Position numbers and translations under genes: made by a program. From Formicincola oecophyllae (GTDB lineage: Bacteria; Pseudomonadota; Alphaproteobacteria; Acetobacterales; Acetobacteraceae): DNA of 64,000 bases. The stretch is taken from assembly GCF_006542395.2 (NCBI RefSeq), contig NZ_CP038231.1, positions 310,001 to 374,000 on the forward strand. Reading direction: 5' to 3'. Below the pieces are notes generated by a model. The model saw nothing but the letters and a program-made list of their open reading frames with translations, ran no database searches and was not told the DNA's origin. This document shows positions 1 to 64,000 of this stretch, in pieces (position 1 is the stretch's first letter; the number at the start of each line of letters is the position of its first letter).

Positions 1-217
1 GCTTTTCAACCTGCACGGCCATGCAACGCAGGTGAACTTCTTCCCCTGGCACGGGCACCAGGGCTGGCGTCTGCACTTCAAGCAGGCCGCGGGCGGTGAA
101 GAAGGCCCTCACTCCCGCTGCCATCATGGTGCGCCGTTTGAGGAAGGGCGCCTTCTCAGCCAAGGCGCGCAAGGCATGGGGCAAGGGAGGCGTGGAGGAG
201 GGGTGATGTTGAACCAT
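1..217 (-). CDS. epmA: EF-P--(R)-beta-lysine ligase EpmA, N-terminal part (runs off the window)
   Basis: Reading the minus strand from an ATG at 217 gives 72 codons that leave the left edge without a stop. The peptide has the start of a class II lysyl-tRNA-synthetase-like catalytic domain without the OB-fold anticodon domain: after about 20 Pro/His-rich residues comes FLKRRTMMAAGVRAFF and then LEVQTPALVP, the motif-1-like region of EpmA (GenX/PoxA). EpmA attaches beta-lysine to the conserved lysine of elongation factor P in the cytoplasm. Divergent epmB and nearby efp support the call. The start codons of epmA and epmB are only 26 bp apart, so their promoters must overlap one another or lie within the genes. 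A lysyl-tRNA synthetase is less likely because there is no N-terminal OB-fold. Confidence 0.85.
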   Translation of the reverse strand, partial: MVQHHPSSTPPLPHALRALAEKAPFLKRRTMMAAGVRAFFTARGLLEVQTPALVPVPGEEVHLRCMAVQVEK

Positions 218-243
218 GCACCGCTCTTTATTACACCCACGCC

Positions 244-1314
244 ATGAAAGCAGCCCCGCCCCCTTCACCCCAGCACACCCTCCGCAGCGCCAAGGCCCTG
301 ATTGAAGCTGGCTTGGCGCCCGCCACTGAGCGCACGGCACTGGAGCATGTGGAAGCGCGCTATGCCGTTGCCGTGCCACCCGTGCTGGCGGCCTTGATTG
401 AGCCAGGGAACCCTGATGACCCCATCGCGCGCCAGGTCGTCCCCCAAGCGGAGGAGCTTTCAACAGCCCCCCATGAGGTAGAGGACCCCATTGGCGACCA
501 AGCCCATGAGGTCATGGCAGGACTCATCAGGCGCTACCCTGACAGGGTTCTGTTCAAGCCAGTACTAGTTTGCCCCCTTTACTGCCGCTTCTGTTTCAGG
601 CGCGCCCATGTTGGGCCAGGCCAAGCGCCTATGCTACCCCCCCACCAGGTGGAGGCGGCGCTGGACTGGGTAGCGGCGCACCCTGAAATCCGCGAAGTGA
701 TCCTCAGTGGTGGGGACCCTTTCATGCTTTCACCGCGCCGCCTTAGCGCCATCTTCAAGCGCCTTGACGCCATGGCGCATGTGGAGGTAGTGCGCATCCA
801 CACCCGAATGCTGACCGCCGCCCCAGAAAAACTGGACCAAGCCTTGCTTGAGGTGCTGGGTGCCAGCGCTAAGCCGCTTTGGGTGGTGGCACACATCAAC
901 CACGCTAAAGAACTGACCAGCCAAGCTGTGCAGGCCGTCAGGGCCCTCATGAGGGTGGGGGTGCCCGTGCTGGCGCAAAGCGTTCTGCTGCGCGGCGTCA
1001 ATGACAGCGTTGAAGGGCTTGGCGGTTTGCTGCGCGCCCTGCTGCGCGCACGCATCAAGCCTTACTACCTGCACCATTTGGATGCGGCGCCAGGAACGGC
1101 CCATTTTCATGTCCCTGTTGAAGAAGGGCGCGCCCTACTGGAAGCGCTGCGCGGTACCATCAGTGGCACCGCCATGCCCACCTACACGCTGGACATCCCG
1201 GGTGGTTACGGCAAAGTGCCCTTGGACGCCGACCACCTCCAGGCCATCCCCCATGGCAACTTCCCAGGCATGGTCAAGGCGCCAGACGGATCGACAAGGA
1301 GCTTCCAGCGTTGA
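244..1314 (+). CDS. epmB: EF-P beta-lysylation protein EpmB (lysine 2,3-aminomutase family radical SAM)
   Basis: A 356-residue radical SAM/PLP enzyme of the KamA family, which converts lysine to beta-lysine for EF-P modification. The [4Fe-4S]/SAM motif CxxxCxxC is at Cys110, Cys114 and Cys117 (VCPLYCRFCFRR). A GGDP motif follows (ILSGGDPF). The C-terminal PGGYGKVPL carries the probable PLP lysine, Lys324. Length fits EpmB better than clostridial lysine 2,3-aminomutase, which is longer. It is divergent from epmA and two genes upstream of efp, so all EF-P modification functions visible here are clustered. The stop overlaps the candidate TTG start of the downstream lipoprotein. Confidence 0.93.
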   Translation: MKAAPPPSPQHTLRSAKALIEAGLAPATERTALEHVEARYAVAVPPVLAALIEPGNPDDPIARQVVPQAEELSTAPHEVEDPIGDQAHEVMAGLIRRYPDRVLFKPVLVCPLYCRFCFRRAHVGPGQAPMLPPHQVEAALDWVAAHPEIREVILSGGDPFMLSPRRLSAIFKRLDAMAHVEVVRIHTRMLTAAPEKLDQALLEVLGASAKPLWVVAHINHAKELTSQAVQAVRALMRVGVPVLAQSVLLRGVNDSVEGLGGLLRALLRARIKPYYLHHLDAAPGTAHFHVPVEEGRALLEALRGTISGTAMPTYTLDIPGGYGKVPLDADHLQAIPHGNFPGMVKAPDGSTRSFQR

Positions 1315-1640
1315 TAAACTCCGCAGCCCATCCCACCTTCTTGCCCACGCCACCCAAGTCCTGGCTGGGGCGCCATCCCTTCAACCGTGCCGCTGTCCTC
1401 GCCATGGTTGGACTTTTGTTAGCGGCCTGTGGTGGGGATTACTACGCCACGCCCATTTTCGCTGATGGCCACTGGTACATGGCTGGTGATGCCAATTGCG
1501 TGCACTGGACGGCCAGCCCAAACCACATCACCTGCACCAATGCCCAGGGTAAGGTGGATGGCATCCGCCTGCCCATGAGCAAAGCCGCGCTCGACCAGAT
1601 GATGTGGGAGGATTACCTGGTTGAAGGCGGCCCATACTAA
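1311..1640 (+). CDS. small predicted lipoprotein of unknown function
   Basis: I do not recognise the family. The frame begins with a TTG overlapping the epmB stop by four bases. It encodes a 109-residue protein with a basic segment (RHPFNR), a hydrophobic stretch and a lipobox LLLAAC with Cys40, so it is probably exported and lipidated at Cys40, leaving a mature part of about 70 residues. The mature part has two further cysteines (DANCVHW and ITCTN) that could pair in the periplasm. A later ATG at 1404 would leave the signal peptide too short and without basic residues, which is why the TTG (or an intermediate TTG) is preferred. It sits between epmB and efp, possibly by read-through from epmB. 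Confidence 0.65.
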   Translation: MINSAAHPTFLPTPPKSWLGRHPFNRAAVLAMVGLLLAACGGDYYATPIFADGHWYMAGDANCVHWTASPNHITCTNAQGKVDGIRLPMSKAALDQMMWEDYLVEGGPY

Positions 1641-1884
1641 GCCTCCATAGCGGGGCCGCGTGGCTGTGGCGGCCTTGCCCGTTGGGCCGTGGTCAGGCTA
1701 GAAGTCCCCTTCAGACATGAAGATGTGGCTCATCAAGCCCGATGAGCGGTCCTTTCGCCCTGGTGCAGTAGGCACATGGCCCTTGCTGGCCTGTGCAGAC
1801 ATTGTGGCAGGGCGTGACAAGGGAGCCCTCAGAAGCGGCGCCCACCGCCCCATTCAGCACCAAACCCGCAAGGACTGAAATTCC

Positions 1885-2448
1885 ATGAAGCAGCAAGCCA
1901 ACCTCATCCGCGCAGGCCAGGTCATTGAGCACAATGGCCGCCGCTGGACCGTGCTTAAGCAGCAGATTCTGACCCCAGGCAAAGGGGGTGCCTTCATCCA
2001 GGTTGAAATGCGCGACCTCAGCACAGGCAACAAAACCAACGAGCGCTGGCGCACCGCCGACACCGTTGAGCGCCTGGTGACGGAAGACAAAGACTACACC
2101 TATTCCTACACCGATGGCGACAACATCGTCCTGATGGACCCTGAGACCTTCGAGCAGACCATGCTACCAGCCGATATGCTGGGCGAACAGCTGCCTTTCC
2201 TGCAGGACAACATGGAATTGTCCGTGAAGCTGGTTGATGGCGACCCGGTGGCCGTGACCCTGCCACCCCACGTCACGCTGGAGATCGTTGAGGCCGACCC
2301 AGTGGTGAAAGGCCAGACGGCCAGCTCCTCCTACAAGCCCGCCAAGCTTGAAAACGGCGTCAAGACCATGGTGCCCCCCTTCATTGAAGCCGGCGAACGC
2401 GTTGTGGTGCGCACTGACGACGCCTCCTATGTTGAGCGCGCCAAATAA
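1885..2448 (+). CDS. efp: elongation factor P
   Basis: A 187-residue EF-P with three beta-barrel domains, which binds between the ribosomal P and E sites and relieves stalling at polyproline. The modified loop reads TPGKGGAF, placing the target lysine at Lys33, and the EpmA/EpmB genes nearby indicate beta-lysylation. The C-terminal domain carries the usual VVKGQTASSSYKPA stretch. Several proteins here are proline-rich (for example the OmpA-like protein at 3446-4810), so dependence on EF-P is plausible. The ATG is at the expected position for the family. The 244 bases upstream (1641-1884) hold no gene I can support. Confidence 0.97.
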   Translation: MKQQANLIRAGQVIEHNGRRWTVLKQQILTPGKGGAFIQVEMRDLSTGNKTNERWRTADTVERLVTEDKDYTYSYTDGDNIVLMDPETFEQTMLPADMLGEQLPFLQDNMELSVKLVDGDPVAVTLPPHVTLEIVEADPVVKGQTASSSYKPAKLENGVKTMVPPFIEAGERVVVRTDDASYVERAK

Positions 2449-2565
2449 AGCCTGACCATTCAGGGGGCATGGGGTATGGTACTGCAAAGCCCTGTGACCC
2501 CAGGCCCCATCATACCAGCCAAACTTTCCCCTGCCCCAACACGCTCTACTTAGGATCATCACGTC

Positions 2566-3408
2566 ATGCGCCTCTCCCCCCACATGGCCGTCATGCAGGC
2601 CGCAGCGCGCAAGGCCGCCAAAGGCCTCCTGCGTGATTTCGCTGAAGTGGAACAACTTCAGGTCAGCATCAAGGGTCCTGGGGATTTTGTTTCCCAGGCT
2701 GACCGCAACGCGGAAAAAATCATTCATGGCGAACTGGCCAGGGCGCGCCAGGGCTATGCCTTCCTCATGGAGGAAAGCGGCCGTGACGGTGGCGAGAACT
2801 GGGACTGGCGCTGGATTGTCGATCCGCTGGACGGTACCACCAACTTCCTGCACGGCATTCCCCACTGGGCTATTTCCATTGCCCTGCAGCGCCGCGACAA
2901 AGTGAACAACACTACTGAGATCGTCTCTGGGTTGATTTACAACCCCGTCAATGACGAGATGTTCTGGTGCGAAAAGGGGCAGGGCGCGTTCCTCAACAAT
3001 GAACGCCGCATCCGCGTCTCCAACCGCCGCAAGCTTTCTGAAGCGTTGTTTGGCACGGGCATTCCCTTTGCCAAAACCCCCGAAGCGACCATGCAGGTTT
3101 TTGGGCGCACGCTGGGCGCGCTGATGCCCAAAGTGGCTGGCATCCGCCGTTTTGGCGCAGCAGCTCTCGACTTGGCTTGGGTAGCAGCAGGCCGCTTTGA
3201 CGGTTTCTGGGAACTGGGGTTGAAGCCTTGGGACTGCGCCGCTGGCCTGCTGATGGTGCGTGAAGCAGGCGGTTACGCCACTGATGAAAGCGGCGATGAC
3301 TTGGGCGCCCTTGACGGCGACGTCAACGTGATCGCCGGCAACCCGCACTTCCAGCCAGCTCTGCGTGACTTGGTGGCGCAGTCACTGGTGCCTGCCGCCC
3401 AAAAATAA
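2566..3408 (+). CDS. suhB: inositol monophosphatase family protein (SuhB-like)
   Basis: A 280-residue Mg2+-dependent phosphatase of the inositol monophosphatase fold. Metal-site motifs are visible: EES near residues 69-71, the signature WIVDPLDGTTNF at 83-94, and a second site LKPWDCAAG near residue 225. In bacteria SuhB hydrolyses inositol-1-phosphate-like substrates and also acts in rRNA antitermination; the sequence alone does not separate these roles. AGGA lies before the ATG. It is followed by the OmpA-like gene 37 bases downstream. A second, CysQ-like member of the same superfamily lies at 38777-39691. Confidence 0.88.
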   Translation: MRLSPHMAVMQAAARKAAKGLLRDFAEVEQLQVSIKGPGDFVSQADRNAEKIIHGELARARQGYAFLMEESGRDGGENWDWRWIVDPLDGTTNFLHGIPHWAISIALQRRDKVNNTTEIVSGLIYNPVNDEMFWCEKGQGAFLNNERRIRVSNRRKLSEALFGTGIPFAKTPEATMQVFGRTLGALMPKVAGIRRFGAAALDLAWVAAGRFDGFWELGLKPWDCAAGLLMVREAGGYATDESGDDLGALDGDVNVIAGNPHFQPALRDLVAQSLVPAAQK

Positions 3409-3445
3409 CTGGCCCCACCCACCAGCTAAAGCGGGATGACAGTTC

Positions 3446-4810
3446 ATGACCAGCAAGCACACCAATGCCATCCTGCTTTCACCGTTCACAGCAGCAACGC
3501 TGGCTGTTGCGGTGCTGGTGGGGGGTAGGGGGCCTGCTTGGGCACAAGTGACCATGAACCTCTCTGCCCTGCCCCACACTGCCCCTAGCAACGAAAAACC
3601 CGCCACCCCCCCACATGGCTGGCACCCTATCAACCATGTGGCTGAGCGCCGCGCCAGCGAGCGGCGCAATAACAGGGCACCAGACGCCCAAACCATGCTG
3701 AGCCGCGCGCCGCACACATCAAGCCATCAACGTGGTCATGGCTACACAACCGTGACGGGCATTCCACCACGTCCCCCCATGCCCAAAGTGCTGGCGCCGC
3801 CTTTCGTGGTGGTGCCAACCCATCCCCCCGTCATGCCAGACGCCATCCCAGCTGTGCCCACAGCTGGCAGTGCAGTCACATTCCTGCCTGCCCGACCAGC
3901 CCCGCCAGAGCGCAAAAGCGTCAAGGACCCCCTTCCCACCCCTGCTGAACTGGCTGAGCGAGAGGAAAACCCCCCATCAAGCGCTCCAGGGCTGCGGGTG
4001 ACCTTCGCGCCCAGCAGCGCTTTGCTGAACCAGGAAAGCATCACCGCCATCAAGCTTCTAGGCCAGGCCGTGGCAGCCCAGCCTGGGCGACGCATCGTCC
4101 TGCGCGGCTACGCCACACTGCCTGGCACGGAAGCCTCCATGCCGCGCCGCATCGCCTTGGGGCGTGATTTGACGGTGCGTTCAATCCTCATCCAGTCTGG
4201 GGTGCAGACCACACGCATCTATCCCATGGCCCTTGGCAGGCCCATGGCACAGGACAAGGCACCTGCTGACCGCGTTGACATTGTTTTGACCCAAAACCCC
4301 GGCGCGCAAGTCAAGGTCATTCCGGGCTTCGATGACCCCGCTAGCCTCAAGCGCGCGCGTGAGCACGCAAGCGCTGTCCTGGCTGAAGCAGCCCTCAAAA
4401 ACCCCAAATTGGTGAACCCCCAGCAAAGCAACCCAGCCCCTGCCCCTTCCAGCATAGCTGATGGTGCAACGCTCCAGGCCAGCGCGCCACCGCCTAAAGC
4501 TGACCAAAGCACCCCACCACCAGAGGGCCAACAAACATCTGCATCTGCAGCAGCCAAACCAGCGCCAGCTCCCACTAAACCAAATGCTGCTGTGCCCACT
4601 ACGCCAGCGCCATCCATCCCCCCTAAGCCTCCGCTAAAGCAAGCTGAGAGTGAATCGGTCTTCACACTAGAGGACGCCCCAGCCAAGCCTGCAGCCCCTC
4701 CAGCGCAAATGCCAAGAATTTCCCCATCCTCCACGGCGCCTGCCGCACCTCCTGAACAAGCGGCCCAGCCTGCCATGCTGCCTGGCTTTGAATCATCAGC
4801 TCAACACTAA
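3446..4810 (+). CDS. proline-rich exported protein with OmpA-like peptidoglycan-binding domain
   Basis: A 454-residue protein with a signal peptide ending AWA|Q (cleavage after about residue 33), a low-complexity Pro/His-rich segment to about residue 180, an OmpA/MotB-type domain at about 183-282, and a Pro/Ala/Lys-rich tail to the C terminus. The OmpA-like part shows VTFAPSSALL at its start and the helix RRIALGRDLTVRSILIQSG that usually follows. Such domains bind the diaminopimelate of peptidoglycan, so a periplasmic cell-wall tether is the likely role. The unstructured flanks could span the periplasm or wall. No transmembrane barrel is visible, so this is not classical OmpA. Confidence 0.75.
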   Translation: MTSKHTNAILLSPFTAATLAVAVLVGGRGPAWAQVTMNLSALPHTAPSNEKPATPPHGWHPINHVAERRASERRNNRAPDAQTMLSRAPHTSSHQRGHGYTTVTGIPPRPPMPKVLAPPFVVVPTHPPVMPDAIPAVPTAGSAVTFLPARPAPPERKSVKDPLPTPAELAEREENPPSSAPGLRVTFAPSSALLNQESITAIKLLGQAVAAQPGRRIVLRGYATLPGTEASMPRRIALGRDLTVRSILIQSGVQTTRIYPMALGRPMAQDKAPADRVDIVLTQNPGAQVKVIPGFDDPASLKRAREHASAVLAEAALKNPKLVNPQQSNPAPAPSSIADGATLQASAPPPKADQSTPPPEGQQTSASAAAKPAPAPTKPNAAVPTTPAPSIPPKPPLKQAESESVFTLEDAPAKPAAPPAQMPRISPSSTAPAAPPEQAAQPAMLPGFESSAQH

Positions 4811-4892
4811 CGCCCCCAACAGGCCTGGAAAGCGTTCAACCACTTGACGTCCCCCAGCTGACAGTGACGCAAAAATCCCGTATTGAGGCTCC

Positions 4893-6704
4893 ATGAGTGA
4901 GACACCCCTTTCGCTGATTCGCAACTTCTCCATCATCGCGCACATCGATCATGGCAAATCGACCTTGGCCGACCGCCTGATTGAGCTTTGCGGCGCCCTC
5001 ACCAAACGTGAGATGAAAAGCCAAGTCCTTGACTCCATGGAGCTTGAGCAAGAGCGTGGCATCACCATCAAGGCGCAGACCGTGCGCCTGACCTATCCTG
5101 CCAAGGATGGCAAAACCTACATTTTAAACCTCATGGACACGCCTGGCCATGTGGACTTCGCCTATGAGGTCAGTCGTTCGCTTGCTGCATGTGAAGGCTC
5201 CCTGCTGGTTGTAGACGCTTCACAAGGGGTGGAGGCGCAGACCTTGGCTAATGTCTACCAAGCCATTGACGCCAACCATGAGATCGTCCCTGTCCTCAAC
5301 AAAGTTGATCTACCCGCCGCTGAGCCAGAGAAAACCCGCGCCCAGATTGAAGAGGTCATCGGCATTCCAGCCAGCGACCCAGAAGACGCTGTGGAAATCA
5401 GCGCCAAAACGGGTATCAATATCGAAGGCGTCCTGGAGGCGTTGGTCAAACGCCTGCCACCGCCGCAGGGCGATGCTGCAGCCCCTTTGCAGGCCCTGCT
5501 GGTGGACAGCTGGTATGACGCTTACCTGGGCGTCATCATCCTGGTGCGCATCAAAGAAGGCAGCCTGCGCAAAGGCGACAAAATCCGCATGATGGAAACA
5601 GGCGCCACCTACCATGTGGACCAGCTTGGGGTGTTCAGCCCTAAGATGACGCCGGTTGAAAGCCTCGGCCCAGGGGAGATTGGCTACATCAACGCCGCCA
5701 TTAAGACGGTGGCAGACTGCAAGGTGGGCGACACCATCACGCTGGACAACCGCCCAGCCCCAGCCCCCCTGCCAGGCTTCAAGCCCTCTGTGCCCGTGGT
5801 GTGGTGCGGGCTGTTCCCCATTGACGCTGACGATTTCGAAAAACTGCGCGAAAGCCTAGGCAAGCTGCAGCTCAACGATGCCTCATTTCATTTCGAGGCT
5901 GAAACCTCCGCAGCGCTGGGCTTTGGCTTCCGTTGTGGCTTCCTGGGGCTGCTTCACCTGGAAATCATCCAGGAGCGCCTGTCACGCGAGTTCAACCTCG
6001 ACCTCATCGCGACAGCACCTTCCGTTGTCTACCGCGTGTTCAAAACAGACGGCACTATGGAACTGCTGCACAACCCAGCTGACATGCCGGACACCTCCTT
6101 GATTGAACGCATTGAGGAACCATGGATCAAGGCCTCCATCATGGTGCAGGACGAATACCTGGGCAATGTCCTGGCCCTGTGCAGCGAACGCCGCGGCGTT
6201 CAGCTTGACCTGACCTATGTCGGCAACCGCGCCATGGCTGTTTACAAGCTCCCCCTCAATGAGGTGGTGTTTGACTTCTATGACAAGCTCAAGTCAGCCA
6301 CGCGCGGCTATGCTTCCTTCGATTACCAGATGGATGACTATGAGGAGAGCGACCTTGTGCGCATCTCCATCCTGGTCAACCATGAGCCCGTTGACGCCCT
6401 CTCCTTCATCGCCCACCGTTCTGCTGCGGACATGCGCGGGCGTGCCATTTGCGCGCGCCTGAAGGACCTCATCCCCCGCCAGCTGTTCAAGATCGCCATT
6501 CAAGCGGCCATCGGTTCCAAAGTAATTGCGCGCGAGACCATCGGCGCGCTTTCCAAGGACGTGACAGCGAAATGCTATGGTGGTGACATCTCCCGCAAGC
6601 GCAAGCTTCTGGAAAAGCAGAAAGCCGGCAAAAAACGCATGCGCCAGTTCGGTAAGGTGGAGATTCCGCAAAGCGCCTTCTTAGCGGCCCTCAAAATGGA
6701 TTGA
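4893..6704 (+). CDS. lepA: elongation factor 4 (LepA) translational GTPase
   Basis: A 603-residue EF4, the usual length. The G1 loop [10 protein letters not shown] is at residues 16-25, DTPGH and NKVDLP are the G3 and G4 motifs, and the EF-G-like domains and LepA-specific C-terminal domain (ending [19 protein letters not shown]) are intact. LepA acts on elongating or initiating ribosomes and is ubiquitous in bacteria. The ATG at 4893 matches the family start. No overlap with neighbours, with 82 and 142 bases of non-coding sequence on either side. Confidence 0.98.
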
Positions 6705-6846
6705 GGGCCAGGTTGCGTGTCTTTCCAGCATCAATGAATGGCAAAACCGGCACGCTCTCCAGCTTTAGGGGCGGGATGCGCAGCAGCTCCTTGGAACGGT
6801 GGAGGGACGGGTGGATCCCGCCAGCCTGGCTAGGCTTTACAAAATC

Positions 6847-7116
6847 ATGACAGCAACAGCGAACCTGCACAGTCTGCCTTGCGTGGATGCACGCCACCTC
6901 CATTGCCCCCAGCCATTGTTAATGGCCAGCCGCGCTTTGCGCGCTCTGCCAAAGGGTGCTGCCTTGATCGTGCGCGGCACAGACAAAGCCGCCCCCCGGG
7001 ACATACAGGCATGGGCAACAAGCCAGGGCCATAGACTGGAAATCCTCCATCCTCCCTCCCCCCTTGGTGAACGTGGCGTTGAATGGTTGCTGCGCCTCAC
7101 CAAGGGGGGGCCTTGA
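6847..7116 (+). CDS. TusA-family sulfurtransferase-like protein
   Basis: An 89-residue protein with the TusA fold pattern: VDARHLHCPQPLLMASRAL carries the CPxP motif with Cys20, followed by beta-strand LIVRGTDKAA and the late GHRLEI segment. TusA proteins carry persulfide sulfur for tRNA thiolation or molybdenum and Fe-S pathways. The ATG at 6847 is preferred over a GTG at 6799, which would add 16 residues not seen in the family. Compared with TusA, the Asp-Pro-Gly-Ser-like turn is altered (TDKAAPRD). A SufE-like sulfur acceptor lies elsewhere in the window (26287-26805), not linked. Confidence 0.75.
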   Translation: MTATANLHSLPCVDARHLHCPQPLLMASRALRALPKGAALIVRGTDKAAPRDIQAWATSQGHRLEILHPPSPLGERGVEWLLRLTKGGP

Positions 7117-7288
7117 AGAATCGTCAGGAGTTGGGGTGTGCCTGCTGACATCATGCGCTCCATTTCACAGCCCAATGCACTGGCGTGTTGGGCCGTGAAG
7201 CTGCTATGGCTTGTAGCCCCAATAGATTCCAGCAAGCCTTGCCTTGTGGCACGTGTTTTGCACCCCACCACCTTGTGCGGGAGTTCCC

Positions 7289-7663
7289 ATGCCTGACAAC
7301 GTGCCGTCACCCCCTGCCAAACCAGCGCTGGATGACCTCAGCTTTGAGGATGCCCTCGCTGAGCTGGAGCACATCGTGCACAGCTTGGAGGCGGGGCGTG
7401 GCACGCTGGCTGATTCCATCAGCGCTTATCAGCGTGGGGCCTTGTTGCGCCAGCACTGCGAACGCAAACTCAATGAAGCGGAGATGAAAGTGCAGGCCAT
7501 CCAGCAAGATGGCACTGGCCAAGCGCCCACCCTGCGTGACATCACAGCAGAATTGGCCACAGGCCAGCGCCAAGATAAGCCTTCCACACCCCCCGCAAGC
7601 CCTGAAGGACCCCAGGCGCTGCAAGGCACCTCTCAAGACCTTGACGATGGAATTCCTTTCTAG
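7289..7663 (+). CDS. xseB: exodeoxyribonuclease VII small subunit
   Basis: A 124-residue protein whose first 75 residues match XseB: LSFEDALAELEHIVHSLEAG followed by LADSISAYQRGALLRQHCERKLNEAE. It forms the helical small subunit of ExoVII, a single-strand-specific nuclease, with XseA (not in this window). The ATG at 7289 has GGGAG just upstream. An upstream frame extension from 7244 is discarded. The Gln/Pro-rich tail beyond residue 75 makes it longer than the roughly 80-residue enterobacterial protein. It precedes ispA and dxs, the common xseB-ispA-dxs order. Confidence 0.92.
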   Translation: MPDNVPSPPAKPALDDLSFEDALAELEHIVHSLEAGRGTLADSISAYQRGALLRQHCERKLNEAEMKVQAIQQDGTGQAPTLRDITAELATGQRQDKPSTPPASPEGPQALQGTSQDLDDGIPF

Positions 7664-7685
7664 GCAATTCCTGTGCATTTCCTAC

Positions 7686-7735
7686 CCTTGTTTCACACAA
7701 GGTGTGGCAGAGTGGCGCTGCATGATTTAATGCAG
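7686..7735 (+). repeat. two short tandem inverted repeats upstream of ispA
   Basis: Between xseB and ispA there are two small hairpin-forming sequences: CCTTGT/ACAAGG (7686-7691 with 7697-7702) and CTGCAT/ATGCAG (7718-7723 with 7730-7735). Neither is followed by a T-run, so they do not look like intrinsic terminators. They lie in the ispA-dxs leader or promoter and could be protein sites or mRNA structure. Six-base arms are short enough to occur by chance. Confidence 0.3.
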
Positions 7736-7813
7736 GTGTTCACAGACCTGCCCCTTTTCCTTAAGTTTCCTTCACCGATTTTCACGCACACGCATGGGAG
7801 ATGATAACCACTG

Positions 7814-8785
7814 ATGGCCCACGGAACTTCCCCCAGCGAACGTCAGGCAGCTGCGCCCCATCATGCCCCAGCAGGGGCGGAGGCCTGGCGTCCACGCCCC
7901 CTCAAAGAAGCGCTTGTGGCCTCCTGTGGAGCGATTGAGGAAACCATCAGCACGCTTCTAACTCCTGTCCAGGGGGAAGAAGCCGTGTTGATTGAGGCCA
8001 TGCGCTACGCCGCCTTGGGTGGCGGCAAGCGCTTGCGTGGCTTCCTGGTGCTGGAAGGGGCTGGGTTGCTTGGCGCACCGCGCCAGTCTGCGTTGCGGGC
8101 TGCAGCTTCCGTAGAATTCCTCCATGCTTATTCATTGGTCCATGATGACTTGCCTGCCATGGACGATGACGACCTGCGCCGCGGGCAGCCTTCCACACAC
8201 AAGAAATTCGGGGAAGCCATGGCCATCCTGGCAGGGGACGCCCTGCAGACGGAAGCTTTCAGTGTCATCCTGGACCCGGCCATGGACCTCCCTGCCGATG
8301 TGCGCGCCGCGTTGGCGCTGGCTTTGGCCCAGGCCTCTGGCGCAGCTGGCATGGTAGGGGGTCAGGTCATTGACATTGAAGGGGAGGGTAAGGCCCTCAG
8401 CCTGCCGCAGGTGACGCGCCTGCATGCCCTCAAAACCGGCGCCCTTATCCGTTACGCTGCTGAAGCAGGGGCCATTTTGGCAGGTCTGCCCGAAAACGAC
8501 CCCAAACGCGCAGCCTTGCGCGCTTATGGCGCTGACATGGGCACGGCTTTTCAAATCGCTGATGACGTCCTTGACAGCACAGCCAGCACAGAGGTGCTGG
8601 GGAAAACCGCTGGTAAGGATGAAAACGCCGACAAATCCAACTATGTGGCCCTATTGGGCATCGAGGGGGCAGCCTCAGCAGCGCGTGATTACAGCGACCG
8701 CGCCAAGAAAGCGCTTGCCGTGTTTGGCCCTGAAGCTGATACACTGCGCACCTTGGCCGATTATTTCGTTGAACGCAGGAACTGA
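7814..8785 (+). CDS. ispA: (2E,6E)-farnesyl diphosphate synthase (polyprenyl synthetase)
   Basis: A 323-residue trans-isoprenyl diphosphate synthase, somewhat longer than the usual 300 because of a roughly 25-residue N-terminal extension. The first aspartate-rich motif is at residues 111-120 (DDLPAMDDDD), the second at 250-254 (DDVLD), and GGGKRLR at 69-75 binds IPP. It condenses IPP with DMAPP/GPP to farnesyl diphosphate for quinone, hopanoid and undecaprenyl synthesis. dxs starts 3 bases after its stop, so the two isoprenoid genes are one transcription unit. GGGAG precedes the ATG. Confidence 0.94.
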   Translation: MAHGTSPSERQAAAPHHAPAGAEAWRPRPLKEALVASCGAIEETISTLLTPVQGEEAVLIEAMRYAALGGGKRLRGFLVLEGAGLLGAPRQSALRAAASVEFLHAYSLVHDDLPAMDDDDLRRGQPSTHKKFGEAMAILAGDALQTEAFSVILDPAMDLPADVRAALALALAQASGAAGMVGGQVIDIEGEGKALSLPQVTRLHALKTGALIRYAAEAGAILAGLPENDPKRAALRAYGADMGTAFQIADDVLDSTASTEVLGKTAGKDENADKSNYVALLGIEGAASAARDYSDRAKKALAVFGPEADTLRTLADYFVERRN

Positions 8786-8788
8786 GCC

Positions 8789-10897
8789 GTGCCTTCAAAA
8801 ACATCCCAGCCTGCAACGCCATTGGCGCCAGGGGCGCGCCAAGACGCCGCCCAAACCACCTCCAGCCACAGCGCCCAGGGCCAACCCCTTGTGGCGCCAG
8901 CCGTCACACTGGGGGGAGCTAAAGCCACCCCAGCCGTGCCCGGGCTGCGCGCGCCAACGCGTGGGCGCTACAACCTGCTAGACCGTGTCGCCCTGCCAGC
9001 TGACCTGAAGAACTTCTCCATTGACCAGCTGCAGACACTGGCTGACGAGCTGCGCTCTGAGACGGTGGATGCCGTTTCAAGCACGGGTGGGCATCTTGGC
9101 GCCTCCCTTGGGGTCATTGAATTGACTGTGGCGCTCCATGCGGTTTTCGACACCCCCCAGGACAGGCTCATTTGGGATGTTAGCCATCAGGCCTACCCTC
9201 ACAAAATCTTGACAGGGCGGCGCGACGGCATCCGCACTTTGCGCCAGCCTGGCGGCTTGTCCGGCTTTACCCAGCGCGCTGAAAGCCCCTACGACCCCTT
9301 TGGGGCGGGCCATTCATCCACCTCCATATCAGCTGGGCTGGGTATGGCTGTAGCTAACAAGCTGCGCACTAAGCAGGACAGGCACGAGCCAGCGCGCAAT
9401 GTGGTGGCTGTTATCGGGGATGGTTCCATCTCCGCTGGCATGGCTTATGAGGCCCTCAACAACGCAGGTGGCCTTAAAGAGGGGGCGGAACGCCTCATCG
9501 TCATCCTCAACGATAATGAGATGTCCATCGCCCCCCCTGTCGGGGCGATGTCGAACTACCTTTCGCGCCTCATGTCATCACGCCGCTTCATGACGCTGCG
9601 TGACCTGGCTGGCAACCTGGCCAGCAAGCTCCCCTCCCAATTGCACCGCACCGCCAAGAAGGCTGAGGAATACGCACGCGGCATGCTAACGGGTGGGACG
9701 TTTTTTGAGGAGATGGGCTTTTACTACATCGGGCCCGTTGACGGCCACGACCTCAACCAGCTTGTGCCCATCCTGCGCAACCTCAAAACCCAGGACGAGC
9801 GCGGCCCTGTGCTGCTACACGTGGTCACGCGCAAAGGCCATGGCTATGACCCAGCCGAACGCGCGGCAGATAAGTACCATGCCGTGGCCAAGTTCGACAT
9901 CGCCACGGGCATTCAAAAGAAAACTGTCTCCCCAGTACCCACCTACACAGACGTGTTCGCTCGCGAGCTGGAGCGTCTGGCCCAGGAGGACCCGTGCGTT
10001 GTGGCTGTGACGGCGGCCATGCCCAAAAGCACTGGCCTGCAGCCCATGGCGGACCGCTTCCCTGACAGGGTGTTTGATGTCGGCATTGCTGAACAACATG
10101 CGGTGACCTTCTCTGCTGGCATGGCGTGTGAAGGCATGAAACCCTTCTGCGCCATCTACTCCACCTTCCTGCAGCGCGCCTTTGACCAGGTCATGCACGA
10201 TGTGGCGCTTCAAAACCTGCCTGTGCGCTTCATGGTGGATCGAGCGGGCATGGTGGGTGCTGACGGCGCCACCCATGCTGGTTCTTTTGATCTCAACTAC
10301 CTCTGCTGCTTGCCCAACATGACGGTCATGGCCCCTGCCGATGAAGCAGAGCTGGCCCACATGGTGGCCACCGCCTACGCTCATGACAGCGGCCCCACAG
10401 CCGTTCGCTACCCACGGGGCGCTGGGGTGGGCACGCCCCTGCCAGCCAAGGGGGAAGTGCTTGAAATTGGCCGTGGCCGGATTGTACACACCCCCCAAAA
10501 ACCCCAGGGCAAGCAGCGTGTGGCGCTGCTTTCGCTCGGCACGCGCTTAGCCGAGGCTCTCAAAGCTGCTGAGCTTCTGGAGGCAGAAGGGGTGGCCGTC
10601 ACCGTGGCTGACGCCCGCTTCGCCAAACCCATAGACCAGGCTCTGATCGACCGCCTGGCCTCGGAGAACGACGTCCTCATCACCTTGGAGGAAGGGGCCG
10701 CTGGCGGCTTCAGCAGCCAAGTCCTGCAGCGCCTGGCCAGCACTGGTGGGCTGGACCAGGTTCGCTTCCGTCCCATGAACCTTCCAGATGCCTGGATTGA
10801 ACACAACACTCCAGCCGCCCAATATGAACAAGCTGGCCTAACAGCCCCCCACATTGCGCAGACAGCCCGCAAGGCCCTTGGTGGCGGCAAGGCCTGA
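8789..10897 (+). CDS. dxs: 1-deoxy-D-xylulose-5-phosphate synthase
   Basis: A 702-residue TPP-dependent enzyme making DXP from pyruvate and glyceraldehyde 3-phosphate, the entry step of the MEP isoprenoid pathway and a precursor for thiamine and, where present, PLP. Motifs seen: GGHLGASLG, the TPP/Mg2+ motif [18 protein letters not shown], and the transketolase pyrimidine-domain stretch [16 protein letters not shown]. The start is a GTG three bases after ispA. It gives a roughly 60-residue low-complexity extension before the conserved YNLLDRV segment; Escherichia coli Dxs is about 620 residues. tlyA follows five bases after the stop. Confidence 0.96.
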
Positions 10898-10902
10898 ACA
10901 AC

Positions 10903-11706
10903 ATGGCCAAGGCACCGCGCAAACGCGCTGACATCCTGTTGCTTGAACGTGGCCTGGTGGAAAGCCGCGCCAAGGCGCAAGCCCTCATCATGGCTGGGCA
11001 TGTCTATGCAGGCGCCCATGAAGAGCGCAAGCTTTCCAAAGCCGGCGAACCCTTGGCAGAGGACACCCCCCTGAGCGTTAAGGGGCAGGAACATCCCTGG
11101 GTGTCGCGCGGAGGGATGAAGCTGGCCCACGGCATGGCCCATTTCGGCCTTTCGGCAGAAGGCAGGACCGCCCTCGACATTGGTGCTTCCACAGGGGGCT
11201 TCACGGATGTCCTGCTGCATGCAGGGGCGCGCCATGTCCTGGCTGTGGATGTGGGACATGGCCAGCTGGCTTGGAAAATCCGCGCCGACCCCCGCGTGAC
11301 CGTGCGCGAAAAGCTCAATGCCCGCAACCTCACCTTAGCCGATTTGGGGCCTGAAGCCCTTTTGCCCAACGGCCAGTCAGGGGTGGACATTGCTGTGTGC
11401 GATGCCAGCTTCATCAGCCTCAAGACCGTTTTCACCCCCGCCTTAAATTTGGTGCGACCAGGGGGCTGGGCCATTGGCCTCATCAAGCCTCAATTTGAGG
11501 CTGGCCGCGCTGATATAGGCGCTAAGGGTGTTGTGCGCGACCCTGCCGTCCACCAGCGCGTCTGCGATGAGGCCTGCCAATGGCTGGCTGAGCTTGATGG
11601 GTGGACAGTGCTGGGGGTGGAGGCTAGCCCCATCACTGGGCCAGAGGGCAACAGGGAGTTCCTGCTAGCTGGCCGCAAAAACGCCGCACCCCAAGCCCCG
11701 CTTTGA
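10903..11706 (+). CDS. tlyA: TlyA-family rRNA 2'-O-methyltransferase
   Basis: A 267-residue protein with an N-terminal S4 RNA-binding domain (residues 8-70: RADILLLERGLVESRAKAQ) and a C-terminal FtsJ-like Rossmann methyltransferase domain with the SAM motif LDIGASTGGFTDVLL at 91-105. TlyA methylates ribose of 16S and/or 23S rRNA in mycobacteria and is often labelled hemolysin in older annotations; there is no haemolytic feature here. It follows dxs by 5 bases, the same order seen in many alphaproteobacteria. Confidence 0.93.
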   Translation: MAKAPRKRADILLLERGLVESRAKAQALIMAGHVYAGAHEERKLSKAGEPLAEDTPLSVKGQEHPWVSRGGMKLAHGMAHFGLSAEGRTALDIGASTGGFTDVLLHAGARHVLAVDVGHGQLAWKIRADPRVTVREKLNARNLTLADLGPEALLPNGQSGVDIAVCDASFISLKTVFTPALNLVRPGGWAIGLIKPQFEAGRADIGAKGVVRDPAVHQRVCDEACQWLAELDGWTVLGVEASPITGPEGNREFLLAGRKNAAPQAPL

Positions 11707-11751
11707 CGGCATGACCAACACCCAAGCCCAACTGGATTGCGCGACAAAGCC

Positions 11752-13029
11752 ATGACGAACAACAAGCCTTTTCTCTCCGCTCAACCTCTCTCTGCTGACC
11801 TGGCCCAGCAAGAAGAACAGGCGCGTGCCCGCATTGAGGCCAAGTCAGCACCCTTCGCACCCCCCCAACCCGTGACAGACGATGGGCGGCGTGAACTGGT
11901 CGGCATGTCACGTGCCGAAATGACCCAGGCACTGGAAGACATTGGGGAGAAGCCCTTCCGCGCCAAGCAGCTGTGGCACTGGATCTACAACCAGGGCGTG
12001 CGCGACTTCAGCGCCATGTCCACGCTTTCCAAACCCCTGCAGCAGAAGCTGGATGATTACTTCACTGTGGGCCGGCCAGGCGTTGTGGACGAGCAGACCT
12101 CAAAGGACGGCACGCGCAAATTCCTGTTCCGCTTCCAAGATGGTCAGGAAGCAGAAACCGTCTACATTCCTGACCAACGCGAGGACAGGGGGTGCGTCTG
12201 CATTTCAAGCCAAGTGGGCTGCACGCTTTCATGCGCTTTCTGCCACACTGGCACCCAGAAACTTGTACGTAATTTGGGGGCGGCTGAAATCATTGGGCAG
12301 TTCATGGCTGCGCGCGACAGCTACCATGAATGGCCCAGCCCCCGTGGCGAAACCCCACGCCTGCTCTCCACCATTGTGCTGATGGGCATGGGGGAACCGC
12401 TTTACAACTATCCTAATGTGGCCAAGGCCATGAAAATCGCCATGGATGGCGAAGGGATTGCCCTGTCACGCCGGCGCATCACTCTTTCCACCTCAGGCCT
12501 GGTGCCCATGATGGAACGCTGCGGTGATGAGCTTGGCGTCAACTTGGCCATTTCCCTCCATGCTGTCACAGATGAGCTGCGCGACCGCCTCGTGCCCATT
12601 AACAAGCAATACCCCATTAAAGCCCTTCTGGATGCCTGCAGGCGCTACCCGGCGGCTTCCAACTCACGCCGCATCACGTTTGAGTATGTGATGCTGCGCG
12701 GCGTCAATGATTCAGATGCTGACGCTCGTGAGCTTGTACGGCTGCTCAAAGGGCTGCCAGCGAAGGTCAACCTCATCCCCTTCAACCCTTGGCCTGGCTC
12801 TGATTTCCAGCCCTCCACGCGCGAACGCGTCAACAGCTTCGCCCAGATCGTGATGAACGCTGGCTACTCCTCCCCTGTGCGCCAGCCGCGCGGGCGCGAC
12901 ATCCTGGCAGCTTGCGGGCAGCTCAAAACCGCTTCAGAACGCAGGCGCGCCTCTGAAAAAGCCTCCGACCCTTCAGGGGGCAACAGCATTCCAGTGGTGG
13001 AAAACGCCCCTTCGGCGGGGAACTGGTGA
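11752..13029 (+). CDS. rlmN: dual-specificity 23S rRNA A2503 / tRNA A37 C2-methyltransferase RlmN
   Basis: A 425-residue radical SAM enzyme. The cluster motif CTLSCAFC places cysteines near residues 157, 161 and 164. The N-terminal segment [11 protein letters not shown] is the RNA-binding start of the family. The C-terminal ILAACGQL holds the cysteine that becomes transiently methylated, and the partner cysteine is in GCVCISSQ. It methylates C2 of A2503 in 23S rRNA and A37 of some tRNAs. ATG 11752 is preferred over a TTG five codons upstream. A 40-residue polar tail follows the catalytic domain. The stop overlaps the start of the next gene (TGATG). Confidence 0.95.
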
Positions 13030-13514
13030 TGGCTGGCTGGGGCTGGAGCGAACCCCTCCTGGGGCATGTGCCTTTCCTGCTGCCAGAGGTGGCGCGCAAG
13101 GTTGGCGGCGGGTTGGTCAAGTGCCAGCCAGGCTATGAATGGGGGCAACCTGGCAGGCGTGAGAGCACCTTGGGCCACTATTTCCTGGTGGTGCGGGAGG
13201 AGCCAACCGCAGCTGGGGTTCTGGGGTTTTTCCTCAACTCTGAACAAGTTGTGAAGAACTACGCCCACGATAGCAACCGCATCACGCTCGACAGTGCCTT
13301 GAAAACCGGCCATCCCTCCTGGGTGGATGTGACAAGTTCCCTCCACAAGTGGAACCTTTACTTCCTGCCGCGCGCAGCCATTGTCGCAGCAGCGCAGCGC
13401 GACCTGAGCACGCCACAGGCCCGCAACCTTTATGCAGCCCAGCATCCTGAAGCGCTTGCGGAACTGGCCAATTTGGTGGAGGCCAACACCCAGCCATGGC
13501 GCCCTTGGTCATGA
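13029..13514 (+). CDS. unknown 161-residue protein translationally coupled to rlmN
   Basis: I do not recognise this family. The ATG shares one base with the rlmN stop (TGATG), a strong sign of real coupled translation. Visible features are an N-terminal GHVPFLLPEVA, a beta-rich middle (GHYFLVV, GVLGFFLNSE, RITLDSA), an aromatic stretch around SLHKWNLYFLP, and a helical C-terminal third. Two cautions: a small beta-barrel fold like PemK/MazF is conceivable from the strand pattern, but no diagnostic residues are present and no antitoxin gene is adjacent. Composition matches its neighbours, so there is no sign of recent transfer. Confidence 0.72.
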   Translation: MAGWGWSEPLLGHVPFLLPEVARKVGGGLVKCQPGYEWGQPGRRESTLGHYFLVVREEPTAAGVLGFFLNSEQVVKNYAHDSNRITLDSALKTGHPSWVDVTSSLHKWNLYFLPRAAIVAAAQRDLSTPQARNLYAAQHPEALAELANLVEANTQPWRPWS

Positions 13515-13588
13515 TGGTGCTTGGTGAGGGGTGGCAGCTTTGAGCTGGGAATGGTAAAAACCCCCTTTGTTCATGTGGAAGGCTGCGA

Positions 13589-14881
13589 ATGGCGGCCATC
13601 CCTGGCAGAGGAAAAGCAGCGTTCACCATGAGCCACGCAGGCCACGCCCACGGGATGGGCAAAAATCCCAAAAAAGTCGTCCTTGCTTACTCAGGCGGGC
13701 TGGACACCTCCGTGATCCTGCGATGGCTTCAGGAACGCTACGGATGTGAAGTCGTGACCTTCACCGCTGACCTTGGCCAGGGGGAGGAGCTGGGGCCAGC
13801 CCGCGCCAAGGCTGAGGCCATGGGCGTGCGGGAGATCTTTGTCGAGGACCTGCGGGAGAAGTTCGTCAAGGACTTTGTGTTCCCCATGTTCCGCGCTAAT
13901 GCCCTTTACGAAGGGCAGTACCTGCTGGGCACCTCCATTGCCCGCCCCCTCATCTCCCAACGCCAAATCGAAATCGCCGAAGCTGTCGGCGCAGATGCCG
14001 TCGCCCATGGCGCGACTGGTAAAGGCAATGACCAGGTGCGCTTTGAACTGGCCTATTACGCCCTCAAGCCAGATATCCGTGTCATCGCTCCTTGGCGCGA
14101 ATGGGAGTTGACCTCCCGCACCAAGCTTCTTGAATTCGCTGAGCGCCACCAGATCCCCATCACCCGTGACAAGCGTGGCGAAGCCCCCTTCTCTGTGGAT
14201 GCCAACCTGCTGCATTCTTCCTCTGAGGGCAAAATCCTTGAGGACCCAGCCCATGGTCCTGACGAGATCGTGTTCCAGCGCACCCTTTCGCCAGAGGCCG
14301 CGCCAGACGTGGCCACGGAAATCACCATTGATTTCCGCCACGGCGATCCTGTGGCCATCAATGGCGAGGCTCTCTCCCCCGCTGCTTTGCTGACCAAGCT
14401 CAACGCGCTGGGTCGTGCCAACGGCATTGGGCGCCTGGACATGGTGGAAAACCGCTTTGTGGGCATGAAGTCACGCGGCATCTATGAAACGCCAGGTGGA
14501 ACCATCTTGCTGGCCGCCCACCGCGCTATAGAGACAATCACCCTCGACCGTGAGGCGGCCCACCTCAAGGACAGCATCATGCCGCGCTATGCTGAGGTGA
14601 TCTACAACGGGCTTTGGTTCTCCCCAGAGCGCCACATGATGCAGGCCTTGATTGACGCTAGCCAGCACTCCGTCAATGGCCGTGTGCGCTTGAAGCTCTA
14701 CAAGGGCAATGTGATCTGCATTGGCCGCGAAAGCCCAGACAGCCTTTATGATTCACGCGTTGTGACGTTTGAGGAGGATGGTGGCGCCTATGACCACAAG
14801 GATGCCCAAGGCTTCATCCGCCTCAATGCGCTGCGCCTGCGCCTTGGCGCCATGAAAGGGCGGCGTGGCGGCGCCCTCTAA
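13589..14881 (+). CDS. argG: argininosuccinate synthase
   Basis: ATP-dependent ligase joining citrulline and aspartate in arginine synthesis. The P-loop-like ATP motif [15 protein letters not shown] is intact, followed by [25 protein letters not shown] and the substrate-binding [13 protein letters not shown]. From the ATG at 13589 (GAAGG six bases upstream) the protein is 430 residues; an in-frame ATG at 13628 would give 417, nearer the usual 400-410, so the start is not settled. It stands alone with non-coding sequence on both sides (about 75 and 214 bases). carA at the right edge supplies the same pathway. Confidence 0.96.
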
Positions 14882-15095
14882 GCAATCTGGGCTACCATAA
14901 TAAAGGATGGTGGGCCGTTCCACAGGCCTGGAAACGCTGTTTCTTGGGTTTGGCCGTTCGCCTTTGGGCCTGCTGGAGCGTATGGTCTGGCCAAGCTTTT
15001 CATCCTGCTGGCTGAGGCTAGACCCCAGCCCCGTGCCTGGGTGTGCACAGGAGGCTTGCAGGGAAGCCACTGCATGATTCAAGGAGTGAACCATC

Positions 15096-15608
15096 ATGAA
15101 CCGTTTTGCACGAATGGGGCGCCTGCTGGCGCCTGTCGCCCTTTGCGCCTCCATGGGGCTTGGCCTGGTGGCCTGTGGCGGTGGTGACGACCAGCCCGAA
15201 CAGACGCCAGCCCAGTTCATGGCCTCTGTCGCCAAGCAGCCAGGTGTCCATGTCCTCAAGGATGGTTTGGCTTACAAAGTCATTAAGTCAGGCCCCAAGG
15301 ACGCCCCAAGCCCCCGCAAGGGCTCCATGATGATGATCATCTACGAAGGGCGCCTGCCTGACGGTGCCATTTTCGACAGCTCTGAAATGCATACAGGCGC
15401 CGCCTACATGGAAATGCCCCTTGATGGCGTGATTGAAGGCTGGATGCAGGCGCTGCCCATGATGCATGTCGGCGACATCTGGGAGCTTTATGTGCCCCCC
15501 AAGCTAGGCTATGGCGACCGCGCCCTGGGCGTGATCCCACCCAACAGCCCGCTGATCTTCAAGATTCAGCTCCTGGGTGTGGATGACGGCAACAACCAGC
15601 AACAGTGA
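15096..15608 (+). CDS. FKBP-type peptidyl-prolyl cis-trans isomerase, predicted lipoprotein
   Basis: A 170-residue protein with a lipoprotein signal (basic start, hydrophobic core, GLVACG with Cys27) followed by an FKBP domain at about 55-162: YEGRLPDGAIFDSS, then IEGWMQALPMMHVGDIWELYVPPKLGYGDRAL in overlapping pieces and IPPNSPLIFKIQLLGV. These are the core strands and the tyrosine/phenylalanine pocket of FKBP. It is probably anchored in the envelope and helps fold exported proteins, next to SurA elsewhere in the window. AAGGAG lies about 10 bases before the ATG. Specific FkpA/Mip-type naming is not possible because the N-terminal dimerisation helices are absent. Confidence 0.88.
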   Translation: MNRFARMGRLLAPVALCASMGLGLVACGGGDDQPEQTPAQFMASVAKQPGVHVLKDGLAYKVIKSGPKDAPSPRKGSMMMIIYEGRLPDGAIFDSSEMHTGAAYMEMPLDGVIEGWMQALPMMHVGDIWELYVPPKLGYGDRALGVIPPNSPLIFKIQLLGVDDGNNQQQ

Positions 15609-15683
15609 CCCTTGGCGTGGCAGGGGGCTTTCCAGCCCAGCTGCCATGCCGGTTTTTCCCACTCCCACGAACAAGGCCCCACC

Positions 15684-16682
15684 ATGACAGAGCCAGCGCG
15701 CGTTTTCTCAGGCATCCAGCCCACAGGCATTCCCCATTTGGGCAATTGGCTTGGCGCGCTGCGCAACTGGGGCGCCCTTCAGGCCAGCCATGAATGCCTG
15801 TTCTGCCTGGTGGACATGCACGCCATCACCATGCCATGGACACCGGCCGCACTGCGCCGCAACACGTTGGAAAGCGCTGCCTGCCTGCTGGCCAGCGGCA
15901 TTGAGCCAGGGCGCCTTTATGTGCAGTCCGCCGTGAGCGCCCATGCGCGCATGGGGTGGCTTTTTGACTGCGTTGTGCGCCTGGGCTGGCTCAACCGGAT
16001 GACGCAGTTCAAGGACAAAGCTGGCAAAAACCGCGAGAACCATTCGGCGGGGCTTTACATCTACCCAGCCTTGATGGCTGCTGACATCCTGGCGACAGGC
16101 GCCACTCTGGTGCCAGTGGGGGACGACCAGCGCCAACATATTGAACTGACCAACGACATAGCCCAGAAGTTCAACCATGACATGGGGGTAGAGTTCTTCA
16201 AACCAGTGGAGGCCCTCATCCCCCCCCAGGCAGCACGCGTGATGAGTTTGCGTGACGGGGGCAAGAAAATGTCAAAATCCGATCCTTCAGCGCAAAGCCG
16301 CATCCTGCTAACAGACAGCGCTGATGAAATCGCGCAGAAAATCCGCCGCGCCAAAACTGACCCAGAGCCCCTCCCCGCTGAGCCAGCCGGACTGGCTGAC
16401 CGGCCAGAGGCGCGCAACCTGGTGGGGATTTACGCTGCTGTTGCTGACAGTACGCCAGACAACGTGCTGGCGGCGTTCGCTGGCAAGGGATTTGGTGATT
16501 TCAAAAAGGCCTTGGCTGATCTCTTGGTGGCGAAGCTAGCCCCCATCAGCGCTGAAACCAGCCGCCTGCTGCAGGATGAGGGGCACGTGCGCGCCGTATT
16601 GCGCCAAGGCGCTGAACAAGCGCGCACCATCACCGACCCCATAACGGACCGTGCTGAGGGACTGGTGGGTTTCCTGCGCTGA
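15684..16682 (+). CDS. trpS: tryptophan--tRNA ligase
   Basis: A 332-residue class I aminoacyl-tRNA synthetase. FSGIQPTGIPHLGNWLGAL at the N terminus holds the HIGH-like motif (HLGN) and KKMSKSDPSAQ the KMSKS loop. MTQFKDKAG is also typical of TrpRS. The ATG at 15684 matches the family start; an in-frame ATG at 15612 would add 24 unrelated residues. It ends 24 bases from the convergent mcrC gene. No leader peptide or T-box is visible upstream. Confidence 0.97.
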   Translation: MTEPARVFSGIQPTGIPHLGNWLGALRNWGALQASHECLFCLVDMHAITMPWTPAALRRNTLESAACLLASGIEPGRLYVQSAVSAHARMGWLFDCVVRLGWLNRMTQFKDKAGKNRENHSAGLYIYPALMAADILATGATLVPVGDDQRQHIELTNDIAQKFNHDMGVEFFKPVEALIPPQAARVMSLRDGGKKMSKSDPSAQSRILLTDSADEIAQKIRRAKTDPEPLPAEPAGLADRPEARNLVGIYAAVADSTPDNVLAAFAGKGFGDFKKALADLLVAKLAPISAETSRLLQDEGHVRAVLRQGAEQARTITDPITDRAEGLVGFLR

Positions 16683-16706
16683 GGTCAGGTACCCCGCCGC
16701 ACCACT

Positions 16707-17837
16707 TCAAGCATTTTCCAGCCAGTCAGCTACGAAAGCGTCCAGGGAACACGTGACGGCCCCCCAAGGCGCGTCCAAGTTTACGGTGTTGACGTGAAGC
16801 TTACCCCCTTCAGGGTAACTGTAGCGCAGTCTCAGGGAAGGGTGATTTGAGGGTTGGGCGTAAAGCAGCGCTGTGGAGACGTCCCCAGCTTTGGTGGGGT
16901 GTTTCTGCAGCCATTGCTGGCGGTAGGCGTTGACCTGGTAAAGATGGGCGCTGCGCAGTTTAGCAACACCGTGATAATAGGTGGCGATGCGCGTATAGAA
17001 CTTGGCGTCCACAATCAGCACGCGCCCTGTGCGGTGATCAGCCAGCACCATGTCCGTCTGCATGCGTGGCAGCCATTGGGTGGCTTCAGGGGTGCCTTGC
17101 AAGCTCCAGGGGATGTGGCGGGCGCGGACTTCTAACGCGCTTCCATGGTGGCGTTTGAAATAAGCCAGCAGGAATTTCTCATAGACATCGTGCAGGCGCC
17201 CCTTCTCCAAAGCCAGGAAAAGGCGTGTGCCACCGTGCCCACTGGGCACCAGGCCCATGGCCATGATGAACGCCACCTCAAACGCCAAGCGTTCCAGCCC
17301 ATCCTGGGGTTTTTGATGGGGTGGCAAAGCTGCGAAAGCATGCCCCAAATTGGTGATGTTGCGTTGCCCCCCCTCCAGGCCTTGCGCCAGCATGGTGCGC
17401 CACAAAGGAGTTGCTGCCTGCGCAGCCGCCAGACCGTGAAGCCTTGGCATGGTGGCCACCTGTTCCAGCATGGCGCCAAGCAGCTGCTGTGCGGGACTGT
17501 TGCTGACCAAAGCGTCAAAACGGCTGGGCACGGAACGGCCCTTGTCAGGTTGGCGTGCGTAAGCGGCCACATCCAATGTGCCACGCACCATGGCGCCAAT
17601 TTGTTTGTGGCGCTGGTAACGGGGCGCCAAACCCTTTTGCAGAAGGCGTTTCATGACAGCCACAAAAAAGGCTGCCAACACTTCCTCCCCTCTTTGGGCG
17701 TTTTCCTCAGCCCCTTGAAGGGCAAGGCCAAGCCTCTGGAGCAAATTGCCATCCTGAAGTTGGTACAGAAGCATCATGACCAGGTTGCGCACAGGCACGC
17801 TGACTTGCTCCTGACCAGGGGGGATGGTGGCAGTCAT
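16707..17837 (-). CDS. mcrC: McrC-family nuclease subunit of a 5-methylcytosine-type restriction system
   Basis: A 376-residue McrC homologue. The N-terminal part starts VSVPVRNLVMMLLYQLQ, typical of the family, and the C-terminal PD-(D/E)xK nuclease core shows an early Glu (YEKFL), then MQTDMVL (Asp262) and LIVDAKFY (Asp277, Lys279) with the following YQVNAYRQQ. In McrBC, McrC stimulates the McrB GTPase and cuts DNA. The ATG lies within ATGA with the mcrB stop (17834-17837), so the two are translated as a pair; an upstream start within mcrB is discarded. It is convergent with trpS. All nuclease residues seen are intact, so the system is probably functional. Confidence 0.9.
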   Translation of the reverse strand: MTATIPPGQEQVSVPVRNLVMMLLYQLQDGNLLQRLGLALQGAEENAQRGEEVLAAFFVAVMKRLLQKGLAPRYQRHKQIGAMVRGTLDVAAYARQPDKGRSVPSRFDALVSNSPAQQLLGAMLEQVATMPRLHGLAAAQAATPLWRTMLAQGLEGGQRNITNLGHAFAALPPHQKPQDGLERLAFEVAFIMAMGLVPSGHGGTRLFLALEKGRLHDVYEKFLLAYFKRHHGSALEVRARHIPWSLQGTPEATQWLPRMQTDMVLADHRTGRVLIVDAKFYTRIATYYHGVAKLRSAHLYQVNAYRQQWLQKHPTKAGDVSTALLYAQPSNHPSLRLRYSYPEGGKLHVNTVNLDAPWGAVTCSLDAFVADWLENA

Positions 17838-19261
17838 GGGAGGGATGGTCCATCCACCGTGCGCAAAGGTGCCAAAAGGGCCAGCCAAGCTGGCAAGGCA
17901 TCGCTGAAGCCTTCCAAGGCGTAATCATGGAGAAGGGGCACGATGTCGCCTTCCACAACGCCCCGGCACCACTGGGCGGGTTGCTCCGGTGGGCTGGACG
18001 GCATGAAAAAGCTATGGCCAACCTGGTGTGCAGGGCTGCCCTGGAACCCTTGCTTGCCCATGTCCTGCAACAAACGCACGTTCAGGGCTTCCATCGTGGT
18101 GACTATGGCTTCAGCCAAGGTGGTAGGCACCTTCATGGCTGTGGTTAGGAACGCCAAGAAAGCGGGATGGCTGAAGGCCGGCTTCACATCCCATAGGGCG
18201 AAACGCCGCTTCAAGGCGTAATCAAGAGGCGCCAACGTGCGGTCAGCTGTGTTCATAGTGGCGATGATGTAGAGGTTGGGGGGCAGCCAGAACGCATCAC
18301 CACTCCTAGCTAGTTTGAGGGCATGGTCTGGACCACGTTTGCTGGCCTCCAGGAGGGACAGCCCTTCCCCCAGGATGGCAGCCACGTTACCCCTGTTGAA
18401 TTCATCCACAATCAACACATGGGCATGGCTGGAATCGGCCATAGCCTGGTCGCAGACGCGCCGCAGCAATCCTTGTTGCAACTGCAGCTTGCCATCCTGG
18501 CCTGGACTGAAGCCTTCCATGAAGTCAGCGTAATCGTAGTTTTGATGGAACTGAACGCTGTGGACCCGGCTGGCCACGCCGCTGGAAGCTGAGTTTATTT
18601 CTGTGCCAAACCGTACCTCTGCCATGGCTTGGGCCAGGCGGCGCGCTAGAAAGGTTTTGCCTACCCCTGGCTCCCCTTTCAAAAGCAGGTTCTTGCGCCC
18701 CGACAACTGCTCCAGAAGCCCTTGAAACAACGCATCATCCATGAACAAGGGCTGGGCATGGTCCAAAGAATGCGTGAAATTGTCCTGCACCAGAGGGGAA
18801 GGGGGCGCCTTTTCTTCAAGGATGGTGTCCTGCTCTTCCACCTCAATCCATTCGCGCTCCTTCTCAAAGCGCCGGTCAAGGGCGTGGAGGGCTTTCATTT
18901 TGGCTGTGAATTGGTTCAAAGCCTCAACGCTGGGTAAACGTTCGACCAAAGCTTCATGGGGTTTTTCGCCCAGGATGGGGTAGGTTTCCAAAAGGGCTGG
19001 TGAAAATCCCCAGCGCCCACGGCGCAGCCTTGTGAAAACATCAGCAACGCCTTGGTTGCTGTCCAGGCTTAACGTGTAAATCCGCCAGCGCACAAAGCTG
19101 CCCACTTTGCGCTTGAGGCTTTCACTAAGAAGACCATTTGGGTTTTGTCTCCCGGGGAAGCGTTCGCACACTTTCCGCATGATGTCGAACAGTTGCCCAT
19201 TCCCACCCAATTCCCACATGGCCCTGACCAACACATTGAGGTCAAGTACGGGCGTGGTCAT
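17834..19261 (-). CDS. mcrB: McrB-family AAA+ GTPase with N-terminal winged-helix-like domain
   Basis: A 475-residue AAA+ motor subunit. Walker A is GEPGVGKT (196-203), Walker B LIVDEFNR (283-290), and the McrB signature MNTADR is at 336-341. The first 90 residues (AMWELGGNGQLFDIMRKV, then FVRWRIYTLS and RRGRWGFSPA) look like the Mrr N-terminal winged helix rather than the DUF3578 base-flipping domain of Escherichia coli McrB. Residues 100-190 are a charged linker. McrB uses GTP to translocate DNA and activate McrC. Its ATG overlaps the lpxB stop as ATGA (19258-19261), so expression is tied to the lipid A gene. Target specificity cannot be read from sequence. Confidence 0.9.
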   Translation of the reverse strand: MTTPVLDLNVLVRAMWELGGNGQLFDIMRKVCERFPGRQNPNGLLSESLKRKVGSFVRWRIYTLSLDSNQGVADVFTRLRRGRWGFSPALLETYPILGEKPHEALVERLPSVEALNQFTAKMKALHALDRRFEKEREWIEVEEQDTILEEKAPPSPLVQDNFTHSLDHAQPLFMDDALFQGLLEQLSGRKNLLLKGEPGVGKTFLARRLAQAMAEVRFGTEINSASSGVASRVHSVQFHQNYDYADFMEGFSPGQDGKLQLQQGLLRRVCDQAMADSSHAHVLIVDEFNRGNVAAILGEGLSLLEASKRGPDHALKLARSGDAFWLPPNLYIIATMNTADRTLAPLDYALKRRFALWDVKPAFSHPAFLAFLTTAMKVPTTLAEAIVTTMEALNVRLLQDMGKQGFQGSPAHQVGHSFFMPSSPPEQPAQWCRGVVEGDIVPLLHDYALEGFSDALPAWLALLAPLRTVDGPSLP

Positions 19262-20589
19262 GGATGGGGGGAAGGGGGGTCTGACACAGTGCCGTCATCA
19301 GGCACTTGGTCGCTGACCAAATTCCCTGTGCGTTCAGGGCTATTTTCAGGTGGCAGTTTCAGATCAGGGCGCAGTTGGCGCAAGGGGGTGTCCATGATGT
19401 TGAGGATCTGGTCAGCTGCAGCGTCAGCGGGTGTCATATTTCCTGGGGCCTCCAACTGGGTTAGCACTTCGGCGTAGCCGTCACGCTGGGCTTGGGCAGC
19501 GGCTGGGTCCATCATGAGGCGCAGGGCGTTGTTGGCCAGGTTTTCAGGCGTGCACTGCCCCTGGAGGAGTTCAGGCACCACCGTGCGGCGCGCCATGATG
19601 TTGATCATCGCCACAAAGGGAACCTTGATGAGGTGACGCGCAAACAGCGCTGACAGGGGGTTGACCCTGTAAGCCACCACCATCGGCACCCCTGCCAACG
19701 CCAGCTCAAGGGTGGAGGTGCCTGATTTCGTCAACGCGCATGAGGCGGCCGCGAAAGCGTCGTGCTTTTCAGCGGATCCTGTGATGACGGCAGGCTCCAC
19801 CTGCCATTCACGCACCATCCTGCGCACGAAATGGGCTTGTTCTGGGGTCACGGGCAGCACAATGCGTACATCAGGTACCTTGTCCCTAATGCGCAGCGAA
19901 GCCAGCCTGAACAGGGGGAGGAGGCGCTTAATCTCCCCCTTTCGGCTGCCAGCCATCATGATGACGACAGGCGCGTTTGGGTTAAAACGGTGCTTCCTGC
20001 GGAAACGCTCCGCATTACCCTGCTTGATGCCCGCCTCCAAAACGGGGTGACCTGTGAAGCGCACATCACTGACCTGGCGCTTTTCAAACCATTTCTTCTC
20101 AAAAGGGAACAGGCACAGAAGCCTGTCCCAGACCTCCCTGTACTGGCGCAGGCGCCTTTCCTGCCAGGCCCAGAACTGGGGAGCGACATAATGGACGCGC
20201 CGCACACCAAGGGGCGCGATGCGGTCCAGCAAGCGCAGGGAAAAGCCGGGGCTGTCGATGGTCACCACAACGTCCGGGTGGCGCAGGGCGATGTCATGTT
20301 CAGCCTCAAGCATGCGCTGTGAAAGCTTGCGCAATTGCGGCAGAACCTCCGCCAGCCCCATGACGGAGAGGTCCGTCATGGGGAAAAGGCTGCACAGCCC
20401 CAGCGCTTCCATACGGCTGCCACCCACGCCAGCGAAAACCAAAGTTGGGTCGCGCTTGTGCAAAGCCAGCATCAAGCGGGCGCCAATGGCGTCCCCGCTG
20501 GCTTCCCCTGCCAGGATCCACACAACACGCCCCCTGTGGCGCAGGGGCAGGCTGCCTTGAACAGGCGCCATGTGGGGTTCGGCTTTCAT
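19258..20589 (-). CDS. lpxB: lipid-A-disaccharide synthase
   Basis: A 443-residue GT19 glycosyltransferase joining UDP-2,3-diacylglucosamine and lipid X to make the lipid A disaccharide at the inner membrane. Family motifs: ILAGEASGDAIGARL near the N terminus, FAGVGGSRM, HYVAPQFWAW, TGHPVLE and the C-terminal TKSGTSTLELAL. It is about 50 residues longer than usual owing to a polar tail. It lies 35 bases downstream of pheT and not with lpxD-fabZ-lpxA, the usual alphaproteobacterial setting. mcrB starts inside its stop codon. Confidence 0.96.
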   Translation of the reverse strand: MKAEPHMAPVQGSLPLRHRGRVVWILAGEASGDAIGARLMLALHKRDPTLVFAGVGGSRMEALGLCSLFPMTDLSVMGLAEVLPQLRKLSQRMLEAEHDIALRHPDVVVTIDSPGFSLRLLDRIAPLGVRRVHYVAPQFWAWQERRLRQYREVWDRLLCLFPFEKKWFEKRQVSDVRFTGHPVLEAGIKQGNAERFRRKHRFNPNAPVVIMMAGSRKGEIKRLLPLFRLASLRIRDKVPDVRIVLPVTPEQAHFVRRMVREWQVEPAVITGSAEKHDAFAAASCALTKSGTSTLELALAGVPMVVAYRVNPLSALFARHLIKVPFVAMINIMARRTVVPELLQGQCTPENLANNALRLMMDPAAAQAQRDGYAEVLTQLEAPGNMTPADAAADQILNIMDTPLRQLRPDLKLPPENSPERTGNLVSDQVPDDGTVSDPPSPHP

Positions 20590-20624
20590 AGGACCCTCGC
20601 TGCTCCCTTGCTGCTGGCTGTGCC

Positions 20625-23213
20625 TCAGCGGCGCAATGTGGCACCCGTGCTTTGGGCCACCACTTGTTCCACATGGTTGGCCATGAGCTCAATAGCCTCA
20701 TCCTGCAGCGTTTCACGCTCCGGCACCAGAATAACTTCAATGCCTGTGGAGCGTTCGCCCGCGCCAAGGCCTGCGCCTTCAAAAAGGTCAAACAGACGCG
20801 CAGTGCCTTTAACGCCCTTCACAGGCAAGGCGCGCAAAGCTTTGCGGGCAGCGGCCAAAATGTCCTGGACGGGAACTGTGGCTGGAGTGATGAAGGCAAA
20901 ATCACGCCGCACAGGCTGGAAGGGGGAAAGGGGCGGGGGGGAAGGTTGCTTGCTTTTGCGCTTTTTGCCCGTGGCCTTGGCGGGCTGGGCCGCTTCGGCG
21001 TCCAGTTCAAACAAAGCCAAGGTGGCCTCCATCCCCTTGCCGTCCAGACCCAAGGCCTTAGCGGTGGTGGGATGAAGTTCCCCAAAAGTACCCAGAACTT
21101 GCTTGGGGCCACGCCGCACCTGGCCAGAGCGGCCAGGGTGGTAATGAGGGGGGCGCTCCCCTTCAGGCATGATGTGAAGCGGCACAATGGTGAGGGTACC
21201 CTCATCAATGCCAAGCGCTGCCAGGGCTGCCATCAGGTCAGCTTTGCTGTCGCGCCAACCAAAGGCGCGGGCACGTTGCCCAGGGCAGCGCGCCGTGCTG
21301 CCGCCGCGCACGCCTGCAAGCGTGGTGCTAACCCCCTGCGCAGTGAAGGCTGGCCCAACTTCAAACAAAGCGGCGTCTCCCTCCTTGCCCAAGCTGCGCG
21401 CCAGGTTGCGGCTGAGCGCGCGCAACAGGTTGGGCAATGGGGTGGGACGCAGCACATCCAAATCGCTGGCGATGGGGTTGAGCAATCTGTGCCCTGAATG
21501 GACAGGGCCACCAAACAATTCAGCATCCCCACTGGAGGTGAAGGAGAAGCTGATGGCCTCCACCATGCCCCGCCCAGCCATGGCTTGTCGCAAGCGCCCA
21601 TCACGGGCAAAGGCCGCTGGCACCTTGGGGGTGCGGTCAGCAGGCAGTGGCGGGAGGGGTTTGGGGGCGATGTCGTCTAAGCCCCTCAGGCGCAGAACCT
21701 CTGCCACCAGCTGCGCTTCAGCCTCAACCCCCTCCACTGAGGAAGCAGCCTGCTGGCGCGCTTCTTCAGGCAGGCTTGGTGCCTGCGCCAAAGGGTTGCT
21801 GACTGTCACGCCTGGCGCGATGTGGGGGCGCCATGAGGGCACAGCCACCTTGACGGCCTGCCCATCACGCTCCAGCACGTTGAACCCCAGCCTCTCAAGC
21901 GCGCTGACGACCTCATCAGGGGTAAGGGCGACACCCCCCAGCTCCTCCAGGGCAACAAAGTGCATGGTGGCGGTGCGTGTTGGTGGCGCAACCTTCCCAA
22001 CCGTCACCACTTTACCAGGGGCGCCACCACTTAGCTGCGTGATGAGGGCAGTCGCCGCCTCCAGCCCCTCAAGGGCAGAGGCGGGGTCGATGGCACGCTC
22101 AAATCGGTAGCGCGCATCACTCTCAAGGCTGTGTAGGCGCCCAGCTAGCGCCACAGCCACAGGGTCGAACACAGCTGATTCAATGAAAACATCCGTTGTG
22201 CCCTCATCAACCCCTGTGGTCGCACCTCCCATGATGCCCGCCAGCGACTGCACGCCTGCCCCATCAGCAATGACCACCTCACCACCCTTAAGGTGGCGTT
22301 CCACGCCATCAAGCGCTGTGAAGACCTCCCCAGCCTGGGCAGCGCGCAGTTCAAGCGTACTGCCCGTGACTTTAGCCGCGTCAAACACATGCAGCGGCCT
22401 ATTGAAAGCCAGCATGATATAGTTGGTTACGTCCACAAGGGCGTTCTTGGGCTGAATGCCTGCCGCCTGAAGGCGCTTTTTGAGCCATTCAGGGCTGGGG
22501 CCGTTTTTGACGCCGCGCACCACGCGCCCTGCCGCCACCAAGACGCCATCATGGTTCTTCACCCATGTCAGTGGCGCGTGATCATCAGGCGTGAAGGGGG
22601 TGCTGGCCTGCGGCTCGGCCTCAGGCAGAGGGCGCAGCTGGCCACAGCCTGCAGCGGCAAGGTCACGCGCCACCCCACGCACGCCTAGGGCGTCACCGCG
22701 GTCTGGTGTGATGGCAATATCCAGAACAGGGTCGTCCAGCTCCGCCCATGTGGCATAGTCTGCCCCTGTGGGAGCCTGCGCTGGTAGCTCAGCGATGCCG
22801 TCATGGGCAGTGCCCAGCCCCAGCTCACGCAGGGAACACATCATGCCCCCTGATTTCTGGCCACGGATGGCCCCTGCCTTGATGGTGATGTCCGCCCCAG
22901 GGACATACGTGCCAGGGGGGGCGAAAATCACTTTGAGGCCAGGACGTGCATTGGGCGCCCCACACACCACTTGGACGGGCGCTCCCTCGCCCACATCCAC
23001 TTGGCAGACCTGCAGGCGGTCAGCGTCTGGGTGGGGTTCAGCTGAAAGGATGTGCCCAATGCGGAACCCCTTGAGGTCGTCAGCTGGGGAGGAGACGCCC
23101 TCCACCTCCAGGCCGATGCGGTCCAGGGCTGCTGTGATGGCAGGCAGTTCCGGCACATGGCCTGAAGCGTCAGGGCCCAAATGGGCGTAAAGCCAGGAAA
23201 GGGGAAATTTCAT
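20625..23213 (-). CDS. pheT: phenylalanine--tRNA ligase beta subunit
   Basis: An 862-residue PheRS beta chain, against about 800 in Escherichia coli. It has the N-terminal EMAP/tRNA-binding domain (residues 40-150), the B3/B4 editing region, B5 domain and a C-terminal FDX-ACB anticodon-binding domain (PFQPVRRDFAFI to the end). Part of the extra length is a Lys/Pro-rich insert (about KATGKKRKSKQ) just before the FDX-ACB domain and a second at the B5 region. It starts 3 bases after pheS. The ATG at 23213 opens with the usual MKFPLSWL. Confidence 0.97.
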   Translation of the reverse strand: MKFPLSWLYAHLGPDASGHVPELPAITAALDRIGLEVEGVSSPADDLKGFRIGHILSAEPHPDADRLQVCQVDVGEGAPVQVVCGAPNARPGLKVIFAPPGTYVPGADITIKAGAIRGQKSGGMMCSLRELGLGTAHDGIAELPAQAPTGADYATWAELDDPVLDIAITPDRGDALGVRGVARDLAAAGCGQLRPLPEAEPQASTPFTPDDHAPLTWVKNHDGVLVAAGRVVRGVKNGPSPEWLKKRLQAAGIQPKNALVDVTNYIMLAFNRPLHVFDAAKVTGSTLELRAAQAGEVFTALDGVERHLKGGEVVIADGAGVQSLAGIMGGATTGVDEGTTDVFIESAVFDPVAVALAGRLHSLESDARYRFERAIDPASALEGLEAATALITQLSGGAPGKVVTVGKVAPPTRTATMHFVALEELGGVALTPDEVVSALERLGFNVLERDGQAVKVAVPSWRPHIAPGVTVSNPLAQAPSLPEEARQQAASSVEGVEAEAQLVAEVLRLRGLDDIAPKPLPPLPADRTPKVPAAFARDGRLRQAMAGRGMVEAISFSFTSSGDAELFGGPVHSGHRLLNPIASDLDVLRPTPLPNLLRALSRNLARSLGKEGDAALFEVGPAFTAQGVSTTLAGVRGGSTARCPGQRARAFGWRDSKADLMAALAALGIDEGTLTIVPLHIMPEGERPPHYHPGRSGQVRRGPKQVLGTFGELHPTTAKALGLDGKGMEATLALFELDAEAAQPAKATGKKRKSKQPSPPPLSPFQPVRRDFAFITPATVPVQDILAAARKALRALPVKGVKGTARLFDLFEGAGLGAGERSTGIEVILVPERETLQDEAIELMANHVEQVVAQSTGATLRR

Positions 23214-23216
23214 GTT

Positions 23217-24365
23217 TCAGGCTCCTTCCACCAAAGCGCTTGCCAACCCGCTGTCCATAGGTGCGGCACCATAATGGCGCAGCCAGCGCAGGTCGCTGTC
23301 GTAAAAGGCACGCAAGTCCGCAATGCCGTTTTTCAGCATGGCCAAGCGTTCCACCCCCATGCCGAAAGCAAATCCCTGCCACACAGCTGGGTCAAGGCCG
23401 CAATTAGCCAGGACGCGTGGCTGCACCATGCCCGCCCCCAGCACCTCCAGCCAATCTTCACCTGCGCCAATGGTGCCTTTTTGCTTTGACCAGCCAATGT
23501 CGATTTCCATAGAAGGCACTGTGAAGGGAAAATAGGAGGCGCGGAAACGCACCGGCAAATCAGGCTGGCCGAAATAGCGGCGCAGGAAATCAGTCAGAAC
23601 GCCTTTGAGGTGGGCCAGCGTCAGCGTTCCCTTGCGGTCGATCATCAGGCCTTCGCACTGGTGGAACATGGGCGAATGGGTAGCGTCATGGTCAGCGCGG
23701 TAGGTGCGCCCGGGCGCGATGATGCGCAAAGGAGGCTGCCCGTCCAACATGGTGCGAATCTGCACCCCTGATGTCTGGGTGCGCAGAACAAGGCGTTCCT
23801 CGCCCTCAACCTCCCCTTTGCCGCCAGGCAGGTAGAAAGTGTCCTGCTCTGTGCGGGCGGGGTGGTGGTCAGGTGTATTCAAGGCAGCGAAATTATGCCA
23901 CTGGCTTTCAATGTCAGGCCCTTCAGCCACGTCAAAGCCCTGGACGGCGAACAGGCTCACGATTTCAGCAATGGCTTGGTTGATGGGGTGAATGCGCCCT
24001 GGGGGTGGAAGCTCCACAGGAACGCTTATGTCTTCACGTTCACGCTCCAGGCGCTGAGCCAAGGCCTGGCGGGCCAATTCCTGCCTGCGGCTTTCCAAAG
24101 CGCCTTCAAGGGTCTTCTTCAGCCCATTCAACACTTGGCCACGGTCACGGCGTTCCTCAGGGGGAAGTTTGCCAAGGCCCTGCTGAAGGGCGCGGAAGCG
24201 GCCAGATTTGCCAAAAATGCCCACGCGCACGCTCTCCCAGGCCTCCTGGGTGGTGGCAGCGCTTATTTCAGCCAGCAACGCATCGCGCAGTTGGGCTTCT
24301 TGGGGGGGGAGGGGTTGGGTTGCCCCTTCAGGGACATGGGAACTGGCAGTGCCGCTTCCGGCCAT
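23217..24365 (-). CDS. pheS: phenylalanine--tRNA ligase alpha subunit
   Basis: A 382-residue catalytic subunit of class II PheRS. The N-terminal coiled coil (QEAWESVRVGIFGKSG) is followed by the catalytic core with RIHPINQ, QDTFYLP, GRTYRADHDATHSPMFHQ in pieces and the C-terminal WLEVLGAGM and AFGMGVERLAML motifs. It is longer than the usual 330-350 through an N-terminal extension rich in Pro/Gln. It follows the rplT terminator, so pheS-pheT-lpxB-mcrBC may have its own promoter in the 244 bases at 24366-24609. The start codon is ATG. Confidence 0.97.
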   Translation of the reverse strand: MAGSGTASSHVPEGATQPLPPQEAQLRDALLAEISAATTQEAWESVRVGIFGKSGRFRALQQGLGKLPPEERRDRGQVLNGLKKTLEGALESRRQELARQALAQRLEREREDISVPVELPPPGRIHPINQAIAEIVSLFAVQGFDVAEGPDIESQWHNFAALNTPDHHPARTEQDTFYLPGGKGEVEGEERLVLRTQTSGVQIRTMLDGQPPLRIIAPGRTYRADHDATHSPMFHQCEGLMIDRKGTLTLAHLKGVLTDFLRRYFGQPDLPVRFRASYFPFTVPSMEIDIGWSKQKGTIGAGEDWLEVLGAGMVQPRVLANCGLDPAVWQGFAFGMGVERLAMLKNGIADLRAFYDSDLRWLRHYGAAPMDSGLASALVEGA

Positions 24366-24543
24366 GGGTGCGCTCTCCTTGGCATTAACCCGTAGGCCAA
24401 TGCGCCAACAGCCCCTTTTGACGGGGCCTCATTTCATGATCAACCGTGCAGGCTAGGACATAATCCCGCAGGCGAAGGGACCAGGGGCCTACAACAAGTC
24501 CAGCGGGGGCCCTTATGCATGCCATTTTCACGGCTTACACGAC

Positions 24544-24581
24544 AAAAAGGCTGCCCGACTTCTTGCAAAGTCTGGACAGCC
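24544..24581 (-). terminator. intrinsic terminator after rplT
   Basis: On the minus strand the arm GGCTGTCCAGACTT (24581-24568) pairs with AAGTCGGGCAGCC (24561-24549), with one mismatch and one bulge around a TGCAAG loop, and is followed directly by TTTTT (24548-24544). It lies 29 bases after the rplT stop, so it ends the rpmI-rplT message and separates it, at least partly, from pheS. Confidence 0.8.
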
Positions 24582-24609
24582 CCCGTCAACCGGTCTTCGT
24601 CAGGAAGGT

Positions 24610-24969
24610 TCAGCCAGCCAGGGCGGCCTGGGCCTGCTTGACGATGGCGTTGAAAGCCTCAGGCTGGTCGAACGCCAGGGAAGCCAGAACCTTGCGGTCG
24701 ATCTCAATGCCAGCCTTGACCAGGCCGTTAATGAAGCGGCTGTAGCTCAGGCCCTGTTCGCGGACGGCGGCGTTAATGCGCTGGATCCAAAGCGCGCGGA
24801 AATCGCGCTTTTTGGTGCGGCGGTCGCGGTAAGCGTACTGAAGGGCCTTTTCAACGCGCTCAAGGGCAATGCGGTAGTTCGTGGAGGAACGGCCGCGATA
24901 GCCCTTGGCCATCTTGAGGATTTTCTTGTGGCGGGCGTGAGAGGTTACGCCGCGTTTGACACGTGCCAT
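24610..24969 (-). CDS. rplT: 50S ribosomal protein L20
   Basis: A 119-residue L20, the usual length, with the N-terminal basic extension ([18 protein letters not shown]) and the conserved [14 protein letters not shown]. It binds 23S rRNA early in 50S assembly and often represses its own operon. It follows rpmI by 12 bases and is followed by a clear terminator. Confidence 0.98.
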
Positions 24970-24981
24970 GGTCCGTTCTCC

Positions 24982-25194
24982 TTAGCGCTTGCCACGCAGG
25001 CCGTAAGGGGCCCACTGCTTGATGGTCTTGGCATCCATTTCAGTCATGGTCTGCGGACCGCGGTTGGTGCGCTTCATTTTCTGCGGACGGTTAATAAGGC
25101 CATGGCGCTTGTTGCCAGGACCGCTCATCACCTTGCCGGTGGCGGTGATCTTGAAGCGCTTCTTGACAGAAGACTTCGTTTTTACCTTGGGCAT
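24982..25194 (-). CDS. rpmI: 50S ribosomal protein L35
   Basis: A 70-residue L35: [20 protein letters not shown] at the N terminus and [12 protein letters not shown] in the middle. The ATG at 25194 is chosen over an upstream in-frame start because every L35 begins MPK. In most bacteria infC lies directly upstream; here the next gene is divergent and unrelated, so infC is elsewhere. Confidence 0.97.
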
Positions 25195-25527
25195 TTCGCT
25201 CTCCGATTGCTTCTTCCACCCAACACTGTAAGCCAGCTTTGGCGTGCAGTGCTGGGCGAACACTTAAGTTTGGGGACGCGGCCGGGCAGCCCGGATCGTG
25301 GCCTGGTCGCGCGTCTTGGCCAAACATGTGGACGTGGCCACCCTTTAAAGCCATGGCTTGCACCGCGCAAGCCCCACCATGGTTTTAAGGAAGAGCACGT
25401 CCCTGTCTCTGCCTCCCTTGCGCCCAAGCCTGAAGGCACTAAAAACCTGTTTTTGCTTTGCCAGGCCAGCTATGGTTCAAGCCAAGGCAAACCCCCTAAC
25501 GGCACCACAGCACAACCAGGATACAAC
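25195..25527. other. 333-base non-coding stretch between rpmI and a divergent membrane gene
   Basis: No gene is supported here in either direction. It must hold the promoter and leader for rpmI-rplT and the promoter for the gene starting at 25528. The segment 25375-25527 stays open in frame with the downstream gene but lacks family-like sequence. I could not identify convincing -35/-10 pairs or an L20 binding structure by eye. Confidence 0.5.
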
Positions 25528-26202
25528 ATGGTTTCATCCACCCCCTCCAAAGCCCGCACCGCCTGGCCACGCACAGTGGGCGTTCTTCTCATCCTGGGCG
25601 GTCTGGCCCTGATTGGCTGTGAACTGCTCCACCAGGGCCTTACTTCGATGCTGCCTGGGTTCATCCTGGGGGCGGGCCTTATCCTCTGTGGGTTGATGAC
25701 GGCCACACGAAGCCCAGCCAGCCTGCCTTTTTATGGTTTGTGGCTACTTGTAACCCTGGGGGTCATCGGGGGTCTGGGTGGTTTGATGGGCATTGCCTCC
25801 AGCCCCGTCCTGGCCTTGGGCATTCTCGTGGGGCTGTTGCTGTGCTTGCCGCCGCTCTCACGACATCTTCAGGCCAATTGGGTGGCCTTGGGCATTTTGC
25901 TGGCCAGTTCGTCCTTAGCGTTGGCTGTTATGGGCTTTGCCTTGATGCAGCCTGGCGCCCATCCGCCCGCTATGCCGCCGCATTTGCGCATCCCCACTAA
26001 AGCCGTGCTGGAGCAGGGGCAGCCCTCCACAGTGCCATCTGAAGCTGAAGCACCCCAAGTCGGTGGCCAGACCCTTGAAGTGGCGCCAGAGCCTGCCAAG
26101 ACCCAGGTCACTCCCCTGCAGGCCCCCACTGCCCCGCCTGCACACGTCACACAAGCGCCAACCAATTTGGCCCCAGCCCTGCCGGCTGGTTCCAAGCACT
26201 AA
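25528..26202 (+). CDS. integral membrane protein with proline-rich tail, unknown function
   Basis: A 224-residue protein with four or five hydrophobic helices in the first 135 residues (VGVLLILGGLALIG, GFILGAGLILCGLM, LWLLVTLGVIGGLGGLMG, VLALGILVGLLLCLP, ALGILLASSSLALAVMGFAL) followed by an 85-residue Pro/Ala/Thr-rich tail, probably periplasmic. The helix spacing recalls the membrane anchor of PQQ dehydrogenases and the SldB subunit of acetic acid bacteria. However, the GGS-YY signature of that family is missing, so this is only a possibility. The ATG at 25528 is chosen because the upstream frame is non-coding leader. Confidence 0.6.
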   Translation: MVSSTPSKARTAWPRTVGVLLILGGLALIGCELLHQGLTSMLPGFILGAGLILCGLMTATRSPASLPFYGLWLLVTLGVIGGLGGLMGIASSPVLALGILVGLLLCLPPLSRHLQANWVALGILLASSSLALAVMGFALMQPGAHPPAMPPHLRIPTKAVLEQGQPSTVPSEAEAPQVGGQTLEVAPEPAKTQVTPLQAPTAPPAHVTQAPTNLAPALPAGSKH

Positions 26203-26260
26203 GCACTGAAACTTGTACCATGGCTTGTAGCCCCACCCTTCAAGACAGGGGGGGGCGGCA

Positions 26261-26288
26261 AAGCGCTAAATCATTAGCGCCAGCGCTT
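26261..26288. repeat. inverted repeat between convergent genes
   Basis: A perfect hairpin GCGCTAA-ATCA-TTAGCGC lies at 26263-26280, nested within a second pairing AAGCGCT (26261-26267) with AGCGCTT (26282-26288). It sits between the convergent membrane gene (ends 26202) and sufE (ends 26287). There is no proper T-run on either side, so a bidirectional terminator is possible but not certain; alternative pairings could switch. Confidence 0.5.
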
Positions 26289-26805
26289 AATTTAGAGCGT
26301 GCCCAACACGTGTCCTGATAACCTCAGCCATGGCCAGGACCCCATTACCCCTGTTGGATGAAAGAGCCTGGACCAGGCCAAGCCTGTTGAGGAAATCAGG
26401 CTTGGTCGCCTCAATCTCCGCTGCGCTGCGGCCTGAATAAACCCGCAGCAGTAAAGCGACCAGGCCTTGCACGATGGCAGCATCTGATGCGCCGCCGATG
26501 AAAAAGGCGCCATCCTGTTCCACAATCTCCAACCACACCTGGCTTTGGCAGCCTGGTACCCGGTGGGCGTCATTGCGGAACGTTTCCGGTAAGGCTGGGA
26601 GTGTGCGCCCTAACTCTATAATGTATTGGTAACGCTGCATCCAATCATCAAACAGCGCCAACTCATCACCAATGGCTGTGATGGCCTCTGCTGCTGTTTC
26701 CTCCTGCGGCAACACCACCCATGGGGGAAGTGATTGCGCTGATGCACCCCCAGCAGAAGAGGGCAGGGAAGATGGGTGCGTAGTCGGGGAAGCATGGTCA
26801 GTCAT
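26287..26805 (-). CDS. sufE: SufE-family cysteine desulfurase sulfur acceptor
   Basis: A 172-residue protein. After a 35-residue disordered N terminus comes the SufE core: FDDWMQRYQYIIELGR, then the active loop HRVPGCQSQVWL with Cys86, which accepts persulfide sulfur from SufS. The later SGRSAAEI and FLNRLGL are also typical. It supplies sulfur for SUF Fe-S cluster assembly. No suf genes adjoin it here. The ATG at 26805 is preferred over a TTG two codons upstream. Confidence 0.9.
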   Translation of the reverse strand: MTDHASPTTHPSSLPSSAGGASAQSLPPWVVLPQEETAAEAITAIGDELALFDDWMQRYQYIIELGRTLPALPETFRNDAHRVPGCQSQVWLEIVEQDGAFFIGGASDAAIVQGLVALLLRVYSGRSAAEIEATKPDFLNRLGLVQALSSNRGNGVLAMAEVIRTRVGHALN

Positions 26806-26996
26806 GAACAAATGATGTTCCAGCTTTCAGGGCTTGCCAAGCCCTGCTACGCTTGGTGGTGGCAAGCCATCGCCGTTCCATGTTGTGTCTAAGCATGGCA
26901 AAGGGTTAACTTTGCCCCATCACCCCTGTTCCAGGCTTTGCTGCATGGTCCTTTCCATGCGCTTTGAAAGCCGCGCGCAATTTGCAGGTATCTATC

Positions 26997-27536
26997 ATGA
27001 ACCATTCCGCCCAGTCCCGCCCGCCACAGGCCCCTGACGCGGATGGGCTTTTTGAAAGCCGTGCCCCTTTGGGCCAACTCTCCCCCACCCCCTCTGCCCC
27101 CAGGCCAACGGTTGGCAGCGCTGCCCCCCTTTATGGTCATGGTCGCGGGCAGTTCTACCAGCAGGGAAATACCGTTCCAACCACACTGGGCGGTTCCCTG
27201 GGGTGGGCAGCGGCTTACTTCATGGCGGCTTTTGTCCTGCAAGTCACTGAACTGCTGGCGCCGTTCCTGCTGATTGCAGGTGTGGCGTGGAAATTGGCGC
27301 CACGCCTGGTTCAGACAGTGGCAGGGGCCGTCTCCAAAAGCGGCGCCGTGGCAGGCGTTGCTGAAACGGGCGCGCCACCCCATGAATTTGTGGACCATTT
27401 GGCTGGAACCATTCCCATGCAACTGGAACTGGGGGGCCATGTTTTCACGCCAGGTGGGCTGATTTTTGATGGTCTGCTGCTGATGGCCGTGGCTGCTGCC
27501 TGCGCCACGCTATGCGCCTGGCTTTGCCGCCGCTGA
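26997..27536 (+). CDS. membrane protein of unknown function at the head of the ftsEX-like cluster
   Basis: A 179-residue protein with a disordered 60-residue N terminus, two hydrophobic helices (about WAAAYFMAAFVLQVTELLAPFLLIAG and a C-terminal LIFDGLLLMAVAAACATLCAWL, quoted in parts) and a soluble stretch between. The stop overlaps the ftsE-like start (TGATG), so it belongs to that operon. Many alphaproteobacteria have a zinc-ribbon (MJ0042-type) protein at this place; there are no paired cysteines here, so it is not that family. Confidence 0.6.
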   Translation: MNHSAQSRPPQAPDADGLFESRAPLGQLSPTPSAPRPTVGSAAPLYGHGRGQFYQQGNTVPTTLGGSLGWAAAYFMAAFVLQVTELLAPFLLIAGVAWKLAPRLVQTVAGAVSKSGAVAGVAETGAPPHEFVDHLAGTIPMQLELGGHVFTPGGLIFDGLLLMAVAAACATLCAWLCRR

Positions 27537-28411
27537 TGCAGCATGGACATTCTCCTGGCGCTCAACCGCTGCCTGTCACGCTCCGCCTGACGGGGGGGCT
27601 GTTTCCCGTCAGCCCCGCGTTGCTGCCAGGGGGAATTCAGATGCTGGACCTCAGCCTGTACCCAGGCCAATTCAATTGGATTGAAGGCATTTCAGGTGCT
27701 GGGAAAACAGTTCTTTTGGAAACGCTTGCCCTCATGCGGCAAGTGGCGCCGGGCTGCACCCTGCTTCTGCCTGAAGGCCCTGCCGCCTACCAAGGGGTGA
27801 TGGGGGCGGAAAAAATCCTCGCTCCCCTGCGCCGCCACACAGGCTATGTGGCTGAATGTCCACCCACCCACCAGGCATCAGGACACAGCACCGTTCAAGT
27901 GATGAGGGAGGCAATACGACGTTCATGCCGCCCCGAGGACCGCCAAGGCCTTGCTCAACAAGCGGAGGGGGCACGGATGGGACTGGAATTCGCTGGCCTT
28001 CTGGCGAGTGCGGAGAAACCCGCGGCTTTGCTCTCCTGGGGGGAGCGCATGCGCCTAGCCGCTGCCTGCGCACTGGCTGGGCGTCCCTCATTGTTCTTGG
28101 TGGATGCTGCACTGTGGGATGTGGCCCCATGGTTTACGGAGAGAATGCTCGACCAATTGCAACGCCATGGCGCCAAGGGGGCCACCATTGTTTTGGCCGC
28201 ACGCCCCGAACAGGCCGCACAGCTGGTCCAGGAAGGGGACAGGGTCGTGAACCTGCCCCATATGGAAGGCCACACCATGGAGGAAGCGTGGCAACCCAGA
28301 GAAGGGGGGCGTTCTGACATCCCCCCTGAGCTTAGGCCAACTACAGTGCCACCACCCCCTCAACCTCCGGCTGGCGGGCCACGCAGCGAACCACGCCTTT
28401 ACGGCCATTAA
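27536..28411 (+). CDS. ftsE: FtsE-like ABC ATPase with degenerate catalytic motifs
   Basis: A 291-residue ABC-type protein upstream of ftsX. Walker A is intact (GISGAGKT, 51-58). The signature is LSWGE (166-170) instead of LSGGE. Walker B ends LFLVDA with Asp190 followed by Ala191 where the catalytic Glu should be. The Q-loop reads GYVAECPP with no Gln at the usual place, and the H-switch region VLAARP has no His. FtsE normally couples ATP use to FtsX and septal hydrolases. Nucleotide binding is likely but hydrolysis is doubtful. The ATG at 27536 overlaps the upstream stop; 60 residues of Pro-rich tail follow the ATPase core. This may be a second FtsE-like protein rather than the only one in the genome. 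Confidence 0.72.
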   Translation: MQHGHSPGAQPLPVTLRLTGGLFPVSPALLPGGIQMLDLSLYPGQFNWIEGISGAGKTVLLETLALMRQVAPGCTLLLPEGPAAYQGVMGAEKILAPLRRHTGYVAECPPTHQASGHSTVQVMREAIRRSCRPEDRQGLAQQAEGARMGLEFAGLLASAEKPAALLSWGERMRLAAACALAGRPSLFLVDAALWDVAPWFTERMLDQLQRHGAKGATIVLAARPEQAAQLVQEGDRVVNLPHMEGHTMEEAWQPREGGRSDIPPELRPTTVPPPPQPPAGGPRSEPRLYGH

Positions 28412-28449
28412 GGCACAATCCAGGATAGACTCCTGGCAGGCAAGGAACC

Positions 28450-29451
28450 ATGAGCAGAATCACCCAAGCCTTAACAGGCGCCTTCACACGTCAGGCCGTG
28501 CCAACCATGCTGACGGTGTGGTTGGGGATGTTCGCGTGCACAGCTGGCCTTGGGCTAGCCCAACTCTCACTCGATGCTGCAGCCCTGACGGAGGGCGGGT
28601 CCAATCAGACACCGGCCCAGTCTGACAATCCCCTGACCGTGCTTTTGCCGCCTGAAGGCGCGCCAGCCCATGACAGCGCCCAATTGGCCCATGCTGTTGA
28701 GGGGACGGTCAAAGACTTCCCGCCGCGACAGGCCCAACCACAGCTCACCGCCGTCAGCGCTGAAAAAATGCAGGCTTTGGTGGCAGCATGGCACCTTGAC
28801 TGGCAAGGACCACTGCCAGTGGCCATGCAACTGCGTTGGCCAAATACCCTGCGCGGTGCTGCCCTTCACAACCTGCAGGTGCAGTTTTGCAGTCAACTGG
28901 CCCACCACTTGCCAGAAGCGCTCTGCCAAGTGCCAGAAGCCCCCCAGCCCCCTCATGGCGAAGGGGTGCCAACAAAACTTCAGCGTGGCCTTTCACGCAC
29001 GTCGTGGCTAGGCACGGCTTTGGCGCTTCTTGGGTTGGGTTGTGCTTACGGCGCTGTTTTGGTGCCTCTTCTGCCGTATCCAAAAAGGGGGGCTGCTTTA
29101 CTTAGTGAGCGTGCCCGCTTGCACCTTCTCAATGGTGGGCGCAGCACGGCCATGGCCTGGCGCAGTGCTTTAACTAAGGGAAGTGGGGTTGCCCTGTCAG
29201 GGCTGGCTGGAGCGGCAACCGCCAGCCTGCTGCTTTATGGTGGCACCACCATGACAGCTGGCCAGCCCGTGGCCACGCAACTTGCTGGTCAGCTTTCAGG
29301 GCCTGGGAGCGTCACCACGGAAACCGCTTTGGCGCTTGCCGGTCTGGCCATGATGGCAGCCCTGGGGGCCTACCAGGCCATCAAGCGTCCGTTCAGCCTG
29401 CCCAACTGGCAAGGGGAGCTTTCCCCCCCAGGCCGGAAACCCAAGCTGTGA
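28450..29451 (+). CDS. ftsX: FtsX-like cell division permease
   Basis: A 333-residue membrane protein with one N-terminal helix (LTVWLGMFACTAGLGLAQL), a periplasmic domain of about 130 residues, then three helices (LGTALALLGLGCAYGAVLV, GVALSGLAGAATASLLLYG, ALALAGLAMMAALGAYQAI). This four-helix layout with a large first loop is that of FtsX, which with FtsE activates peptidoglycan hydrolases at the septum. It directly follows the FtsE-like gene (38 bases) and its stop overlaps the ydcF start (GTGA). The periplasmic domain is weakly conserved, so the FtsX label rests on topology and partner. Confidence 0.7.
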   Translation: MSRITQALTGAFTRQAVPTMLTVWLGMFACTAGLGLAQLSLDAAALTEGGSNQTPAQSDNPLTVLLPPEGAPAHDSAQLAHAVEGTVKDFPPRQAQPQLTAVSAEKMQALVAAWHLDWQGPLPVAMQLRWPNTLRGAALHNLQVQFCSQLAHHLPEALCQVPEAPQPPHGEGVPTKLQRGLSRTSWLGTALALLGLGCAYGAVLVPLLPYPKRGAALLSERARLHLLNGGRSTAMAWRSALTKGSGVALSGLAGAATASLLLYGGTTMTAGQPVATQLAGQLSGPGSVTTETALALAGLAMMAALGAYQAIKRPFSLPNWQGELSPPGRKPKL

Positions 29452-30116
29452 ACGCGCCTTTGGCCTTTTTAAAACGCTTGGCGCACGGGGCGTTGAAAAC
29501 ACTTTTGGCGGCCTGGGCGGCCTTGTTGGTTCTGGGGGCAGCTGGTTTTGTGTTGTTTGTCTGGCAAGCTGTCCAGCAACCTGCCACGGCCTGGCCGCCT
29601 GATGGCGCCCTTGTGGTGCTGACGGGCGGCAAGGGACGCATCCATGCTGCCATGGACCTGGCCAGTCAACACCCTGAACGACCTTGGCTGATTTCTGGGG
29701 TTGGACCCGGCGCCACTCTGGATAGCTTGGAACGCATGGCCCACCAGTCGCTGCCAGAGCAGGCTCGCAGCCGCCTGACCTTGGGCCGCCAGGCTGACAG
29801 TACTTACAGCAACGCTGGTGAAACCGCCCGCTGGGCTGTTGAAAACCATGTTGACCATGTGGTTTTGGTGACGGCTGGTTACCACATGGCACGGGCCTGC
29901 CTGGAACTGAACCGGGCTGCTCCTGACCTTCTGGTGACGCCCTGGCCCGTGCAGCCAGAACAGTTTTACAGCCATGCCAGCACAACCCGCAAAATGCGCC
30001 TGATGGCCACTGAATACATCAAGTACCTTGCAGCCCTCATCAGGCCCTGGACACAGTCCTGGGCGCCTGTTCCCACGCGGATGCCTGAAACGTTGCGCAT
30101 GTTGCTGGGCCATTGA
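29448..30116 (+). CDS. YdcF/SanA-family (DUF218) membrane protein
   Basis: A 222-residue protein with one N-terminal helix (ALLVLGAAGFVLFVWQAV) and a DUF218 domain: ALVVLTGGKGRI, WLISGVGPG, STYSNAGETARWA and HVVLVTAGYHMARA. The family includes SanA and ElyC, linked to envelope and peptidoglycan integrity. The exact reaction is unknown. It starts with GTG overlapping the ftsX stop by four bases. In many alphaproteobacteria ydcF lies exactly between ftsX and plsC, as here. Confidence 0.85.
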   Translation: MNAPLAFLKRLAHGALKTLLAAWAALLVLGAAGFVLFVWQAVQQPATAWPPDGALVVLTGGKGRIHAAMDLASQHPERPWLISGVGPGATLDSLERMAHQSLPEQARSRLTLGRQADSTYSNAGETARWAVENHVDHVVLVTAGYHMARACLELNRAAPDLLVTPWPVQPEQFYSHASTTRKMRLMATEYIKYLAALIRPWTQSWAPVPTRMPETLRMLLGH

Positions 30117-30277
30117 TGAAGCGGCCAACCCTGTTGTGCAGGCCTATGTCTGTGCTGGTGGGATGGTTCGTCTCCAAACAGCTTGGACAAGGTGTTAGGG
30201 TTGTCTGAAAAATGGGCCACTCGCTGCCCTAGCGTTCAAGAACCAGGCCCCTGCCCCACCAAAGGAAATCTTCATTT

Positions 30278-31135
30278 ATGAACAGCGCCTGCCCCCTGCC
30301 AGCCTCAACGTCAGATGCCCAGGCGCCTTGTGCACCCCAGGCTGTGCCTTTGAAAGGTGGCCTGGCGCGGGGCACGCTGTTCAATCTTTATTTCCTCCTT
30401 CTGACACTCGCCATGGGATTGGCCGCCCTGCCCATCCGCGCAACCCGCAACCAAGCGTTGGCCCTGCGCTATGCGCAGCGCTGGGCACGAGCTGTCCTTT
30501 GGGGTTTTGAGCACCTTTGCCATGTTCCCGTAAAAGTGACAGGCCAAGCCCACCTTCAGGAGAACATCAGGGGTGGCAAACCCATGCTGATCCTGGCGCA
30601 GCATCAGTCCTTTTTTGACGGTTTCATCTGGATGAACCTGGTGCCGCGCCCAGCCTATGTCATTAAGCAGGAGTTGACGCGCATCCCCTTGGTTGGTCCC
30701 ATGCTGATCCTGGCTGGCATGATCCCCATCGACCGCAAGGGGGGGGCGGCTGCCCTCAAAACCATGATGGAGGCCGTTCTCAAAGCCCAGTCAGAGGGGC
30801 GACAGGTCATTCTGTTTCCGCAGGGGACGCGCACCCAGCCAGGAGAGCATGTCCCCCTGCAAGCTGGCGCGGCAGCCTTAGTGCGGCAGGCGGCCAGCCA
30901 AGGCCGCCCTCCAGCTGTCATGCCGGCCATTACTGATTCTGGCCTGAGCTGGCCCCGTTCCCCCTGGCGCAAACATGCTGTTCCCCTCCATGTGGTGGTG
31001 GGGACGCCTCTAGCGGTGGAGGGCCTTAAAAGCCGCGCCGTGTTGGAAGCCACCCAGGCAGCTTGGAGCAAGCTTGAAGCCAGCAGTGGCGTCAATCACA
31101 AAGCTTTGCCCAGGATTGCCCCTGACAGGCCATGA
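30278..31135 (+). CDS. plsC: 1-acyl-sn-glycerol-3-phosphate acyltransferase
   Basis: A 285-residue acyltransferase. HQSFFD at residues 109-114 is the HX4D catalytic motif, FPQGTRT and the VMPAITDSG stretch match blocks III-IV, and the N terminus has a membrane helix (LYFLLLTLAMGLAALPI). It makes phosphatidic acid, feeding the psd/pssA branch also found in this window. AAAGGAAA precedes the ATG. The stop overlaps the DUF2125 start (ATGA). Confidence 0.94.
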   Translation: MNSACPLPASTSDAQAPCAPQAVPLKGGLARGTLFNLYFLLLTLAMGLAALPIRATRNQALALRYAQRWARAVLWGFEHLCHVPVKVTGQAHLQENIRGGKPMLILAQHQSFFDGFIWMNLVPRPAYVIKQELTRIPLVGPMLILAGMIPIDRKGGAAALKTMMEAVLKAQSEGRQVILFPQGTRTQPGEHVPLQAGAAALVRQAASQGRPPAVMPAITDSGLSWPRSPWRKHAVPLHVVVGTPLAVEGLKSRAVLEATQAAWSKLEASSGVNHKALPRIAPDRP

Positions 31136-32529
31136 TCTCCCCCAACGCAAAACCACCCAACAAGGGTGAGCAACCCCCCAAGCGCACCCAGAAATCAGGA
31201 AGCAGGCGGCTGCTTGGGCTGGGTCTGTTGTTGGCAGGGTTATTGTCCCTGGACAGCGCCGCTTGTCGCATTGCGCGTTCGATGCTTGAAAATCCAGCCT
31301 TAGAAACCATCAAGCCTGATTGCACCAGCCAAAGCATTGGCGGTTGGCCTTGGGGGGCAGGAGTGACCTGGACTGCCCCCCATTGGAGTTTGCCCACACG
31401 CCACCATGAATTGGTGACTGAAGTGCGCGCTGCCCATGCTACACTGGGCGGTGATTGGGCGCAGTGGCTTTGGGGAGCTTGGGTTGGTGGCACGCCCCCC
31501 TTAAGTTTGCCAGGTGACAGCTTGGTGACGGTGGAAGCGCCCCGACCCCACCAGCCTGATTCTGGCAGCGGTCAGCCGGCCCCTTCCATCCAGGCTCAAC
31601 GGGCCCGCCAAAGTATGCGCCTTTCTGACATTGCCCTGATTGTCCGCGCCCAGGACCTCATGCTGGCTGCACGTGCCCCTAGCAGTGCGTTCACACAGTC
31701 AAGCGCGCACGGGGCTGTTGACGCCACCTTGATGGTGTCAGCGCCTGCACTAACCATCATTGTGCCAGGCATGATGCTGGACAGCAGCGCGGCCAAAGCA
31801 CCTGAAGGCGGCAGCCCAACCATGCCCCTGACGCTGCGCCTCCTCAACGTGAGTGGGCAGTTGGTGCCACACCACCGGCCTGATGGTGGTTTGGACATCA
31901 TCCTGAACATGCAGGCAGACAAAGTCAGGCTGATGGGGCAAAGCCTGCCCGCCATGGTGCAGCCTTTCAAGCACCTGCGTTTGCAAGCGCGGCTTTGGGT
32001 GGCTGGGGCGCATGGGGCCCCCTACCCAAGCCCCCTGGCTGGTCAGCAATGGCATGCCTTGGTGCAGTGCCTGTCCTTCCAGATTCCAGCCCCACCAGCC
32101 AGCCATCAAAGCCTGGCGCGGCGCCTTGTGGGGAAAACTGTCATCACCATAGGGGGGGAACTGGGCTGGAGTATGCCAGATCCAGACAATCCCCAGAAAC
32201 ACACAGGTTGGACAGGGCGGCTGGGGCTGAACCTCAGCCATTGGTGGCCATGGGCTAATTGGCTTCTTGAAAACGATTCAGCAGGGTTGCCTGAGAGTGT
32301 GAAGGTGTTCCTGCGCCATGTGCTTGACATGGCGGCCAAGGACATCCGCGGTCACGACATGCCCCCTTTGACGTTCAGCATCAATATGGATGGGCCTTTG
32401 CTCAACAGCCTGCACCTTCCTGATCCACGCTCCTTCATGGGTTTGGGTGGAGAGGCGCACTCTAATGCGGCAACCAGTCAGGCAGCGCAATGGCTGGCAC
32501 CACTCCTGCAACGTAGCACTACGCCTTGA
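31132..32529 (+). CDS. DUF2125 domain-containing envelope protein
   Basis: A 465-residue protein with one N-terminal hydrophobic segment (LLGLGLLLAGLLSLDSAAC) and a large, beta-rich exported part. The sequence GWPWGAGVTWTAPHW and later repeats of strand-rich segments fit DUF2125, an alphaproteobacterial family of unknown function, usually beside plsC or ydcF. The AAC at the end of the helix could be a lipobox, but the consensus is weak. It overlaps plsC by four bases, so it is the last member of the ftsE-ftsX-ydcF-plsC run. Confidence 0.78.
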   Translation: MISPNAKPPNKGEQPPKRTQKSGSRRLLGLGLLLAGLLSLDSAACRIARSMLENPALETIKPDCTSQSIGGWPWGAGVTWTAPHWSLPTRHHELVTEVRAAHATLGGDWAQWLWGAWVGGTPPLSLPGDSLVTVEAPRPHQPDSGSGQPAPSIQAQRARQSMRLSDIALIVRAQDLMLAARAPSSAFTQSSAHGAVDATLMVSAPALTIIVPGMMLDSSAAKAPEGGSPTMPLTLRLLNVSGQLVPHHRPDGGLDIILNMQADKVRLMGQSLPAMVQPFKHLRLQARLWVAGAHGAPYPSPLAGQQWHALVQCLSFQIPAPPASHQSLARRLVGKTVITIGGELGWSMPDPDNPQKHTGWTGRLGLNLSHWWPWANWLLENDSAGLPESVKVFLRHVLDMAAKDIRGHDMPPLTFSINMDGPLLNSLHLPDPRSFMGLGGEAHSNAATSQAAQWLAPLLQRSTTP

Positions 32530-32726
32530 AGGCAATGAAGCGCAGGCAAGGCATTTCCATGGGTAGCCTGGAAAGTTTGTGTGACTTACATTGAGCGCCC
32601 CGCCTCATCCTGGTGGCAGGCTTTACAGGATGGATTTGATCATGCCTCCACATTCTCTGCCAACAAGCTGCCCCATGGCATGAATCCAGACCATTCTCAC
32701 CTTCAATAGGGTTGGGGGCACCCTCC

Positions 32727-33761
32727 ATGAAACGTCCTTCTAGCTTCACTGCGAACCCATCCAGACCCCTTCATCAGCTGGCTCGCGAACAGCAACACCA
32801 TTTCAGCCACTTGAAGCAATCACGCCATGCTGTGCTGTTTGCCACACCAGACAGCCTGTTCCCTCAGGAATGCGCCTCCTGCGATTATATTGCCCCAGCT
32901 GCCATGCTCCTGCAGGCTATCATGGTTTCAACGGCATCCATCATCATGTTGGCCGCTCCCAAGCCTGTCTGCCAAATGGCAAAACTGATTGCCCACGCCA
33001 GGGGCAAAGGACAGCGCATCATCTCCCTACCCCATGGGCGCGATTGCAATCCTGGCAGCCACCCCAGCCACCTGCAGGCCGGCGCCTTGCTCACCAGTAG
33101 ACCCAACTTGCCATTGCTGGCCCATTTTGACAGTTCTCTGCAGGCCCACAGCCTGGCGCACGCCTGTTGTTCTGGCTTTAGCGGCGCCTTGGCGGCCGCC
33201 ACACTGGCCCATGAACAGGGGGTGAATGACATCAATTTCCTGGGCGATAGCTTCCTGGCCCACCACATTCAAACCACCACAGGCCTGAAAGTGCACAGGG
33301 CGCCCACCGTCAGCCACCCCATGCCCTTTACGCCATGGGAAATCAGGCAATGCCGGGAGGCGCACCCCGGTATAATGGTGGTTGCCCATCACACCGCCAC
33401 GCCAGAAATTCAGAAAGAGGCCGATGTGGTGGGCAACACCAGCTCCTTGATGGATTGGTTTGCCACCAACAAACTGCCACGCATTTTTCTGGCCATGAAC
33501 TTTTCCATGACGTTGGGTTTGCCAGCCTTGTTCCCTCACCTGCATTTCGTGCGCGCCCTGCAAAGCTGCCGCTTGCAGAATCCACAGGCTCTACCTGATT
33601 TCATTGCAGCCCTTGAAGGCACCGCTCCCGCCCTGTGCGCTAAACAGGATGACCTGCCCATGCTGAAGGCCTGCCTGGAGCCTGTCAGACGTTATATGGC
33701 CTTTGAGCAACAGGCAGCCACTGGTCGTGACCGCGGTGTGGCCTTCAGGAAATGTCCTTGA
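32727..33761 (+). CDS. divergent NadA (quinolinate synthase) paralogue lacking catalytic residues
   Basis: A 344-residue protein that aligns by eye along its full length with the genuine NadA at 56392-57393. The clearest block is FTP-x2-I-x-Q-x-R-x2-HPG-x2-VVAH, then AD-x2-G-x-T. By that alignment, two of three [4Fe-4S] cysteines remain (GRDCNP and LQSCRL) but the middle one (GHCEVHE in NadA) is Ser. His53, Tyr55, Tyr142, Asn144, Ser159 and Glu233 of NadA are replaced, while the HxE His is kept. It is therefore unlikely to make quinolinate. The ATG at 32727 has a G-rich ribosome site. Its 3' end overlaps convergent gloB by 17 bases. Confidence 0.75.
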   Translation: MKRPSSFTANPSRPLHQLAREQQHHFSHLKQSRHAVLFATPDSLFPQECASCDYIAPAAMLLQAIMVSTASIIMLAAPKPVCQMAKLIAHARGKGQRIISLPHGRDCNPGSHPSHLQAGALLTSRPNLPLLAHFDSSLQAHSLAHACCSGFSGALAAATLAHEQGVNDINFLGDSFLAHHIQTTTGLKVHRAPTVSHPMPFTPWEIRQCREAHPGIMVVAHHTATPEIQKEADVVGNTSSLMDWFATNKLPRIFLAMNFSMTLGLPALFPHLHFVRALQSCRLQNPQALPDFIAALEGTAPALCAKQDDLPMLKACLEPVRRYMAFEQQAATGRDRGVAFRKCP

Positions 33762-34563
33762 CATGGCGAAGCTGGGTGAAGGTGGCTTCATCTGGGGCGC
33801 TCAAAAAGGGGTTGGTGGCCTTTTCCACCCCAAGTGCCACAGGCACACTGGGTTGGCCCACAGCACGCAAAGCCTTGACCTGGTCCACCCGTTTAACAAC
33901 AGCCCTGCTATCCAGATTGGCTGTTAACCCTGGATGGGAAGCCATCTGACGCTGCACGAACGCCAAGTTGGCTGCGGTGTATTCATGGGCTGGGCACAGC
34001 AACACATCGTCTGGCAGGGCTTTTAACCGTTTTATGCTGTGGAACAAGCGCGCAGGCGTGCCTTCAAACACGCGCCCACACCCACCGCTGAACAGCGTGT
34101 CCCCACTGATGAGGGCAGGCGCTGCCTTCATTGCCGCTGGCCAACGCACGAGGTAACAAAGATGCTGGTTCAAGTGGCCAGGCGTGCTGATGGCCTCCAC
34201 CGTCATGCCAGCCAGGGAAAGTTTCTGGCCATCCTCCAGAACATGGCAAAGGGGTGCTTGGCCTTGAGCCTTGGCACCTTTAACTTCAAGAAGGCCTAGC
34301 GCATCTTCTGGGCCGTAAAGGGGCACATGAGCTTGGTCAGCCACCTGCAGGGCACCCCCCATGTGGTCGCCATGACGGTGCGTAATGAACAGGCCCACCA
34401 AATGCCACTTTGGGTGCTGGCGCATCACACTATCCACGGGCGCCCCCTCGCCTGGGTCAAACAACACCAACTCAGCCTGCCCATCAGGCTGGACGGTGCC
34501 AGCCAGCCAAGCGTAGTTGTCATTCAAAAGGGGGATTGGCTGCAAGAATGGTTTCAGGCCCAT
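33745..34563 (-). CDS. gloB: hydroxyacylglutathione hydrolase (glyoxalase II)
   Basis: A 272-residue metallo-beta-lactamase-fold thioesterase. THRHGDH at residues 61-67 is the HxHxDH metal motif, STPGHLNQH and SGDTLFSGGCGR follow, and PAHEYTAANL holds the last metal His. The C-terminal NPFLS ending is typical. It hydrolyses S-lactoylglutathione in methylglyoxal detoxification. ATG 34563 is preferred over a GTG nine codons upstream. The tail overlaps the NadA-like gene by 17 bases in opposite orientation. Confidence 0.95.
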   Translation of the reverse strand: MGLKPFLQPIPLLNDNYAWLAGTVQPDGQAELVLFDPGEGAPVDSVMRQHPKWHLVGLFITHRHGDHMGGALQVADQAHVPLYGPEDALGLLEVKGAKAQGQAPLCHVLEDGQKLSLAGMTVEAISTPGHLNQHLCYLVRWPAAMKAAPALISGDTLFSGGCGRVFEGTPARLFHSIKRLKALPDDVLLCPAHEYTAANLAFVQRQMASHPGLTANLDSRAVVKRVDQVKALRAVGQPSVPVALGVEKATNPFLSAPDEATFTQLRHVKDIS

Positions 34564-34733
34564 GATGTGCTTGTCCTCGTCAGTTTCCACAGGCGGGGCT
34601 TAGCGGAAAGAGCTAACTTACTCCCATGCTGTTTGCGTGCCCCCGCAGGATAGGTGGCCTGTGAGACCATATGCGCCCTTTGCGCCCCCCCTTATGACTT
34701 GACCCGTTGGGCCTGAACAGTCAACGTGGCCCC

Positions 34734-35420
34734 ATGTCACTTCTACAGTCCCTGAAAATGGTCAGCGCCCCCCCTCACCCAGAGGGTTGGCGCTTTGTTC
34801 TCCCTGGTGCCGGCCTGTGGGCGCTTACACGTTTCAGCGGCAACCGCGCTGTGCGCCTGGCTGGTGATGGCGCTTTGGCTTTCGCTGGTTTTGCGGCCTA
34901 TTTCTTCCGCAACCCTGAACGCGTCACGCCTGATGTGGCCTTGACGGATAAAGCTGTGGTTTCAGCGGCGGATGGGCACGTCACCTCAGTGGAGGAAGTG
35001 GTGCCACCCCCTGAACTCAATCTGGGCCAGGCGCCACGCTGGCGTGTGGCCACGTTCCTTTCCGTGATGGACGTCCACATCAACCGCGCCCCTGTTTCAG
35101 GCGAGGTGGTGACGGTGGCCTACACCAAGGGCAAGTTCCTCAATGCCAGCCTCGACAAGGCTTCAGAGCACAATGAGCGCAATGGCATCACGCTGCGCAT
35201 GGAAGATGGGCGCGAAGTCGGGGTGGTGCAGATCGCTGGGCTGGTTGCACGCCGCATCGTTTGTGAGGTCCAGCCTGGGCAGTGGTTGCGGGCGGGGCAG
35301 ATTTTTGGCCTCATCCGTTTTGGCTCACGGACAGATGTCTATCTGCCACTGGGCGTGAAGCCCATTGTGGAAGTGGGGCAAACCATGATCGGTGGCGAAA
35401 CCATCATCGCCACTCTCTGA
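34734..35420 (+). CDS. psd: phosphatidylserine decarboxylase proenzyme
   Basis: A 228-residue Psd of the short (group II) type. [13 protein letters not shown] carries the catalytic His, and RFGSRTD contains the self-cleavage site before Ser198 that yields the pyruvoyl group. An N-terminal hydrophobic region anchors it in the membrane. It makes phosphatidylethanolamine from the product of pssA, which follows in the same direction. The ATG at 34734 is chosen over an upstream in-frame start at 34707. Confidence 0.95.
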
Positions 35421-35472
35421 CCGTGATTCATGCGCAACCATCAGCCGTCACACAGCATCACAAGGCTTGAAC

Positions 35473-36369
35473 GTGGTTTCTTCTAATCAGCCTGTGGTGC
35501 CCTCCTCCACAGAAAGCGACACGCCCAAGGCGGCAACGGCACACCCTAAACGCAGGCACAGGCGGCGCAACCGCAGCCTTTCATTCAACCGCATGGTGCC
35601 CAACCTGGTGACCCTCATTGGGTTGTGCGGGGGGCTGGCTTCCATGCGGTTTGGGCTGCGAGGGCAATTTGGCTATGGCTGTGGCGCCTTGGTGTTCGCC
35701 GCCTGCATGGATGGCCTCGATGGGCGCCTGGCGCGACTGCTTAAGGGAACAAGTCGTTTCGGGGCAGAGTTCGATAGCCTCTCCGATTTCATGTGTTTTG
35801 GCATCGCTCCTTCTTTCCTGCTCACCTTGTGGTCATTGCCGGCCACCATGCATTTCTCGCTGGTGCCCTGCATGATGTTCAGCGTGTGCATGGCCTTGCG
35901 CCTGGCACGTTTCAATGCTGCCCTTGATGATGACGAGCAGCCCAAATACGCGGCCCATTTCTTCCAAGGCGTGCCAGCGCCAGCCGGTGCCGGCCTGGCC
36001 TTGTTCCCCATATTCGTGGGGCTGGAGGCGCAGGCCAACCACATGGCCGGACTGCTGCGTTTTGCCAAATCGCCTTATTTGGCGGTTTTTTGCTTAATGG
36101 CCACGGCAGCGCTCCTGGTCTCCACATTACCGGTGTGGTCATTCAAGAATTTCCGCCTGCCTGCCAAGGCCGTCCTGCCCATGATGGTGGGAACGGGCCT
36201 TTACATCGCTTTGCTGGTGACGGAGCCTTGGGGTGCGTTGGCTGCAGCAGGGGTCATCTACATGGCCATGCTGCCCTTTTCCCGTGCTTCCTATTGGCGC
36301 CTGCGGCGCGCGGCTGAAAGCGCCCACAGCGTGCCTAACCCAGATCCCCTGGCTGACAAAGCGCCCTGA
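35473..36369 (+). CDS. pssA: CDP-diacylglycerol--serine O-phosphatidyltransferase
   Basis: About 298 residues with a basic N-terminal stretch (PKRRHRRRNRSLSFNR) and several membrane helices. The CDP-alcohol phosphotransferase motif DGLDGRLARLLKGTSRFGAE with FDSLSD is at about residues 80-105. The enzyme makes phosphatidylserine for Psd, whose gene ends 52 bases upstream. No ATG exists before the conserved region, so a GTG at 35473 (AAGG eight bases upstream) is chosen; TTG 35467 or GTG 35392 inside psd are alternatives. Confidence 0.93.
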   Translation: MVSSNQPVVPSSTESDTPKAATAHPKRRHRRRNRSLSFNRMVPNLVTLIGLCGGLASMRFGLRGQFGYGCGALVFAACMDGLDGRLARLLKGTSRFGAEFDSLSDFMCFGIAPSFLLTLWSLPATMHFSLVPCMMFSVCMALRLARFNAALDDDEQPKYAAHFFQGVPAPAGAGLALFPIFVGLEAQANHMAGLLRFAKSPYLAVFCLMATAALLVSTLPVWSFKNFRLPAKAVLPMMVGTGLYIALLVTEPWGALAAAGVIYMAMLPFSRASYWRLRRAAESAHSVPNPDPLADKAP

Positions 36370-36394
36370 AGCCTTCATTTCAGCCCGCCCTAGG

Positions 36395-36901
36395 TCAGGG
36401 TGCTGGGGGGCGGCTGGCGCTTTTGACCCAGCGCCCTTTTTCCTGGCTCCAGAAATTCATGGCGCATCCCAGCGCCCTGTCCGCTTTCCAGCGCGTGCGC
36501 GCCTGGGCAACGTTGCTTTCAGCTTCATCAAACAGGTCAAAAACCCTGGCGAAGCTGGGCCCCTCCACAGCTGTACCAAAACCAGCCCCATTGATGCGGA
36601 ACAGGTAGCGCGCCCCATTAGGCACATCCTGACTGGCTGTCAGCCATATGGGTTGGAGATCAGGGTCGGACTTCATGCCGTGCGGCAGCCACAAGGGGTT
36701 GGGCAGGCGCCAAAGCGCCTTGTCCAGGGCGCGCACGCTTTCCTGGTCAGGGCAGCGCACCACGGCCCTTTCACCCTGTTCCAGCGTCCGGCCCAGCAAG
36801 CTGCCCAGCGCTTCAGCCAAAGGCTGGGACAGGCGGTAGTAATCCACTTGCCCCGGCACGACCCCATGGGGTGCTTTAGGTTGATTGGCCTCTGTGCTCA
36901 A
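36395..36901 (-). CDS. holC: DNA polymerase III subunit chi
   Basis: A 168-residue HolC-like protein: VDYYRLSQPLAEALGSLL at the N terminus, then GERAVVRCPDQESVRALDKALW and the WLPHG loop. Chi links the clamp loader to SSB. The C-terminal Pro/Arg tail is slightly longer than usual. The ATG overlaps the pepA stop (ATGA), the common pepA-holC pairing. Confidence 0.9.
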   Translation of the reverse strand: MSTEANQPKAPHGVVPGQVDYYRLSQPLAEALGSLLGRTLEQGERAVVRCPDQESVRALDKALWRLPNPLWLPHGMKSDPDLQPIWLTASQDVPNGARYLFRINGAGFGTAVEGPSFARVFDLFDEAESNVAQARTRWKADRALGCAMNFWSQEKGRWVKSASRPPAP

Positions 36902-38535
36902 GCTTGCTGGCCGCCCTTCAGGTCCAGCTTGTCCAGTCCAGACACGAAACGGTCCAACAGACGCACGCCAAAACCTGTGGCGCCTTTGGGGCCAATAGGG
37001 GTGGGTTTACCCACCCAGGCCACGCCAGCAATGTCCAGGTGCGCCCAGGGGGTGTTACCTACAAACTTGCGCAGGAACTCAGCTGCCAGGCAGGAGGAGC
37101 CAGCGCGCGTTCCAATGTTTTTCATATCGGCGATGGGTGATTCAAGGTCGCGCGCGTAACCAGCGCCCAGAGGCATCGGCCAGAGCTTTTCCTCCACAGC
37201 AGCACCTGCACCAGCCAGCCCGTCAGACAAGGCCTGGCTTGTGGAGAACAGACCAGCGTAATCCGTGCCCAAGGCCACGACAATGGCGCCTGTCAACGTG
37301 GCCAGGTCCACCATCAGGCGTGGTTGGAACGTCTTGTGGCTGTAAGCCAGCAGATCCGCCAGGACAAGACGGCCTTCAGCGTCTGTGTTCAGTACTTCAA
37401 TGGTCTGGCCATCACAGGCTTTCACGATGTCGCCAGGGCGCTGGGCCTCACCACCTGGCATGTTCTCCACAAGCCCCACGATGCCAATGGCGTTCACAGG
37501 CGCCTTGCGGCGCGCCAAAGCGGCCAGGGTGCCAATCACAGCGGCAGAGCCGCCCATATCGGCTTTCATCTCGTCCATGCCAGCAGAAGGCTTGATGGAG
37601 ATGCCGCCTGAATCAAAAGTGACCCCCTTGCCCACGAACACCACGGGGGCTTCATCGACAGCGGCAGCGCCATTCCAACGCACAATCACGGTCCATGGCT
37701 TGTTGACGCTGCCCTGCGCCACACCAAGCAGGGCGCCGAAGCCCAGCTCAGCCATTTTCTCAACATCAAGCAGTTCAACATCAAGGCCCAGCGTTTCCAG
37801 TGCTTTGATGCGGCCTGCATAAACAGCGGGGGTGAGGACATTGGAAGGCTCGCTGACGAAATCGCGCGCAAGGCATGTGCCAAGGGCGGCCGCTTCCCGC
37901 GCAGACCAGCTTTTCTCCACATCCCCAAGGGCTGCCTGGTCTGCCAGGGCTACCGTCAGCTTATGGAGGCGGTTTTTCTCAACCTTGGCTTGTTGGGCGC
38001 CGGTTTTGTAACGGTCAAAGCGCCAGGAAGCTAAAAAGGCTCCTTCTGCTGCCTCTGCCGCCAAACTGCTGAGGGAGGCCGGCACCAGAAGCGTGGCCTG
38101 TATAGCAGGCTTACCATCGTCCGTTGCAGGGCGCGCCACCCCAGCCAAGGCGCGCGCAGCTGCAGCCCCAGCCTGCGTCATGGCTTGGGGGGCCGTCAAG
38201 CCAGAGGCAGCCTTGGGGGCTGCGCCCACCAACACCACTGTGGCCAGCCCTTCGGCAGGGGCCAGCAAGCGCACGCACGTTCCCTGCCAGCCGCCAAAAC
38301 CTTCAAGTATCGCTGCGCGCGACAAGGCGCCTTGGCAGCGCTGGTCAAGTTGCTTGAACAAAGGTTCAGCGCTGAAACCATCGCCAGCGCACAAGAGGGC
38401 CACAGCGCCATCAGGGCTTTGTCCCTTGTCCAACGGAGCGATGGTCAGCTTAAGCGCTGGCTCCTTGAGTTCCACAGTGGGGGCGTTGGGGGTGTAGGGT
38501 GTTGAGGGCATAAAGGCGTCATTCCTTGCTTGCAT
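36898..38535 (-). CDS. pepA: leucyl aminopeptidase
   Basis: An M17-family aminopeptidase of about 545 residues. The catalytic core shows VGKGVTFDSGGISIKPS, DMGGSAAVIG, NTDAEGRLVLADLL and ATLTGAIVVALG, which hold the two-metal ligands and the catalytic Lys and Arg. The N-terminal half carries the PepA macro-like domain. In enterobacteria PepA also binds DNA at the carAB promoter and in Xer recombination; nothing in sequence tests that here. The start is uncertain: ATG 38535 or 38511 are both possible, with AAGGA before 38511. A longer in-frame start at 38706 is not supported. Confidence 0.95.
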   Translation of the reverse strand: MQARNDAFMPSTPYTPNAPTVELKEPALKLTIAPLDKGQSPDGAVALLCAGDGFSAEPLFKQLDQRCQGALSRAAILEGFGGWQGTCVRLLAPAEGLATVVLVGAAPKAASGLTAPQAMTQAGAAAARALAGVARPATDDGKPAIQATLLVPASLSSLAAEAAEGAFLASWRFDRYKTGAQQAKVEKNRLHKLTVALADQAALGDVEKSWSAREAAALGTCLARDFVSEPSNVLTPAVYAGRIKALETLGLDVELLDVEKMAELGFGALLGVAQGSVNKPWTVIVRWNGAAAVDEAPVVFVGKGVTFDSGGISIKPSAGMDEMKADMGGSAAVIGTLAALARRKAPVNAIGIVGLVENMPGGEAQRPGDIVKACDGQTIEVLNTDAEGRLVLADLLAYSHKTFQPRLMVDLATLTGAIVVALGTDYAGLFSTSQALSDGLAGAGAAVEEKLWPMPLGAGYARDLESPIADMKNIGTRAGSSCLAAEFLRKFVGNTPWAHLDIAGVAWVGKPTPIGPKGATGFGVRLLDRFVSGLDKLDLKGGQQA

Positions 38536-38776
38536 AAGGTTTTCGGTGTTGCAGTCAGGGGCTGGCAAGCGCTGTTCCTGCCCAAGACTTTGCTTTGCCA
38601 GCACAGTGGCGCTGGGAATGAGGCCAGCATAGCACCACTGCTGGCCTGATGCCCATGGCGGGGCCAGGCCACAAGCCTGCCCACCCAACTCCCCTAAGGC
38701 GCCCACAGCTATCTTTTAGGCCTGGTTAGGTTTATGATGGTGCCAAATCCCACCATGACGCCAGCCCAGGGATGCA

Positions 38777-39691
38777 ATGACCCGCACAGCAGAACCCTCT
38801 TCGCCAGAGCAGCTCAAGGCGCTTTTTAGGGCCGCCCTTCAAACGGGCCACATGCCAGAGGACGTGGCTTTGCTTGCCATGGCCACCAGCGTTGCCAGAG
38901 GGGCCGCTGAGGTCATCCGCACCATCAGGGCCAGGGGCTTCACCACCACCATCAAGGCTGACACCTCTCCCGTCACGGAGGCCGACAACGCTTCTGAGCG
39001 TTACATCCTGCAGAAACTGCGCGCTTACCGGCCTGACATCGCCGCCATCGCTGAAGAGGAAAGCGCAGCTGGGGTCCACATGGAAACAGGCCAGCGCTAT
39101 TGGTTGGTCGACCCGCTGGACGGCACACGTGGCTTCACGGAAGGGCGGGACCATTTCGCCGTCAACATCGGTCTGGTTGAAGGTGACCAGGCCCTCCTTG
39201 GTGCTGTGGTGCTGCCAGCAAGTGGGGAAGTTTACGCTGGCGGCAAAGGCCTGGGGGCCTGGAAAATCCATGAGCGCACCCTCCCCTTCGACCAGACCGG
39301 CGCTGGCACAGTGCAGGAGGGTTTAAGGTTACTGGCCAGCGCCACTCCCATCGTGGCGCGCACCACACCCCCTGACGGCGTGCGCATGCTGGCTTCACGG
39401 TACAGGCGCACTTCTGGCTTCACGGATCCCCAGATGCTGCGTTGGCTCCAAGGGCGGCATGTCCATTCCGTCAAGCGCATGGGTTCTGCGGAGAAAATGG
39501 TGCGCGTTGCTGAAGGCAGCGCTGATTTCTTCCCGCGCCTGGGCCCCACCATGGAATGGGACACAGCAGCGCCCCAAGCCATTGTGGAGGCAGCGGGCGG
39601 CCAATTGGTTGACCGCTCAGGAGAGCCACTGCGCTACGGCAAAGCCGGGCGCTTGAACCATCATTTCTGCTGTATGGGCAAGGGATGGTGA
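38777..39691 (+). CDS. cysQ: inositol-phosphatase-fold enzyme, CysQ-like 3'(2'),5'-bisphosphate nucleotidase
   Basis: A 304-residue member of the FIG/IMPase superfamily. Features are TSPVTEADNASERYI, EEESA, WLVDPLDGTRGF and GPTMEWDTAA with AIVEAAGG, the pattern of CysQ, which removes the 3'-phosphate from PAP. HisN-type histidinol phosphatase is a possible alternative because the superfamily is hard to split by eye. About 25 extra residues precede the core. The stop overlaps the next gene by seven bases. Confidence 0.8.
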   Translation: MTRTAEPSSPEQLKALFRAALQTGHMPEDVALLAMATSVARGAAEVIRTIRARGFTTTIKADTSPVTEADNASERYILQKLRAYRPDIAAIAEEESAAGVHMETGQRYWLVDPLDGTRGFTEGRDHFAVNIGLVEGDQALLGAVVLPASGEVYAGGKGLGAWKIHERTLPFDQTGAGTVQEGLRLLASATPIVARTTPPDGVRMLASRYRRTSGFTDPQMLRWLQGRHVHSVKRMGSAEKMVRVAEGSADFFPRLGPTMEWDTAAPQAIVEAAGGQLVDRSGEPLRYGKAGRLNHHFCCMGKGW

Positions 39692-40806
39692 GCCTTGACC
39701 AGGCTAGCGGCACTATGTCGCAGCAGACCAGGCTTCTCCAAACCGACAACGCCTCCCTGCACGTGGCTGCAGCCCTTTTGCAAGCGGGGCAGCTTGTGGC
39801 CATCCCCACTGAAACCGTTTACGGCCTTGGGGCAGATGCCACATCTGACCAAGCGTGCGCTGGGATCTACACCGCCAAAGGGCGCCCTTCTCACAATCCG
39901 CTCATCAGCCACTTTCCCCATGCTACGGCTGCGCTGGCAGAAGCCAGGGACCATTTTCCCCTGCGCCGCCTAGCTGAACAACTGGCCAGGCAGTTCTGGC
40001 CAGGGCCACTGACCATGGTGGTGCCACGCCACCCCCAGTCAAATATTTGCCAACGCGCCTCAGCTGGGTTGCCCACCATTGCCGTGCGTGTGCCAGCTCC
40101 CCCCGCCACGCGCCAACTGCTGGCTTTGGTCGGCAGGCCCATCGCGGCGCCATCAGCCAACCGGTCCGGGCGCATCAGTCCCCTTTGCGCCCAGGATGTG
40201 CAAGCTGAACTGCAAGGGCGCCTTGCGGCCATTGTGGATGGCGGGCCAGCCCCTGTGGGGGTGGAAAGCACCATCATCGACCTGTCAGGCGACCACCCCC
40301 TTTTATTGCGCCCAGGCTTCATCACCCCTGCTGACTTGGAGGAAGCCTGCGCGACTTATGGTGGATTGGCACACCCTGCCCCAGCAGCTAGCGCAAGCGA
40401 TAAAGGCACCCTGACAGCGCCAGGCCAGCTTACGTCACATTACGCCCCCACCTTGCCTGTGGTTTTGGGGGGGCAGGTCAACCTTCAAGGCACGTTGGAG
40501 GCATTACTGCTTTTTGGCCCTGATGAGCCTGATGGCCTTGGCGTTCACGCTGGCCTGCAAGGGGTTGACCAACAGGGGAGGCCCTGGTGGAACCTCTCCC
40601 CCAAGGCTGACCGCGCCCAGGCCTGCTCCAGGCTTTATGCCGGGCTGCGCTGGCTGGATGTTGAAGGGCGCCGCTTAGGGTGTGGCCTCATGCGTGCCCC
40701 TGCCCTCAATGTGCTTGACCCTGATAAAACCGGCCTTGGCCTAGTGTTGGCAGACCGCCTCCGGCGCGCCGCAGCCCCGCGGGGCACCACGCCAACCAGC
40801 CGCTGA
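39685..40806 (+). CDS. L-threonylcarbamoyladenylate synthase (Sua5/YwlC type)
   Basis: A 373-residue two-domain protein. The YrdC domain covers about 20-210 with ETVYGLGADA, KGRPSHNPL and PSANRSGR; the C-terminal Sua5 domain carries LTSHYAPTLPV. It makes the threonylcarbamoyl-AMP used for t6A37 in tRNAs reading ANN codons. Start may be ATG 39685 (overlaps the previous stop) or ATG 39715; the second resembles other family members equally well. It is in the same direction as cysQ and lptF. Confidence 0.93.
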   Translation: MVSLDQASGTMSQQTRLLQTDNASLHVAAALLQAGQLVAIPTETVYGLGADATSDQACAGIYTAKGRPSHNPLISHFPHATAALAEARDHFPLRRLAEQLARQFWPGPLTMVVPRHPQSNICQRASAGLPTIAVRVPAPPATRQLLALVGRPIAAPSANRSGRISPLCAQDVQAELQGRLAAIVDGGPAPVGVESTIIDLSGDHPLLLRPGFITPADLEEACATYGGLAHPAPAASASDKGTLTAPGQLTSHYAPTLPVVLGGQVNLQGTLEALLLFGPDEPDGLGVHAGLQGVDQQGRPWWNLSPKADRAQACSRLYAGLRWLDVEGRRLGCGLMRAPALNVLDPDKTGLGLVLADRLRRAAAPRGTTPTSR

Positions 40807-40932
40807 ACTGCCCCGCCAAGCGCTAGCCCACCTGGCAGCTTGCCTGAATGCGCCCTGAAAGGGATAGCCAGCACCATATTGGTACGCCATCAAGGCATTT
40901 GCGACCAGGGCTGGCCTTGGTAAGGTCATCCC

Positions 40933-42114
40933 ATGGCCCCACCCCCCTTCCCGCAACAGCTTCATCCCCGCCAGGCTGGCAGCGCCTTGTGGGAACGGTG
41001 CATGTTCAAAAATGCCCTGTGGGCTTTCCTGGCCTTGACTGGTGGGGCCTGTGGCCTGGTTGGGCTGACGCAGTCCCTGCGTTTCTTGCCCCCTCTGCTA
41101 CGCCATGGCTTTTCGCTGGGGGATTTCCTCATGATCGTCATAGCCATGATGCCTGGGTTTTGTGTGGTTATCATGCCACTGGCCCTTTACCTAGCAGTGG
41201 CTGGAACATGGCTGCGGGCTGAAGGTGACCGGGAACTCACCATCCTGGGCAGTGGTGGGGTATCCCCTTTGCAATTGGCCCGCCCCGCCTTGGCCTTGGC
41301 TGGGCTGGTCACCGCGACTTGCTACGTTCTGACTTTGGCGGGAGCACCTGCAGGCTGGCATGTTTTCCACCAGGAGCAAGAGCGCGTCAAAAGCCGGCTC
41401 GGTGCCTTCATGGTGGAGGAAGGGGCGTTCATGCGCCTGGCGCCCCAGCTTTCCCTCATGGTGCAGGGCCATGAAAATGGTGGCTTCAATGACGTAATGC
41501 TGGATGATGGCCGCAACCCCAACCAGCTTGTGACGTTGCTAGCCAGGCACGCGCGCCTGACCACTGGTCCAAATGGCCAGCCCCAGATCATGCTTTATGA
41601 TGGCGTGCGCCAAAGCGTTGACCCCCAAACGGGCAGGGCTAGCGAACTGGGTTTTGCCCACCATGCCTTGGCCCTGGCTGTTCCCATGCGCGAACGCAGC
41701 ATAGAGCCAGCTGAATACACCATGCTGTCCTTGCTGGCTGAACTGCGCCACAGCCCCCAGCCCCTTTCCATGAACCTTATGAGGAAAGTTGGGGAGGGTG
41801 CCCACCAAAAGTCCCCCCAAGGGCGCTTGGTGGCGGAATTCTGGCATAGGGTTAGCGCCCCCCTGCTGGCTTTTTCAGATGCCATGCTGGCCCTTTTATG
41901 CGTGTTGAAACGGCCCAGGCGCGGCCGTGCCTTGAAAATGAGCGTGTTGTTTGGTGGCGTGGTAGCTGCTTCCCTCACCATGGCCAACCTTGCTTTTGAA
42001 AGCCACTTGGCAAGCCATCCAACATGGACAGGAGGCAGCGCCATGGTGTTGACAGCCCTTATGCCTGGGCTGCTGTGCCTGGCGATGCTGGGCAAAGCAG
42101 GCAAACCGATTTGA
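40933..42114 (+). CDS. lptF: LPS export ABC transporter permease LptF
   Basis: A 393-residue YjgP/YjgQ-family permease. Three helices lie in the first 130 residues (start region ALWAFLALTGGACGLVGLTQSLRF, quoted in pieces), then a periplasmic domain of about 150 residues and three C-terminal helices (LLAFSDAMLALL, VLFGGVVAASLTMANL, GGSAMVLTALMPGLLCLAML). With LptG and LptB it extracts LPS from the inner membrane. It has an N-terminal extension of about 20 residues before the first conserved helix. lptG begins within the lptF stop region, so both are coupled. Confidence 0.9.
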   Translation: MAPPPFPQQLHPRQAGSALWERCMFKNALWAFLALTGGACGLVGLTQSLRFLPPLLRHGFSLGDFLMIVIAMMPGFCVVIMPLALYLAVAGTWLRAEGDRELTILGSGGVSPLQLARPALALAGLVTATCYVLTLAGAPAGWHVFHQEQERVKSRLGAFMVEEGAFMRLAPQLSLMVQGHENGGFNDVMLDDGRNPNQLVTLLARHARLTTGPNGQPQIMLYDGVRQSVDPQTGRASELGFAHHALALAVPMRERSIEPAEYTMLSLLAELRHSPQPLSMNLMRKVGEGAHQKSPQGRLVAEFWHRVSAPLLAFSDAMLALLCVLKRPRRGRALKMSVLFGGVVAASLTMANLAFESHLASHPTWTGGSAMVLTALMPGLLCLAMLGKAGKPI

Positions 42115-42146
42115 GCATCTCCTCTCCCTCTTCCCACAGTGCACGC

Positions 42147-43250
42147 ATGAGTTGGCACTTGGGGTGGTATGTGGGTCGCTCCTTCATGCTGTGCAGCGCG
42201 TTGGCCTGTATTTTGCTAACGGGATTGCTGGACCTGTTTGAAGGACTTGACCAGCTCAGGCGGCTTTCAGGCCATATTCATCAAGCCGCCTTGAAAGCCA
42301 TGACGCTTGCAGGGCTTCACGCGCCCTTCTATTTTACCTATGTTCTCCCCTTCGGTATTCTTTTGGGAGGCATGGCTTGCCTCCACCGTTTGGAGCGCCG
42401 CTCGGAATTGGTGGCAGCCCGCGCAGCCGGCCTCAGCCCTTGGCAGTTCCTAGCTGTGCCTGTTGGCTGCGCCATTTTGATGGGGTTGCTGACCACAGCC
42501 CTGTTTTCACCACTTTCTTCTGTGATGTACCGCCATGCCGATCATCTTAACGCTTCTTGGGCGGGGAAACAGCATGGTCTGGGCCAACATCCCCTGGAAG
42601 AGCTTTGGCTGCGCCAACCCTCTGGCGCGCCAGACACTGTTATTTTCCTGCATTTGCGCCACGTTGTCTTTGGCCCTGAGACAGTGCAGGCAGGGAACGC
42701 CACCTTGCTGAAGGTGGCAGGGAAAAGGGTTTTCAAGGCACGCGTGGAAACAGGCGCTGGCTTGCTGGACAAGGGGGGCTGGCATTTCAACTCAGGCAAG
42801 CTTTACCAGACTGGGCATGGCGGTACAGCCACAGGCCCTTTCAGCCTTCATACCCCTTATGGGCCTGAAGCGATGAAGGGCGCTATCGCCACAAATGCGG
42901 AAAGCGTCTCCTTCTGGGCATTGCCTACTACGGCAAGGCATTTGCACGCCATGGGATTTCCTGTTGCAGCTTATCGTTTGCGCTGGCAAGGGTGGTTGGC
43001 ATTGCCTACCCTATGTGCAGCCATGGCCTTGATGGCGGCTGGATTCTCTATGGCGCCTGAACGCAGGAGCGGCCATGGCCATCTTATTATACAGGGCGTG
43101 CTGGCTGGATTTGCGTTTTTCGCCTGTGCCCGCACCGCTGAACAACTGGGCCGCATTGGGGCAGTACCGCCTGCGCTCGCTGCCTGGGCGCCTGTGGTGG
43201 CTGGCTTGTGCCTGGGCGCTGCCATGCTGATTCACCGGGAGGAGAAATAA
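42147..43250 (+). CDS. lptG: LPS export ABC transporter permease LptG
   Basis: A 367-residue partner of LptF with the same layout: helix SFMLCSALACILLTGLLDLF after LGWYVGRSF, LPFGILLGGMACLHRLERRSELVAARAAGLS in pieces (the coupling loop contacting LptB), a periplasmic domain and C-terminal helices. ATG 42147 is chosen; a TTG at 42111 overlapping the lptF stop is possible. The stop TAA overlaps the lptD ATG (TAATG) and a strong GGAGGAG ribosome site for lptD lies inside its last codons. Confidence 0.9.
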   Translation: MSWHLGWYVGRSFMLCSALACILLTGLLDLFEGLDQLRRLSGHIHQAALKAMTLAGLHAPFYFTYVLPFGILLGGMACLHRLERRSELVAARAAGLSPWQFLAVPVGCAILMGLLTTALFSPLSSVMYRHADHLNASWAGKQHGLGQHPLEELWLRQPSGAPDTVIFLHLRHVVFGPETVQAGNATLLKVAGKRVFKARVETGAGLLDKGGWHFNSGKLYQTGHGGTATGPFSLHTPYGPEAMKGAIATNAESVSFWALPTTARHLHAMGFPVAAYRLRWQGWLALPTLCAAMALMAAGFSMAPERRSGHGHLIIQGVLAGFAFFACARTAEQLGRIGAVPPALAAWAPVVAGLCLGAAMLIHREEK

Positions 43251-45670
43251 TGCGCCCCGCCCATTCCCAACCAGCCCACCAGGCCATGCCCAAGACATGC
43301 AGTACCTGCCACAGGCCACTGCCACGTTTTTCTGCATGGCGGGCATTGGTGGCAGCTGGCTTGCTGGGCGCGGGGGGCTTGGTGGCCCTTGGCGTGCCCG
43401 TTGGGCCCGCCCAGGCCATCACGGGGGAAAATCATTTTAGCACAGTCCATGGCACCAGCAGCGACCCCCTGACCTATCTTGCCGATCATGAATATGCCGA
43501 CCGTTCAGGCATGATCGTATGGGAAGGCAATGTGCGCGTTTGGCAGGGCGACCAGGCCCTGCGCGCTGACAAGATCTATTATGACCGCGCTGCCGGGGAA
43601 CTAACGGCGTTGGGCCATGTGGCGCTGCTGCAGAATGACGGCACCACCCTTTACGCCAAACGCCTGCAGCTGGCCCATGGCACAGCTGATGGCATCGGGG
43701 CGGGCATTTACATCCGTATGCAGGACAACATCAAGCTTGCCGCAGCTGGCATGCGGCGCGACATGGGCAAGCTGAACAGCTTTGGCCATGCCGTCTACAC
43801 AGCCTGTCCTACCTGTACCCGTGGCCACCGCCACCCTCCTTTCTGGGAAATCCAGGCTGAGACAGCCACCCAGGACCATGAAGACGAAACCATCGAATTC
43901 TCCAATGCCTGGCTGAAACTGCTGGGCTTCCCTGTTTTGTACCTGCCTTACTTCTCTGTGGCGGACCCTACCGTGAAGCGCCATTCAGGCTTCATGAATT
44001 TCAACGTCAACCCCCATGACCGTTACCTGGGCACTTACTTCACCCTGCCTTACTACTGGGTCATTGACGATTCGTCAGACTTGCTGATTACCCCCCTGGT
44101 CGCTTCCAAAACGGGGCCTGAACTCAGCGCGCTTTACCGCAAGCGCTTCAATTTCGGCTACATCAACATCAACACAGCCGTGGCTGACGACACGCACACT
44201 TCGCACCCCTATACGAACGAATTCGGCTACACGGCTAAACGCATCAAGCCTGGCGCCCAGATGTACTTCTTCGGCAATGGGGCGTTCAGCATTGACAAGA
44301 ACTGGCGTGCCAACTTCAACATCAACTACGCCAGCTCAGCTGACTATATGCGCAACTACCGTGTGCCGGGCTATGGCTGGGACACTTTGCAATCCACCGC
44401 AGCCATTGAGGGGTTCGGTGAAGGATCCTACTTGCGCTTCGATGGGCAAATCAGCCAAAGCTTGAACAACGGCGTCATTCGCAACAAGGACCTGCCCTAT
44501 GCGCTGCCACGCTTCACCTATGATTTCACGTCACAGGTTGACCCCCTTGGCGGTTACTGGACAGTCCATACCACAGACTTTGACGTCTACCGCACACGCG
44601 GCCTGCGTGACCAACGTGGTGAGCTACGCCTGCAGTGGGACAGGCCCTTCACCAATGTGCTTGGCCAGAAATGGCTTTTGACGGGGCGCCTGGATTCCAT
44701 GATCTGGCACTATTCGTCTTTGGGTAAATTCCCTCTTTACTACAACAACACGGGCAACAAGCATTTTGCTGGCCAGGTGGAACCCACCCTGGCCTTGAAA
44801 ATGAATTGGCCCTTCTTCCGTACCTTCGATCATGGGCGCGGCAGTAAGGTGATTGAGCCTATCCTCCAGCTCATCGCGGCACCTAACCTGAATTACACAG
44901 GCCGCCACGCCATGCCGAACGAAGACAGCTTCGGCTATGAGTTTACTGATTCAACCCTGTTCTCCCTCAACCGCTGGCTGGGCTCAGACCGGCTTGACGG
45001 CGGCCTGCGCGCCAATGTGGGCTACCATGAGAACTGGACCTGGCGCGGCAAATCCATTGACTTGCTTGTTGGTGAAAGCTTCCAGGCACACCGCCAAAAA
45101 GGCTACCTGCCCTTTTCTGGCCTCAGCCACCATCTTTCAGACCCTGTGGGGCGCATCGCGTTCCACCCCAGCCGCTATGTCGACTTCGTGGGGCGCGCAC
45201 GCTACTCCCCCTGGGGGGAAAAGAACTATAACCTCAATGGCCAGCAGACGAGTTCTGGAGTCAAAGGTGGTCATTTCAACTACGGCGAAGCCATCCTCAA
45301 CATTGGTGTGCCAGCCTTCCGCCTGATGGGTGGGTATGTTTATGAGCCTGTCACCCCCTTTTATTACTATTACCGTGATTTCAGGCGTTCCGATTACCTG
45401 AACCAGCCCTACACCACACGGGTGAGCGAAATCACGGGTGGCTTTTCAGCCAAATGGGATGTCTGGCACATTTCCGCCTATACCCGCCGCAGCTTCTCAA
45501 CCCACCAGTTCGTTTCCAACGGTGGCGAATTCGGCTATAATAATGACTGTTATGGCATGGATATCGCCTACATGAAGCAATACACCTACATTGGTGGGCA
45601 GCGGCGTTATTCCACCGTGCTGTTCAACTTCTACTTCAAGACCCTTGGCGTGTACGGAACCAACGGATAA
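43250..45670 (+). CDS. lptD: LPS-assembly protein LptD
   Basis: An 806-residue outer-membrane translocon that inserts LPS into the outer leaflet. It has a signal region (WRALVAAGLLGAGGLVALG, then PAQAI), an OstA/LptA-like beta-jellyroll at about residues 60-170 with WEGNVRVWQGDQALRADKI, and a C-terminal 26-strand-type barrel. The YTACPTCTRG motif is common to alphaproteobacterial LptD. Its position between lptG and surA, which folds LptD, is the canonical order. Confidence 0.94.
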   Translation: MRPAHSQPAHQAMPKTCSTCHRPLPRFSAWRALVAAGLLGAGGLVALGVPVGPAQAITGENHFSTVHGTSSDPLTYLADHEYADRSGMIVWEGNVRVWQGDQALRADKIYYDRAAGELTALGHVALLQNDGTTLYAKRLQLAHGTADGIGAGIYIRMQDNIKLAAAGMRRDMGKLNSFGHAVYTACPTCTRGHRHPPFWEIQAETATQDHEDETIEFSNAWLKLLGFPVLYLPYFSVADPTVKRHSGFMNFNVNPHDRYLGTYFTLPYYWVIDDSSDLLITPLVASKTGPELSALYRKRFNFGYININTAVADDTHTSHPYTNEFGYTAKRIKPGAQMYFFGNGAFSIDKNWRANFNINYASSADYMRNYRVPGYGWDTLQSTAAIEGFGEGSYLRFDGQISQSLNNGVIRNKDLPYALPRFTYDFTSQVDPLGGYWTVHTTDFDVYRTRGLRDQRGELRLQWDRPFTNVLGQKWLLTGRLDSMIWHYSSLGKFPLYYNNTGNKHFAGQVEPTLALKMNWPFFRTFDHGRGSKVIEPILQLIAAPNLNYTGRHAMPNEDSFGYEFTDSTLFSLNRWLGSDRLDGGLRANVGYHENWTWRGKSIDLLVGESFQAHRQKGYLPFSGLSHHLSDPVGRIAFHPSRYVDFVGRARYSPWGEKNYNLNGQQTSSGVKGGHFNYGEAILNIGVPAFRLMGGYVYEPVTPFYYYYRDFRRSDYLNQPYTTRVSEITGGFSAKWDVWHISAYTRRSFSTHQFVSNGGEFGYNNDCYGMDIAYMKQYTYIGGQRRYSTVLFNFYFKTLGVYGTNG

Positions 45671-45673
45671 CCC

Positions 45674-47215
45674 ATGCTCTCATCCTTTACCCGCCGTTTC
45701 CGCCATGGGGCTTCATGCAGCGCGCTGCGCGCTGCGCTGGCTTGCACAGCCTTCATGGGTGCAGGATCCCTTCTGCCGGTCCCTGCCTGGGCGCAAGCAG
45801 CCCCCGCGCCCAGTACACAGGCAGCCCCACCCCAAGGCATGACCCACCGTCAGCGCCCCCACAGCGGCACTGTGACCTTGGGTGACGATGACCAGTCAGG
45901 CGGCATGAAGGCAGCCAGTTCAGACGACCAGATTATTGCTATCGTCAATGGGCAGATCATTACAGCGCGTGATGTTGATGACCGTGCGCGTCTGTTCGTC
46001 CTCTCCACCGGGCTACCTGTGACAGACCAGGTGTTCCGCCGTATGCGGGGCCAGATCGTTCACCAAATGATTGATGAGCGCCTCAAAATGCAGGAAATGC
46101 TGCAGCGGCAGGTGCTGGTGTCCCCGCGAGAAATCTCTGATGCCATCGCTGGAATTGAGCAACGCAACGGCATGTCCCCCAACATGCTGCGCAACAAGCT
46201 GGCTGAGGATGGCATGTCCCTCACCACGCTTGTGGACCAGCTGCGTGTGCAGATTGGCTGGATGCAGGTTCTGCGCATGAACCTTGGCCCTGCCTCACGT
46301 GTTACTCCCCAGCAGATCGCCCAGCGTGAGAAGGGCCTGCAGAAAGACGCTGGCAAGGCCCAGTATTTTATGAGTGAGGTCTTTATTCCCGTTTTGGACG
46401 CTTTGCATGACCAGCCAGAGCGCACCTTCACTGAAACCATCATCGCCGAACTGCGCAAAGGCGCCCCCTTCCCCCTGGTGGCAGCCCAGTTTTCCCAAGA
46501 CCCCAGCGCTTTGGAGGGTGGCTCCCTTGGTTGGGTGGAAGAGGACAGGCTGGATCCTGAGGTGGTGGATGTGATCCGCCAAATGCCTGACCAAGCCATA
46601 TCAAATCCCATTCGTGTTCCAGGCGGTTTCGTTATCGCCACTGTTCACCAGCGCCGCACGGTGGGCAAGCAAATGGCCACTGTGCTGAACTTGCGTCAGG
46701 TCTTCTTCCCCTTCACTGAACCCCTCAATCCCCAAATGCCCACCGCGAAGCAACGCGATGCCTTGCAGGGTGCCATACATTTGATGCAAACAGCCCATGA
46801 CTGCAAAACCATGGAAACCGTCAACGCCCAACAAGGCACTGTGCGTCCCAGCAACCCAGGCCTGCAGGTGGAAAGTCAGCTCCAGCCCGCCATCAAGGCC
46901 ATTTTGGGCAAACTTCCCCTTAACCGTGCCACCAGACCCATGGTGTCGCCCAGCGGCATTGTGGTGTTAATGGTTTGCTCACGCGAGCAGCGCAACCTGG
47001 CCCAACAAAGCCCAGGGCAGGTGGCTGACCAAATGATGTCTGAACGCATTGAACAAGCCGCCCAGCAGCTTCAACGCAGTTTGGAACGCCGCGCCGTCAT
47101 CACAGTGCGCAAGGCGGGGCAGCGTCTAGCCTCCCAAGGGCAGGCCAAAACGCCCAACACTTCTGCCCATGGTAGGGGTGCTTCCCCAAGGGCTCATCAC
47201 AGAAGTCACTCTTGA
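45674..47215 (+). CDS. surA: SurA-type periplasmic chaperone / peptidyl-prolyl isomerase
   Basis: A 513-residue exported protein. A signal peptide ends near AWAQ (residue 41), a Pro/Gln linker follows, and the SurA N-terminal chaperone domain runs from about 80 (IIAIVNGQIITARDVDDRA) through the helices VFRRMRGQIVHQMIDERLK. A parvulin PpiC domain lies at about 230-330 (AAQFSQDPSALEGGSLGW). Only one PPIase domain is clear. It folds outer-membrane proteins including LptD. The Arg/Ser-rich tail is unusual. It starts three bases after the lptD stop. Confidence 0.88.
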   Translation: MLSSFTRRFRHGASCSALRAALACTAFMGAGSLLPVPAWAQAAPAPSTQAAPPQGMTHRQRPHSGTVTLGDDDQSGGMKAASSDDQIIAIVNGQIITARDVDDRARLFVLSTGLPVTDQVFRRMRGQIVHQMIDERLKMQEMLQRQVLVSPREISDAIAGIEQRNGMSPNMLRNKLAEDGMSLTTLVDQLRVQIGWMQVLRMNLGPASRVTPQQIAQREKGLQKDAGKAQYFMSEVFIPVLDALHDQPERTFTETIIAELRKGAPFPLVAAQFSQDPSALEGGSLGWVEEDRLDPEVVDVIRQMPDQAISNPIRVPGGFVIATVHQRRTVGKQMATVLNLRQVFFPFTEPLNPQMPTAKQRDALQGAIHLMQTAHDCKTMETVNAQQGTVRPSNPGLQVESQLQPAIKAILGKLPLNRATRPMVSPSGIVVLMVCSREQRNLAQQSPGQVADQMMSERIEQAAQQLQRSLERRAVITVRKAGQRLASQGQAKTPNTSAHGRGASPRAHHRSHS

Positions 47216-47249
47216 TGGCGTCTATGCCAGCTTTGCCCAGGAAATTATC

Positions 47250-48089
47250 ATGACATCCTCTTCCACCCCTACAATGCTGCCTCCTTTGGGGGAAACGTTG
47301 AAGACCCATGGGCTTCTGGCCAAGAAGTCATTGGGGCAGCACTTTCTGCTCGACCCTTCAGTGTGCCACCGCATCGCAGGGCTGGGGGCACCTTTGAAGG
47401 GCAGACATGTGGTGGAGATTGGCCCTGGGCCAGGGGGCTTGACCAGGGCGCTGCTTGAAAGTGACGCTGCCACCGTCACCGCTGTGGAGATTGACGAACG
47501 CGCCTGGCCCATTCTGGATGAACTCGCAGCGCACTATCCAGGGCGGCTTAATATCGTCAAACAGGATGCCCTTGCCGTCAATGCGGCCGCTCTGGTGCCA
47601 GCGCCACGGCAAATTATCGCCAACTTGCCCTACAATGTGGGCACGCCTATGCTCATCAACTGGCTGCGGCAGGCGGGGGAATGGGAACGCCTTGTCCTGA
47701 TGTTTCAAGCAGAAGTGGCGGAGCGCATTTGCGCGGCCCCAGGCACCAGCCATTATGGGCGCCTTGCTGTGCTTTCACAGTGGTGCGCTGATTGCCACAT
47801 CGGCATGGAATTGCCGCCAGGGGCGTTCACCCCGCCCCCCAAGGTAAATTCGGCTGTCGCAGTGCTGGTGCCCCACGTGCAGCAGCCTTCGCCACAGCTA
47901 TTCAAGGCCATGGAACGGGTAACGGCGGCAGCTTTTGGGCAGCGCCGCAAAATGTTGCGTTCCAGCTTAAAGTCACTGGGGGGCATAACCCTTCTTGAGG
48001 AAGCCGGCATTGAGGGCAACCGCCGTGCTGAAACCCTCACCGTGGCGGAGTTCGCCAGGCTAGCCGCCCTTGAAGCCACCAAACGTTAG
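47250..48089 (+). CDS. rsmA: 16S rRNA m6(2)A1518/A1519 dimethyltransferase
   Basis: A 279-residue KsgA/RsmA. Motifs are KKSLGQHFLLD, EIGPGPGGLTRALLE (SAM motif I), ANLPYNVGTPMLINW (NLPY) and AFGQRRKMLRSSLK. It dimethylates two adenines at the 3' end of 16S rRNA in late 30S assembly. ATG 47250 has AGGAAA upstream; an earlier in-frame start at 47169 inside surA is rejected. In most proteobacteria pdxA lies between surA and rsmA; only 34 bases separate them here. Confidence 0.96.
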   Translation: MTSSSTPTMLPPLGETLKTHGLLAKKSLGQHFLLDPSVCHRIAGLGAPLKGRHVVEIGPGPGGLTRALLESDAATVTAVEIDERAWPILDELAAHYPGRLNIVKQDALAVNAAALVPAPRQIIANLPYNVGTPMLINWLRQAGEWERLVLMFQAEVAERICAAPGTSHYGRLAVLSQWCADCHIGMELPPGAFTPPPKVNSAVAVLVPHVQQPSPQLFKAMERVTAAAFGQRRKMLRSSLKSLGGITLLEEAGIEGNRRAETLTVAEFARLAALEATKR

Positions 48090-48106
48090 AAGGCTGCGCA
48101 CAGACC

Positions 48107-49282
48107 ATGACTAAGCGTCAGAACATTTACCACAGCGAACATTTGCGGGCTTGGTCGATTTTCCATGGAGAAAACGCCCTCAGCGCGCCTGAGGAAGACA
48201 TCAAACCGGTTTTCGTGGTTTTCAACCACATGTGGCAACATCCCCTGACAGACGATATGTTTTTGCAAGAATTGGGCTGGGGCCAAGAATTTTTTGAAAA
48301 ATCAAATATAGATGCCGTGTTCATCAATTCACGGCATAATACATGGTTTCAAGAGCCAGACTTCCCCCAGTTACTTTCAGTTTTGCAAGGAACCTTGTCT
48401 TCCCGTAAGCGAATCTATACTTACGGTTACAGCATGGGTGGGTACGGGGCCTTGCGCTATGCAGCAGCACTCAACGCATGTGCCATAGCCATATCCCCAC
48501 ACCATCCTGACCATAATGTTCTGGCATGCCTACCCACTCCACGCCGCGCTTATGTGTTTTATGACCCGCAATGGGAGGAGGACCAGGGGTTCATTCGTAA
48601 GCTGGGCAGGGCCCACACGTTTGTTAAGGTCAAGCTGCCCTATGTTTGCCATAGCACAGCCAGTTTCCTAGCTGAGATGAAGTTACTGGGTGCTTCGATA
48701 AAGGAGTTTGCTCGCAATCAATTCGATGCAGCCGCCTTTGAAAAACTGGCTTTCCAAAAGCGCCGGCAATCACCCAGTTATTTCCAGGGCCTTGCTGAAG
48801 CCAATCTCTTGAAGAAACGTGAAAACTGGGAACTTCTCATGCGTGAGAAAGCTCGTGCCATGAGCCCAGTTTGGTGGAGTGATATCCATCAACTAAAGCT
48901 ATTGCTTTTGCGGATGAATGAGAATGTCGGGAAGGGTGAACAGACTCAGCGGCTCGCGGCAGCAAGGGAACTTTCCGAACTCATCACCTCTTTGCAAGAC
49001 CAGCGCTTGGAAGCGGGCAAGCTGCTGGTTTTTGCGCAAAAAGGGTCTCTGGCCATTTCTTTGTTGAGGCAAGTCACCCATGAGGAGCCCAACAATCCTG
49101 TAGCCCATGCGTTTCTGGCACGTGCTTTAAGCCATGCCGACCAATTCAAACCAGCTTGCAAAGCTGCTTGCCGCGCTATCATCCTTTCAAGCCGCCAGAA
49201 ACATGCGCGCCGTTGGGCGTATCGGCTGCTTCTTGGCAAAATCGCTTTGAAGAAGCTGTCAAATCTGCCCAAAGTGCCTTAA
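48107..49282 (+). CDS. alpha/beta-hydrolase-like protein with TPR-like C-terminal half, unknown role
   Basis: A 391-residue protein I cannot place in a named family. The N-terminal half looks like an alpha/beta hydrolase: strand PVFVVFNHMW, strand AVFINSRHN, and a nucleophile elbow GYSMGG with Ser109, then KLPYVCHST with a possible catalytic His. The C-terminal half is helical with two TPR-like helical pairs (NPVAHAFLARALSHADQF and following). There is no signal peptide. Base composition is AT-richer than the neighbours (48 G+C of 120 bases over 48241-48360). It starts 17 bases after rsmA but need not belong to that unit. No role is supported by the context. Confidence 0.7.
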   Translation: MTKRQNIYHSEHLRAWSIFHGENALSAPEEDIKPVFVVFNHMWQHPLTDDMFLQELGWGQEFFEKSNIDAVFINSRHNTWFQEPDFPQLLSVLQGTLSSRKRIYTYGYSMGGYGALRYAAALNACAIAISPHHPDHNVLACLPTPRRAYVFYDPQWEEDQGFIRKLGRAHTFVKVKLPYVCHSTASFLAEMKLLGASIKEFARNQFDAAAFEKLAFQKRRQSPSYFQGLAEANLLKKRENWELLMREKARAMSPVWWSDIHQLKLLLLRMNENVGKGEQTQRLAAARELSELITSLQDQRLEAGKLLVFAQKGSLAISLLRQVTHEEPNNPVAHAFLARALSHADQFKPACKAACRAIILSSRQKHARRWAYRLLLGKIALKKLSNLPKVP

Positions 49283-49305
49283 GCCCCCTAAATCCCTTAA
49301 GCCCC

Positions 49306-49713
49306 TCAAAGGGTTTTCCCATTGATGCTGACGATATTCCAGCCATGGGTGGTTTTTTCCATTTTCAGCTTCAAACGTGTGGGCTGGCTGCCTGTGGTGG
49401 GGCTGGTGAAGCGCACTTTGCACAGGAACACACCGCGCAGCTCTGGGTCTGTGCGGCATTTACGCAGTGTGAGTTGATCCCGATTCAGTTTGGTCAGGCG
49501 GCCATGCAGGAAGTCATCCTCCGCTTGGCGCAAATCAGCTGCGCTGATGTGTTGGCCATTGAGGGCTCGGCTTTGATGATTCTGATTCTGCACCATCATC
49601 AGCATGGCGCGGCGCACTTCCTTTTCCGTGGGGCCTTTGGGGCCACACCCGGAAAGTGTCATGATGGCAGCACCCCAAACAAAAGCAGTAAACAGGCGCC
49701 GCGCATAGATCAT
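49306..49713 (-). CDS. small predicted lipoprotein of unknown function
   Basis: A 135-residue protein with a lipoprotein signal: MIYARRLFTAF, hydrophobic core, then TLSGCG giving a lipidated Cys near residue 23. The mature part holds PTEKEVRRAMLMMVQ, a helical middle and the beta-rich end LRGVFLCKVRF with a second cysteine pair (KCRTD and LCKV). I know no named family. It is convergent with the alpha/beta-hydrolase-like gene (23 bases between) and is not obviously in an operon. Confidence 0.68.
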   Translation of the reverse strand: MIYARRLFTAFVWGAAIMTLSGCGPKGPTEKEVRRAMLMMVQNQNHQSRALNGQHISAADLRQAEDDFLHGRLTKLNRDQLTLRKCRTDPELRGVFLCKVRFTSPTTGSQPTRLKLKMEKTTHGWNIVSINGKTL

Positions 49714-49839
49714 CAACCAAACTCCAGGTTAGCCAGAAACTAGGTGGGAAAGGCCACTCCACTTGAAAAGGGCCTCACTATGGCTTCCTGGCCTAAAGCA
49801 CTTCAACGCTTCTGCCAACAACCCTTGTGAGGGCCTACA

Positions 49840-49856
49840 GAAAACAAACTGTTTTC
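49840..49856. repeat. short perfect inverted repeat after the coiled-coil gene
   Basis: GAAAACA-AAC-TGTTTTC, seven-base arms around a three-base loop, 8 bases past the stop of the gene at 49865-50188 (minus strand). There is no clear T-run after it, so an intrinsic terminator is possible but unproven. Confidence 0.35.
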
Positions 49857-49864
49857 AAGGCTCC

Positions 49865-50188
49865 TCAAGCCTGGCCGCGGTTATGATCTTGGTAACGGGC
49901 ACGTTCCTCAAGGCGTTGGCGTTCCCGCTCCAGATGTTGCCGGTAGAACTGCATATTGGCGCGCAACTGGCCCAATTCATTAGCGATGGTGGCTTCCGTC
50001 ATGGTGTGGTTTTGCAAAACGTTGCGCGCGTCAGGGCGTGGCAGGGAAAGGGCTTTGGCCTTCTCCACCAAGTCCTTCTCCAGTTCAGCCACCAGCCCTG
50101 CTGATTGGGTCAGTTGCGCCAAAGCCTTGTCTAAAGTGGCTTGGGTGGCCTTACCTGACTTGGAGTGGGTTGGGCGTTTGGGGGTCAT
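49865..50188 (-). CDS. small coiled-coil protein, unknown
   Basis: A 107-residue soluble protein, strongly helical: LDKALAQLTQSAGLVAELEKDL and QFYRQHLERERQRLEERARYQ are heptad-rich and may form a coiled coil. It has basic residues at the N terminus (MTPKRPTHSKSGKA) and lacks signal or membrane segments. I do not recognise it. It lies 46 bases from the end of cfa, same strand. The short inverted repeat GAAAACA/TGTTTTC at 49840-49856 follows its stop. Confidence 0.55.
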   Translation of the reverse strand: MTPKRPTHSKSGKATQATLDKALAQLTQSAGLVAELEKDLVEKAKALSLPRPDARNVLQNHTMTEATIANELGQLRANMQFYRQHLERERQRLEERARYQDHNRGQA

Positions 50189-50234
50189 GGTTACTTACTT
50201 TCATTGTTTGATAATAAGCTGGGAACGCGCAGAG

Positions 50235-51575
50235 TCAGGAACGCTCCACACCAGAAGCAGCTTTTGAAACTAGGCTGGCTGTCGCTTCATCAGCCATAGC
50301 CCTGCTGTTCATCATATAATCGCGCGTCAAGGGCACCGCCTCCAGGGTGGGGGCAAGCTGAAGCTGGAAATTCATGTGGTCTTGCACCCTGAAGGCCATC
50401 TCTGACGCTGTAAGGTAGAAACGGAACATTCGGACGAAGCGTTCATCATAAAGGGCGCGCACCTCATCAACATGGTCTTCAAAGCGCTGCCGCCAATGAT
50501 GAAGGGTTTTGGCGTAATGCAGACGCAGAATCTCACAATCAGCCACCCAAAGGCCAGATTGCTCCACAGCGCCAATAGCCTCGCTGACAGCTGGGCTATA
50601 GCCTCCTGGGAAAATGTAGCGTTCAATCCAAGGATTGGTGGTTCCAGGACCGCCTTTGCGGCCAATGGAATGGATCAACGCCACGCCATCGTCCTTCAAC
50701 AGTTTCTTGATGGCGCTAAAGAACGTGATGTATTCACCTTTACCAACATGTTCCAACATGCCAACAGACACTACGCGGTCAAAAGGCCCCTTGGCATTGC
50801 GGTAATCCATCAGGCGGAAATCAACCAGGTGCTCCAGCCCTTCCTGGCGCGCACGCTGGCGCGCGATGGCCAGCTGCTCTGTAGATAGGGTGATTCCCGT
50901 GACATGCGCGCCGTAATCGCGCGCCAATGACAACGCAAGCCCACCCCAACCACAGCCAATATCCAGCACGCGCAAGCCGGGCTTGGTCAGGCGAAGCTTG
51001 GCAGCGATGTGGTGTTTCTTGGCTTTTTGCGCCTCTTCCAAATTTTCATCGCCGCGCGGGAAGTAACCACAGCTGTACTGCATGTCCTGGTCAAGGAATA
51101 AACGGTACAGGCGCGCATCCAAATCATAGTGGTGGGCCACATTGCGGCGTGCTTTACGGGGATTGTTGTACAGTGACGGTGCCAAACCCAACGTTTTGAA
51201 CGCGAATTTGATGCGCCGCGCCGTTCCCATGATTTGTTCATTGACCAGGTTGCGATTTTCCACATTCAGCATCAGGAGCTTCAAAAGCTCCGCCAAGGCG
51301 TCACTTTCACTTTGTCCTTCATGGGTGGGCAAGGGGATGATCTCACCACTCATGTAACGTTCACCAAATGCGAGGCCAGGATTGAACAACATGGCCTTCT
51401 GCGCCTCCTCAGTGCGGAAGCGCACGGCGGCCTTCAGGCGTTTGGCTGGATTGGGGGACTCTTCAGGACCAATGTAAAGACGTTCAGTGCCATCAGCGAA
51501 TACCACCCTAAGGCTACCTTCCTGAACAAGACGTTTGAGAATGTGTTCAAAAACAGTATTCATAACATTGACCAT
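50235..51575 (-). CDS. cfa: cyclopropane-fatty-acyl-phospholipid synthase family methyltransferase
   Basis: A 446-residue Cfa-like enzyme that transfers a methylene from SAM to unsaturated acyl chains in membrane phospholipids. After an N-terminal lipid-binding part come HHYDLDARLYRLFLD and MQYSCGYFP, the SAM motif LDIGCGWGGLALSLA, then DYRNAKGPFDRVVSVGMLEHVG in pieces and the C-terminal LTASEMAFR. Length is longer than the Escherichia coli enzyme (382) and in line with alphaproteobacterial forms. The start may be ATG 51575 or 51563. Confidence 0.92.
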   Translation of the reverse strand: MVNVMNTVFEHILKRLVQEGSLRVVFADGTERLYIGPEESPNPAKRLKAAVRFRTEEAQKAMLFNPGLAFGERYMSGEIIPLPTHEGQSESDALAELLKLLMLNVENRNLVNEQIMGTARRIKFAFKTLGLAPSLYNNPRKARRNVAHHYDLDARLYRLFLDQDMQYSCGYFPRGDENLEEAQKAKKHHIAAKLRLTKPGLRVLDIGCGWGGLALSLARDYGAHVTGITLSTEQLAIARQRARQEGLEHLVDFRLMDYRNAKGPFDRVVSVGMLEHVGKGEYITFFSAIKKLLKDDGVALIHSIGRKGGPGTTNPWIERYIFPGGYSPAVSEAIGAVEQSGLWVADCEILRLHYAKTLHHWRQRFEDHVDEVRALYDERFVRMFRFYLTASEMAFRVQDHMNFQLQLAPTLEAVPLTRDYMMNSRAMADEATASLVSKAASGVERS

Positions 51576-51626
51576 GACTTCAGTCCTGTCCTGGGGTGCC
51601 TGGCAGTGAAATAGGGGAAATGCCCT

Positions 51627-51989
51627 TTAAGCATTGGCAGCTTGAGCTGCCGCCTGGGCTGGTGTGAGGGGCTTGGGCTGAGGTTCAACAGAGGCTGGGG
51701 CAGCAGCTGGCTGGGTAAGTGCAGGCGCCTGCACGTGGGGGGCAGTGGCCGCAGTCTTTTCACCGCCCTCTAAATAGGCAGCGCTGCCAGGCACAGCTGC
51801 AAGGGCCTGAAAAACATGATGGGTGGTGCCATTGCCCAACTTCACAAACTGAGGCGCCCCCAAGGGGAAGAGCCCCCTGCCGCCCCACCAGCGCACTTTG
51901 TCAGCCAAAACATTGAAGGCCTCTGAAACGCATTGATCCCGGGTGAGGTCCTCTATGGCCACTGTGACAACATGGTAGGTTTCGTTCAT
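51627..51989 (-). CDS. unknown 120-residue protein with Ala/Pro-rich tail
   Basis: An unrecognised protein with a good ribosome site: AGGAGAG about seven bases before ATG 51989. Longer in-frame starts upstream look non-coding and are rejected. The first 70 residues (YHVVTVAIEDLTRDQCVSEA, then ADKVRWWGGRGLFPLGAPQF) form a small mixed alpha/beta part. The remaining 50 residues are Ala/Pro/Gln low complexity. It lies upstream of cfa by about 50 bases on the same strand, so the two could be co-transcribed. Confidence 0.55.
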   Translation of the reverse strand: MNETYHVVTVAIEDLTRDQCVSEAFNVLADKVRWWGGRGLFPLGAPQFVKLGNGTTHHVFQALAAVPGSAAYLEGGEKTAATAPHVQAPALTQPAAAPASVEPQPKPLTPAQAAAQAANA

Positions 51990-52306
51990 CACATCTCTCC
52001 TGCCCCTTAAATCAGGCGTACTTTCAGGCGTCATCAGTCTGGGCGGGGCTGATGGGCGTGCCATCATCCTCTCACAAGGGCATGAACGCAACCGCTCCTT
52101 GTCGTGGAAACCACATAAAAACGCTCTTAGCTTGTTAAATCCCTAAACCACAGCGTAAAAACAGAATTCCTTCAATCCCATCCCAGAGTGACCACACAGC
52201 AAAACACCCTGCCAGCCAAAGGCCAGCAGGGTGTTTTGGACAGGAGCCGCTTTCAGGAAGCGGAGCCATCAAAATGAAGCCTGGCCATGCCAGGCTTCAG
52301 GGCAAA
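51990..52306. other. 317-base stretch between the unknown 120-residue gene and rplI
   Basis: Apart from the rplI terminator hairpin at 52201-52237, I see no gene. An AT-rich segment near 52115-52175 could hold the promoter for the gene ending at 51627 (minus strand), but no clean -35/-10 pair can be assigned. Confidence 0.4.
52201..52237 (-). terminator. terminator after rplI
   Basis: The arms AAAACACCCTGC (52201-52212) and GCAGGGTGTTTT (52226-52237) are exact complements. They enclose a second perfect pairing GCC/GGC with loop AAA, and an internal CA/CA mismatch lies between. The outer arms end in AAAA and TTTT, so it should act on both strands. It lies about 70 bases after the rplI stop and closes the rpsF-rpsR-rplI message. 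Confidence 0.85.
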
Positions 52307-52930
52307 TCAGCCATCACCATTGATGGTTTCAGTCGCCAGAATGACGACGTCACCTTCAGGGGCAGCTTCCTGGGCTGCTTCTTCTGCAGCGGCTTCAGCG
52401 TGCAGTTCACCCAAGATGTCATCCTGGTCCTGGTCAGGCACAACAGCTTCACCACGCGCCTGGCGCTCGGCCTCTTCCTCAGAACGGGCCACATTGACCT
52501 GAACGGGAATGACCACTTCAGGGTGCAGAGACACCTGCGCTTCAGTGATGCCAAGGTTCTTGATGGGCGCTGGCAGACGAACCTGCTGGCGCGCCACGGT
52601 CAAACCCGCCTTAGTGACGGCCTGGGCGATGTCACGGGCTGTGACGGAGCCATAAAGTGCACCACTGTCACCAGCCTGACGGATCAGCACCACAGCCAGG
52701 TCAGCCATGCGCTCGGCAAGGCGTTCAGCCTCTTCGCGGCGCTGGATGTTCTGCGCTTCAAGCTGGGCGCGCTGCTGTTCAAAGCGGGCGCGGGCATTTT
52801 TAGTGGCACGAAGCGCCATACCCTTAGGCAGAAGGAAATTGCGCGCAAAACCTGGCTTGACATGGACGATGTCGCCCATTTGGCCAAGATGCTCAACGCG
52901 CTGAAGGAGAATGAGTTCAGTCAAAGCCAT
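52307..52930 (-). CDS. rplI: 50S ribosomal protein L9 with acidic C-terminal extension
   Basis: A 207-residue L9, about 55 residues longer than usual. The core is standard: ELILLQRVEHLGQMGD, VHVKPGFARNFLLPKGMA at the N-terminal domain and the long helix, then the C-domain. Residues 151-207 form a Glu/Asp/Ala-rich tail (EEEAERQARGEAV, then DQDQDDILGELHAEA and AAEEAAQEAA). The ATG at 52930 matches the family start. L9 bridges to the neighbouring ribosome or the small subunit region. It is 13 bases from rpsR. Confidence 0.96.
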   Translation of the reverse strand: MALTELILLQRVEHLGQMGDIVHVKPGFARNFLLPKGMALRATKNARARFEQQRAQLEAQNIQRREEAERLAERMADLAVVLIRQAGDSGALYGSVTARDIAQAVTKAGLTVARQQVRLPAPIKNLGITEAQVSLHPEVVIPVQVNVARSEEEAERQARGEAVVPDQDQDDILGELHAEAAAEEAAQEAAPEGDVVILATETINGDG

Positions 52931-52943
52931 GACCAAGCCTCCC

Positions 52944-53228
52944 TTAGTTGACGACGAACGGCAGAAGGGCGAGCAAGCGGGCACGCTTGATGGCGATGGC
53001 CAGCTCACGCTGCTTCTTAGCCGAAACGGCCGTGATGCGGCTCGGCACGATTTTGCCGCGCTCAGAAAGGAAGCGGCTCAGAAGGCGCACGTCCTTATAA
53101 TCGATTTTCGGCGCGTTAGGGCCAGAAAAAGGGCAAGACTTGCGGCGACGATAAAACGGGCGGCGCGCACCAACAGCAAGGCGGCGTTCAGCAGGGTTGA
53201 CGCCCTGGTTGTTTTCTGTGTCAGCCAT
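52944..53228 (-). CDS. rpsR: 30S ribosomal protein S18
   Basis: A 94-residue S18 with the conserved RRKSCPFSG near the N terminus and [25 protein letters not shown] in the core (quoted in short part only). It pairs with S6 on the 30S platform. It starts six bases after rpsF and ends 13 bases before rplI. Confidence 0.97.
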
Positions 53229-53234
53229 TGGTGA

Positions 53235-53729
53235 TCACTCCTCTTCCTGGGCAGCCTGGCGTGGGGCGCCATCACGGTTCTCGCGGCGCTCACCACCACC
53301 AAAACCACCACTGCGGCCACCACGGCCAGAAGCGAAACGTCCGCCACTGCCGCCCTGGCCACCGCGCTCGCCGCGGCCACCACGTTCACCACGGCCGCCA
53401 CGCTCATCGCGGCGGGCCATCATGGCGCTGGGGGCTTCGTCAATCTCATCCACGCGCAAGCTCATCACGCGCAGGACATCCTCATTGAGGCCCAGCTGGC
53501 GGCGCATTTCATCCATGGCTTTGCTTGGCGCATCAATACCCAGAAGGACATAGTGGCCCTTACGGTTTTTCTTGATGCGGTAAGCCAGGGTGCGGAGGCC
53601 CCAGAACTCTTTTTTCTTGATAGAACCATCGAATTCGCCAAGCAGCGTGCCGATGTTCTCAACCAGCGCTTCCACCTGTGAAGGGGAAACGTCATTCCGC
53701 GCAATCAGCACGGTTTCGTACAGAGGCAT
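53235..53729 (-). CDS. rpsF: 30S ribosomal protein S6 with Arg/Gly-rich tail
   Basis: A 164-residue S6; the usual length is 95-135. Residues 1-100 are the normal ferredoxin-like fold ([20 protein letters not shown], then [20 protein letters not shown]). Residues 106-155 are a low-complexity RGG-type tail ([16 protein letters not shown], then [18 protein letters not shown]). S6 and S18 sit together on the 30S platform. The tail is rich in Arg and Gly, could bind RNA, and ends in acidic residues. The start ATG is followed by the family-typical beginning. Confidence 0.95.
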
Positions 53730-53890
53730 GTGTGCTCCCTTCGGATAAGGTCAACCTAGCCCTGCAGCCTGGGCTTTCATCAAGCGCAAGGGGGACAGGT
53801 ATAGCCGCGCAGGGTTGCCTGTGACGGCCTGCACGGCAGGGAAAGCGTTCCATAGCCTTTCAGGGCTTGCATGGCAAGGCCGCCTGACTG

Positions 53891-54835
53891 TCAGGCGCTG
53901 ATGATGTCGAGCCCAATGTCGAGCCCCGTGACGGAATGGGTGAGCGCGCCTAAGGATATGACATCCACCCCTGTTTCGGCCACAGCGCGCACTTGGCCAG
54001 GCTTAATCCCACCTGAAGCCTCCGCCAGGGCATGGGGGGCTTTTTGATGAATCATGGCCACAGCTTTGCGCAGGGTTTCAGGACCCATGTTGTCCAGCAG
54101 ATACACGTCAGCGCCAGCTGGGCGTTGCTCTTCTGCCTGCTGGCGGGCTGCATGGTCCAGCGCTTGGGAAAGCTGTTCCAAGGTGTCCACCTCAAGCTCA
54201 ATCTTGGTGAGATGGCCAGCGTGGGCACGTGCGGCGGCCAGAGCTTTTTCCACACCGCCAGAAAGGGCGAGGTGATTGTCCTTGATCATGATGGCGTCAT
54301 CGAGACGGTAGCGGTGGCTGCCCCCCCCGCCCAGTCTGACGGCGTGTTTCTGCAGGGCCTTGAGGCCAGGCAAGGTTTTGCGCGTGGCGCAGATGGCTGG
54401 CGTCTTCCCCCCTGGCCCCGCATTGCGGACCTGCGCGACCAATTCGGCTGTGCGCGTTGCAATGCCGCTGAGGTGGGTGAGGATATTGAGAGCCGTGCGT
54501 TCCCCAGCCAGGATGACATGGGCAGGCCCTGTGACTGTGGCCAGGACATCGCCAGGCTTGATGGTGGCGCCATCCTGCATGCGGGCTTCAAACACAACCT
54601 TCCCCAAGGTGGGGTCGCCCAGGGCTTCAAAGGTCATGCGTGCCCCAGGCAAACCAGCTACCACCCCCTTTTCGCGCGCCACGAAGGAAGCCGTGACCTG
54701 GGTTGCAGCCGGCACCACTGCTTGGCTGGTGAGGTCACCAGCCGTTCCCAGATCTTCCGACAAGGCCGCTTGGACAGCTTGCCGCCAGAGAAAGGGGGGA
54801 AGGTTGAGGGTTGAAGAAAGAGGTTTGGGGGTCAT
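53891..54835 (-). CDS. nadC: nicotinate-nucleotide diphosphorylase (carboxylating)
   Basis: A 314-residue quinolinate phosphoribosyltransferase, the last of the three NAD biosynthesis genes here. Motifs are EDLGTAGDLTSQAV, the ATRKTLPGL loop with HAVRLGGGGSHRYRLDDAIMIKDNH in pieces, and the C-terminal EASGGIKPGQV. ATG 54835 is preferred because GGAG lies before it and a longer in-frame start runs back into the nadB end. It lies 23 bases after nadB. Confidence 0.96.
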   Translation of the reverse strand: MTPKPLSSTLNLPPFLWRQAVQAALSEDLGTAGDLTSQAVVPAATQVTASFVAREKGVVAGLPGARMTFEALGDPTLGKVVFEARMQDGATIKPGDVLATVTGPAHVILAGERTALNILTHLSGIATRTAELVAQVRNAGPGGKTPAICATRKTLPGLKALQKHAVRLGGGGSHRYRLDDAIMIKDNHLALSGGVEKALAAARAHAGHLTKIELEVDTLEQLSQALDHAARQQAEEQRPAGADVYLLDNMGPETLRKAVAMIHQKAPHALAEASGGIKPGQVRAVAETGVDVISLGALTHSVTGLDIGLDIISA

Positions 54836-54858
54836 TGCAGGGTGCACTCCTGATGGGG

Positions 54859-56385
54859 TCAGGCCAGGACATCGCCAAGGATCAAGCTTTGACGGGGCAT
54901 TTCCGAAGGGGGGCGGCAAGTTGGGTAATCTGAGCGCGCATGGGCGCCCCGGCTCTCACAACGCCTTAAGGCTGCTTCTGCGACAAAACACCCCATCAAT
55001 GCGGCATCATCATGGGGTGTCAGCGGACGGAGCTTGTCAAGGAGGGCTGAGAGCCCTTCCTGGTTGCGGTTAATGCCAGCATACTGCCACATCAAGGCCC
55101 CCACGTCTGGCAACGGTTTTTGGAGGGGCTGTTGAAGAGGCACTGAAGGAGTGGAGGCGGCGTGAGGAGTGCCCTGGCCAGGTGATTGGGCTGCCAAGGG
55201 GTGCTGGTTGATGTCCCCTGCAGCCCAGGCCCCTGTGACGAAGGCTTCCAGCAAGGAATTGCTTGCCAAGCGGTTAGCACCGTGAAGCCCTGTGCAGGCA
55301 GCTTCCCCCACAGCGTAAAGCCCAGGCACGGTGCTGCGGCAAGCGCCATCCACCATAATGCCCCCCATGTGGTAATGCATGGCTGGGCGCACAGGGATGG
55401 GGTCTTGCTCTGGATTGACGCCATGCTCCAAGCAGCGTGCGAAGATGGTGGGGAAAAGCTCTGAGAAACGCCCCCCAGGCAAGCGCCGCGCATCCAGAAA
55501 AACCCTGTGGCCTGCAGCAAGGTGCTGAGCCAAAGCGCGGGAGACGACATCGCGCGGCGCCAGTTCCTCTGTAAAGCGCTGGCCTGTCTCATCAATCAGT
55601 TTGGCGCCAGCGCCGCGCACAGCCTCACTAACCAAGGGACGCTGGCCAGGGGTGCCCGTGTCCAGGACAGTAGGGTGGAATTGGGTGAATTCCATGTCAG
55701 CAAAAGCGGCCCCCGCCCGTGCAGCCAAGGCAAGGCCACCGCCCTTCTGACCTTCTGGCACGGTGGTGGCATTGTAAAGGCCGCCAAGGCCGCCTGTTGC
55801 CATGATGATGTGCGCTGTAGGCAGGATGAAGGTGCCTTCAGGTAAAGCGATTTCAAGACCTGCCACATGGCCATGCTGCGTGATGATGCGTTGCGCCTGC
55901 GCTGGCGCGAGAACGTGGATGCTTGGTTTTGCTAAGGCTTGACGCACCAGGGCTTGCGTCATCAAGCGCCCTGAGGCGTCACCGCCTGCAAAAAGCACAC
56001 GGGGGCGGCTATGCGCTGCTTCCAAATGCAGAGCGAGGGCGCCCTTGTCATCACGGGCGAAAGGCACCCCCCATGCCAGTAATTGGCGCACAGCTTCAGG
56101 GCCAGCAGTCGTCATGCGGCGCACAACGGCTTCATCACACAGTCCAGCGCCCGCAGCCAAAGTGTCCTGGGCATGTTGGGCTGGGCTATCCCCCGGTCCC
56201 ACGGCCGCTGAAAGCCCCCCCTGGGCCAAAGCGCTTGACCCCCCCATACCCAGGGGGGCGTTATTGATTAGGACGCAAGGCCCCTTCAAATGAAGCGCCG
56301 TGCTGAGGCCAGCCACGCCAGCACCCACGATCACGGGCAAACCCGCAAGACCATCCAATCCAGCCATAGCAGGGGGAGAAGCCAT
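54859..56385 (-). CDS. nadB: L-aspartate oxidase
   Basis: A 508-residue FAD flavoprotein that oxidises aspartate to iminoaspartate for NadA. GAGVAG at residues 21-26 starts the FAD-binding motif, SSALAQGGLSA and the HYHMGGIMVD and GANRLASNSLLEA blocks are as in NadB. The C-terminal domain is intact. It starts 6 bases after the nadA stop. Confidence 0.96.
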   Translation of the reverse strand: MASPPAMAGLDGLAGLPVIVGAGVAGLSTALHLKGPCVLINNAPLGMGGSSALAQGGLSAAVGPGDSPAQHAQDTLAAGAGLCDEAVVRRMTTAGPEAVRQLLAWGVPFARDDKGALALHLEAAHSRPRVLFAGGDASGRLMTQALVRQALAKPSIHVLAPAQAQRIITQHGHVAGLEIALPEGTFILPTAHIIMATGGLGGLYNATTVPEGQKGGGLALAARAGAAFADMEFTQFHPTVLDTGTPGQRPLVSEAVRGAGAKLIDETGQRFTEELAPRDVVSRALAQHLAAGHRVFLDARRLPGGRFSELFPTIFARCLEHGVNPEQDPIPVRPAMHYHMGGIMVDGACRSTVPGLYAVGEAACTGLHGANRLASNSLLEAFVTGAWAAGDINQHPLAAQSPGQGTPHAASTPSVPLQQPLQKPLPDVGALMWQYAGINRNQEGLSALLDKLRPLTPHDDAALMGCFVAEAALRRCESRGAHARSDYPTCRPPSEMPRQSLILGDVLA

Positions 56386-56391
56386 GGGGCT

Positions 56392-57393
56392 TCAAACAGC
56401 CAGCATGCGTTCAACAGAGGCACGGGCCTTCTCCGCCAGGTGCGGCGGGATGGTCACGGGCGTTTGCATAGTTTCAAGCGCATGACGGATGCCCTTGAGG
56501 GTGATGCGCTTCATGTGGGGGCACAGATTGCAGGGCCGCACAAACTCTGTGCCTGGGTTGAGCTGGGCCAAATTGTCGCTCATGGAGCATTCCGTTACCA
56601 GAAGCGCTTTCTCAGGTTTTTCCTGCGCGATGAAGTTGATCATGTCAGCTGTGGAGCCGGAGAAATCGGCGGCCTCAATCACAGGTGGGGGGCATTCTGG
56701 GTGGGCCACCACCACCACGCCAGGATGCATGACGCGGTATTGCTTGATTTGGCGCGGGGTGAACTGCTCGTGCACTTCACAATGGCCAGGCCAGGTAATG
56801 GCTTTGATGCCCGTTTCCTTGCTGATGTTAGCAGCTAGGAATTCATCTGGAATCATGATGACGCTGTCTGTGCCCGCTTGTTCAGCAGCATGTTTCATCA
56901 CGCGCTTGGCATTGCCTGAAGTGCAGCAGATGTCCGTTTCAGCTTTGACCTCTGCGCTGCTGTTAACGTACGTCACCACAGGCACGCCTGGGTGCTGGGC
57001 CTTAAGGGCGCGCACATTCTCCGCCGTGATGCTTTCTGCAAGCGAACACCCGGCCTTGGGGTCTGAAATCAAGACCGTTTTGTCTGGGTTGAGCAACTTT
57101 ACGGTTTCAGCCATGAAATGCACCCCGGCCATTAGGATGACGTCAGCCTCCAATCCCTGCGCTTTGCGCGCCAGGGCCAGGCTGTCCCCCTGGATGTCTG
57201 AAATGCAGTGGAAGATTTCTGGCGTTTGGTAATTGTGCGCCAAAATAACCGCGTTGCGCTCTTTTTTCAGGCGCAGGATAGCAGCGATGTCATCGCGGAA
57301 ATGCGTGTCCCAGTGTTCCCGGGTCATCAAGCGCGCGACAGTGCTGTAAAGCCGGTCTGCCTCTTGCGGCGAAAGGGAGGGGCTGTTGTCCAT
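56392..57393 (-). CDS. nadA: quinolinate synthase NadA
   Basis: A 333-residue [4Fe-4S] enzyme that condenses iminoaspartate with dihydroxyacetone phosphate. The expected cluster cysteines are Cys116 (PKAGCSLA), Cys205 (GHCEVHE) and Cys291 (CNLCPHM). Active-site residues His53/Tyr55 (LAHNYQ), Tyr142/Asn144 (YVNSSAE), and His231/Glu233 (HPECPP) are present. ATG 57393 is chosen over a TTG one codon upstream. It is the true enzyme; the second NadA-like gene at 32727-33761 lacks most of these residues. nadA-nadB-nadC form one operon. Confidence 0.97.
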   Translation of the reverse strand: MDNSPSLSPQEADRLYSTVARLMTREHWDTHFRDDIAAILRLKKERNAVILAHNYQTPEIFHCISDIQGDSLALARKAQGLEADVILMAGVHFMAETVKLLNPDKTVLISDPKAGCSLAESITAENVRALKAQHPGVPVVTYVNSSAEVKAETDICCTSGNAKRVMKHAAEQAGTDSVIMIPDEFLAANISKETGIKAITWPGHCEVHEQFTPRQIKQYRVMHPGVVVVAHPECPPPVIEAADFSGSTADMINFIAQEKPEKALLVTECSMSDNLAQLNPGTEFVRPCNLCPHMKRITLKGIRHALETMQTPVTIPPHLAEKARASVERMLAV

Positions 57394-57629
57394 CAAGGTC
57401 AGTTCCCTTGTTCTCAGCAGGCTGGAGCAGCGCCCCTAGCCCAGGGCTGGCTAATTCTAGAAGCCCCCTTACTGGAATGTCCATATGTTTCATGCTGGTG
57501 TGGGCTGCGCTTAGCGCTGTAAGCTTGCTGGTCCCGCAAACGGTGATCCTAGCGTTAAGCTCAGCCATGCTTACAGGGGCCGCGACGTTAGCGCAGCCCC
57601 CATCACAGTGCCCCTAAAGGAAATCTTTC

Positions 57630-57950
57630 ATGAAATCCCCAGCCAGCCTCTTGAATAACCCTCCCCATAGTATGGGTCGTGGTCTGTTGTCCCTAATGGC
57701 TGTGGTATTTTCAGGTGCGCCACGCTTGGTATGGGCTGCAGGGCTTCCAGCTGCGGCCCCTCAAACAACGGCTTCTGGGCTGCATGGCCTCAATTTGTGC
57801 TTGGCCATCGGGGCGTGCACCCTAGCTGAACTGGTTTCTATCCTGCTGATTGCTGGGGGCGCGAACACGGGACGCAAAATGGGTTTGCTGGCTGGCATCG
57901 CGCTTCAAGCTGTGGCGCTGTGGCTGGGTGCCAAGGCTTTTGGATACTAA
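57630..57950 (+). CDS. small membrane protein with signal-like N terminus, unknown
   Basis: A 106-residue protein: an N-terminal hydrophobic segment (GLLSLMAVVFSGAPRLVWAAG) that may be a signal peptide, then two helices (LNLCLAIGACTLAELVSILLIAGG in pieces and MGLLAGIALQAVALWLGAKAFGY) near the C terminus. AAAGGAAA precedes the ATG. No family is recognised. It is divergent from nadA. The 233 bases between are non-coding apart from a doubtful 46-codon hydrophobic frame (57477-57617). Confidence 0.55.
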   Translation: MKSPASLLNNPPHSMGRGLLSLMAVVFSGAPRLVWAAGLPAAAPQTTASGLHGLNLCLAIGACTLAELVSILLIAGGANTGRKMGLLAGIALQAVALWLGAKAFGY

Positions 57951-58035
57951 AAGAAGCCCAGAAAACTGTGCTGTGGCGGGCAACCACCCCACCCAGCTAG
58001 ATGGCCTACAAGCCACAAGCCCACAAGCAGTGCAT

Positions 58036-58071
58036 AAAAAACCCTCCCCACTATCATGCGGGAAGGGTTTT
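58036..58071 (-). terminator. terminator after rpoD, shared with the small membrane gene
   Basis: AAAACCCTTCCC on the minus strand pairs with GGGGAGGGTTTT across a nine-base loop, followed by T residues; the plus strand reads a similar hairpin ending GGGTTTT. It lies about 50 bases after the rpoD stop and about 85 bases after the end of the gene at 57630-57950, and could end transcription from both sides. Confidence 0.75.
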
Positions 58072-58122
58072 CAGGCAACAGCCTTAGCAGACTCCCACTA
58101 AGCGCCTTGCGGCAGGCCCGCT

Positions 58123-60087
58123 TCAGTCATCCAGGAAGGAGCGCAACTTGCGTGACCGGGAGGGGTGCTTGAGCTTGCGCAAGGCTTTGGCCTCAATCTG
58201 CCTGATGCGCTCACGCGTAACGTTGAACTGCTGGCCCACTTCCTCAAGGGTGTGGTCAGTGTTCATGCCAATGCCAAAGCGCATGCGCAGAACGCGTTCC
58301 TCACGCGGGGTGAGGGAAGCGAGGACACGCGTTGTGGCTTCGCGCAGGTTGGTTTGGATGGCGGCATCCAGCGGGATGACAGCAGCTTTGTCTTCGATAA
58401 AGTCGCCCAGGTGACTGTCTTCCTCATCACCTATAGGGGTTTCGAGGGAAATCGGCTCCTTAGCGATTTTGAGGACCTTGCGCACTTTCTCAAGCGGCAT
58501 GCCGAGCTTCTCAGCCAATTCCTCTGGCTGCGGCTCACGGCCGATCTCATGCAGCATCTGGCGTGACGTGCGGACCAGCTTGTTGATGGTCTCAATCATG
58601 TGCACAGGAATGCGGATGGTCTTGGCCTGGTCAGCGATGGAACGCGTGATGGCCTGCCTGATCCACCATGTGGCATATGTAGAGAACTTGTAACCACGGC
58701 GGTACTCGAACTTGTCCACCGCCTTCATCAAACCAATATTGCCTTCCTGGATCAGATCCAGGAACTGCAAGCCACGGTTGGTGTATTTCTTGGCGATGGA
58801 AATCACCAGGCGCAAATTGGCCTCGATCATCTCCTTCTTGGCGCGGGTGGCGTCACGCTTGCCTTGCGAAATGGTTTGGTAAACCTGCCTGAACTCGCCA
58901 ACAGGCAGGCCGGCTTCAGCTGAAAGGGCGCCGACTTCGCTGCGCAAGGCTTCCAGCTTTTCAATGTTCTTAGGACCAGTGAGGGTTTTCCAGCCCTTGG
59001 GCAAGGCGCGCGCGGCCTCCACCCAGTCGGGGTCCAGTTCGTGGTCACGGTAATAACCCAGGAAGTCCTCACGGCTGATTTTGCAGCTTTCAGCCAAGCG
59101 CAGCAATTTTCCCTCAACAGCGTTGAGCTTCTTGATGGAGCTGTCCATGCCGCTTACCAGCTCGTCAATCTTGTTGTTGTGCAGCGACAGGCTGCTAACA
59201 AGCTTGATGATGGTGGCCCGCGTGGCCTCGTATTCCGTCTCGATCGCTTCAGGCACATCCTCACCCTTACCCATGAAGGCCAGACGGCGGTTCTGGAGTT
59301 CAGTCAACTTCCCATGAAGGGGGGCGAAAACCTCGAAACGCTCCATAATCTCAGGGCGCAGTTTCTCCTCAAGCGCTGAAAGGGGGATGGTGGGGGAGCT
59401 GCCAGCGTCCCCATCGGCCTCATCATCCGCATCGTCGTCAGACTCCTCTTCAGAGGATTCAGGGACGTCCTCACCGTTCTCTGGAACGTCTGGCGTATTC
59501 ATGGCCTCTAGGTCCACCAATTCACGCAGGAGGATTTCGTCACGCTTAAGCTGTTCATACCAGCTTTGGATGGCGTTGAAGGTCAGGGGGCTGCGGCACA
59601 GCCCTTCAATCATTTCATTGCGGCCAGCCTCAATGCGCTTGGCGATGGCGATCTCACCCTCACGCGAGAGAAGCTCCACTGCGCCCATTTCACGCAGGTA
59701 CATGCGCACGGGGTCATCAGTGCGGCTTGCGGCCTCAGCATCCACATTGCCGCCCTGCGGTTCCTCATCTGCGCTTTTGCGGGTGCTGCGGCGCGTGGTT
59801 TCGGTTTCATCGGTATCATCGTCAGCATTGGGGCTGGGGTCGTCATCACTGTTGTCGTCATCCTCAACCACCTGGATGCCCATATCGTTAAGAGCAGCCA
59901 TGACATCCTCAATCTGCTCGGAGGTCATCTTGTCCTGCGGCAGGACAGCGTTGAGGGCGTCAAAGGTGATGTGGCCGCTGGCCTTGCCTTTGGCAATCAG
60001 GTTCTTGACTGCCGCCGAGCGCACGTCGAGGGGGGCATCGTCACCCGACGTCGCTTGATCGGCCGCAGAATCTGATTTCGTTGCCAT
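58123..60087 (-). CDS. rpoD: RNA polymerase sigma factor RpoD (sigma 70)
   Basis: A 654-residue primary sigma factor. Region 1.1 begins near [21 protein letters not shown], and an acidic stretch ([18 protein letters not shown]) follows. Region 1.2 has [22 protein letters not shown], region 2 [35 protein letters not shown], and region 4 [20 protein letters not shown] with end RKLRSFLDD. These are typical of alphaproteobacterial RpoD. ATG 60087 is chosen; an upstream start adds ten non-family residues. It lies downstream of dnaG (219 bases). Confidence 0.97.
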
Positions 60088-60306
60088 GCCTGTCTCCGTC
60101 AACGCAAAAATCCCCATTCAGCCTTAAATCGGCTGCTATGTCATGGTGCAGATGGGCAAGTGCCCTCTTCAAGTCAAGTCATGACAAGGGGATTGGCCAG
60201 TAAGAATGTGCCTGTTTGCCCTGCCACCACCAGACAAGGCAAGGGAAAGGGCGAGCTTTCCTGAAGATTTTACAACGATTCTCACTAGCAAAACGCGGTC
60301 GAGCGT

Positions 60307-62268
60307 TTAAAGGGCCAGGTTGACCTCCTCCCCCAAGCCCCCATCGCGCAGCCGCCCCAATATGTCCAACCGCGCCTGCAGAGCGGGCGGGAACTCAGCT
60401 AATGTGGAAAGGTCAAGCGCATTGAGCTCTGCCTCCACCTCGCGTTCAAAGTTCTGGGCGTTCACCAGGGCGTAAAGATGAAGCCAGGTTTGAAGGGGGG
60501 TGATGGCGATCATGCCATCTTCAGAGGTCCGCCCTTCCTTTTCCTGTTCCACCAACGCGCGGGAGAGGTGGGCGCTTTGGCCTGCCCATTCCTCCGCTTT
60601 CTTAAGGACCGCTCCTAGCCCTTCCTCTTCAAGGGCGCTGACGCAATCCTTGTTGTCAGTCAGGCTGGCGCGCCCTTGGGCAATGTTAGCCGCATACACC
60701 ACCCACCAGTCCAACAGGCCAGCCTGCAGCGGCGTCAGGTCATCATCCATGGGAAGGCGGCTGAGGTCAGTGGCCACATGGTGAAGCAATGTCGGGCGCC
60801 TGATGGCCAGCACCAGCAGCAACGCCAGCCGGCCTTTGCCACCGCTTGGGGAGGGATTTTTCCTCAAAGCGCACCCGGCCAGGTCAAGCCCCTGCAAAGG
60901 GGGCGTTCCCAGACGCTCGCCCCGCTTTGGCCATGGGCCAGGACGCCTTTGGAAAGCGTGTTGCGCAGGCGCGCTGGCGCGCTGGCTTCTGAAGCGCTTG
61001 AAGAACAGATCAAGGAATGTGCTGCGGTACTCCCCCCCCAAGGCCTTGTCAGGGATGGTGGCGGCGAGGTCAGTCAAGGCGCGGCGCAGGCGTCCCCGCT
61101 CATCGGGCCCTTCATCGCGCAACGTGCCCAGCAGCAAGCTAAAGGTGGCTTCAGCCAAAGGTTGCGCGCTGTCAATCAAGGCTGCCAAGGCGGCCGGGCC
61201 ATGGCTACGCAGCAGTGAATCAGGGTCATCACCCCCAGAAAGCGTGCAGAAACGCACCCCATGCCCCACCTGGAGCTTGGCCAAGGCCAGTTCAGCCACG
61301 CGCAATTGCGCTTTCTGGCCTGCCTTGTCACCATCAAAGCACACTATGAAGGTAGGCGCTGTGCGCCATAGCAGCGCTATCTGCTCTTCCGTCACGGCGG
61401 TGCCCAAAGGGGCCACAGCCCCTTCAAAGCCCCCTTGGTCAAAAGCGATCACGTCCATGTAGCCTTCAGCCACGATTAAGGGCTGGCCACCGCGCACGGC
61501 CTCACGGGCACGATGAATGTTGAAAAGCGTGCGCCGCTTAGCGAACAGGGGCGTTTCAGGACCATTGAGGTATTTGGGCTGCCCATCGCCCAACACACGC
61601 CCCCCAAAGGAGACCAGGCGGCCGCGCACGTCATGGATAGGGAAGGTAAGGCGGTTGAAGAACAGCTCCCGACCAGGCCTGCCCTGGGCATCTGGGCGCA
61701 GCAGCCCAGCCTCCGCCAGCTGTTCGGGCTTCAGTGGCACAGAACCAGGCGCAGCGTGGTTCAGCCTAGCCAGCAAGCTGCGCCCATTGCCAGACCAACC
61801 CAAGCCAAAGCGTTCCTCCGTGCGCGCGTCAATGCCGCGCTTGTGCAGGTAGGTACGCGCCTGCGCCCCTTCAGGCTGGTGAAGGTTCAAACGCCACTGG
61901 GCCTGGACGCGCTCAGTGACGCTGCCCAAAGCACGGGCCTTCTCCTTTTTTTGGGCGGCGCGCCTGGCTGCCTCCGGGCTTTCCTGGGGGATTTCAAGGC
62001 CTGCCATGGAGGCCAGGATCTCCACCGCATCCCTGAAACCATGGCCTTCCGCTTTGATGAGCCAGCTTATGGCATCGCCATGCTCCTGGCAGGAGAAGCA
62101 ATGGTAATGGTCGTCATAAACATAAAAGGAGGGGGTTTTCTCCCCGTGGAAAGGACAGCATGTTTTCCAATGCTGCGATGAGCGCACCAGCTTGTGGCGC
62201 TTGCCAATCAGCTGCACCAAGCTAGTGCGGGCGCGCAGGGCATCAAGGAAAGTGTGGTCAATGGCCAT
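60307..62268 (-). CDS. dnaG: DNA primase DnaG
   Basis: A 653-residue primase. The zinc finger is CPFHGEKTPSF with Cys38, His41, Cys57 and Cys60. The N-terminal RNA polymerase core with the TOPRIM segment (VAEGYMDVIAF, FDGDKAGQKA) follows. The C-terminal helicase-binding domain is less conserved. It makes RNA primers with the replicative helicase. It lies between yqeY and rpoD as in the yqeY-dnaG-rpoD order seen in many alphaproteobacteria. Confidence 0.97.
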   Translation of the reverse strand: MAIDHTFLDALRARTSLVQLIGKRHKLVRSSQHWKTCCPFHGEKTPSFYVYDDHYHCFSCQEHGDAISWLIKAEGHGFRDAVEILASMAGLEIPQESPEAARRAAQKKEKARALGSVTERVQAQWRLNLHQPEGAQARTYLHKRGIDARTEERFGLGWSGNGRSLLARLNHAAPGSVPLKPEQLAEAGLLRPDAQGRPGRELFFNRLTFPIHDVRGRLVSFGGRVLGDGQPKYLNGPETPLFAKRRTLFNIHRAREAVRGGQPLIVAEGYMDVIAFDQGGFEGAVAPLGTAVTEEQIALLWRTAPTFIVCFDGDKAGQKAQLRVAELALAKLQVGHGVRFCTLSGGDDPDSLLRSHGPAALAALIDSAQPLAEATFSLLLGTLRDEGPDERGRLRRALTDLAATIPDKALGGEYRSTFLDLFFKRFRSQRASAPAQHAFQRRPGPWPKRGERLGTPPLQGLDLAGCALRKNPSPSGGKGRLALLLVLAIRRPTLLHHVATDLSRLPMDDDLTPLQAGLLDWWVVYAANIAQGRASLTDNKDCVSALEEEGLGAVLKKAEEWAGQSAHLSRALVEQEKEGRTSEDGMIAITPLQTWLHLYALVNAQNFEREVEAELNALDLSTLAEFPPALQARLDILGRLRDGGLGEEVNLAL

Positions 62269-62399
62269 GGTGCCCTCCTTTCACGCTCTCAGGATTTGGG
62301 AACAGTGGCTTAGGCGGCCTGGTTGCCCCGCCCCCTTAAGCACACTTTGGCCCCACCTCTGCCAAGGTCAAAAGGCGGGGAAGGCGTCAGCCTGACTCC

Positions 62400-62852
62400 T
62401 CAGCCCAGCTTGGCTTTGACCATAGGGGCTGCGCGGGCAGCGTCCAAAGCAGGGCCAAAACGGCCTTTCAAAACGCCCATGACTTTGCCCATGTCCTTCA
62501 TGGAGGTGGCACCCGTGCTCGTGACAGCCTCAGCAACGGCTGCTTCAAGATCAGCATCAGAAGGGCCTTGAGGCAAATAGGATTCAATCACGGCGATTTC
62601 GCCTTCCTCCTTCTCAGCCAGTTCGGGGCGCCCACCCTGGCGGTAGAGGGCTGCTGATTCAGTGCGCGACTTGATCATGGAGCGCAGCGCGCCCATTACG
62701 TCGCTTTCCGTGACGTCCCCAGAACCGGCGCGGGCGGCCACATCCAGGTCCTTGAGCTTGGCAGTGATGGCGCGCAGGCGTGCGACCTGCGCCATGTCCT
62801 TGGCTTTCATGGCTGTTTTGAGGTCAGCCATCACTTGCTGGCGAATGTCCAT
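62400..62852 (-). CDS. yqeY: GatB/YqeY domain-containing protein
   Basis: A 150-residue helical protein resembling the tail domain of GatB: MDIRQQVMADLKTAMKAKD at the N terminus, KSRTESAALYRQGGRPELAE in the middle, and a C-terminal KDMGKVMGVLKGRF. Function unknown; possibly tRNA-related. GGGAGAAG precedes the ATG. It is divergent from the HTH-carA frame; the intervening 182 bases hold two identical inverted repeats. Confidence 0.92.
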   Translation of the reverse strand: MDIRQQVMADLKTAMKAKDMAQVARLRAITAKLKDLDVAARAGSGDVTESDVMGALRSMIKSRTESAALYRQGGRPELAEKEEGEIAVIESYLPQGPSDADLEAAVAEAVTSTGATSMKDMGKVMGVLKGRFGPALDAARAAPMVKAKLG

Positions 62853-62945
62853 GGATTCTTCTCCCTAATATTCTCCCACACCTAGTGGGTCAGGCTGCCT
62901 AGCACGGGCCATGGTGGGCTCCAACTTTGACGGCCCAACCCTTCA

Positions 62946-62962
62946 TGGGAACTTTTTTCCCA
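62946..62962. promoter_or_regulatory. 17-bp inverted repeat TGGGAA-N5-TTCCCA, copy 1
   Basis: TGGGAA CTTTT TTCCCA in the yqeY/carA divergent region. The second copy lies 55 bp downstream, about five helical turns, so both could be bound on the same DNA face. It resembles a two-fold operator. I infer, but cannot show, that the HTH protein encoded just downstream binds here. Confidence 0.55.
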
Positions 62963-62991
62963 GGGCGCGTCTAAGTCATAGCATTGTGGCC

Positions 62992-62997
62992 TTGACA
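62992..62997 (+). promoter_or_regulatory. candidate -35 element TTGACA for the HTH-carA transcript
   Basis: TTGACA is a perfect consensus -35 for sigma 70. The second inverted repeat starts four bases after it and fills the spacer. No good TATAAT-like -10 is found 16-18 bases downstream (the bases there read CCATCT), so this is tentative. Confidence 0.35.
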
Positions 62998-63000
62998 GTG

Positions 63001-63017
63001 TGGGAAAAAAATTCCCA
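63001..63017. promoter_or_regulatory. 17-bp inverted repeat TGGGAA-N5-TTCCCA, copy 2
   Basis: TGGGAA AAAAA TTCCCA, identical arms to copy 1. It lies between the TTGACA and the first possible start of the HTH frame, where a bound repressor would block transcription. A lone half-site TTCCCA follows at 63022-63027. Confidence 0.6.
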
Positions 63018-63034
63018 TCTCTTCCCAACAGGCA

Positions 63035-63349
63035 GTGTCTGACAACACACCAATGGAGCCAGAGAACCCACCTATGCAGGATGTGGACAGCATTATCACG
63101 GCCGCTGGTGGTGCGGCTCATGTGGCCAGGCTTGCCGGCGTTGGTTCAGAAGCCGTGCGCAAATGGCGCCAGTCAGGTGCCATCCCCGCCAAGCATTGGC
63201 CCCTTTTCCTAAGCTTCCCTGGGGTGAACATGGCAATGTTGACTGCTCTTGCGCCACGACAGAAATCCACCACGCTGCGCCCCAAGCCGCTTCAGGCTCA
63301 GCGCGCCGCCACACCACCTGCTCCCTCCACCCACCATGGGAAGGACCGC
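63035..63349 (+). CDS. Cro/YdaS-like helix-turn-helix segment, open in frame into carA
   Basis: From a GTG at 63035 (or ATG 63053 or 63074) the frame runs without a stop straight into carA. Residues about 18-62 form an HTH: IITAAGGAAHVARLAGVG, then SEAVRKWRQSGAIPAKHW. This pattern (short helix, turn, KWR recognition helix, GxIP, W) is typical of small Cro/YdaS-type DNA-binding domains. A roughly 40-residue Pro/Ala/Gln linker joins it to the CarA Met at residue 106. It may be read as an HTH-CarA fusion, with carA also started internally at 63350. From memory, NCBI names a domain of this kind carph-isopro; I cannot check that. Confidence 0.65.
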
Positions 63350-64000
63350 ATGACCCAACGCACCACCCCCAACCACTTGCGCGCTAACCTGCACCAACCT
63401 GCTGGGGCGACCGCAGCCCTCATTTTGGCTGATGGTACCGTCCTATGGGGTCGGGGCTTTGGCGCCTACACCCCTGCTGAAGGTGGCCAAGTAGCGGAGC
63501 TCTGCTTCTGCACAGCCATGAGCGGTTACCAGGAAACGCTGACCGACCCTTCCTTCACAGGGCAGATCATCACCTTCACCTTCCCCCACATTGGCAACAC
63601 AGGCACCAATGCTGAAGACCATGAAGCCAGCCATATGCTGGCCGCTGGCATGGTGGTGAAGGACATGGTCACAGAGCCATCCTCCTGGCGCAACGAAGGT
63701 GGCGCTGAAGGTGACCTGCGCGCTTGGCTTACACGGCAGGGCAAGCCAGGCATCGCTGGGTTGGACACGCGTTTCATCACCCGCCTGCTGCGCGACCACG
63801 GGCCACAGTCCGCCGTCATCGCCTACCCAGCTGAAGGTCAGGTGGACGTGAAAAGCGCCCTTGAGCGGGTGCGGCTTTGGGAAGGGCTGGAAGGGGCCGA
63901 TTTGGGCAGCCAAGCGGCCAGGCCGGCGCGAAGCTGGGACAAGGGGCGCTGGGAGGGGTTCATCATGCCCAAAGCCCCCACAGGCACGCCGCGCCGCGTT
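63350..64000 (+). CDS. carA: carbamoyl-phosphate synthase small subunit, N-terminal part (runs off the window)
   Basis: 217 codons are visible. After ATG 63350 (AAGGA five bases before it) come ALILADGTVLWGRGFG, AMSGYQETLTDPSFTGQI, TFTFPHIGNTGTN and GIAGLDTRFITR, the N-terminal domain of CarA that precedes the glutaminase domain. CarA supplies ammonia from glutamine for carbamoyl phosphate in arginine and pyrimidine synthesis. The first codons of carA are also part of the upstream HTH frame, with no stop between, so a fused product starting at 63035 is equally possible. PepA, a known carAB regulator in enterobacteria, is encoded at 36898. Confidence 0.92.
   Translation, partial: MTQRTTPNHLRANLHQPAGATAALILADGTVLWGRGFGAYTPAEGGQVAELCFCTAMSGYQETLTDPSFTGQIITFTFPHIGNTGTNAEDHEASHMLAAGMVVKDMVTEPSSWRNEGGAEGDLRAWLTRQGKPGIAGLDTRFITRLLRDHGPQSAVIAYPAEGQVDVKSALERVRLWEGLEGADLGSQAARPARSWDKGRWEGFIMPKAPTGTPRRV

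Follow-up and report, generated by a model that had tools for sequence, protein, structure and literature searches.

The window analysed here is a 64,000-nucleotide stretch of the Formicincola oecophyllae genome (NZ_CP038231.1, positions 310,001 to 374,000); the assembly (G000) comprises 1.96 Mb in 3 contigs and is given as 100% complete and 0% contaminated. Directly upstream of a gloB-psd pair lies a single gene for a protein of the quinolinate synthase (NadA) family, which we refer to as the candidate. Its frame is intact from the ATG at 32727 to the stop at 33759-33761, and its 3' end overlaps the 3' end of the convergent gloB by 17 bases (Table 1). An earlier note on this DNA had aligned the product by eye with the true NadA of the window, and the likeness is indeed better than chance: residues 63-302 match the Pfam NadA family (PF02445) at E 3.3e-13 with 49.9 bits, above the curated cut-off of 27, and identity to the window NadA is 25%. 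The true NadA scores 361.5 bits against the same family. The candidate fails the NCBIfam nadA equivalog models (38.2 vs 294 bits needed, and 26.6 vs 262.9), and a PDB sequence search with it gave nothing but NadA, in 10 distinct sequences at E 1 or below (best E 1.1e-9). The window genome has two NadA-family places, the candidate and the true NadA, the latter in a working nadCBA operon on the minus strand (53891-57396) 20 kb away. Pfam found no transposase or integrase family among the scanned neighbours of the candidate, and Rfam gave no NAD riboswitch within the window at gathering thresholds. A promoter scan found none vs 1.2 expected by chance and hence carries no weight.

Table 1. Coordinates of the candidate, its neighbours and the working nad genes in the window.
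Feature	Position	Strand	Basis or remark
Candidate, catalytically stripped NadA-like protein, 344 aa	32727..33761	+	Frame, Pfam, alignment, codon and neutral-decay tests
Possible worn-down NadQ operator	32693..32709	.	10/14 specified bases of ATRCTCANNNTGAGYAT
plsC-type acyltransferase, synteny anchor	30278..31135	+	Pfam Acyltransferase
Upstream neighbour o31132, 465 aa	31132..32529	+	Without Pfam or NCBIfam family
gloB-type hydroxyacylglutathione hydrolase, synteny anchor directly downstream of the candidate	33745..34590	-	
psd, phosphatidylserine decarboxylase, synteny anchor	34707..35420	+	
Frame at the pssA place, synteny anchor	35392..36369	+	tblastn matches beside psd in relatives
True nadA	56392..57396	-	Has the residues lost by the candidate
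nadB, L-aspartate oxidase	54859..56385	-	
nadC, quinolinate phosphoribosyltransferase	53891..54919	-	

In a MAFFT alignment, the candidate is 23-28% identical to 39 NadA proteins (38 distinct NadA proteins were obtained from 53 loci). It keeps 33 of 103 columns that are invariant among 38 NadA rows, the shortened NadA of G135 being left out of the 39 for this count, and does not keep the other 70. Both blocks on which the by-eye alignment had leaned, FTP-x2-I-x-Q-x-R-x2-HPG and AD-x2-G-x-T, are real. Residues are numbered here on the window NadA with its TTG as residue 1, one higher than in the earlier note. The losses listed there (His53, Tyr55, Tyr142, Asn144, Ser159 and Glu233) all hold up: H54 and Y56 stand opposite a gap in the candidate, and Y143, N145, S160 and E234 are replaced by H, D, G and T. 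We take these six to be substrate-binding or catalytic residues of NadA; Y21 and S124 of the solved NadA are mutated positions named in PDB titles. The positions of the cluster cysteines were matched through PDB alignments. By MAFFT, C117, C292 and H232 (the HxE histidine, as had been claimed) are kept and C206 is replaced by Ser. At 25% identity the alignment is uncertain, and that of phmmer differs from this one: C107 of the candidate falls two residues off the first ligand cysteine, the middle cysteine stands opposite a gap and not a Ser, and the third lies outside the alignment. Of the earlier statements on the cluster, the absence of the middle cysteine thus stands in both alignments, and the Ser and the two remaining cysteines are alignment-dependent; that two ligands remain appears less sure than that one is gone. 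E. coli NadA has one 4Fe-4S cluster ligated by three cysteines, as stated in PMC9981529, and the candidate does not offer such a set. To judge from what the family needs, the candidate should be dead as a quinolinate synthase.

With nine alignment rows, AlphaFold modelled the candidate at pLDDT 60.8 and pTM 0.53, and the true NadA, with the same nine rows, at 81.3 and 0.79. All 19 Foldseek matches of the candidate model in the PDB with E <= 0.001 are NadA, with TM-scores of 0.25-0.31, which make the modelled packing of its domains unreliable. The predicted order of strands and helices looks similar by eye in the two proteins, a likeness that is not independent because both models were made with NadA rows.

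No orthologue of the candidate came up in 397 family genomes (102 genera), in 200 family genomes (the two samples share handles) or in 60 relatives. At E <= 1e-20, 76 of the 397 match it, each genome other than the candidate's own at one place and with 25-32% identity, and the 38 distinct proteins read among these matches are true NadA, at least 60% identical to the window NadA. The genera of G069 (1 genome) and G061 (2 genomes) gave no orthologue, and six 8-residue patterns taken from the candidate found none among named genomes, a search that reaches close relatives only. Viral contigs held no orthologue and phages gave one 23% match; 218 plasmid records match the candidate with no orthologue seen, and among the plasmid matches listed ten are at 27-29% identity, nine annotated as nadA and one without annotation. 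These searches may leave out records of the window's own genome. NadA occurs at E <= 1e-5 in 117 of 289 alphaproteobacterial genomes and at two places in four of them: the window genome, G494 (a gene split into two neighbouring pieces), G640 (a partial piece on each of two contigs) and G495 (both copies full-scoring, the assembly being 10% contaminated). Within the 289 genomes, the candidate is the only low-scoring second NadA that is a long unbroken frame. A literature search, in a collection that does not cover most subscription journals, brought up no description of an inactive NadA paralogue from bacteria.

The gene had been described as lying outside the nad operon, which is true of the present genome; its site, though, is the nad operon site of related genera. 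By LepA, the closest genomes are G069 (91%) and Acetobacteraceae bacterium ESL0709 (G061, locus L125; 90%), among 110 family genomes searched, 105 of them with a match. ESL0709, G135, G100 and G032 have nadA-nadB-nadC, oriented like the candidate, with plsC on one side and gloB-psd-pssA on the other; pssA is the name we presume for the frame beside psd. We call this place the old site. Among 80 named loci taken around psd, some of them too short to reach the nadABC place, nadABC directly precedes gloB in eight (L075, L081, L082, L084, L086, L104, L123 and L125). The named loci with old-site nadABC belong to Bombella, Parasaccharibacter, Saccharibacter, B3987 and ESL0709; none was seen before gloB in Gluconobacter, Komagataeibacter, Acetobacter or the other loci, within stretches that are partly short. 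The candidate occupies the old site in the same orientation, without nadQ, nadB or nadC. Since the two sites are the same, a leftover of a displaced operon explains the place of the candidate better than a free duplicate.

In G069, a frame of 452 residues takes the place of o31132 and stops 22 bases short of gloB; tblastn (E 1e-4) detects no piece of NadA at this old site. This frame and o31132 are 33% identical over 101 residues; a weak point of the comparison is that among the genes of old-site genomes o31132 has no tblastn match, G069 giving the only one. The nadABC of G069 is placed elsewhere, on locus L054, and its NadA is 86% identical to the window NadA. As a side observation, gloB, plsC and psd (window 30278-35420) are merely 43-57% identical to those of G069, against 91% for LepA and 85-86% for NadA. 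Two irregularities were seen in other nad loci. The match to the G135 nadC (L048:9307-10163) breaks at 9777 into two pieces that do not share a frame, which looks like a frameshift or an assembly error, and in L153, L155 and L156 (G037, G116 and G168) nadA adjoins nadC with no nadB in the stretch covered. Across the NadABC set, nadB is present in 19 of 22 genomes.

A gene similar to the one 5' of ESL0709 nadA precedes nadA in seven genomes. We read it as NadQ; NrtR had been considered and was dropped, because scans of the L047 and L050 proteins gave NrtR_WHD and no Nudix family. NadQ, as described in PMC5343134, has an NrtR-like DNA-binding C-terminus without Nudix, adjoins nadABC and binds a palindromic operator, and the upstream gene of the relatives agrees with this description in the two proteins scanned. 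Scanning 10 loci with the motif as printed in that paper, we found an exact operator just 5' of nadA in seven (L047, L048, L049, L050, L081, L084 and L104) and one with a single mismatch in L138 (G008); the best match in L054, with the nadABC of G069, has three mismatches and lies more than 2.5 kb before nadA. Upstream of the true nadA of the window there is no match within 3 mismatches, and the only one in the window, at 35875, is distant from both nad sites. An NrtR-type domain is absent from G000 and G069 and present in the other 7 of 9 genomes. In front of the candidate, a sequence with four mismatches to the operator ends 17 bases 5' of the ATG, near the place where the relatives have their exact operator. 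The chance of a match as good within 60 bp is ~0.034, and the sequence is no more than suggestive of a worn NadQ operator.

In the species trees the window genome stands beside G069, and the nearest kin of both are the old-site genomes. The first, with 26 taxa, used HolC for 10 and plsC for 21 of them, and its support values change with the rooting; the second covered 16 genomes and used the three of 18 proteins that nine or more of them have. In the three-protein tree (1229 columns) the clade of the window genome, G069, G061, G100 and G032 is supported at 97/96 and the pair of window and G069 at 89/88, with the order inside the clade open. The window branch is long in both trees (0.89 vs 0.37 for G069 in the first, 0.52 vs 0.24 in the second). 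In the NadABC tree, window and G069 stand beside and not inside the old-site clade, joined to it only at 50/68; given this and the open inner order, the operon may have reached gloB after the split. An outside transfer of the working nadA is suggested by the NadA tree. We set it aside: a union with the old-site clade is not rejected (p 0.22), and the three-gene NadABC tree leans weakly against such a transfer. Added to the NadA tree, the candidate has a saturated branch of length 10 and is thus unplaceable. Tree tests gave p 0.21 for the candidate with the old-site clade and p 0.09 for the candidate with the NadA of window and G069, values that decide for neither placement, and it is 23-25% identical to NadA of the old-site clade and up to 28% to others. 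Accordingly, the argument for a displaced operon rests on position and not on sequence.

The candidate looks unlike a neutrally decaying pseudogene. When nadA was decayed neutrally to the observed retention, in runs without indels that started from the window NadA and used compositions from hand-picked frames, the frame survived in just 2 of 600. In base composition at four-fold sites, the candidate (A 12, C 45, G 24, T 19%) is close to nine window genes (A 10, C 42, G 27, T 22%) and differs from intergenic DNA, which has 20% A, 30% C, 28% G and 21% T. Its codon score per codon is 0.125, as in 28 window genes (0.120 +/- 0.027), vs -0.11 +/- 0.03 in sequences decayed neutrally to the composition of intergenic DNA, and its second-position GC is 0.477 vs 0.57-0.60 expected if the codon bias were purely mutational. 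Substitutions were compared with 25 neutral runs per setting, brought to matching retention and realigned to control alignment bias. Changed invariant columns score -0.39 by BLOSUM in the candidate vs -0.82 and -0.91 in the two neutral settings (sd 0.16, 0.19), hydropathy retention is 0.56 vs 0.47 and 0.44 (sd 0.06, 0.05), and variable columns are fitted only slightly better (0.70 vs 0.49 and 0.45; sd 0.18, 0.14). The candidate has 15 gap edges, vs 7-8 in the neutral runs, which had no indels. Stops, loss of codon bias and random substitutions, the pattern of a decaying pseudogene, are thus missing, as judged against neutral models that are approximate. The tests agree, though they share assumptions, and show past constraint, which may have been lost recently. 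The idea of an old duplicate kept without its catalytic residues therefore survives in part: the full-length frame bears signs of constraint, and a leftover operon gene fits better than a free duplicate.

The best reading of these sequence comparisons is a NadA pseudoenzyme of one lineage, formerly constrained and with a putative non-catalytic function. That the candidate is the nadA left from a displaced operon, put to such a use, is on balance the probable account. The common ancestor with the Bombella, Saccharibacter and ESL0709 group would have had nadABC, possibly with nadQ, before gloB-psd. In the line of window and G069, another nadABC copy without NadQ control would have taken over, and nadQ, nadB and nadC would have been deleted from the old site. 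Nothing recognisable would then have been left in G069, and in the window genome the nadA frame would have been kept while the quinolinate synthase residues and one cluster ligand were lost. We infer the descent from the old-site nadA on a sequence too diverged for proof, and we infer that the protein is made and has a non-catalytic role for which an intact active site is not needed. This role would most likely be the binding of a small metabolite or of a partner protein by the NadA fold, with no reaction catalysed.

Pseudoenzymes are members of enzyme families that are maintained as coding genes after their catalytic residues are lost, and the candidate resembles them in being such a gene. 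With NadA itself (PF02445; PDB 4p3x, 4hhe, 4zk6) it shares homology along the frame and, by MAFFT, two of the three cluster cysteines; unlike NadA, it is a single gene without nadB and nadC and lacks the middle cluster cysteine and the tested catalytic residues. It occupies the site of the NadQ-controlled nadABC operon of its relatives, but nadQ, nadB, nadC and a recognisable operator, as this system is depicted in PMC5343134, are missing there. The candidate is a rarity among NadA-family proteins in lacking the quinolinate synthase residues. On the account given above, three stages of operon displacement can be seen side by side: the operon in the Bombella group, nothing in G069 and one re-shaped gene in the window. 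If the candidate is functional, the NadA fold would be used without its own chemistry.

The candidate is probably a leftover enzyme that has either taken up a non-catalytic role or is being lost. The second course, a relic without function in which the old nadA, jobless and long translated, is now drifting and still unbroken, deserves serious consideration although we judge it the less likely. It would fit the occurrence in one genome only (1/397), the lack of anything recognisable at the old site of G069, the saturated branch, the low fold confidence, and a frame that extends past the end of NadA into the 3' end of gloB. Against it, the candidate has the codons and the substitutions of a gene under constraint, and neutral drift to the candidate's distance broke the frame in 598 of the 600 runs. 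We think it unlikely that the candidate is a new enzyme, with a NadA fold whose remaining Cys and His bind a metal or a cluster in another way for a different chemistry. The equivalents of C117, C292, H232, T249 and C157-C158 are kept by MAFFT, but the middle cluster cysteine and the substrate-binding residues were lost together, and a new conserved motif is not recognisable without orthologues. The jobs first proposed for the protein (regulating NAD synthesis, sensing Fe-S or metabolites, or acting as a partner of NadA) find no support in anything we saw; it is decidedly doubtful that the NadA orphaned when the NadQ-controlled operon was replaced was recruited as a non-catalytic protein, for example a regulator that binds a metabolite or NadA/NadB and took over feedback control once NadQ was gone. 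Least probable is an unrelated arrival, a diverged NadA gene inserted by transfer at this site by chance: the candidate is unplaceable within the family and no closer to old-site NadA proteins than to others, but its downstream neighbours and orientation are those of the relatives' operon, its GC and codon use are like those of window genes, and the scanned neighbours hold no transposase or integrase family.

Elsewhere in the window (16707-19261, minus strand) we noted a McrBC-like pair, consisting of an AAA_5 ATPase of 475 aa and a McrBC-domain protein of 393 aa. PADLOC found no match for the 393-aa protein and gave weak type II restriction matches for the AAA_5 ATPase only, the best at E 4e-9.
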